A stretch of 34,703 nucleotides of DNA, taken from contig JAHJRE010000127.1 of assembly GCA_018831055.1 (NCBI GenBank), positions 1 through 34,703 on the forward strand, written 5' to 3'. This DNA comes from Bacteroidota bacterium. GTDB lineage: Bacteria; Bacteroidota; Bacteroidia; Bacteroidales; B18-G4. Below are positions 1 through 34,703 of this stretch, piece after piece. The notes beneath the pieces are model-generated. The model was not told the DNA's origin, made no database searches, and saw nothing but the letters and a program-made list of their open reading frames with translations. Position 1 is the first letter of the stretch, and each line of letters opens with the position of its first letter. A program made the translations under genes and the position numbers.

Positions 1-801
1 ATAGCCGGGGCGGAACTGCCCTGCGTAGTTGTTAATGTTGTAAGGGGCGGTCCTGGGTTGGGCACCATTCAGCCCTCGCAGGCCGACTATTTTCAGGCTG
101 TTAAGGGAGGCGGACACGGCGACTATCACCTGATCGTGCTTGCTCCTGCCAGCGTACAGGAGATGTCGGATTTCGTCCCACTGGCATTCGACCTTGCTTT
201 CAAATACAGGAATCCCGTGATGATTCTTAGTGACGGTATGATCGGACAAATGATGGAGAAGGTGGAGCTTTTTGATCCAATTCCACGATGGACCGATGAG
301 GAGATCAAGGAAAAATGGCCCTGGGCTACAACGGGAAAGACCCCCGACAGAGAACGCAACATCATCACTTCGCTTGATCTTGACCCTTCCCGTCAGGAAA
401 GACATAACCACAAACTACAGGCGAAATACAAGGAAATCAGGGAAAAGGAAATCCGTTTCGAAAAGATCCAGTGCGATGATGCAGAGTATATTTTCGTAGC
501 TTACGGTTCCAGCTCCCGTATCGCACAAAAAGCTGTTCAGCTTGGTCGTGCCAAAGGGTTAAAAATAGGACTTTTAAGGCTGATCACCCTCTACCCTTTT
601 CCTTACCAGGAAATAAAAACTCTGGCAGGACAGGTAAAGGGAATGCTCAGTGTTGAGATGAGTGCCGGACAACTCGTGGAAGATATCCAGCTTGCTGTGG
701 AGGGCAAAGTGAAAGTCGAACATTATGGCCGGATGGGCGGTATCATCCACGGACCTGCAGAAATCCTGGAAGCCATGGAAAAAAAACTTATAGGAGGCTA
801 A
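1..801 (+). CDS. vorB: 2-oxoacid:ferredoxin oxidoreductase alpha subunit, 5' truncated by window edge
   Basis: This is the C-terminal part (266 codons, frame 1) of the alpha subunit of a 2-oxoacid:acceptor oxidoreductase. These enzymes oxidatively decarboxylate branched-chain 2-oxoacids or 2-oxoglutarate to acyl-CoA with ferredoxin as electron acceptor, or run in reverse. The frame is open from base 1, so the real start lies upstream. The segment RGGPGLGTIQPSQADYF and the following GGGHGDYHLIVLAP block are typical of the VorB/KorA pyrimidine-binding domain. The C-terminal part (VAYGSSSRIAQKAV, then LRLITLYPFP) matches the transketolase C-terminal-like domain. The stop is 4 bp before the next ATG, and the last codons carry that gene's ribosome-binding site (AGGAGG, 792-797). 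The subunit type is secure. The substrate (2-oxoisovalerate versus 2-oxoglutarate) is not settled by sequence reading. Confidence 0.9.
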   Translation: MAGAELPCVVVNVVRGGPGLGTIQPSQADYFQAVKGGGHGDYHLIVLAPASVQEMSDFVPLAFDLAFKYRNPVMILSDGMIGQMMEKVELFDPIPRWTDEEIKEKWPWATTGKTPDRERNIITSLDLDPSRQERHNHKLQAKYKEIREKEIRFEKIQCDDAEYIFVAYGSSSRIAQKAVQLGRAKGLKIGLLRLITLYPFPYQEIKTLAGQVKGMLSVEMSAGQLVEDIQLAVEGKVKVEHYGRMGGIIHGPAEILEAMEKKLIGG

Positions 802-805
802 GACC

Positions 806-1606
806 ATGAAAGACGAACTCAGAAATGAAATCATTCAGGCAGAAAATCTGGTTTACAAGAAAACCAGCCTGATGACCGAGAATATCCTGAGCTATTGCCC
901 GGGCTGCGGCCATGGCACCGCTCACCGTATTGTTATGGAAGTATTAGATGAGATGGGCATGCAGCAGGATACCATCGGGATTGCCCCGGTAGGATGTTCA
1001 GTGCTTGCATACGACTTTATGAACATTGATATGTTACAGGCCGCTCACGGAAGAGCCCCTGCCCTGGCAACTGCCATTAAACGATTGTGGCCCGGCAAGC
1101 TTGTATTCACCTATCAGGGCGACGGAGACCTTGCCGCCATTGGTACTGCAGAGACCATTCATGCCTGCAACCGCGGGGAAAATATCCTGATCGTGTTTAT
1201 CAATAACGGGATTTATGGAATGACCGGTGGCCAAATGGCGCCAACAACCCTCCCCGGCATGAAAACTGCCACTTCTCCCTATGGTCGAAACATCCAGTTG
1301 ATGGGCAACCCGCTGAAGATTACTGAACTTGTTGCTGAACTGCCCGGCACTTATTTTGTCACCCGGCAGGCCGTCCACACCCCCGGCAATGTCCGGAAAA
1401 CCAAGAAAGCCATCCGTAAAGCATTTGATCTGCAAAAAGAAGGGAATGTTGGCACCTGCTTCGTGGAAATTGTATCCAGTTGCAACTCAGGATGGAAAAT
1501 GAGCCCGGTTGCAGCCAACGAGTGGATGGAAGAACACATGTTCCCCTTCTACCCCCTGGGCGACATCAAAATAAACGGTGAATTGGTAAACAACAAAAAC
1601 AAATAA
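806..1606 (+). CDS. vorA: 2-oxoacid:ferredoxin oxidoreductase, thiamine-diphosphate-binding beta subunit
   Basis: Catalytic TPP-binding subunit of the same cytoplasmic oxidoreductase, 266 aa. Near the N terminus is CPGCGH (31-36), conserved in this subunit family. The thiamine-diphosphate/Mg motif starts at GDGDLAAIG (105-113) and ends at the paired Asn133-Asn134, the usual GDG...NN spacing. The stretch YGMTGGQMAPTT just after it is characteristic of VorA/KorB proteins. The length is normal for the family. The start is the ATG at 806, supported by the strong upstream AGGAGG. The gene is sandwiched between alpha and gamma subunits with gaps of only a few bases, so the three are surely co-transcribed. 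The role as TPP subunit is certain. The name vorA follows common usage for this subunit, and the precise substrate is inferred. Confidence 0.93.
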   Translation: MKDELRNEIIQAENLVYKKTSLMTENILSYCPGCGHGTAHRIVMEVLDEMGMQQDTIGIAPVGCSVLAYDFMNIDMLQAAHGRAPALATAIKRLWPGKLVFTYQGDGDLAAIGTAETIHACNRGENILIVFINNGIYGMTGGQMAPTTLPGMKTATSPYGRNIQLMGNPLKITELVAELPGTYFVTRQAVHTPGNVRKTKKAIRKAFDLQKEGNVGTCFVEIVSSCNSGWKMSPVAANEWMEEHMFPFYPLGDIKINGELVNNKNK

Positions 1607-1608
1607 CC

Positions 1609-2163
1609 ATGACGGAAGAAATCATTATTGCCGGTTTTGGCGGACAAGGTGTACTATCGATGGGAAAGATCCTGGCATATTCAGGAATCATGCAAAACCA
1701 GGAAGTAAGCTGGATGCCTTCCTACGGCCCGGAAATGAGGGGCGGTACAGCCAATGTCACCGTTATCCTGAGCGATGAAAGGATATCCTCCCCCATCCTC
1801 ACAGAATACGATACGGCCATCATCCTGAACCAGCAAAGTATGGATAAGTTCGAGAAAACTGTTAAACCCGGAGGAACCCTGATTTACGATGGAAACGGCA
1901 TTACACGCCATCCTGAAAGAAAGGATATTAACATCTATCGCGTTGACGCTGCTGATGAAGCTGCCAGAACAGGACTGACCAAGATCTTTAATATGATCGT
2001 TCTTGGTGCTTACCTGAAGGTGAAACCACTGGTTGATCTTGAAAATGTTATCCTGGGATTGAAAAAATCATTGCCCAAAAGGTACCATAACCTGATACCC
2101 GACAATGAAAGAGCTATTCTCAAAGGACTGGAAATTGTTACACCATTGCACACTGTAAACTAA
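1609..2163 (+). CDS. 2-oxoacid:acceptor oxidoreductase gamma subunit
   Basis: Gamma (catalytic-domain) subunit of the 2-oxoacid:ferredoxin oxidoreductase, 184 aa. It opens with AGFGGQGVLSMGKILA, where GFGGQGV (9-15) is the hallmark of the pyruvate/2-oxoacid oxidoreductase gamma family. It continues with SWMPSYGPEMRGGTAN, the CoA/subunit-contact region conserved in these proteins. It starts 2 bp after the stop of the TPP subunit and is the last gene of the operon, followed by a strong terminator hairpin at 2181-2213. A small 4Fe-4S ferredoxin-like delta subunit usually accompanies this set. None is seen here, so it would have to lie upstream of the window. Identity is strong; the gene symbol is left empty because naming differs between databases. 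Confidence 0.92.
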   Translation: MTEEIIIAGFGGQGVLSMGKILAYSGIMQNQEVSWMPSYGPEMRGGTANVTVILSDERISSPILTEYDTAIILNQQSMDKFEKTVKPGGTLIYDGNGITRHPERKDINIYRVDAADEAARTGLTKIFNMIVLGAYLKVKPLVDLENVILGLKKSLPKRYHNLIPDNERAILKGLEIVTPLHTVN

Positions 2164-2180
2164 TTGAAATATTTTTGGTA

Positions 2181-2213
2181 AAAACCTCCTCATCTCTGTG
2201 AGGAGGTTTTTTG
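2181..2213 (+). terminator. Rho-independent terminator of the oxidoreductase operon
   Basis: A perfect 12-bp stem (AAAACCTCCTCA, 2181-2192, with its complement at 2199-2210) closes a 6-nt loop and runs into a T tract. It lies 18 bp after the gamma-subunit stop. The T tract also overlaps a possible -33 box for the next gene. Confidence 0.9.
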
Positions 2214-2240
2214 TTTTTTGTTCGAAAAGGTTTAGCTTTA
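2207..2240 (+). promoter_or_regulatory. Candidate Bacteroidota-type promoter for the adenylate cyclase gene
   Basis: TTTTTTG ending at 2213 is followed by exactly 19 bp and then TAGCTTTA (2233-2240). This resembles the TTTG-N19-TAnnTTTG consensus of the Bacteroidota primary sigma factor, with one mismatch in the last position of the -7 box. Transcription would start about 12 bp before the ATG at 2260. The T-rich context makes a chance -33 match easy. Confidence 0.35.
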
Positions 2241-2259
2241 TGCTTTATTTCAGGTATAA

Positions 2260-4356
2260 ATGAACAAGCCCAGCATACACAGAGTACCCCGTTACCATAG
2301 TTTCAGGATTTATCTGATATCCACTCTCTTATATATTTTACTCGTTTTCCCGGTTTCCGGTATTCTCACATTTAAATACGGACCGGAATGGATGCAGAAT
2401 GAAAAACCAATCTCTGGTACTTTGGAAACCGAAGGAGTTATTTTAACATTTGATGGACCTGCAGATACAATAGAGGAGATCAGGGATACAATCATTGAGA
2501 CCATGACCGGTGTCCCTTTGACAAAGGATACAACAGGAGTTAATCCCACAATGGAAAATGGTGAAAGTGCCAAAAACGGAGGAGAGAGCCGCGAATTTGC
2601 CGGAACCATCAGTCTTCTGCTGCGATTATTGCTCATCAGTTTTATTATTGGCTTTTTATTCAGTCTGCCCTTTAAAATATACTTTTCCAGAAAAAGAAAA
2701 GGACGGGAAATACCTCCGAAGCTATTCCGGTTTTGCAAGAAATACCTGCTTAAAACTCCAATCATAACTGCGGGGATACTCTTCATATCATACGGGATAG
2801 TAGTAGGTTATATGGGTTATATCCTTTTTATCCAAAGCGATTTTAACGAAATCACCCAGAAGTTTTACAAACAGTTTTTCTTTATCACTGTTGTTTCGTC
2901 CATCCTGACTTTATTGTTCGTGTATTACTGGCAAAAGCACAGGGTGCACATCCTGTATATTGAACACATCTTCACCCGTGAGGAACTGAGGAAACGTATC
3001 ATGGCGTTGAAAGAAAGCCGGATTAGGAACCGTTTGTGGGTTTCAAGTGCAATGACGACCCTGCTGCCTTTGCTGATCGTGGTGTTTTATCTCTTCATCA
3101 GCATAACAGCCATACAGGACGTGAAAGACCTGACAAATGACCCCGAAGCTTTGAATGTGCTGGTGGGTAAATATAAAATGTACCTTTCGGCGCAAAGCAA
3201 CCTGGATTTTCTTGCTGAACTGTTTTACGTAAATGCTTTTGACAGTCTGCTTATGTTTGCCGGTATTTTCTCCGGCATACTGATTTCATTTATTTATATA
3301 CTTTTCTTTGTAAGGTGGACAACCCAGGATATTGTTTATCCTGTGAGGGAGTTATTGGAAAACATGCAAAGGACCGGTCAGGGAGAATTGGACTCCTTTA
3401 GTATAGTCAGAACTAATGATGAGATCGGGGAACTCACCGAAGGATACAATGAAATGACTCAGAAGCTAAAAGACTATATTGTGAACATTTCCAGGATGAA
3501 CGAAGCCAATGCCCGGTTTGTGCCCAGGCAATTTCTGGATTATCTCGGCAAGGAAAGCATTTCAGATATCCGGTTGGGCGACCAGGTACAAAAGGAAATG
3601 ACAGTATTGTTTACCGATATCCGGGATTTTACCACGATATCAGAACAGATGACACCCAAGGAAAATTTCAATTTCCTCAACAATTATCTGGGATATATGG
3701 AACCGGTCATCCGCAACAACAATGGGTTCATCGACAAATTCATGGGAGACTCCATCATGGCCCTCTTTCCTGAGAATGCCGAAGATGCCATCAATGCAGC
3801 CATTGAAATGAGGATCAAGCTTCAGGAGTTTAACCATATAATAAGTCAGTTCGGCCAACCTCCCATAAATACAGGCATAGGGATACACACAGGAATGCTT
3901 ATGCTGGGTGTTGTTGGAGGAGAAGGTCGTATGGATGGCACTGTAATCGCTGATGCTGTCAACCTCACTGCAAGGCTGGAAGGCCTGACTAAATTTTATG
4001 GAGCTCCTGTTATTATTTCTGAAGACACTCTGATAAAGATCAGCGACCCAACAAATTATAACTTCCGATTTCTCGATATTGTGCAGGTCAAAGGGAAAAA
4101 GAAGGCGGTTTATATCTTTGAAATCCTTGACGGGGAAAGAGAAGACATTAAAAACCTCAAACTTGAGACCAAGCCCATTTTCAGCAAAGCCGTGCAGTCA
4201 TATAAAGATAAGGCGTTTGAAGAAGCACTGGCCATCTTCAGGATCATACACAAACAAAATCCCAACGATCTGGCTGTTGTAAAATACATCCAACGATGCC
4301 GCCGGCTAATCGAACAAGGCAATCCGGAGGAATGGGATGGAATAGAAAAGTTTTAA
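2260..4356 (+). CDS. Membrane-bound class III (IIIb-type) adenylate cyclase with HAMP and C-terminal TPR-like region
   Basis: A 698-aa multi-pass membrane protein predicted to make cAMP. A first membrane segment (about 13-35) precedes an exported loop. Further hydrophobic segments lie near 115-137, 168-190, 204-222, 265-288 and 328-350, followed by a HAMP linker (about 352-410) and the cyclase domain (about 440-625). Metal-binding aspartates are D453 (FTDIRDF) and D497 (KFMGDSIMA). Transition-state residues N568 and R572 (VNLTAR) are present. K493 occupies the adenine-specifying lysine position, and T561 stands where class IIIa enzymes have Asp, as in class IIIb cyclases. All catalytic residues are therefore intact. 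The tail (about 640-690) looks like a TPR hairpin. The gene stands alone after a terminator, with an HD-phosphohydrolase gene 45 bp downstream. What the membrane part senses is unknown. Confidence 0.88.
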   Translation: MNKPSIHRVPRYHSFRIYLISTLLYILLVFPVSGILTFKYGPEWMQNEKPISGTLETEGVILTFDGPADTIEEIRDTIIETMTGVPLTKDTTGVNPTMENGESAKNGGESREFAGTISLLLRLLLISFIIGFLFSLPFKIYFSRKRKGREIPPKLFRFCKKYLLKTPIITAGILFISYGIVVGYMGYILFIQSDFNEITQKFYKQFFFITVVSSILTLLFVYYWQKHRVHILYIEHIFTREELRKRIMALKESRIRNRLWVSSAMTTLLPLLIVVFYLFISITAIQDVKDLTNDPEALNVLVGKYKMYLSAQSNLDFLAELFYVNAFDSLLMFAGIFSGILISFIYILFFVRWTTQDIVYPVRELLENMQRTGQGELDSFSIVRTNDEIGELTEGYNEMTQKLKDYIVNISRMNEANARFVPRQFLDYLGKESISDIRLGDQVQKEMTVLFTDIRDFTTISEQMTPKENFNFLNNYLGYMEPVIRNNNGFIDKFMGDSIMALFPENAEDAINAAIEMRIKLQEFNHIISQFGQPPINTGIGIHTGMLMLGVVGGEGRMDGTVIADAVNLTARLEGLTKFYGAPVIISEDTLIKISDPTNYNFRFLDIVQVKGKKKAVYIFEILDGEREDIKNLKLETKPIFSKAVQSYKDKAFEEALAIFRIIHKQNPNDLAVVKYIQRCRRLIEQGNPEEWDGIEKF

Positions 4357-4360
4357 GGGA

Positions 4361-4368
4361 TATATTTG
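4361..4368 (+). promoter_or_regulatory. Candidate -7 box upstream of the HD-domain gene
   Basis: TATATTTG is a perfect match to the Bacteroidota -7 consensus TAnnTTTG, 33 bp before the ATG at 4402. No convincing TTTG -33 box is seen at the expected distance, so this is only suggestive. Confidence 0.35.
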
Positions 4369-4401
4369 CAATTTATTGAATACTAATTTGATCATCAATC
4401 T

Positions 4402-4995
4402 ATGAGCGGGAAATTTGAAGAGGCTAGAAACTTTATAATAGCTAAATTGTCATCCGGGCTGAATATCGACCTCACCTATCATAATCTGGAACATATACTT
4501 GATGTAGAAAATGCCGTAATCCGGCTAAGCCGGATGGAAGATATTTCAGAGGAAGAAATGATACTCCTGAGGACTGCTGCCGTCTTCCACGACTCCGGTA
4601 TGCTTGTTACCTATTTAAACCACGAGGAAGAATCGTGCAGAATTTGCCGGGAAATCCTTCCTGATTATAATTACCCGGAATCCGATATAGCAATGATCAC
4701 AAAAATGATCATGACTACAAAGTTACCTCAAACGGCAGAATCACTTATGGAAAAACTCTTATGTGATGCCGATCTTGATTATCTCGGCCGGACAGATTTT
4801 TTCATGATAGGGCAGCGCCTGCGATTCGAATGGAATACCTTGCACATAAAAGAAACATCTCTGCTCGAATGGTACTATATACAACGTGATTTTTTAAGTC
4901 AGCACGAATACTATACCCATGCTGCCCAGGTGATCAGAAACGATCAAAAAAACGATAACCTTCAGCAAATCATCGAATTATTAAATAATCAATAA
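4402..4995 (+). CDS. HD-domain metal-dependent phosphohydrolase
   Basis: A 197-aa soluble protein with a compact HD domain. The order of metal ligands is clear: YHNLEHI (H27, H31), then the doublet FHDSG (H63-D64), H74 (NHEEES), and D122/D124 in CDADLDYLG. This arrangement is that of small stand-alone HD phosphohydrolases, which hydrolyse nucleotides, cyclic nucleotides or other phosphoesters. There is no signal peptide or membrane segment, so it acts in the cytoplasm. It follows the adenylate cyclase by 45 bp, and orthologous HD proteins are sometimes fused to or paired with cyclases. A role in cyclic-nucleotide turnover is therefore an attractive inference but is not shown by the sequence. 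The catalytic residues look intact. The substrate is unknown. Confidence 0.8.
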   Translation: MSGKFEEARNFIIAKLSSGLNIDLTYHNLEHILDVENAVIRLSRMEDISEEEMILLRTAAVFHDSGMLVTYLNHEEESCRICREILPDYNYPESDIAMITKMIMTTKLPQTAESLMEKLLCDADLDYLGRTDFFMIGQRLRFEWNTLHIKETSLLEWYYIQRDFLSQHEYYTHAAQVIRNDQKNDNLQQIIELLNNQ

Positions 4996-5033
4996 TTAAC
5001 AGGATTTTAATTTCCTGATTGATTTAATATTTA

Positions 5034-5041
5034 TATATTTG
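5034..5041 (+). promoter_or_regulatory. Candidate -7 box upstream of the first Usp gene
   Basis: TATATTTG matches TAnnTTTG and lies 30 bp before the ATG at 5072. A weak TTTC stands 19 bp upstream in place of TTTG. A promoter in this 76-bp gap would uncouple the stress protein from the HD gene. Confidence 0.4.
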
Positions 5042-5071
5042 TGACAATTCAAGCTTAAAGGATTAAAACAT

Positions 5072-5914
5072 ATGGAAACATTGCTTAAAAATGTTGTGAT
5101 GGTACCAACCGATTTTTCAGAGGTATGTACCAATGCAATGAACCAGGCTGCCGAGGCTGCCAAAATTTTAAATTTCAAGGTTGTGCTTCTCCATGTTATC
5201 GACAGCAATACAAAATCATTGCTGAAAAAGGAGGGAAAAGATTCTTCCTGGATTGAAGACAAACTGGAAGTAATAGCCAAAGAACTGGAAAAAGAAATGG
5301 GTGTTCCTACGGCATACATTGCCAAAGAAGGAAATATCTTTGAAACTATTCCTGAAGTTGCTTCAGAGATTGGTGCCAGTCTCATTTTTCTGGGAACTCA
5401 CGGAAAAGTTGGGATGCAGAAGCTTACCGGTAGTTATGCATTGAAAGTCATCACAAGCTCACCGGTTCCGGTAATCGTTGTCCAGAAAAGGTACGTAGAA
5501 GGTGGTATTAAAAACATAGTGCTACCTATGACCAGCGATGCCGGTCCCTGGGAAAAAACAAAGTGGGCCTCACATATTTCAAAGCAATTCAAAGCCAAAA
5601 TTGACATCTTCCAGATACACGGTGACGAATCGCTGGAAGAAACAGTTCATGTTATAACAAAGTATTTTGAAGAGAACAATGTCGCTTTTTCCGTAACCAT
5701 TGCCGAGAAATCCGGAAATTTCACCAAACAGGTTATTGACCACGCCACATCTGTCAATGCAGGAATGATTATGATCATGACCAATCCTGAAAAAGGCTTC
5801 AAGGAGTTTTTACTTGGCAGCTACGATGAGGAATTGATCTTTAACACATCACAAATTCCTGTAATGTGCATTAACCCAAGGGATGTAAATTGGAAAAAGA
5901 TAGTAATATACTAG
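5072..5914 (+). CDS. Universal stress protein, tandem UspA domains
   Basis: A 280-aa cytoplasmic protein with two Usp domains. Domain 1 (about 1-145) begins with VVMVPTDFSE and ends with the ATP-binding loop GTHGKVGMQKLTGS, followed by SPVPVIVVQKR. The loop has eight residues between the second and third glycines rather than the nine of the archaeal prototype, as is common in Bacteroidota Usp proteins. Domain 2 (about 150-280) is more degenerate and lacks the full glycine loop, but ends in SQIPVMCINP. Such proteins bind ATP and help survival under starvation or redox stress. It is clearly paralogous to the Usp gene at 8004-8873, with the same length, domain order and C-terminal IPVMCINP. It ends at a terminator shared with the convergent phosphatase gene. 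Family certain; specific role unknown. Confidence 0.93.
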   Translation: METLLKNVVMVPTDFSEVCTNAMNQAAEAAKILNFKVVLLHVIDSNTKSLLKKEGKDSSWIEDKLEVIAKELEKEMGVPTAYIAKEGNIFETIPEVASEIGASLIFLGTHGKVGMQKLTGSYALKVITSSPVPVIVVQKRYVEGGIKNIVLPMTSDAGPWEKTKWASHISKQFKAKIDIFQIHGDESLEETVHVITKYFEENNVAFSVTIAEKSGNFTKQVIDHATSVNAGMIMIMTNPEKGFKEFLLGSYDEELIFNTSQIPVMCINPRDVNWKKIVIY

Positions 5915-5921
5915 GATATTC

Positions 5922-5952
5922 AACCCCTTTGACCCTAACAAAGGGGTTTTTT
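5922..5952 (+). terminator. Terminator after the first Usp gene
   Basis: A 9-bp stem (AACCCCTTT at 5922-5930 with AAAGGGGTT at 5940-5948) with a 9-nt loop runs into a T tract ending at 5952. The T tract overlaps the stop codon of the convergent phosphatase gene (5951-5953). It works as an intrinsic terminator in the plus direction; on the minus strand there is no comparable U tract. Confidence 0.85.
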
Positions 5953-7879
5953 ATTTATATGCAATTACAAACAAGGTAATATCGTCGCTTTGGGTCTCGC
6001 CTGAAGTGAAATGTCTCACTTCTTCCAGAACTTTTTTTCGGAGTTTATCAGGATCACCGGTTTTGCATGTAAGTATTGTGTTGAGTAATTTTTTCTCTCC
6101 AAAAAACTCTCCTTTGCTATTCTCTGCTTCTGTAATACCATCGCTATACATGCACAACACATCCCCAACCGAAAGGCTGATTGTAGAAGCGGAATATTCC
6201 CCATCCTCCAAAACACCTACAGGAGTGCCATGAATCATGGTAAGATTTAATATCTCACCGGAGCTTCTAACCAGGAAAGGAGGATTATGGCCGGCATTGC
6301 AGTATGTTAAGGACTGTGCTGAAGTATCCATTATTCCGGCAAACAAGGTTGTAAACATAGCATCGGAGTTATTGCGGCTCAGCTCGGCATTCATATTCTG
6401 AACTATTTCCTCTATTCCTGAAGTGCCGGAAATCATCGCCCTGAACAAGCTGATCGTTCGTGCCATAAATAATGCTGCCGGGATCCCTTTACCGGAAACA
6501 TCGCCAATTAAAAAAAACAAATTGCCATTTTCATGAAGCCAGTAATCAAAGAGGTCACCGCCAATGATCCGGGCCGGTATTACCTGACCCGAAAGCACAA
6601 TATGCTCGTTCAGCCGTCCTTCCGGCATATGTGCAGGTAACATCTCATCCTGTATCCTGGCTGCGATACGGATCTCACTATCGATTTTCTCCCTTTCTGA
6701 TGTCGCATTCTCAAGATTTATCATGTATTGCTCCAACTCTTCCTGCATATACCGAAAAGCATTACCCAGTTGCCCAACCTCATCTTTGGTGCGAATCAGC
6801 GGCAGAGAAGCGCTTAGATTGCCATTGCCGATTTCCCTTGCTGCATTAACCAGGCTGACCAGTGGACGTGTAATATTCCGCGACATTAGATATAACAATA
6901 AACTTATCAAAAGAATACCTACAAATCCTATAAATACCAGGCTATATGTCAGTTTTCGTATCTCATAATATAACTCCCGCTCATTGAAAAATATCAATAC
7001 ATACCATTCGTTGGAAGGTATGGTTTCGAAAGAAACCCAATCGTTACGGTATTGCTTTCCCGCATAGTCTTCCATCGAAATCAAACCCTGCTGTTGCCCG
7101 AAGATCGTAGAAAAAACCATTTTGAGACCGCTACCCATGGCTCCATCAGGAAGTTCATCCAGATTCCTTTCACGACCGGATTCAATTAATGGATGTGTGA
7201 CAATATTACCGGCAGATGTGATCAACATTGCATATCCTGACTTATAAAGCTTAATGGATGAAATAAGATCCTGAAGTCTATCAAGCGAAATATCCACGGT
7301 TACCACCCCGGCCATTACCGAATCCTTATCAGAAATCTTATAAAATGGAACAGAATACGTTGACATTATCGTTTCTCCTCCACCCTGGTCAAAATATGGC
7401 TCAGACCATGAAGCCCGGTTTTCCTCAACCGGTTTGACAAACCAACCCTTTTCCCAGTAACGGTAATCTGCAGATGCCAGATTTCTGAACTTCACCTGTT
7501 CGTTTTCACGGTATACATAAGGAGCATAATACAGTGTATCCGGCTGATACATTCCCGGCAAATATGCCACGCATGCTCCGGAGACCAAGGGAAAACGCTC
7601 TAATATAGTAGATATCATTAATTCAAGATCTATCCTCGAATCATGGGAATTATCAAGATAATAGGCAAATTCAACCGGAATCTGTTCAACCCGGTTCAAA
7701 ATATTTTCAATTTGATTTATGGTAAGGCTGGTAAGGTTTTTAGCATCCTTTCTGGCATCTTCCAGGATATAGGCTCTCGATATCCTGTAGTTATAAATTA
7801 GAATTATAACAACCATCAAAGCCACTATCGCAAGAGTGTAAAGAGTTAATCTGAATACAAGGCTTTGCTTCCTGGCCAT
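5951..7879 (-). CDS. Cache-HAMP-SpoIIE (PP2C-type) serine phosphatase, RsbU-like
   Basis: A 642-aa membrane sensor phosphatase. An N-terminal membrane helix (about 10-30) is followed by a large periplasmic region with double-Cache features (about 35-300, including WSEPYFDQGGGETIMSTYS and VAGVVTVDISLDRL). A second helix (about 309-332), a HAMP domain (about 333-385), a coiled linker and a SpoIIE/RsbU phosphatase domain (about 405-640) come next. Metal-binding motifs are intact: GGDLFDYW (D442), GDVSGKG, MYSDGITEA and SDDITLF. Known relatives dephosphorylate anti-sigma-factor antagonists in partner-switching cascades. No antagonist or RsbW-like kinase is visible nearby, so the target must be encoded elsewhere. 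The gene is divergent from Usp 2 and convergent with Usp 1. A TATTTTTG -7 box lies just upstream. Confidence 0.9.
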   Translation of the reverse strand: MARKQSLVFRLTLYTLAIVALMVVIILIYNYRISRAYILEDARKDAKNLTSLTINQIENILNRVEQIPVEFAYYLDNSHDSRIDLELMISTILERFPLVSGACVAYLPGMYQPDTLYYAPYVYRENEQVKFRNLASADYRYWEKGWFVKPVEENRASWSEPYFDQGGGETIMSTYSVPFYKISDKDSVMAGVVTVDISLDRLQDLISSIKLYKSGYAMLITSAGNIVTHPLIESGRERNLDELPDGAMGSGLKMVFSTIFGQQQGLISMEDYAGKQYRNDWVSFETIPSNEWYVLIFFNERELYYEIRKLTYSLVFIGFVGILLISLLLYLMSRNITRPLVSLVNAAREIGNGNLSASLPLIRTKDEVGQLGNAFRYMQEELEQYMINLENATSEREKIDSEIRIAARIQDEMLPAHMPEGRLNEHIVLSGQVIPARIIGGDLFDYWLHENGNLFFLIGDVSGKGIPAALFMARTISLFRAMISGTSGIEEIVQNMNAELSRNNSDAMFTTLFAGIMDTSAQSLTYCNAGHNPPFLVRSSGEILNLTMIHGTPVGVLEDGEYSASTISLSVGDVLCMYSDGITEAENSKGEFFGEKKLLNTILTCKTGDPDKLRKKVLEEVRHFTSGETQSDDITLFVIAYK

Positions 7880-7904
7880 AAGTTAAAGGAATTAAAAACT
7901 TCTT

Positions 7905-7912
7905 CAAAAATA
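7905..7912 (-). promoter_or_regulatory. Candidate -7 box for the SpoIIE phosphatase gene
   Basis: On the minus strand this reads TATTTTTG, matching TAnnTTTG, 26 bp before the phosphatase ATG. Together with the plus-strand box at 7969-7976 it suggests two divergent promoters in this 124-bp gap. No clear -33 element is seen. Confidence 0.4.
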
Positions 7913-7968
7913 GCAATACTTACGTGGATATTTAATATAATTATGTATCCCCGACTCAAACAATTTAT

Positions 7969-7976
7969 TATTTTTG
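7969..7976 (+). promoter_or_regulatory. Candidate -7 box for the second Usp gene
   Basis: TATTTTTG matches TAnnTTTG and lies 27 bp before the ATG at 8004. It argues that the TTG at 7974 is promoter sequence rather than a start codon. Confidence 0.4.
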
Positions 7977-8003
7977 TTCATCTCAAAACTAATCTTCAAT
8001 TAT

Positions 8004-8873
8004 ATGGATCAGAAATTAAGCAATCTTATTCTTGTGCCAACCGATTTTTCGGAAACTTGTCAAAATGCCATTAACCACGGTGCTGAAATTGCGGCCTACC
8101 TGGATTATAAGCTGGTGATACTTCATGTATTCGACAAGGAAAGTAAGTCAATCCTTAAAAAAGAGGAGCTCAGCTTTACCGATCTTGAGACACAACTCTC
8201 AACCCTGGCAAAGAAAGCAGCGGAAACATACAACATCAGAACGGATTTCTTAATCAAGGAGGGTAACATTTTCGACGAGATACACAAAACCGCAGGTGAT
8301 ATTGGAGCTAACCTGATGGTCTTGGGTACACACGGAAAAAAAGGGTTACAGTATATTTTCGGCAGCCATGCCCTTAAAGTTGTCACAAAATCTCCCGTTC
8401 CTACGGTAGTTGTCCAGAAAAGAGGTTTTGGTGAAGGTTACAAAAAAATCGTTTTCCCCATAAACGACTTCACTGAGGCAAGGCAGCAGGTCCGTTGGGC
8501 AGTCCATATGGCACAGCGTTTCGGCTCCAAGATTTATATTTTTCAGCAACCTTCCGTTGAATCTGACCTGGTATTGAAGATTAAAATTGTAACCCAACAG
8601 ATTGAAGACGCTTTCAATGAAATGGATATCAATTTTGAGATCGTAAAAGCGGAAAAACCGGGAAACTTTGCTAAGCAGATGATTTCTTTTGCAGCCAGTA
8701 AGCATGCCGATATGATCATGATCATGACCGATGCCGATGTCTTTTCACCCGATTTTCGTTCCGGACAGTGGGATGAAACCATGATGTTCAATGAAGCCCA
8801 AATCCCTGTTATGTGTATCAATCCGGTTATAACCGGCCAGGTATTTTACAACGAACTCGGATCCGGATTTTAA
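8004..8873 (+). CDS. Universal stress protein, tandem UspA domains (paralogue)
   Basis: A 289-aa paralogue of the Usp protein at 5072-5914. I chose the ATG at 8004 because the protein then opens as MDQKLSNLILVPTDFSE, in register with METLLKNVVMVPTDFSE of the other copy; an upstream TTG at 7974 falls inside the likely -7 box. Domain 1 carries GTHGKKGLQYIFGS and ends in SPVPTVVVQKR. Domain 2 is degenerate but keeps NEAQIPVMCINP near the end. The arrangement Usp, inverted phosphatase, Usp suggests a local duplication that was later separated. A membrane glycosyltransferase gene begins 13 bp after the stop and may be co-transcribed. Function is inferred only from the family (ATP-binding stress proteins). 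Confidence 0.92.
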   Translation: MDQKLSNLILVPTDFSETCQNAINHGAEIAAYLDYKLVILHVFDKESKSILKKEELSFTDLETQLSTLAKKAAETYNIRTDFLIKEGNIFDEIHKTAGDIGANLMVLGTHGKKGLQYIFGSHALKVVTKSPVPTVVVQKRGFGEGYKKIVFPINDFTEARQQVRWAVHMAQRFGSKIYIFQQPSVESDLVLKIKIVTQQIEDAFNEMDINFEIVKAEKPGNFAKQMISFAASKHADMIMIMTDADVFSPDFRSGQWDETMMFNEAQIPVMCINPVITGQVFYNELGSGF

Positions 8874-8886
8874 TACCAAGTTAATT

Positions 8887-12508
<3,622 letters not shown>

Positions 12509-12512
12509 AAAA

Positions 12513-12536
12513 ACCCGGATCATTTTTGATCCGGGT
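12513..12536. terminator. Hairpin after ligA, with its U tract on the minus strand
   Basis: A perfect 10-bp stem (ACCCGGATCA at 12513-12522, complement at 12527-12536) with a TTTT loop. On the plus strand it is preceded by seven A residues and followed by CAACCC, so the classic U tract lies on the minus-strand side. It may end ligA transcription anyway, but its shape is that of a terminator for leftward transcripts. Confidence 0.65.
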
Positions 12537-12553
12537 CAACCCATTTTGCTATC

Positions 12554-12713
12554 ATGTGGCTTTTTGAAGTCTTTAAAAAAGCGTTTTCAGGCAATTACCC
12601 AGTTCCAGGCGATCTTCATTTCAACAGGACTATAATAAGAGAGGTTTAAGGCTGGTATTCTTTATGATTTCCCCAAGTATTCTGTTTATACTTTTGACTA
12701 TAAAGAACGATAA
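12554..12713 (+). pseudogene. Possible small protein gene broken by a one-base frameshift
   Basis: Two short frames join after skipping one base near 12647. The first (ATG 12554, 31 codons) reads MWLFEVFKKAFSGNYPVPG and continues to REV before a TAA. The second (from 12648) reads KAGILYDFPKYSVYTFDY and ends KER at 12711-12713. The joined peptide of about 52 residues looks protein-like, and no other feature explains the region, but I do not recognise the family. An in-frame TGA at 12527 limits any extension upstream into the hairpin. It could be a gene remnant, a sequencing error, or chance. The evidence is weak because open stretches this short arise easily at random. Confidence 0.22.
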
Positions 12714-12965
12714 CATCTAACCCAAAAATTATGGAAAAAAGCGTAACAGCATGTTAAGCGAGTACATCAATCACCAAAACCCATTGATTAACCAAAATAT
12801 AAGTCTCTGTTGTCAAAGAGCTGTTGCGAAATGAGGATTCTACAAGATATTTGCCCTCAACGCTTGTGTCAAAATTATGACATGGGAAAGCGTTTGTCAA
12901 TGAGTAGTTTATATGATTTTTTACTAAGTAAAAACCACAGTTGAACTGGAAAAAGTCCGTAGATA
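12714..12965. other. Unassigned intergenic DNA
   Basis: About 250 bp with no open frame worth naming, no tandem repeat and no clear promoter pair. It separates the possible small pseudogene from the terminator of the minus-strand GIN operon. It could be degenerate remnant DNA, but nothing in it identifies a source. Confidence 0.4.
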
Positions 12966-12968
12966 TAA

Positions 12969-12994
12969 TAAAAAAGCCCGGTTTTAGCCGGGCT
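12969..12994 (-). terminator. Rho-independent terminator of the minus-strand sigma/GIN operon
   Basis: Read on the minus strand, a 7-bp GC-rich stem (AGCCCGG and CCGGGCT, plus-strand 12975-12981 and 12988-12994) with a 6-nt loop is followed by six U residues. It lies about 28 bp beyond the stop of the GIN lipoprotein gene. Confidence 0.88.
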
Positions 12995-13021
12995 CCAAAT
13001 GTATTTGTTACATTCCGGGGA

Positions 13022-13747
13022 TTAATATTGTTTTATGCTTCCAGCCCCGGAAATATCTGTATTTATGGCAGGGGTACCCTTATAGCGGATGCTTGCTGCT
13101 CCCGAAACCCCGGCATTCAATTTTTTACTGGCAAATATCTTTGCATCGGCTGCACCACTAACTTCAATATCAGCCACTTCAACCTCAAACTCAAGAGCAT
13201 CAATATTGCTTGCCCCGGATAGATCGAGATCCATAGATAACGCATTTCCTTTAAGATCCACGTTGCTGGCACCACTGCAATTACATTCCAATTTTTCCAG
13301 AGTCATCTCAAGGTCAATCTCGGAAGCACCACTTGCCTCAAGTTCAAGTTCACCCAGTTTAAAGGTATTGGCAGACGATACATCACAGGCTCCGCTAATA
13401 TCAAGTTCTTCAAGGTTTTTGAAAGTAATCCTGACGATCATATCACTCTTTGCATTAATATTATCTTTCGTATATATCTTCAGTTCACCTCCAACAACTT
13501 CAGTAATAACCTTATCCATGAGATTCTCCTCAAGCTCTAATTGGAGATACTCTTCCTGGCCCTGCGTGAGGATCACTTTAAAAGCTCCTCCAACCTGGAT
13601 CGAGTTAAATCCTCTGACTTGACGTTCCTGGGTGACAACATTGCCGTTACCTTTTATCTTGCCGGCAAATGTGCATCCGGAACTTAAGCCGAACATCAAA
13701 AATATCGCAATAGCGAACAACCATGATTTTTCCATTGTGTTTTTCAT
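13022..13747 (-). CDS. Head-GIN domain (DUF2807) lipoprotein
   Basis: A 241-aa predicted lipoprotein. A hydrophobic N terminus ends in the lipobox-like LSSGC with Cys25. GNVVTQERQVRGFNSIQVGGAFKVILTQG then shows the typical opening of the head-GIN (putative auto-transporter adhesin, DUF2807) domain. The second half repeats a short SGA motif about every 20 residues (ISGACD, ASGASE, CSGASN, LSGASN, VSGAAD, VSGAAS, ISGAGS), which fits the turns of a right-handed beta-helix. Function in the family is unproven, though surface or periplasmic location is likely. It is the last gene of an operon whose first gene is an ECF sigma factor. MEKSW, four codons in, is an alternative start. No ribosome-binding site decides between them. 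Confidence 0.88.
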   Translation of the reverse strand: MKNTMEKSWLFAIAIFLMFGLSSGCTFAGKIKGNGNVVTQERQVRGFNSIQVGGAFKVILTQGQEEYLQLELEENLMDKVITEVVGGELKIYTKDNINAKSDMIVRITFKNLEELDISGACDVSSANTFKLGELELEASGASEIDLEMTLEKLECNCSGASNVDLKGNALSMDLDLSGASNIDALEFEVEVADIEVSGAADAKIFASKKLNAGVSGAASIRYKGTPAINTDISGAGSIKQY

Positions 13748-13767
13748 AAGTGTATTATTTAAAAAAA

Positions 13768-14796
13768 TTAATCAATATTAAGTTCTCCGTGTTTAATATC
13801 TACAGTAACTTTTCCGGCTGGAGATTTTCCGCTTTTACTCTCATATCGGGAAGAAGTGTATGATAACTCTGTTCTCTTAACCGGGTATGAAGAAGAAATG
13901 TTTACATCGCTGTAACTTTCATTCACCAGGATATCAAAACTGGCGCCCGGATCGAAATTCAATTCAATATCGGCATATGAAGTATTCACATTTATTTCTT
14001 TAAAACCGGCAGAAATTTCTTCTATCTCCAGACCGCCGTACTTCATAACGAGGATAAGACTTTCAGAAAGGTCTTTTATATCGATTTCACTAAAATCGCT
14101 TTCCGCATTAATGACATGGGCTTTATCGATATTATATTCATCATATCCTGAATTTATCTTAAGTTTTGCAATTTTCCCAAGATCAACCTCATTATAGCGG
14201 GAATGTATATCCAGGAAATCAGACTCCTTCACTTTCAGTTCGGAGTATCCCAGAGAAATTTCAGCTTTATTCACATAAGTGATTTCGGAGGCATCGGTAT
14301 AATCGATATCGATAACATTGTTCTCACTGAGGAGCTTGCCGGCATGCAGATGCCCATATTTAACGGAGATATTGGAGGACCCTTCCAGATCATCCATAAA
14401 AACTCCTCCGTATTTGTTGGAAATATCCGCCTTCATATTCCGGGGCATCTTAATCGTGTAGTCAATCGAAAATTCATTGTTTCCACGTAAACTGCCAATT
14501 GTGGTGATGCCGCTGACCTTATCGGCCGAACCCGTGAGACTGATGTTGATCTTTGAGAAAAACTCCTGGGCTTTAGTCTCAGACGAACGTTCGGTTGTAA
14601 TTACCACTTCAATGGATACGGCTTTTTCTTCCCAGTTAATGCATTTCACATCACCGAATTTATTGTCGATATAGAGCAAAGCTCCCGGGTTGACTTCGTA
14701 TTTAGCGGAATAGTTCTTGGTAAATTCATCCCCAAAGGCATTCAGGGCGATCAGAACTACCGGCAGAATAAATAGATTCCTGTAAGTCACTTTCAT
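13768..14796 (-). CDS. Exported DUF4097-like beta-helix protein
   Basis: A 342-aa protein with a Sec-type signal (MKVTYRNLFILPVVLIALNA, cleavage near residue 22). The mature part is rich in short beta-strand repeats with alternating polar and hydrophobic residues (SNKYGGVFMDDLEG, SVKYGHLHAG, SLGYSELKVKESD, MKYGGLEIEEIS). In each, a Y-G or Y-S-E/D pair recurs at about 20-25 residue spacing. This is the pattern of DUF4097-type putative adhesins, which fold as beta-helices outside the cytoplasm. It lies 18 bp after the anti-sigma gene and 20 bp before the GIN lipoprotein gene, so all are one transcript. A role in envelope sensing linked to the sigma factor is inference only. Confidence 0.75.
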   Translation of the reverse strand: MKVTYRNLFILPVVLIALNAFGDEFTKNYSAKYEVNPGALLYIDNKFGDVKCINWEEKAVSIEVVITTERSSETKAQEFFSKINISLTGSADKVSGITTIGSLRGNNEFSIDYTIKMPRNMKADISNKYGGVFMDDLEGSSNISVKYGHLHAGKLLSENNVIDIDYTDASEITYVNKAEISLGYSELKVKESDFLDIHSRYNEVDLGKIAKLKINSGYDEYNIDKAHVINAESDFSEIDIKDLSESLILVMKYGGLEIEEISAGFKEINVNTSYADIELNFDPGASFDILVNESYSDVNISSSYPVKRTELSYTSSRYESKSGKSPAGKVTVDIKHGELNID

Positions 14797-14814
14797 AATA
14801 TATTGGTTTTAAAT

Positions 14815-15342
14815 TTATAGTTTGCATATCCGTTCGATAATATTGTCGAGTATATCCGATTTTGTTTTAAAGTTTCTTATCAAAGCCTGCTCGACCTTTT
14901 TATTACCCGGGTTTGAATTATACTCTTTAATAAGTTCTTCATTTTGGGTTTCCAGTTTGGAAAGTTCTTCCATGGCAAGATTTCTGATTTCCGATACCTG
15001 TTCATCAGGAATGCCACATTCTGAGATCTTATCCAGTTTTTCTTCTGTCTGAAAGTCGTAGTATTGTTTTACCTCCTGGAGGTTCTCCGGCAACACGGCC
15101 GCCATCGCGCCATTTTGTTCCCGGGGAACCATCAGGAGTATTACAGCGGATACAGCCATCAGGATAACCGAGGCTGCCGCGATACGGTATAAACGTTTCC
15201 AGGATAATATCACCGGAGAATTGTTCCCGGAAGCAGCCAGGGAATTCAATTTTGCCTCGAACCTTTCCATATGACCAGGTTCCGGCTCCCTGACATCAAA
15301 TGTCTCTTTGTTTGATCTTATCTTTTTTTCCAGGATGCTCAT
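14815..15342 (-). CDS. Probable membrane anti-sigma factor
   Basis: A 175-aa single-pass membrane protein. The N-terminal 45 residues are cytoplasmic, with MERFEAKLNSL, a helix often seen in Bacteroidota anti-sigma-like proteins. One membrane helix follows (about 49-70, RIAAASVILMAVSAVILLMV), then a periplasmic, highly charged and probably coiled-coil region. There is no HxxxCxxC zinc motif, so it is not a classical ZAS-type anti-sigma factor. The assignment rests on topology and on position: it begins 12 bp after the ECF sigma stop. By family logic it would hold the sigma factor at the membrane and release it on an envelope signal, possibly through the two exported proteins encoded next. Confidence 0.65.
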   Translation of the reverse strand: MSILEKKIRSNKETFDVREPEPGHMERFEAKLNSLAASGNNSPVILSWKRLYRIAAASVILMAVSAVILLMVPREQNGAMAAVLPENLQEVKQYYDFQTEEKLDKISECGIPDEQVSEIRNLAMEELSKLETQNEELIKEYNSNPGNKKVEQALIRNFKTKSDILDNIIERICKL

Positions 15343-15354
15343 TGCTTGATATGT

Positions 15355-15942
15355 TTAGTTAAGGTTTGGGTCGAGGTTTTTTCCCCTAAGGGCAAGAATA
15401 AGTTTCTGCCTTGCACGGGAGTATTTTGTTCGGGTCGCATTGTAGGATAAACCCAGGATTTGAGTGATCTCTTCATGATCATAACCTTCGAGCAGATGAA
15501 GGGACAGGATGACCCGGTAACGGTCAGGAAGGTTCTCTATTTCCTTCCGGATAAGGTCAACTTTGTAAGATAAAATCTCAACGGGGTTTTCCTCTACTAC
15601 CTCTGGAATGTCTTTGTCATCCATATCTGACATTTTCCACTTTTCCTGCTTTTTCAAATGGTCTATGGATTTATTCACGACAATCCTCCTCAACCAGGCT
15701 CCGAAAGCGGCTTCCCCGGAGTATGTATCAATTTTTCTGAAGGCATCCAGAAAGGCCTCCTGCATTGCGTCTTCCGCCTCTGCTGTGTGCTTTGTTATCC
15801 TGTATGCCGTATTATACATAGCCTTGTAATATCTTTTATACAATTCCAACTGTGCCTTTCTGTCATTCATCCTGCAATCGTCAATTAATTCCTCATCGGG
15901 ATTCAGATATAAATCTTTTTTACCGCTTTTATCCAATGACAT
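15355..15942 (-). CDS. ECF-type RNA polymerase sigma-70 factor (first cluster)
   Basis: A 195-aa ECF sigma factor. Region 2 (about 30-100) contains YNTAYRITKHTAEAEDAMQEAF and FGAWLRRIVVNKSIDHLKK for -10 recognition and core binding. Region 4 (about 130-185) contains LPDRYRVILSLHLLEGYDHEEI and a helix-turn-helix ending LSYNATRTKYSRARQKL. Lengths of regions and linker are normal. The gene heads a four-gene minus-strand operon (sigma, anti-sigma, DUF4097-like, GIN lipoprotein) that ends at the terminator near 12969-12994. Such sigma factors often autoregulate, but no partner promoter motif can be deduced from one site. A second, distinct sigma of the same class heads a similar operon at 33911. 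Confidence 0.95.
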   Translation of the reverse strand: MSLDKSGKKDLYLNPDEELIDDCRMNDRKAQLELYKRYYKAMYNTAYRITKHTAEAEDAMQEAFLDAFRKIDTYSGEAAFGAWLRRIVVNKSIDHLKKQEKWKMSDMDDKDIPEVVEENPVEILSYKVDLIRKEIENLPDRYRVILSLHLLEGYDHEEITQILGLSYNATRTKYSRARQKLILALRGKNLDPNLN

Positions 15943-15973
15943 GAGCTTTGTTATTTTGTTACACTTTTTTAAT

Positions 15974-15981
15974 CAAAAATA
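15974..15981 (-). promoter_or_regulatory. Candidate -7 box for the first ECF sigma operon
   Basis: On the minus strand this reads TATTTTTG, fitting TAnnTTTG, 32 bp upstream of the sigma ATG. It suggests housekeeping transcription of the operon. No TTTG -33 box is seen at 19-21 bp. Confidence 0.38.
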
Positions 15982-16079
15982 AAATTACAATGAAAGTCGG
16001 ATTAATGCACGATGAACAGGCAGGTTTTATTCCTATATTTTTCATAAAATTGCATACTTTTGCCACTCATTTTATTTTT

Positions 16080-16826
16080 ATGGCCCTTCTGCATTCTTTC
16101 GAAAAAAGTGGAAATTTTCTTTTCCGATACCGGAGTTATTTTCCTGTATTGCTTTTCCTGCTTGCCATTCCCGTTATTTACGCAACACCCTATGAATGGA
16201 TGCCATCCTGGTTGAAGGTTTTGGTAACCATTATTGCCGTTGCCTTAAGTCTTGCAGGATTTCTGATACGGGCGATTGCCATTGCAACAACACCCAAAGG
16301 TACATCCGGACGTAACACAAAAAGCGGGCAGGTTGCCGAATCACTGAATACCGAAGGGATATATTCCGTTATCCGCCATCCCCTTTACCTTGGCAATTAT
16401 CTGATGTGGATAGGCATTACCGTATTCACATTTAACATATACTTTATCCTGATCGTTAGCCTGGTATTTTGGTTGTATTATGAAAGGATAATGTTTGCTG
16501 AAGAGCGTTTCCTGGAAAAAAAATTCGGTGATGAATACCTGAACTGGTCACTCAAGGTGCCTTCTTTCATTCCTGCCTTCACACGCTATATCCGAAGCAC
16601 CATGCCTTTTTCCTGGAAAAGTATACTGAGAAGGGAATATTCCGGTTTACTGGCAACGGTTATCGGATTTACTTTTATCGATCATCTCCGGTTTTACTTT
16701 ATTCATGGGCATTTAGAATGGAACCGGATCTCGACCTGGGTTTTGCTTTGCGCTGTAGTCGTTACTCTTTTGTTGAGAACACTCAAGCACCATACAAGAT
16801 TATTGCACGAATCCGACCGTTCCTGA
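16080..16826 (+). CDS. Isoprenylcysteine/phospholipid methyltransferase-family membrane protein
   Basis: A 248-aa integral membrane protein of the ICMT/PEMT-like family. About five hydrophobic segments surround the SAM-binding signature RHPLYLGNYLMWIGI and, downstream, EERFLEKKFGDEYLNWSLKVPSFIP. Both halves of the family motif (RHPxYxG and EExxLxxxFGxxY) are intact, so the enzyme is probably active. The substrate, a lipid or small molecule, is unknown. I chose the ATG at 16080 over upstream codons because the frame upstream encodes an unlikely N terminus. A -7-like TACTTTTG also sits at 16055-16062, leaving a short leader. The next gene starts 2 bp after the stop, so they are coupled. Confidence 0.8.
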   Translation: MALLHSFEKSGNFLFRYRSYFPVLLFLLAIPVIYATPYEWMPSWLKVLVTIIAVALSLAGFLIRAIAIATTPKGTSGRNTKSGQVAESLNTEGIYSVIRHPLYLGNYLMWIGITVFTFNIYFILIVSLVFWLYYERIMFAEERFLEKKFGDEYLNWSLKVPSFIPAFTRYIRSTMPFSWKSILRREYSGLLATVIGFTFIDHLRFYFIHGHLEWNRISTWVLLCAVVVTLLLRTLKHHTRLLHESDRS

Positions 16827-16828
16827 CC

Positions 16829-17737
16829 ATGATCCCGAAATCATCCATTCCGGTTTTTGTTTACCCGGCAGCTGTGCTATCCATGTTGTTTTGGGGGATG
16901 TCGTTTGTTTGGTCAACACAGGTGTTAGAGTATTACTCTCCTATTACTACTATTCTATTGAGGCTTCTGATATCATCAGTTTTGCTTTTTTTACTGCTTA
17001 AACCGTTCGGTCTTATTGAAAATATAAGGAAAGAGCACCTGGGGCTTTTTTTGCTTTCAGCATTGTTTAATCCCTTCCTGTATTTCATAGGCGAAAATTA
17101 CGGACTAAAACTGACTACCCCTACTGTCAGTGCTGTAGTCATTGCCACCATTCCAGTTTTAACACCCGTTTTTGCTTACTTCCTCCTGAAAGAAAAACTG
17201 ACCATATTTAATTATATTGGGATCATGCTCAGTTTCGCAGGAGTAGTGATCATGCTCATGGGTAAAGATCTCACTCTGGATGTATCGGCAGTAGGATTAG
17301 GATTCCTGTTTTTTGCCGTCATCACAGGTATTATTTACTCGGTTTTACTTAAAAAACTGACAGTCCATTACAATGCACTGACCATCATCACCTGGCAAAA
17401 TATCCTTGGTTTTATTTATATGCTCCCGGTATTTCTGATTATGGATGTTTCAACTTTTTTAGAGATCAAGCCTGGTCCCGGAGCGATCAGATCTCTGATC
17501 CTGCTCGCTGTTTTCGCATCGTCAGGAGCTTTTATCCTGTATACCATTGCAATAAAATACCTGGGAGTGAATAAATCAAATGTTTACACCAACCTGATCC
17601 CGGTAATCACGGCAATCTTTTCGTTTTATATTATCCAGGAAGAATTTACCATGAATAAATTAGCGGGTATTTTGGTTGTAGTGGGTGGAGTCTTTCTATC
17701 ACAGATCCGGAGCAGGAACAAACAAATCATCAAATAA
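16829..17737 (+). CDS. EamA/DMT-family transporter
   Basis: A 302-aa membrane protein with ten hydrophobic helices arranged as two EamA repeats. The first repeat opens LSMLFWGMSFVWSTQVLEYY, and its last helix reads IGIMLSFAGVVIMLMG. The second repeat ends with KLAGILVVVGGVFLSQIRS. These are standard marks of drug/metabolite transporters that export amino acids, metabolites or toxic compounds. The substrate cannot be predicted. The chosen ATG lies 2 bp after the preceding stop; longer in-frame extensions would overlap the methyltransferase gene and lack family similarity. The stop overlaps the next start by one base (TAATG). Confidence 0.9.
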   Translation: MIPKSSIPVFVYPAAVLSMLFWGMSFVWSTQVLEYYSPITTILLRLLISSVLLFLLLKPFGLIENIRKEHLGLFLLSALFNPFLYFIGENYGLKLTTPTVSAVVIATIPVLTPVFAYFLLKEKLTIFNYIGIMLSFAGVVIMLMGKDLTLDVSAVGLGFLFFAVITGIIYSVLLKKLTVHYNALTIITWQNILGFIYMLPVFLIMDVSTFLEIKPGPGAIRSLILLAVFASSGAFILYTIAIKYLGVNKSNVYTNLIPVITAIFSFYIIQEEFTMNKLAGILVVVGGVFLSQIRSRNKQIIK

Positions 17738-18876
17738 TGAAAAATGTTATCGTCATAGGAGGAGGACTGGTCGGCATGCCCATGGCTATGGATCTAAGCC
17801 TTGACAAGGATATCCGTGTAACTCTTGCTGACAGAGACCTGCAAAAACTGGCAATGATCAAATCACAACCCGGAATTGCAACACTTGAATTGGATGTAAC
17901 AGACAGGCACAACCTAAAAAGAGCAGTAGAGCCTTTTGACCTGGTGGTATTGGCTGTTCCTGGTCACCTGGGATTCGGAGCTTTAAAGACTATCCTTGAA
18001 TCAGGTAAAACTGTGGTGGATATATCCTTTTTTCCGGAGGATCTTTTTGAGCTGGATGCAATAGCGAAAAAGCATGGTGTTACAGCAATTTGCGATATGG
18101 GAGTTGCCCCCGGAATGAGTCACCTTCTATCCGCCCATGCCATGAAACGGCTCGATGAAACCAACAAGGTCAGGATTTATGTAGGAGGATTGCCCAAGGT
18201 ACGTGAGTGGCCCTGGGAATACAAAGCCGTATTCAGTCCGGCTGATGTTATTGAGGAATACACCCGGCCTGCCCGATTGGTCAGGGATGGAAAGCTGATA
18301 ATTTTACCAGCTCTTTCGGAACCGGAAATACTCAGTTTTCCATCCATTGGAGAGCTGGAGGCATTCAACAGCGATGGACTGCGAAGCCTGGTTAAGACCC
18401 TGAAAGTACCCGATATGGCTGAAAAAACCCTCAGATATCCCGGGCATATAGATAAAATCAAGGTGATGCAAAGCTCAGGGTTCTTCTGTAAAGAGGCTAT
18501 ATTGATCAATCAGCAACCAATCAGCCCATTTGAATTTACTTCCGGATTGCTCTTCGATGCCTGGAAAATGAAGGAAGGCGATGAAGATATTACGGTAATG
18601 AAAATTGAGGTAAGCGGAATAAAAGAAGGCAAATCGCATAGCATTGTTTACGACTTGTACGATGAATATGACCCTGCAAGCGGGATCCATTCCATGGCGC
18701 GCACAACAGGTTATGCAGCGACCATGACAGCAAGGGCTCTCCTAAAAGGAATGTTTGCCGATCCCGGAGTGTTCCCGCCGGAATTACTGGCTAAGGAACC
18801 CGGTCTCGTTGAATTCATTCTGGAGGGGTTACGACAGAGAAATGTCATTTATCAGGAAACAATCAAACAAGAATAG
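17737..18876 (+). CDS. Saccharopine dehydrogenase-like NAD(P)-binding oxidoreductase
   Basis: A 379-aa cytoplasmic oxidoreductase. The N-terminal Rossmann fold begins VIVIGGGLVGMPMAMDL, with a GGGxxG nucleotide-binding loop, and an acidic ribose-binding strand follows (VTLADRD). The sequence DMGVAPGMSHLLSAHAM and the later long C-terminal domain resemble saccharopine dehydrogenase/reductase or lysine 6-dehydrogenase family members, which act on amino acids. The start overlaps the transporter stop by one base, showing translational coupling. The three-gene set methyltransferase, transporter, dehydrogenase may serve one small-molecule pathway, but that is inference. No catalytic substrate can be named. 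The tRNA-Met gene follows after 61 bp with its own promoter-like box. Confidence 0.8.
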   Translation: MKNVIVIGGGLVGMPMAMDLSLDKDIRVTLADRDLQKLAMIKSQPGIATLELDVTDRHNLKRAVEPFDLVVLAVPGHLGFGALKTILESGKTVVDISFFPEDLFELDAIAKKHGVTAICDMGVAPGMSHLLSAHAMKRLDETNKVRIYVGGLPKVREWPWEYKAVFSPADVIEEYTRPARLVRDGKLIILPALSEPEILSFPSIGELEAFNSDGLRSLVKTLKVPDMAEKTLRYPGHIDKIKVMQSSGFFCKEAILINQQPISPFEFTSGLLFDAWKMKEGDEDITVMKIEVSGIKEGKSHSIVYDLYDEYDPASGIHSMARTTGYAATMTARALLKGMFADPGVFPPELLAKEPGLVEFILEGLRQRNVIYQETIKQE

Positions 18877-18916
18877 AGGAAAAATGATTTTACGGTTTCA
18901 GATTAAGTTTTTTTTC

Positions 18917-18924
18917 TATTTTTG
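18917..18924 (+). promoter_or_regulatory. Candidate -7 box of the tRNA-Met gene
   Basis: TATTTTTG matches TAnnTTTG and stands 13 bp before the first base of the mature tRNA, a usual spacing for a tRNA promoter. The -33 region is only weakly matched (GGTTTC). Confidence 0.45.
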
Positions 18925-18937
18925 CAAACCCGACTAC

Positions 18938-19011
18938 GGCGAGATAGCTCAGATGGTTAGAGCGTCGGATTCATAACCCGGAGGTCGCGGGTTCAACTCC
19001 CGCTCTCGCTA
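18938..19011 (+). tRNA. tRNA-Met (anticodon CAT)
   Basis: A 74-nt cloverleaf. The acceptor stem GGCGAGA pairs with TCTCGCT (one G-U pair at the end). The D arm has GCTC/GAGC. The anticodon loop TTCATAA (18970-18976) has CAT at 18972-18974. The T arm is GCGGG TTCAACT CCCGC, and the discriminator base is A. CCA is not encoded. The first acceptor pair is G-U rather than the mismatch of an initiator tRNA, so an elongator Met tRNA is likely. A tRNA-Ile2 whose CAT anticodon is modified by TilS cannot be fully excluded. The closing pair of the anticodon stem (A-C) is mismatched. Confidence 0.95.
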
Positions 19012-19094
19012 CAAATTCATCTCTTTTTTTGTCACTACTTCCATTTCCATTGGGTATTATTTATTGCTCCCCTCGGCTTCGCTCGGGGCAGGCA

Positions 19095-19127
19095 ATTGTT
19101 CATTGATCATTATTCATTGTTCATTGG
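19095..19127 (+). repeat. Short period-7 array (ATTGTTC-type)
   Basis: Four consecutive heptamers ATTGTTC, ATTGATC, ATTATTC, ATTGTTC and a partial ATTGG lie in the gap between the tRNA and the AbiC-like gene. Just upstream is a GC-rich, partly self-complementary stretch (CCCCTCGGCTTCGCTCGGGG, 19068-19087). The unit differs from the other heptamer arrays in the window, but the period is the same. The rest of the 217-bp gap (19012-19228) shows nothing else recognisable. Confidence 0.7.
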
Positions 19128-19228
19128 AAAAAGCCTCCGTATTTTTACCCATTTTAAGCCTATTCCAGACACATTTCAAGCATTAGCATAAAATAATTAC
19201 TAATTTCACACCTTGGAAACATGATCCC

Positions 19229-20152
19229 ATGCCACGAAAAAATAAATATGGCAACAAATATTTATTTTATCAAGTGTTGGTATACCTGGCCCTGATTCTG
19301 GGAGTTTTCACTTTCATAGTTATCATTAGCATCCTTTTGGGTGATGATAACTATTTTGTTTGGGGCGGAGGTATCGACCTTGATATCGCTTCGAAGTTTG
19401 GAAACTTCATTGGCGGTTTTGTTGGTTTGTTCTGGCTTATTTCGGGTGTGGTTATGCTGTTTCTCGTTCTTATGAAACAAAAGGATCAGGCCTATCACAC
19501 TCAGATAGAGACTCAGTTCTTTAATATGATCAGCCATCTTAACCACATTATAGAATCCATCACCGGCACAGGATACGATGAAAACACTTACACTACCATA
19601 ACAAGCCGTAAATATCTCAGCTATCTGTTTTGGAAACTGCATCAAGACCTGGCCGAAGACATTGAAAACCAGATAGGGAACAAAGATTCTGCTTATTATC
19701 TCCTCCTTCATTCTCTAAAGAGCAATCCGAAACGAGTATTTCTGCAGCATGGAAGCGGAACCGATACCGACCTGGATTTACTGCATAAATGGATACAAAA
19801 TGTTTATGGTTCATTTTACAACGACAATAAATCGCAGCTTGGTCATTATTTCCGTTATGTTTATCATATTATTAAGTACATTGACAATTCCCGCCTGCCG
19901 TTAAGAAATAAGAGGGAATATATTGAAATTTTCCAGGCACAGATGATGGATGATGAGCTTGGGTTGTTGTTTTACCATGGGCTTAGCCAAACCGGTGAAA
20001 AGAAACTTAAACCCTTGCTTGAAAAATACCATTTCCTTTATAACATCGATATTGCCAATCTAACCTTTCCACCTGCAGAATCCATGTTGTATCCCGGAAT
20101 ACCTTTTAATTTCCTGGAACAATATGTTAAGATAGGAGATAACAGACAATAG
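19229..20152 (+). CDS. Putative phage abortive-infection protein (AbiC-like, putAbiC family)
   Basis: A 307-aa protein with two membrane helices at the N terminus (about 14-36 and 60-82) and a large cytoplasmic helical domain. The second helix is followed by QKDQAYHTQIETQFFNMIS, and the C-terminal half contains LGHYFRYVYHIIKYID, then EIFQAQMMDDELGLLFYHGL. This order (membrane pair, Q-rich link, ETQFFNMI, HYFRxxYHIIKYID, QxxxDELxLLFY) is what I know of the putative phage abortive infection (AbiC-like) family. The gene stands alone: no toxin partner, nuclease or other defence gene is adjacent. It sits downstream of a tRNA gene, a common location for acquired genes, but no attachment-site duplication is visible. 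Anti-phage function is inferred from family membership only. Confidence 0.75.
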   Translation: MPRKNKYGNKYLFYQVLVYLALILGVFTFIVIISILLGDDNYFVWGGGIDLDIASKFGNFIGGFVGLFWLISGVVMLFLVLMKQKDQAYHTQIETQFFNMISHLNHIIESITGTGYDENTYTTITSRKYLSYLFWKLHQDLAEDIENQIGNKDSAYYLLLHSLKSNPKRVFLQHGSGTDTDLDLLHKWIQNVYGSFYNDNKSQLGHYFRYVYHIIKYIDNSRLPLRNKREYIEIFQAQMMDDELGLLFYHGLSQTGEKKLKPLLEKYHFLYNIDIANLTFPPAESMLYPGIPFNFLEQYVKIGDNRQ

Positions 20153-20190
20153 CCCTTTTCGCAGCCGGAAAACGACACAAAAAGGGCTAT
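20149..20190. terminator. Convergent hairpin between AbiC-like and barrel genes
   Basis: An 11-bp perfect stem (ATAGCCCTTTT at 20149-20159, complement at 20180-20190) with a 20-nt loop, overlapping the stop codon of the AbiC-like gene. It lies between two convergent genes and probably ends transcription from one or both. No strong U tract follows directly on either strand. Confidence 0.6.
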
Positions 20191-20214
20191 GTCAGATAAA
20201 ATAAATGTTATTTT

Positions 20215-20961
20215 TTATTTCCCTCCGATGTATATCTGGAATCCAATCAAAACATCGATGGTTGCAAAAGCTATATCGGTATCCATTTCGGGGAATTTCT
20301 GATAATTAGCCGATGAAGGATAGCTTGAGTCATCTTTGGTTTTTCCTTTTATCTTTCCGCCACCCCAGCGGGTTGTAACGTCAAGAGCAAAATGCTCAGA
20401 TAGCCTGAAAGCAATACCGGCTCCCATGTTGTATCCAAAACCACTGGCAACGGTCAAAATTCTTTGCTCATAGGTTTCTTCAGACCCTCCGGGCATAAAG
20501 ACCTGTTTACCTTCGGCATACATCAGATGGGAATAATTTCTGAAACCCAGTGAAGCTTCAGGATACAAGGCTACAACTTTACCGAGAGGAATATAATACC
20601 GGATGATAGGGCCAACAAAGATATTAGTGGCTCCAGTCCCTTCCTTATAGTCCTTATCATAATTTGCCTTGTTATCTCCTTCCGGTTCCCATCCTTTTCC
20701 TTCAATATCAAGCTGAAGGTCAAGCCCCACGGCCAGATTCTTTACCGGGAAATAAGCGTTACGCGTCGAGACGATAATATCACCCAATATCCAGTTACGA
20801 TCGTCATCTCCCTGAATATTAGGTATTTTGGTCTCTACCTTCAGGCCTCCAAAATTGGCGTAACCCGAACCTGAGAACATCCAGCTGCCCTTTTCATACT
20901 GGGCCATGGCGATACTGCTTATCAGCAGTATAAGTACAAAAAGAAAGATCTGCTTTTTCAT
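20215..20961 (-). CDS. Outer-membrane beta-barrel protein
   Basis: A 248-aa exported protein. The signal peptide MKKQIFLFVLILLISSIAMAQ is typical of Bacteroidota. The mature part alternates polar and hydrophobic residues and glycines (GSWMFSGSGYANFGGLK, FPVKNLAVGLDLQLDIEG, GPIIRYYIPLGKVVALYPEASLGF, GFGYNMGAGIAFRLSEHFALDV), ending FATIDVLIGFQIYIGGK. This fits an eight-to-ten-stranded porin-like/OmpA-type barrel of the outer-membrane beta-barrel family. The start is the ATG at 20961; an upstream TTG in frame is less likely. A heptad hairpin element (21018-21178) lies just upstream, so the promoter must be inside or next to it. Function unknown. Confidence 0.82.
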   Translation of the reverse strand: MKKQIFLFVLILLISSIAMAQYEKGSWMFSGSGYANFGGLKVETKIPNIQGDDDRNWILGDIIVSTRNAYFPVKNLAVGLDLQLDIEGKGWEPEGDNKANYDKDYKEGTGATNIFVGPIIRYYIPLGKVVALYPEASLGFRNYSHLMYAEGKQVFMPGGSEETYEQRILTVASGFGYNMGAGIAFRLSEHFALDVTTRWGGGKIKGKTKDDSSYPSSANYQKFPEMDTDIAFATIDVLIGFQIYIGGK

Positions 20962-21017
20962 AAACAATAGATTTGAATTAATAAATAATAATTGCTCAAG
21001 TTAATAAATTAAGTTTT

Positions 21018-21178
21018 ATGAATATCGGGAAACATTAACAAAAAGTTACAGGTTACAGGTTACAGGTTACAACTCATCACTCAGAACCCACACTCAAACT
21101 ACCTGAAGCCTGAAACCTGTATCCTGCAACCGAAAGTATGGAGCATGTAACTTGACATTTATCATTTCTGACATTTAT
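21018..21178. repeat. Heptad hairpin element, copy 1 (161 bp)
   Basis: The ends are imperfect inverted repeats: 21018-21052 opens ATGAATATCGGG, and the complement of 21144-21178 matches it at 23 of 35 positions. The interior runs in strict 7-nt phase from 21045: GTTACAG three times and GTTACAA, then CTCATCA, CTCAGAA, CCCACAC, TCAAACT, then ACCTGAA, GCCTGAA, ACCTGTA, TCCTGCA. The right-hand units are near-complements of the left-hand ones, so the whole can fold into a long imperfect hairpin. An 11-bp direct repeat TTAAGTTTTAT flanks it (21009-21019 and 21180-21190). It lies between the kinase stop and the barrel-gene start, both on the minus strand. Confidence 0.85.
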
Positions 21179-21194
21179 TTTAAGTTTTATCTGA

Positions 21195-24100
21195 TTATTC
21201 TTTATGCAATAAATGATAAATCGAATCAAGAAGTTGCTTTTCGTCTATGGGTTTTGGGATATAATCATCACAACCATCATTCAGGAACTTTTCTTTTTCT
21301 TCCTGGCGGGCGAAGGCGGTAACAGCAATTACCGGCAAAGAAGGCCTGAATTCCTTGATTAGTCTTGTGGCAGTGAGTCCATCCATTTCCGGCATGCTTA
21401 TATCCATAAGAACCAGACTGATTTTTTCATTGGCCTTGCATTTTTCAACAGCCTCCGATCCGTTTTTAACCCAAAGCACCTTGGCAGCAGTGATCTCTAG
21501 CAGTTCTTTCACAAGTTCAAAATTGGATGCTACATCTTCTGCAACAAGTATTGTGAAATTCTTCAGATCTTGTCGTGTTCTCTTTTTTAGTAACTGTGGT
21601 TTTTCATCAATGGTTATGTTTTCAACAGGATGGAAAGGCAGGTTGAAATAGAACGTTGTGCCTTTTCCTACGGCGGAATCCAGCCATATCTCTCCCCCCA
21701 GCATGTTAACCAAAGTTCTGGAAATTGAAAGACCCAACCCGGTCCCCCCGTATTTTCGTGTATATGTTTCTTCAGCCTGTCTGAAGCGATCGAATATCAC
21801 GTTCTGTTTATCTGCCGGAATTCCAATACCACTGTCTTTTACATAAAACTCGATCTTTTTATCCCTGATCACATAACCCACTTCGATAAATCCTTTTTCA
21901 ACAAATTTAATAGCATTGGAAAGAAGATTGGAAAGTATTTGCCTGACCCTGTAGGGATCTGTTCTCATTGTAAGGCTTTGATCCTCAATATGCTTCTTTG
22001 TGATTATTTCTACGTCCTTCTTCAGTTTTTTCAGCTCCTGAACATACGAAATCACCAATTCATCGATAACCTTGTTGACATGGAAATTCTCTTCTTCAAT
22101 TTTGATCTCACCCACCTCAAGCCTTGCTGTGTCAATTATATCATCAATGATCTTAAGCAGAGAAGTGGTATTATTACGAATCACCTCAATATATTCGCTT
22201 TTTCTTTCCTGGGGAAGGTCGGGTTTCAGCAAAAGATTGGAAAATCCGATTATGGCATTCATTGGAGTTCGAATTTCATGCGACATATTGGTAAGAAATG
22301 CCGTTTTTAGACGATCCGATTCCTCCGCTCTTTCCTTGGCCCTTCTAAGCTTATCTTCGGATGATTTACGTTCAATGATAATCCCGATCTGATCAGCAAT
22401 GAATTCAAGCACTTTAATATCATTTTTATTAAATGCATTCTCATTTTCATAGTTCTGTACTACGAAAGCGCCAATAATCTCACCTTCAGAATGTAATGGA
22501 ATTCCCAGCCATACCTTGCATAACGTCCCATTCTGAGTAATTTCGCCACTGTTGATCATTTGGAGGATGTCATCATGTTTCAGCAAAACCATCTGCTTTT
22601 TATGAATGACCATTGAAGTGAGGGTTTTGCCATCCGGGAATTTTTCAAACTGATCTTTCTCATCCACAAAATACGGCAGAGAAAGGCTATCGCTTTCCCT
22701 ATCATATAAGGCAATGAAAAAATTCTTCAATTCGAGGATTTTGGAAACCTCGGTTTTGACTACCTGGATCAGATCCTTCAGCGACAAGGCAGTGCTGGCG
22801 GCCCTGGCAATCCGGTATAACACCCTCTGTACATTTTCAGCCTGCTTTCGTTCAAAAATCTCATCTTCCAGATTTTTGGTCCTTTCCTTTACCCTTTCTT
22901 CCAGTTCATTATTAAGGCGTCGCAAATCCTGATTGATTTTGTTGATCTGGATATTCTTTTCGGTCAGCATTTTGGCTGTATTCTTCCTTGTCTTATACCT
23001 GTTGAAAAACAGGATGATCAGGATGATCGTCAGTATGAGAATCACACTGAACAGATATCTTATGTTGCGTTCCCGGCTAAGCTTCAGGTTTTGAATACTA
23101 TTGTTCTTACGAAGCAGTTCATTTTCCCTTTCTTTATCTTCCGTTTCATATTTTATCCTGAGTTCTGCCAGTTTATTCTGACTTTGTTCTGATATCAGGC
23201 TGTCTTTTACAACGGAATAAGCTTTGAAATAATCAAGCGCTTTAGAAAAATCCTTTCCATTCTGAAACATTTCGTACAGCGCAAAGTACCCATTGCGTAG
23301 CAGTGTTTTCGCTTGAATCCGGTCGGATAAAAGCACTCCATCCTGTAAATAAATCTGGGCACTGTCATACTGTTTTATTTCCAGGAAAACATTGCCCATG
23401 TTAAGAAGTGTATTGGCGAACTCATAGGCATTTTCAGCTTCATTACTGCTTTTCAGCGACTTCCTGTAATAATCCAGGGCGGTTTGGTATTCACCCATAG
23501 CCTGGTAAATTGAACCCACATTATTATATGCCCCTGCAAGCCTCCACGATTGTCCTATCTCCAGTCTTATCTTCAGGGCTTCAAGAAAATATATCAGAGC
23601 TGTATCCAGTTTGTTCAGGCGGTTGTATATGATCCCGATGTTATTTAACGAGCCGGCGATACCAATCTTGTTTCCGATACGCTGCCGAATTTCCAGGGCT
23701 TTTAACTGATGCTCAAGGGCTTTTTCGTAATTCCCCTGAACCCCGTAAATGATACCTATATTATTAATAGTGTTGTGATTGTCTTCATCACTATAATTCA
23801 TCGATTCCATATAGTTCGACAAAGCTTTACCCAGATCTCCAAGTTTCCAGTATATAAGTCCGAGCGTATTATAAGATTCAGAGATCTTCAGGCTATCCTG
23901 AAGCTGAAGGTTAAGATTAAGTGCTTGTCTGCCATATTCCAATGCATAATAATACTCGCTTATTTTATAATAAACGATAGCCAGAGAGCTGAGCGCAACT
24001 GCAGTCTTAGCCTGGCTGTTTAAATCCTGGAATATCTCAAGAGCTTGCTCATAATTCCTGATGGCCATTTCATGATTGTTCAGGATATTATGGGCATTTC

Positions 24101-24350
24101 CAATGTTTTCCAGTGCACGGGCCTCCAACATTTTATCTTTAAGGCTGCTTGCCAGATCGAAAGCTTCCTCCGCATATACCAGGGCGTTATCGCCTGAGGT
24201 ATTGATATAGGCTTCGGATATGGAAAGGAGGAGTTCCACCTTGTCGGTTCCCCGGGTAGTTTCCAGCCTTGCTAACAGACTATCAACATTAACCGAATAA
24301 ACCGGGAATGCCGCAAAGAAAAAAAACAGAAAGAGGATTCTATTTAACAT
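21195..24350 (-). CDS. TPR-GAF hybrid histidine kinase
   Basis: A 1051-aa membrane sensor kinase. A signal-like N terminus (MLNRILFLFFFFAAFPVYS) precedes an exported region of about eight tetratricopeptide repeats (about 30-390; for example ALEYGRQALNLNLQLQDS and ALEHQLKALEIRQRIGN). After a charged helix comes one membrane helix (about 432-452), a coiled coil, a GAF domain (about 505-650), and a HisKA dimerisation domain with H691 in TNMSHEIRTPMNAIIG. An HATPase domain with DSGIGIPADKQ and GGTGLGLSISRTLV follows, then a receiver domain with D983 in VLMDISMPEMDG. No DNA-binding output is present, so phosphate must pass to an unlinked regulator. The second hybrid kinase lies 26 bp away upstream on the same strand, so the two may be co-transcribed. 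Confidence 0.95.
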   Translation of the reverse strand: MLNRILFLFFFFAAFPVYSVNVDSLLARLETTRGTDKVELLLSISEAYINTSGDNALVYAEEAFDLASSLKDKMLEARALENIGNAHNILNNHEMAIRNYEQALEIFQDLNSQAKTAVALSSLAIVYYKISEYYYALEYGRQALNLNLQLQDSLKISESYNTLGLIYWKLGDLGKALSNYMESMNYSDEDNHNTINNIGIIYGVQGNYEKALEHQLKALEIRQRIGNKIGIAGSLNNIGIIYNRLNKLDTALIYFLEALKIRLEIGQSWRLAGAYNNVGSIYQAMGEYQTALDYYRKSLKSSNEAENAYEFANTLLNMGNVFLEIKQYDSAQIYLQDGVLLSDRIQAKTLLRNGYFALYEMFQNGKDFSKALDYFKAYSVVKDSLISEQSQNKLAELRIKYETEDKERENELLRKNNSIQNLKLSRERNIRYLFSVILILTIILIILFFNRYKTRKNTAKMLTEKNIQINKINQDLRRLNNELEERVKERTKNLEDEIFERKQAENVQRVLYRIARAASTALSLKDLIQVVKTEVSKILELKNFFIALYDRESDSLSLPYFVDEKDQFEKFPDGKTLTSMVIHKKQMVLLKHDDILQMINSGEITQNGTLCKVWLGIPLHSEGEIIGAFVVQNYENENAFNKNDIKVLEFIADQIGIIIERKSSEDKLRRAKERAEESDRLKTAFLTNMSHEIRTPMNAIIGFSNLLLKPDLPQERKSEYIEVIRNNTTSLLKIIDDIIDTARLEVGEIKIEEENFHVNKVIDELVISYVQELKKLKKDVEIITKKHIEDQSLTMRTDPYRVRQILSNLLSNAIKFVEKGFIEVGYVIRDKKIEFYVKDSGIGIPADKQNVIFDRFRQAEETYTRKYGGTGLGLSISRTLVNMLGGEIWLDSAVGKGTTFYFNLPFHPVENITIDEKPQLLKKRTRQDLKNFTILVAEDVASNFELVKELLEITAAKVLWVKNGSEAVEKCKANEKISLVLMDISMPEMDGLTATRLIKEFRPSLPVIAVTAFARQEEKEKFLNDGCDDYIPKPIDEKQLLDSIYHLLHKE

Positions 24351-24376
24351 GTTTAATCTGATGCTAATAAAGGTAA

Positions 24377-27307
24377 TTATATTTTAGTAACATATTTTAC
24401 AATTTTATGGTTCAGTTCGACAGGATTAAATGGTTTTGTTACATAATCATTCATTCCTGCCTGCATGACTTGCTCCCTCACTTCCAGCAATGCTGAGGCG
24501 GTAAGTGCAATGATTGGAATGTCCTTTATCCGGGGATCTTCCATTTTCCGGATAGCGCGGGCAGTGTCATAGCCATCCAGTTCAGGCATCTGAAGATCCA
24601 TCAGGATAATATCATAATGGTTTTGTTTTATTTTTTCCAGGGCAACCAGTCCATTTTCCGCCTCATCTACTATAGCTCCCCATTTCATGAGGTATTTGCT
24701 TGCGATAACCTGATTGATTATATTATCTTCCACCAGGAGAATGTTCACATTCTTAATAGACTGCAACTCATCCGATCTTGTCTTCCGGATATCCTTTGTC
24801 TGATCTTCTTTACCAAGGGTATAGGGTATAATGAAAGTGAATTCAGATCCTTTACCGAGTTCACTTTCCACACTGATGGATCCTTTCTGTAACTCAACAA
24901 GCCGTTTGGTTATAGCAAGCCCCAATCCTGTTCCTCCAATATTGTATTTTGCCGTTGAACTTGCCTGAATGAAGGGATTAAAGATATCATCAAGCTTATC
25001 TGCCGGTATACCCACACCGGAATCACTTACAATAAAACGGATGTATGCCTTATTGCCCTTCATATTCATTAGAGACGCATCAAGGGATATTTTCCCTTTT
25101 TCCGTGAATTTCACTGCATTGCCTACCAGGTTAGTGATGATTTGGTTAAGCCTGACGGAATCACCCTTCAGCGCTACAGGAAGATCATCCGACATATTGA
25201 GATCAACCTCAACGCCTTTTGCTTTCGCTCTAATTACAAAAGTCTGCTTAACGCTATTCAACAGATCATGTAAGTTGAAGTCTGTTTCTTCAAGATCAAT
25301 CTTTCCTGCTTCAATCTTCGAAAAATCGAGAATATCACTGATTAGCGACAGTAAATGCTCAGCTGAAAAATTGAGTGTTTTCAGGTTTTCCATCTGATCT
25401 TCCCGTGGGTCTTCCTCCATAAGCAAATTGGAAATACCAATGATGGCATTCAGAGGAGTTCTCATTTCATGGCTCATGGTTGAAAGGAACTGCTGTTTTG
25501 CATGGTTGGCCGAATCTGCATCTTCTTTGGCCCTGATGAGTTCCAGTTGTTTTGTCTTTAATTCGGTGATGTCGCGACTAATACCTGTGATACCTATTAC
25601 ATTTCCATCTTTATTGAATATGGGGGATTTGAATGTTTCATACCACTCTCCCTCGGTCAGATTCGGGTCATGTGCTTCGGAATACAGTTGCATTTTTGTA
25701 TCTATGACCCTCTGATCATCAGCCTGAAAGCGGGAAGCCACCTCCAGGGGACAAATATCATAATCTGTTTTACCCAAAAGTTCGGAAGGGCTTAATCCGT
25801 AGAATCGGGCAAAAGGTTTGTTAACTGCAATATATCTTCCATGCAGATCCTTGAGCCATGCTTTGTAAGGCAAATTATCCAGAATAGCATTCAGGCGGGC
25901 CCTGCTTTCCAGGATTTCGATCTCAAATTTCTTCCTTTCGGTTATATCGACCAGTACAGTCAATGTTGCAGGTGTATCACCATAAGGTATCAACGATGAA
26001 CGAACTATTACATCATGCGTAATACCTTCCTTATCGATCAGGCGAATTTCATAATCATCAACACTTTCCCCCATCATGCGCCTGCTTACTGATTGTATAA
26101 CCTTTTCGTGATCATCTTCATGGACATGTTCAAGGATGGAACTCCCTATGAGTTCATCCATCGGATACTTGAACTTCCTGCATCCGGCTTCGTTGATGAA
26201 AATGATTTTATCCTCCTGATGCAGCACGACATAATCCGGCAGATGACGTACCAGTGCCCTAAACCGTTCTTCACTCTTTTTAAGGGTTTCTTCAGTTTTT
26301 TCCCTTTGAATGATCTCCTTTTCCAGGTTGACTTTTTGTCTGAAGAAATTCTTGATCAAAACTGCCAACCTCCCAAATTCATTATTCTTCCGGCTTAGCC
26401 CCTCAATAGGGACTACATTGTTGGTAACCAGGCTCACCGATATCAATCTAAGAGGCTTGTATATCCAGTTTACCAGCAGGAAGGAAATAATAACCGTAAG
26501 AAGAATCGTCAAAACCAGATACAACATGAAAAGATTATTGGCAAATTGGTTGAATTTGCTGATTACCTTCTCTTCCACAAGAAATTCAATCTGACCTATT
26601 TCCTGTGCGGCATATCCAAAAAGTGGCTTTACAACTGCAATCTCATGCAATTCATACGAATCTTCATCAACCTCGTGGTCGTAATCTTCAAAGATTCTGA
26701 TATGACTTTTAGAAGCATCTTCCAGTTCACGGATAAAATACTCATCCCAAAGCTTCCCGATAAAAAGATAACCCCTTGCCTGCAATGGCCGGATTGTATC
26801 CGAAGGATGGTTTATGGTAGCACCCCGTATTTCCAGCAGTCCGTCATCAGACATATGGAAAAACTGAGAATAGAATGCATTTGAAAACATCTTCATCCTA
26901 TGACTGTCCGGTATGGGTGCTTGATGCAAAGAATCATCCAAAGTAGCATTCCTGGAATAAACAAGGTTAAAGTTTTTATCATAAATCCAGAAAACATCAT
27001 AATCATACTTTGTAACCAGGATGTCGAAATTCTCTTTGGCAAACAATGAATCGGGGCTTTCCAGGAACCTAAGAGTTCCATCCCATAAACTATAAATCCT
27101 TTCCACCAGATTCTTGTAAGAAGAACCTTTTATAGCAAGGATATTATCCTGAACATCAAAGTATTTGATTTTTTGCTCTTCATATAGAAAGTCGTAACGC
27201 TGACGTTCCACCGACTTCATAAGGAAAAATCCGGATATAAAAAATAATACAAGGATAGCCAAGATGAACAATATCCTGTACCTGATATTTGGTGTAATAG
27301 TTTTCAT
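24377..27307 (-). CDS. CHASE4-like/PAS hybrid histidine kinase
   Basis: A 976-aa membrane sensor kinase. TM1 (about 9-29) is followed by a periplasmic sensor of about 220 residues whose pattern (YDVFWIYDKNFNLVYSRN, then GYLFIGKLWDEYFIRELE) resembles CHASE4. TM2 (about 255-280) and HAMP (about 280-335) come next, then two PAS domains (about 355-470 and 480-590). HisKA carries H613 in STMSHEMRTPLNAIIG. The HATPase domain has DSGVGIPADKLDD and GGTGLGLAIT, and the receiver has D904 in ILMDLQMPELDG. I preferred the ATG at 27307 (MKTITPNIRYR) to an upstream GTG because the extension overlaps operator-like sequence. It lacks an output domain. A TAACTTTG box and a 12-bp palindrome lie upstream. Confidence 0.93.
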   Translation of the reverse strand: MKTITPNIRYRILFILAILVLFFISGFFLMKSVERQRYDFLYEEQKIKYFDVQDNILAIKGSSYKNLVERIYSLWDGTLRFLESPDSLFAKENFDILVTKYDYDVFWIYDKNFNLVYSRNATLDDSLHQAPIPDSHRMKMFSNAFYSQFFHMSDDGLLEIRGATINHPSDTIRPLQARGYLFIGKLWDEYFIRELEDASKSHIRIFEDYDHEVDEDSYELHEIAVVKPLFGYAAQEIGQIEFLVEEKVISKFNQFANNLFMLYLVLTILLTVIISFLLVNWIYKPLRLISVSLVTNNVVPIEGLSRKNNEFGRLAVLIKNFFRQKVNLEKEIIQREKTEETLKKSEERFRALVRHLPDYVVLHQEDKIIFINEAGCRKFKYPMDELIGSSILEHVHEDDHEKVIQSVSRRMMGESVDDYEIRLIDKEGITHDVIVRSSLIPYGDTPATLTVLVDITERKKFEIEILESRARLNAILDNLPYKAWLKDLHGRYIAVNKPFARFYGLSPSELLGKTDYDICPLEVASRFQADDQRVIDTKMQLYSEAHDPNLTEGEWYETFKSPIFNKDGNVIGITGISRDITELKTKQLELIRAKEDADSANHAKQQFLSTMSHEMRTPLNAIIGISNLLMEEDPREDQMENLKTLNFSAEHLLSLISDILDFSKIEAGKIDLEETDFNLHDLLNSVKQTFVIRAKAKGVEVDLNMSDDLPVALKGDSVRLNQIITNLVGNAVKFTEKGKISLDASLMNMKGNKAYIRFIVSDSGVGIPADKLDDIFNPFIQASSTAKYNIGGTGLGLAITKRLVELQKGSISVESELGKGSEFTFIIPYTLGKEDQTKDIRKTRSDELQSIKNVNILLVEDNIINQVIASKYLMKWGAIVDEAENGLVALEKIKQNHYDIILMDLQMPELDGYDTARAIRKMEDPRIKDIPIIALTASALLEVREQVMQAGMNDYVTKPFNPVELNHKIVKYVTKI

Positions 27308-27341
27308 GTATTCTCCGTGTGGATTAACTGGCAGATCCACC

Positions 27342-27353
27342 TTAGTGCACTAA
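27342..27353. promoter_or_regulatory. Perfect 12-bp palindrome in the kinase leader
   Basis: TTAGTGCACTAA is a perfect palindrome between the candidate -7 box (27370-27377) and the kinase ATG at 27307. Its position just downstream of the predicted transcription start fits an operator that could repress the kinase gene. No regulator is identified. Confidence 0.4.
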
Positions 27354-27369
27354 AAATGCTATGTTGCAA

Positions 27370-27377
27370 CAAAGTTA
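27370..27377 (-). promoter_or_regulatory. Candidate -7 box for the CHASE4/PAS hybrid kinase
   Basis: On the minus strand this reads TAACTTTG, a match to TAnnTTTG, about 62 bp upstream of the chosen ATG. No good -33 element is visible. Confidence 0.4.
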
Positions 27378-27411
27378 ATTTATGGGGTATTACGTAATTT
27401 ATACCGCATTG

Positions 27412-27447
27412 TTACAATATATAATAAGTAATTGCTTATTATTGTAA
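27412..27447. repeat. Inverted repeat between divergent kinase and peptidase genes
   Basis: TTACAATATATAATAAG (27412-27428) is answered by CTTATTATTGTAA (27435-27447). The arms are complementary apart from a 4-nt insertion in the left arm, with a loop of about 6 nt. It lies in the 262-bp gap between divergent promoters, so it may be a shared regulatory site. The rest of that gap shows only A+T-rich sequence. Confidence 0.5.
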
Positions 27448-27569
27448 TCTTCTAAATATCATTGAGAATTTTGAGCAAAATGAAACCGGCATGTCTTACA
27501 TTCACAAATATTGAAAGCAATAATTTGCTTCATGCAGGTTCCAACGTACCATTAAATTAAAACTATTAT

Positions 27570-29660
27570 ATGATGAAATCATTACGTTTATTTTTGGGAG
27601 TAATCGGTGCAGTTATAATACTGGCCGGCTGTAATCAGCAAAGTACAGTTGATCAACCCGTTATTGGCAAACAGGAACTCAATCTCAGCAGCGATCTTAT
27701 GACCCCGGAGGTATTATGGGCTTTTGGGAGAATAGGTGAAGTCAGCGTTTCACCGGAAGGGAACAAAGTTCTTTTCAGTGTTGGCTATTATGATATTCCA
27801 ATAAACAAAGGCAATCGCGATCTCTACATGATGAACACAGATGGAAGCGATCTTCAGCAAATAACCAGAACCCCTTTTAGCGAATTTAATGCAGTATGGA
27901 AGCCGGATGGTAAAAAAATTGGATTCCTATCTGCTGAAAGCGGATCGGTACAATTATGGGAGATGTCGCCCGACGGCACCAACAAAGTAATGATCAGCAA
28001 TATTGATAACGGTATAGGTGGATTCAAATATTCTCCCGACATGACCATGATAGCCTTCATCAAGGAGGTGATTATTGAGAATCCCTATGCCAAACTTTAT
28101 GAAGGTCTGCCCAAGACCTCCGGGCGTATAGCAAATGATCTGATGTACAGACACTGGGATCACTGGGTGGATGCAGTTAGCCATTTATTTATGGCTGACT
28201 ACGATGGAAAATCCCTGAGCAATGTCAAGGATATTATGGAAGGAGAACCCTATGAGTCCCCATTGAGTCCATTTGGAGGCATGGAGCAGATTTCCTGGAG
28301 CCCCGACAGTAAAATACTGGCTTACACATGTAAAAAATTGAAAGGCCTGGAGTATAGCAAATCCACCAACTCGGATATATATTTTTACGACATTGCTACA
28401 GGAAAAACGGCCAATATGACCGAAGGAATGATGGGCTTTGATATAGGGCCTGTTTTTTCACCCGACGGTAAAAAAATGGCATGGGAAAGTATGGAACGCG
28501 ATGGATATGAATCCGATAAAAACAGGCTGTTTGTTTTGAATCTTGAAACCGGCGTTAAAACTGATTATACCAAAGACTTGGATCAGAATGCCCATGGACC
28601 TGCATGGTCGGCCGACGGGCAGACGATTTTCTTTATCAGTCCGTGGCACGGGACAGAGGACATATACGAGCTTTACCTTCCCAGCGGCCACATCCGGAAG
28701 ATTACGGAAGGCATACACAACTATCTGAGTGTCGAACCCGCTGGCGATAAGCTGATTGCTTCCCGTCAATCAATGTCCATGACAACCGAAATTTTTTCAG
28801 TAAATCCCATTGATGGAGCCGACACACAGATATCCTTTGTCAATCAGGACATTCTTAATCAGCTTACTATGGGAAATATTGAGGAACGATGGATCAAAAC
28901 CACTGATGATAAGGAAATGCTTACATGGATTATCTATCCTCCGCATTTTGATCCTGCTAAGACCTATCCGGCTTTATTGTATTGCCAGGGAGGCCCCCAA
29001 AGTATGGTCAGCCAGTTTTGGTCGTACCGATGGAATTTCCAGATGATGGCTGCCAACGGCTATATTATTGTCGCACCCAATCGCAGAGGATTGCCTGGCT
29101 TCGGTCAGGAATGGCTGGAGCAGATCTCGGGTGATTATGGCGGACAAAATATGAAAGACTATTTTAGCGCCATCGATGCGCTGGCAAATGAACCATTTGT
29201 TGATGAAACCCGATTGGGTGCAGTTGGGGCAAGCTACGGAGGATTTTCTGTTTACTGGCTCGCCGGCAACCACGATAAGAGGTTTAAAGCATTTATTGCC
29301 CACGATGGAATGTTCAATTTCGAGGCCCAATACCTTGAAACGGAAGAAATGTGGTTTGCCGACTGGGACCTTGGCGGCGCATTCTGGGAATTCGACAATA
29401 AAATCGCTCAGAATTCCTATGCAAATTCACCGCATAAGTTCGTACACAAATGGGATACTCCCATCCTGGTCATCCATGGTGAAAGAGATTACAGAATTAC
29501 CTATACCCAGGGGATGAGTGCGTTCAACGCAGCCGTGCTCAGAGGTGTTCCTGCCGAATTCCTGTACTTTCCCGATGAAAACCATTGGGTATTATCGCCA
29601 CAAAATGGCATATTATGGCAGAGAACGTTTTTTAACTGGCTTGATCGGTGGTTGAAGTGA
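27570..29660 (+). CDS. S9-family (prolyl oligopeptidase/DPP-like) peptidase lipoprotein
   Basis: A 696-aa exported serine peptidase. The N terminus [21 protein letters not shown] has a lipobox (LAGC), so the enzyme is anchored in the envelope. Residues about 45-420 form a WD40-like/TolB-type beta-propeller ([41 protein letters not shown]). The C-terminal alpha/beta hydrolase carries S555 in GASYGGFS, D640 in HGERDYRIT and H672 in ENHWVL: a complete catalytic triad in the usual order. It probably trims di- or oligopeptides in the periplasm. The start may be either of two adjacent ATG codons. The stop is followed within 3 bp by a heptad repeat array (29663-29921), which replaces a normal terminator. 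Monocistronic by context. Confidence 0.95.
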
Positions 29661-29662
29661 AG

Positions 29663-29921
29663 CTGGGGACTGGGGACTGGGGACTGGGGACTGGGAACTG
29701 GGAACTGGGAACTGGGAACTGGGGACTGGGGACTGGGGACTGGGAACTGGGAACAAGTTGCAGGTTACAGGGGGCAGGGGGCAGAGTAAAGGGTGTGGAG
29801 TGTGAGGTACAGCCTGTAACTTGCACCCTGTAGCTTGTAACCTGTAGCTTGTCGCTTGTAGCTTGTCACTTGTCACTTGTCACTTGTCGCTTGTAGCTTG
29901 TCGCTTGTCGCTTGCACCTTG
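29663..29921. repeat. Convergent heptad array filling the gap between two genes
   Basis: Thirteen perfect units of CTGGGGA or CTGGGAA (29663-29753) occur in blocks of 4, 4, 3 and 2 by type. Five in-phase units follow: CAAGTTG, CAGGTTA, CAGGGGG twice, CAGAGTA. After a unique centre of about 20 bp come sixteen units in the opposite sense (29810-29921) of the form YMRCYTG, for example TAACCTG, TAGCTTG, TCGCTTG, TCACTTG. The inner left units complement some right units, so a partial hairpin is possible. The array starts 3 bp after the peptidase stop and ends 8 bp before the stop of the convergent gene. It appears open in several frames only because of its low complexity, and is not coding. Confidence 0.9.
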
Positions 29922-29929
29922 ATTTTCCC

Positions 29930-30784
29930 CTACTCGTTATAAACAATCTTATAGGCCATCACTCTTCCGTCGGCGAAGGTTGGAACGTAGAGGATACCCG
30001 TGGAGGGGGCAAAGAATATATCTGCGGCATTGACCAGTTTATCGGAGGTATTGAAGAGAATGATCTTTAGGTCAGGAGGTTGTATAAATTGAACCAAACC
30101 TCTCCAGTTTGAGATAATATAATTTCCATGCATATCAACATTTAATCCGTCGATGCTGCCTGTTCCCTCAAACGAGATTTTATGGTCTCCGGTTTTTGTA
30201 TCCACTTTAATAATACGGTCGGTACAACCGATATAAAGGACATTATCCTTGAGATAAAGGCCGTTTGGACTGACCAGTATTTCTCCTTCCATCCAATTTT
30301 CAATACTTTTACCATCGTAACGGTATATAACACCCGCCTGCATGTCAGAAATATACACATAACCTTGTGGATCGGTGGTGATATCATTCAGGAATTTTGC
30401 CCCTTCAACATCATGTATATGAAGGATTCTGCCCGTAGGAATATCGATCTCAATAAGACGCGTGATATCGGTAACGTACAAAACATTTCCGATTTTCCCC
30501 ATACCTTTGGGAGCATTTAAACCCTGAACCCACTGCAGATCAATCACTTTTCCATCAAGTCCAACCCTGGAAATGAAACCATTTTCATCTTCCACGGTAG
30601 GATTTCCATTGATGTTTGATACATACAGCACTTTGTTTTGATGATCATAAAAAACGGATTCCGGAATTTGGAATACTTTTTCCGACTCCCAAAGCTTGTC
30701 GGCCCTTACCTTGCCTGTATCCTGTGAAAAAACTACAGATGCAAGAATGAGGGCCGATATTAATGTGATGAATGACTTTCTCAT
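29930..30784 (-). CDS. Exported SMP-30/NHL-like beta-propeller protein
   Basis: A 284-aa exported protein. MRKSFITLISALILASVVFSQ is a clear signal peptide, and I chose its ATG at 30784 over a longer frame that puts ten residues before it. The mature part is a six-bladed propeller of the SMP-30/gluconolactonase-like type: FQIPESVFYDHQNKVLYVSN, LNAPKGMGKIGNVLYVTD, FLNDITTDPQGYVYISDM, VSPNGLYLKDNVLYIG, SIDGLNVDMHGNYIISN, VNAADIFFAPSTGILYVP. Relatives bind metals and hydrolyse lactones, but many members are of unknown function. It lies 54 bp downstream of the second DUF4097-type cluster. A TATTTTTG box in that gap (30802-30809) suggests a separate promoter. Function unproven. Confidence 0.78.
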   Translation of the reverse strand: MRKSFITLISALILASVVFSQDTGKVRADKLWESEKVFQIPESVFYDHQNKVLYVSNINGNPTVEDENGFISRVGLDGKVIDLQWVQGLNAPKGMGKIGNVLYVTDITRLIEIDIPTGRILHIHDVEGAKFLNDITTDPQGYVYISDMQAGVIYRYDGKSIENWMEGEILVSPNGLYLKDNVLYIGCTDRIIKVDTKTGDHKISFEGTGSIDGLNVDMHGNYIISNWRGLVQFIQPPDLKIILFNTSDKLVNAADIFFAPSTGILYVPTFADGRVMAYKIVYNE

Positions 30785-30801
30785 GACTGTAAATTTATTT
30801 T

Positions 30802-30809
30802 CAAAAATA
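30802..30809 (-). promoter_or_regulatory. Candidate -7 box for the beta-propeller gene
   Basis: On the minus strand this reads TATTTTTG, 18 bp before the ATG at 30784, inside the 54-bp gap after the DUF4097-like gene. The -33 region is not convincing. Confidence 0.38.
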
Positions 30810-30838
30810 GCCAAAAGAAATCAATCTTTTCAGAAAAT

Positions 30839-31540
30839 TTACTTTTGCAGTATTGATGACTTTCTCAGATAAATATCACCTGAAATAGTTTCCAGGAATA
30901 TACTTCTTCCGCCTTCGTTCAGGGTTGCATTTACTGAATGGCCTCCAACATGAAATAATCCATCTACCTCATCTTCAAATTCCAGGTCAAGGTCAGAATA
31001 CATACCTCCTGTAATGGTTTGCAGATCAAAATCAACCCGGGCGTTTTCCGTAATGGCCAGATCGATGAATCCGCTGATGGTGTTTACCTCCAGTTCACCC
31101 GATAAGCCAATTAAAACAACGTTTCCACTGATGGTTTCCATGCTTAGTTCAGTGTTTTGAGGGATGCACACTTCATAAAAAATTTCCATATTGATGCAAT
31201 CAGACCGGTAAACAACCTGCCCATTTTCATCCTGAGTTATTCTGTAACCCCTTGAAAGCTCTTTTAAACCTTTTATTTCCGATTCTATCTCCAGGTCTCC
31301 ACTATCATCAATCTTAAGAATAAAAGCGTCGTTATCTTCATTATCATTTATATTCACCGAAACACTTATCTGAACTTCATCCTTTTCCCACCCGGAAACC
31401 TTTATTTCGTCAGCAAAAGGAAAATCAATTTTGATAACCTGGCTATCGCTATACGGGATTGATTTTTCAACCACACGTTGTGAAAAAGCTCCTCCTGCCT
31501 GCACAAGAAGCAGGAGAAGCATTACAATAAACCTTTCCAT
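30839..31540 (-). CDS. Exported DUF4097-like protein (second cluster, downstream copy)
   Basis: A 233-aa protein with a signal peptide (MERFIVMLLLLLVQAGGAFSQ). The mature part opens VVEKSIPYSDSQVIKIDFPFADEIKVSGWEKDEVQI, the usual start of DUF4097-type proteins. It then shows short strand repeats with V-x-L-x-G-L-x-G turns (ISGNVVLIGLSGELEV, ISGFIDLAI, ITGGMYSDLDLEF, ISGDIYLRKS). These predict a beta-helix. It starts 2 bp after the stop of the related upstream gene (31543-32310). The two share the ending NDIYLRKK/GDIYLRKS and the GG[R/H]NV/SVN...LN[G/E]GG segment, so they are tandem duplicates. Export is clear; activity is unknown. Confidence 0.75.
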   Translation of the reverse strand: MERFIVMLLLLLVQAGGAFSQRVVEKSIPYSDSQVIKIDFPFADEIKVSGWEKDEVQISVSVNINDNEDNDAFILKIDDSGDLEIESEIKGLKELSRGYRITQDENGQVVYRSDCINMEIFYEVCIPQNTELSMETISGNVVLIGLSGELEVNTISGFIDLAITENARVDFDLQTITGGMYSDLDLEFEDEVDGLFHVGGHSVNATLNEGGRSIFLETISGDIYLRKSSILQK

Positions 31541-31542
31541 GG

Positions 31543-32310
31543 CTATTTCTTTCTGAGATAAATATTATCATTAATTGCTGTAAGCTTCAACTCAACACCA
31601 CCACCGTTGAGCTTCCCTCCTACATTTCTTCCACCGATAAAATCCATATTTTTACTTTTACCGGGAATTTCAATATCGAGATTAGTATAAACCTCACTGT
31701 TAACTGTCCGGATTTCAAGATCAGCCTTTGTATCACCCGGAAGGCTTATATCCAGGACACCGTTTATCGCAGTAATAGAGGAAGGGCTTTCCTGGTTTAG
31801 CTTACTTATTACAATGTTAATGTCACCGTTTATGGCATTAATCACTGCAGGGCCGGTAATATTTTCCAGGAAGATATCCGGATTCAGCGCCTGGATTTCA
31901 ATTTCATTACTTATGCCTTTAATTCGAATATCCTCATCAGCAAACGGACTGGAAAAGTCAAGCTTAACTACGAGGGAAGCAGGAACCTTGAAGGTATATA
32001 TAGCATCTTCAATTCTTTTTGTCGCACCTTTTACCTCGATTGCATCCCCGGAGATTACTACCTGTAATCCTATTTGAGTGTTATCCACAATATCGGATAA
32101 CGGTTTAAGGCCATCAGCTCTTTCCGGTGGTTTAGAAAAGTTTTGAGTTTGAATGATCAGTTCATTTCCGTTTGTGGCTTCGATTACGATTCCTGCAGGG
32201 AAATTACTAACGCTCAATCTTTTTGCATTTTCGATATTCATTTTATATTCCTGAGAAAATGAACTGAGTGAAAATACTGTCGTTAATACTATTAAAGTTA
32301 TTGTTTTCAT
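31543..32310 (-). CDS. Exported DUF4097-like protein (second cluster, upstream copy)
   Basis: A 255-aa protein with a signal peptide (MKTITLIVLTTVFSLSSFSQ). The rest consists of short beta-strand repeats (VIEATNGNELIIQTQNF, FLENITGPAVINAINGDINI, ITAINGVLDISLPGDTKADL, VNSEVYTNLDIEIPG), closing GGNVGGKLNGGG-like and NDNIYLRKK. This is the DUF4097/putative adhesin pattern. The related protein encoded 2 bp downstream is its tandem duplicate. A heptad hairpin element (32346-32520) separates it from the anti-sigma gene upstream, so transcription from the sigma promoter would have to read through a long hairpin. The function of the family is unknown; a partner of the sigma/anti-sigma system is inferred from recurrence of the layout. 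Confidence 0.72.
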   Translation of the reverse strand: MKTITLIVLTTVFSLSSFSQEYKMNIENAKRLSVSNFPAGIVIEATNGNELIIQTQNFSKPPERADGLKPLSDIVDNTQIGLQVVISGDAIEVKGATKRIEDAIYTFKVPASLVVKLDFSSPFADEDIRIKGISNEIEIQALNPDIFLENITGPAVINAINGDINIVISKLNQESPSSITAINGVLDISLPGDTKADLEIRTVNSEVYTNLDIEIPGKSKNMDFIGGRNVGGKLNGGGVELKLTAINDNIYLRKK

Positions 32311-32345
32311 GATAATTAGGTTTTAAAAAAGGAACATTCATTTTA

Positions 32346-32520
32346 TTTAGTAGCAGGAAAAAATAACAAGTAGTTTCAGGTTACAGGTTACAGGTTACAG
32401 GTTACAAGTGACAGGATAACGATCCATATTCAACTGTCGGTTAACTGCAACCTGAAACATGCAGCCTGTAACCTGTAACATGGATCGTGTAACTCGACAT
32501 TTTTCCTTCCTGGTATTCAT
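32346..32520. repeat. Heptad hairpin element, copy 2 (175 bp)
   Basis: Interior units run in 7-nt phase from 32373: GTTTCAG, GTTACAG three times, GTTACAA, GTGACAG, then a centre. On the right are AACTGCA, ACCTGAA, ACATGCA, GCCTGTA, ACCTGTA, ACATGGA and TCGTGTA. The outer left 35 bp match copy 3 at 24 of 35 positions, and the right end (GTAACTCGACATTTTT to TGGTATTCAT) matches the right ends of the other copies. An internal perfect 9-bp inverted pair ACGATCCAT/ATGGATCGT strengthens the fold. No clear flanking direct repeat is left, so this may be the oldest copy. It lies between the anti-sigma stop and the DUF4097-like start on the minus strand. Confidence 0.8.
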
Positions 32521-32550
32521 TAATCGTTTTTCTTATTGTTATTTTAATTC

Positions 32551-33366
32551 TCAGATAATGGTTCTAAGACCTTTCATAGCCTGGCTTTTAACCACATCTG
32601 CATTTTCCGGTGATTCAATGATTCTGTTCAAAGGGTCAACGGCTCTTTCATCACCGGTTTCGGAAATAAGCTGTATCAAAGTGATCTGCATCAGCGGATC
32701 CCTTTCAATATTCAAAGCGTTGATCAGGGCGTCTTTCACGAAACTATATCCGGTATATTTCGACAGAGCCGTAGCAGCTGCCATTCTCACATTCACATTA
32801 CCATCGCGGTTCATAGTGTTGATCAGGGCCATGATCATTTCTTCCCCGGGTTCCTCCTGGTCACGAATATAACTTACAGCCTGGATTCGCTGACTTGCAC
32901 TGGATTCTTCCAATTTCGAAATCATCAGGATATGTTTCATAATATCTATTTCATTCCTGAGCATTTCCATTTCACGATGGCTGGAACGCGGGCCTGGGTT
33001 GAGGATAAAACCCATCAGGAAACCGGTTATCAGGATCAGGAAACCGGCTGCAATCCTTCCCGATGGAGAAGTTATCCATTGCACTATTCCTGGAAAGCTA
33101 TATCTCTTTCCTGCACTATCACCAGCCAGTCTTTCTTTTTCAGCGGAAAGACTATCCAGAAAGCGTTTTCTCAGCTGGTCGGAGGGCGTGGCCAAAGGCA
33201 ACTGTTGCAAATCAATCAACAGATCTTTCATCTGTTCATATTCTCTGTGACATCCAGGGCAAGCCGACAGATGCCTGCGTACCTCCGTTACAATTTCCGG
33301 ATCCAGGATACCATCGATATAATCGATAAGCAGGGTTTTTACTTTTATGCAATCCATTGTGATCAT
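32551..33366 (-). CDS. Anti-sigma factor with zinc finger and HEAT repeats
   Basis: A 271-aa membrane protein. The N terminus carries a ZAS-type zinc motif, H32-x3-C36-x2-C39 in RRHLSACPGCHREY, the usual sigma-binding anti-sigma domain (zf-HC2). One membrane helix follows (about 106-128, RIAAGFLILITGFLMGFILN), then a periplasmic linker. The last about 100 residues form HEAT-like helical repeats (ALINTMNRDGNVNVRMAAATAL, DALINALNIERDPLMQITLIQL, AVDPLNRIIESPENADVVKS). The gene starts 2 bp after the sigma stop. MDCIK, three codons in, is an alternative start. Unlike the anti-sigma of the first cluster, this one has the zinc motif and a repeat domain that may contact the exported DUF4097-like proteins; that contact is inference. 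Confidence 0.85.
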   Translation of the reverse strand: MITMDCIKVKTLLIDYIDGILDPEIVTEVRRHLSACPGCHREYEQMKDLLIDLQQLPLATPSDQLRKRFLDSLSAEKERLAGDSAGKRYSFPGIVQWITSPSGRIAAGFLILITGFLMGFILNPGPRSSHREMEMLRNEIDIMKHILMISKLEESSASQRIQAVSYIRDQEEPGEEMIMALINTMNRDGNVNVRMAAATALSKYTGYSFVKDALINALNIERDPLMQITLIQLISETGDERAVDPLNRIIESPENADVVKSQAMKGLRTII

Positions 33367-33368
33367 AT

Positions 33369-33911
33369 TTAAACCAATTGAAAATAGTACTCCCTTAATT
33401 TATGCATGGCCCGGTGAACCTTAACTTTAATTGCCGGAACGGAATTTCCCGTTATTTCCGAGATTTCTTCATACTTCAGCCCCTGGAAACGACTCAGTTC
33501 TATTATCTCCTTCTGCTCTTCCGTTAGCTGTTCCAAAGCATCATATAAAGCATTATATTTTTCATTTCGCTCCATTTCCTCTAATGCATCGGCCGAATCC
33601 GCGGACTTGTACATCATGATAAGATCACCGTTCACATATTGCTTGTTCTTATGATAATGATCAATATGTACATTTCTTGCCATCTGATAAAGCCAGGACC
33701 TGAATGACTTGCCATCTGTATAGGATTCGCGGTACATCATAACCCGTGAAAAAACCGTATGGGCAAGGTCTTCGCTATTCATCCGGTTACCGGTCAATCT
33801 GAGGAAAAAATTAAAGAGAGGAACCTGGTATTTTTCAAATAATGGAATCATTGATTCCAGGTTACCCTCTTTAACTTCCTTCATCCAAATCTCATCGGTT
33901 TTAGTTTCCAT
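33369..33911 (-). CDS. ECF-type RNA polymerase sigma-70 factor (second cluster)
   Basis: A 180-aa ECF sigma factor. Region 2 holds LTGNRMNSEDLAHTVFSRVMMY and FRSWLYQMARNVHIDHYHK. Region 4 holds LTEEQKEIIELSRFQGLKYEEISEI and the helix-turn-helix NSVPAIKVKVHRAMHKLRE. All parts are present at normal length. It heads the minus-strand operon of sigma, HEAT anti-sigma and two DUF4097-like genes. A heptad hairpin element (33980-34162) ends 69 bp upstream of its ATG, so the promoter must lie in this short interval or within the element. No clean TAnnTTTG box is seen, consistent with an autoregulated or unusual promoter. The target regulon is unknown. Confidence 0.95.
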   Translation of the reverse strand: METKTDEIWMKEVKEGNLESMIPLFEKYQVPLFNFFLRLTGNRMNSEDLAHTVFSRVMMYRESYTDGKSFRSWLYQMARNVHIDHYHKNKQYVNGDLIMMYKSADSADALEEMERNEKYNALYDALEQLTEEQKEIIELSRFQGLKYEEISEITGNSVPAIKVKVHRAMHKLREYYFQLV

Positions 33912-33979
33912 GAAAAAGTGTTTTTCGTACTTAAATTACCTGAGAATTGCTAAATGGTTACAAGGGAATAAAATTTTAT

Positions 33980-34162
33980 ATGAGTATTGGGAAACATTAA
34001 CACAAAGTTACAGGCGACAGGTTGCAAGCGACAACTCATCACTCATCACCCACACCCACACTACCTGCACCCTGCACCCTGCAGCCTGTAACCTGCACCC
34101 TGCATCCTGCATCCTGCAACCATAGAGCAGGCAACTTGATATTAATCATACCCGATACTCAT
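33980..34162. repeat. Heptad hairpin element, copy 3 (183 bp)
   Basis: The ends are the best-preserved inverted repeats: left ATGAGTATTGGG (33980-33991), right CCCGATACTCAT (34151-34162), with 25 of 35 outer positions paired. The interior is in 7-nt phase from 34007: GTTACAG, GCGACAG, GTTGCAA, GCGACAA, then CTCATCA twice, CCCACAC, CCACACT. Eight units of the NCCTGYA type follow (34063-34118). Copy 1 has the same block order but only four right-hand units. A 9-bp direct repeat AAATTTTAT flanks it (33971-33979, 34164-34172). It occupies most of the 345-bp gap between the sigma and DoxX-like genes, which diverge. Confidence 0.87.
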
Positions 34163-34256
34163 TAAATTTTATTAAAAGCAAGACAGCTGGAAAACATTCT
34201 TTTGCAACAATTGTTTTCTAAATATATTACTGATAATCAAAGGTAAAGAAATATTC

Positions 34257-34634
34257 ATGAAAACACTAAGCAATGTTTTAAGGTTTCTGCTGGCTATAAT
34301 ACTCCTGGTTTTCGGGTTGAACAAAGTATTTCATTTTCTTCCGATGGAAATGGGGTCAGGGCCAGGAGCCGATTTTTTTGGAGCCCTGATCGCCGCAGGA
34401 TATATGATACCCGTTATTGTAGCAGTCGAATTAATAGCGGCATTTTCGCTGATGCTAAACCGTTTTGTTTCTTTCACTATGGTTCTGCTTGCTCCAATAT
34501 CACTTAACATCCTGTTATATGGCATCTTTCTTGATTCCATGAGCCTTCCCATCGGTGGATTTACATTCCTTTTAAATTTATATTTCCTGGTCATAAACAG
34601 GAAGGTATATTGGGAGATGTTTAAGAAGGAATGA
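34257..34634 (+). CDS. DoxX-like small membrane protein
   Basis: A 125-aa protein with four hydrophobic helices (about 5-22, 40-64, 69-90, 95-113). It opens MKTLSNVLRFLLAIILLVFGLNKVFHF, and the G-x-N-K/R-F motif at the end of helix 1 is typical of DoxX/DoxD-like proteins. The basic tail NRKVYWEMFKKE is cytoplasmic. Members of this family are poorly understood, with roles suggested in redox or lipid-related processes. It is transcribed divergently from the second ECF sigma factor across the copy 3 element. A heptad-type array starts 11 bp after its stop and runs off the window edge. Confidence 0.78.
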   Translation: MKTLSNVLRFLLAIILLVFGLNKVFHFLPMEMGSGPGADFFGALIAAGYMIPVIVAVELIAAFSLMLNRFVSFTMVLLAPISLNILLYGIFLDSMSLPIGGFTFLLNLYFLVINRKVYWEMFKKE

Positions 34635-34645
34635 TGATGGGGGAA

Positions 34646-34703
34646 CTGGGGGCTGGGTGACTGGGAGCTGGGTGACTGGGAACTGGGGGCTGGGCGACTG
34701 GGG
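34646..34703 (+). repeat. CTGGG array with mixed 7- and 8-bp units, cut by window end
   Basis: Units follow as CTGGGGG, CTGGGTGA, CTGGGAG, CTGGGTGA, CTGGGAA, CTGGGGG, CTGGGCGA, CTGGGG. The 7-mers are the same type as at 29663-29753, and 8-mers are interspersed, giving in part a 15-bp higher-order period. Like the array at 29663, it begins close behind a plus-strand stop codon. Its right end lies outside the window. Confidence 0.85.

Follow-up and report, generated by a model that had tools for sequence, protein, structure and literature searches.

A heptanucleotide array between two convergent genes of a Bacteroidales genome is one of a population of period-7 arrays biased towards gene 3' ends

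The gap between two convergent genes, encoding an S9 family peptidase and an SMP-30/gluconolactonase-like protein, is filled by an array that is a member of the intergenic heptanucleotide arrays known from bacteria (LSSR/STRR type): its tandem units exceed chance, it is intergenic and its kind is dispersed over the genome. The window, that is, the whole stretch of DNA that was analyzed, is one contig of 34,703 nucleotides (C127) of a 4.19-Mb draft genome comprising 342 contigs and estimated to be 96% complete. We lean towards the view that the array grew by slippage in a transcribed 3' flank, as part of a genome-wide population of heptad arrays, and that it has at most an accessory role and is not a dedicated terminator.

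The unit make-up given in an earlier note on this DNA, 13 CTGGGRA heptads, five CARGKKR-like heptads, a centre and 16 YMRCYTG heptads (Table 1), was confirmed by the sequence and by TRF, which independently detected a period of 7 with 96% match at 29663-29751 and periods of 7, 14 and 21 at 29811-29921. The five units of the second block read, in order, CAAGTTG, CAGGTTA, CAGGGGG, CAGGGGG and CAGAGTA, and the YMRCYTG heptads become CARGYKR on the minus strand, which is the sense strand of the right-hand gene. The same note had placed the array 3 bp past one stop codon and 8 bp from the other; the latter distance is exact, the minus-strand stop beginning at 29930, and the former is close, the actual spacing being 2 bp. 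The left block contains 13 consecutive runs of at least three G and a G-quadruplex (G4) motif at 29665-29751, and it alone has at least four G-tracts, the array combining G4-type heptads with non-G4 ones. Within this block the sub-types follow the order of four GGGGA, four GGGAA, three GGGGA and two GGGAA units, which had been taken to suggest amplification of multi-unit segments. Segment amplification is only weakly supported, as a runs test, calculated by hand, is marginal with a P of ~0.04 (4 runs among 7 + 6 units, 73/1716). Five further heptad sites are present in the window, three of them 3' of genes and one in a divergent gap.

Table 1. Coordinates of the array, its flanking genes, further heptad sites in the window and arrays at S9 stops in other Bacteroidales.
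Feature	Position	Strand	Basis or remark
S9 (prolyl oligopeptidase family) peptidase gene	27570-29660	+	ORF; Pfam PF00326 (E 8.5e-55), PF07676 (PD40)
Stop codon of S9 peptidase gene	29658-29660	+	
Whole array	29663-29921		Gap between convergent genes, 29661-29929
CTGGGRA block, 13 heptads	29663-29753	+	Sequence, TRF; G-rich strand is sense strand of upstream gene
CARGKKR-like block, 5 in-phase heptads	29754-29788	+	Sequence; left arm of inverted repeat
Centre (loop region), 21 bp, non-repetitive	29789-29809	.	Sequence
YMRCYTG block, 16 heptads	29810-29921	+	Sequence, TRF
Inverted repeat I1, imperfect	Left arm 29753-29776, right arm 29822-29845	+	24 nt, 79% complementary
Alternative right arms of I1	29813-29831 (pairs 29753-29771), 29864-29887		
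SMP-30/gluconolactonase-like gene, convergent partner	29930-30814	-	ORF; Pfam PF08450 (E 3.7e-07)
Further heptad site	19095-19126		
GTTACAG heptads	21045-21071	-	3' side of minus-strand kinase gene 21195-24350
GTTACAG array and CTGTAAC-type array	32373-32415 and 32445-32493 (within 32373-32493)	-	TRF; 3' of minus-strand gene 32551-33366; inverted partner arm for the GTTACAG array
Further heptad site	34064-34118		Divergent gap
CTGGGAG/CTGGGTG-type array	34645-34687	+	TRF, ORFs; ~10 bp past stop of gene 34257-34634
S9-stop array in L010	4339-4391		CTGGATG
S9-stop array in L028	6104-6133		
S9-stop array in L073	6018-6049		
S9-stop array in L082	6065-6096		

The array survey covered 1.19 Mb of the genome (28%) in contigs chosen by number and not at random, with genes called by our own codon-scored ORF caller, and it found 92 arrays of period 7 compared with 1 to 10 arrays for each of the periods 4-6, 8-13 and 15-20, periods 14 and 21 being harmonics of 7. 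When the array sequence was used as the query, 49 matching places were found on many contigs of its own genome. Because a generic five-unit heptad pattern gives 514 genome hits versus 98 for its backward control, and because period 7 is unique among the periods, the array is far beyond chance. Of the arrays in the sample, 76 of 92 are located in gaps between called genes. Their unit families are many and unrelated, with dozens of unit sequences including AACCTGY, AGATCKC, AATACAG, ACCCATC, AAACCCT and ACTGGGG; the unit length is fixed while the unit sequence varies, which speaks against a single sequence-specific binding protein. Given the recurrence of CTGYAAC, the unit sequence is not wholly free: runs of three such units were found in 16 of the 295 genomes of the order, distributed over 13 genera, with a control near zero, and ACTGGGR occurs in 3 of the 295. 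The amplification of CTGYAAC is patchy over these genera, yet the unit is absent in a same-genus genome. This patchiness and the matches within the genome would fit a spread of arrays or unit families between sites or species through recombination, horizontal transfer or a mobile element, an explanation that we regard as very improbable: no mobile-element gene adjoins the array in the ORF list, the many unrelated heptads have only the 7-bp period in common, and in other species an unrelated heptad occupies the corresponding site at the S9 stop.

Heptad arrays also coincide with the ends of contigs, with 7 of 176 contig ends falling inside them versus ~0.7 expected after runs of period 1-3 were filtered out; examples from the same genome are L148, L160, L179 and L192. 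Arrays thus break contigs, and their true number and length are therefore underestimated. The same breakage could be read as a sign that the array is an artefact of assembling a short-read draft genome, but this is extremely improbable because the array lies well inside a 34.7-kb contig, where the genes on both sides of it are intact, its unit variants are ordered and non-identical, and similar arrays are found in independently assembled genomes.

The position of the arrays relative to genes is strongly biased. Per kb of intergenic DNA there are 2.80 arrays in convergent gaps, 0.79 in tandem gaps and 0.45 in divergent gaps, and the enrichment of convergent over other gaps has an odds ratio of 3.48 (p 1.3e-4) when stratified by gap length without arrays. 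A search for heptad arrays at other convergent 3' ends, which the earlier note had proposed as a check, therefore showed a genome-wide feature. Array starts lie within 8 nt of a stop codon in 25 cases versus 11.0 by permutation (25 was reached in 0 of 2000 permutations), and the same distance from a start codon is found in 1 case versus 5.1; in tandem gaps alone the number near a stop is 12 versus 4.2. The stop codon forms part of the first unit (TAGTTAA, TAGGTTACAG) in three arrays (L023 2187-2246, L234 1496-1540 and L239 1496-1526), which look as though copying of the unit had proceeded from the stop outward. The arrays have a strand polarity as well. On the sense strand, arrays up to 50 nt from a stop have G>C in a ratio of 34:8, those farther away are C-rich (12:4), and array-free gaps have the opposite G:C baseline of 129:182 (Fisher p 1.7e-6 versus the near-stop arrays). 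At nine CTGYAAC loci of other genomes, for which the context consisted of 3-kb loci, most near-stop arrays are likewise G-rich on the sense strand and farther ones C-rich.

An inverted-complement partner is found within 200 bp of 32 of the 76 intergenic arrays, while the reverse-only and complement-only controls both give 0 of 76. In the array itself, the RNA fold of the plus strand has a z of -2.55 relative to shuffles, and that of the minus strand has a z of -0.76, no better than shuffles. Because only the plus-strand fold beats its shuffles, modeling supports the putative bidirectional RNA hairpin in one direction only. An Rfam scan of the array gave no match above the gathering score, the only entry being MIR6462 with 19.9 bits versus a cutoff of 96. 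Inverted arms at convergent ends, together with the consecutive G-runs, could also indicate an element acting at the level of DNA, in which a cruciform or G4 DNA would absorb or mark supercoiling in a manner functionally like REP/BIME elements. Such an element is improbable, as tandem gaps are common sites too (41 of the 76 arrays) and the unrelated unit sequences argue against a single binding protein.

The earlier note had proposed that the array stands where a bidirectional terminator would be expected. Its observation that no terminator is otherwise visible was borne out, since no canonical site, defined as a GC-rich stem followed by a T tract, scored above threshold on either strand of the gap, and the array sequence has no T tract after the stem. 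Against the proposal, divergent gaps also contain some arrays. A genome-wide replacement of terminators by arrays was tested and not shown, because canonical terminators outside arrays are not significantly depleted at array-bearing 3' ends: they were found at 6 of 28 convergent 3' ends with arrays versus 18 of 56 without, and at 2 of 32 tandem 3' ends with arrays versus 39 of 231 without, neither difference being significant. Both differences lean toward fewer canonical terminators where arrays stand, and arrays may replace terminators in part. The proposed termination role thus retains the bias towards 3' ends and convergent gaps, the inverted arms and the lack of a canonical terminator in the gap, and loses ground with the terminators that are not significantly depleted and the minus-strand fold that is no better than shuffles. 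Because the terminator counts do not differ significantly and the RNA fold reaches significance for a single strand, the evidence falls short of a dedicated bidirectional terminator here; an effect of the array on the end of transcription is possible but unproven.

The same convergent gene pair is present in two genomes of the same genus, G001 and G002, with identities of 75% and 69% for the S9 peptidase and 60% and 52% for its partner, and in both, the aligned proteins end ~70 bp apart with no such array between them. The corresponding gap has no heptads in G001 and ~2.5 units of the unrelated heptad GGATACC in G002, and in the parts of these two genomes that were read period-7 arrays are rare, with 0 in 192 kb and 2 in 112 kb. 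Absence of the array from related genomes was one part of the outcome by which, according to the earlier note, a termination role would be refuted, and these two relatives keep the gene pair without it. In more distant Bacteroidales, an unrelated heptad array stands directly at or after the stop of the S9 orthologue in four cases (Table 1); the L010 contig terminates within its array.

These observations bear on the main alternative, a selected bidirectional 3'-end element in which an RNA hairpin, with a G4 on one side, would terminate transcription or shield both mRNAs from 3' exonucleases. It would account for the enrichment at convergent gaps and stop codons, the inverted arms, a gap devoid of a canonical terminator, the plus-strand fold and the different heptad arrays after the S9 stop in L010, L028, L073 and L082, and in Xanthomonas transcripts start or stop more often in G4-forming heptads than in controls (PMC4692102). 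We nevertheless consider it unlikely on balance, in view of the minus-strand fold, the missing T tract, the canonical terminators that are not significantly depleted at array-bearing ends and the same-genus relatives that have the convergent pair without the array. Rather more doubtful is a system free in sequence and fixed in length, in which hairpins whose arms may consist of any 7-bp unit, beginning with the G-rich arm, would serve as 3'-end or transcription-boundary elements between genes and be renewed continually by 7-bp amplification, so that a given 3' end would acquire unrelated arrays anew in different species.

In the slippage reading that we prefer, tandem duplication or slippage in 7-bp steps would cause arrays to grow, largely indifferent to unit sequence, and the arrays would persist chiefly downstream of genes, in 3' flanks that spare both coding sequence and promoter. 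Because they are located right past stop codons, the arrays are probably transcribed. Such a transcribed flank would have the G-rich arm first, often followed by the complementary C-rich arm, and may form a hairpin at the 3' end of the mRNA, with a G-quadruplex possible in addition at the CTGGGRA array; a side effect of the folded RNA may be a slower RNA polymerase or a protected 3' end. The strand polarity and inverted arms are not expected from plain neutral slippage and could come from a transcription-linked mutation bias, from template switching or from selection on 3'-end structure.

REP/BIME elements are inverted repeats in gene 3' flanks that have one conserved palindrome common to all copies. 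The arrays described here resemble them as inverted repeats in 3' flanks but have no shared conserved palindromic core, their units being unrelated and their arms consisting of tandem heptads. Closer parallels are the intergenic, G4-capable heptads GGGGA(C/T)T of Nostoc and GGGAATC of Xanthomonas described by Rehm et al. (2015), which are G-rich on the coding strand within 50 bp past stops, are often found as inverted convergent pairs in Xanthomonas, and lie mostly between aligned ORFs, with 16% in convergent gaps in Xanthomonas and 11% in Nostoc (PMC4692102). As in Nostoc the unit is G-rich and 7 bp long, GGGGACT being CTGGGGA in rotation, and the left block alone has a GGGGA(C/T)T unit and four or more G-tracts; intergenic arrays that are G-rich near stops are common to both genera and ours, and the inverted pairs are as in Xanthomonas. 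In contrast to those genera, where one unit type was studied, many unrelated heptads coexist here and convergent gaps are enriched. The TAACTGA heptamers of MacGregor (2015) are intergenic direct repeats that are patchy in Bacteroidetes, Cyanobacteria and Beggiatoaceae and missing from the corresponding gaps of close relatives (PMC4679880), as is the case for our array, although in Beggiatoaceae they stand mostly upstream of start codons whereas the arrays here are downstream of stops. Beyond that article we found no literature on heptads in Bacteroidetes, and an article on cyanobacterial termination (PMC13289151) makes no mention of repeats. As cited in PMC4692102 and PMC4679880, the long simple sequence repeats of Mrazek (2007) and the tandem heptanucleotides of Calothrix show an excess of heptamers as here, in other genomes; in many genomes heptamers outnumber all other long units, and polymerase slippage in 7-nt steps was proposed. 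With many unrelated heptads in one genome, the length of the unit can be told apart from its sequence, which points to a mechanism with 7-bp steps behind the preference of bacterial tandem repeats for exactly 7 bp. The polarity near stops and the inverted arms link the arrays to transcribed 3' flanks, and therefore both their origin and a role at 3' ends are testable. Our finding is thus a variation on the known intergenic heptanucleotide repeats of Nostoc, Xanthomonas and Beggiatoaceae, distinguished by the many different heptads that coexist in a single genome and by an enrichment at convergent gene ends.
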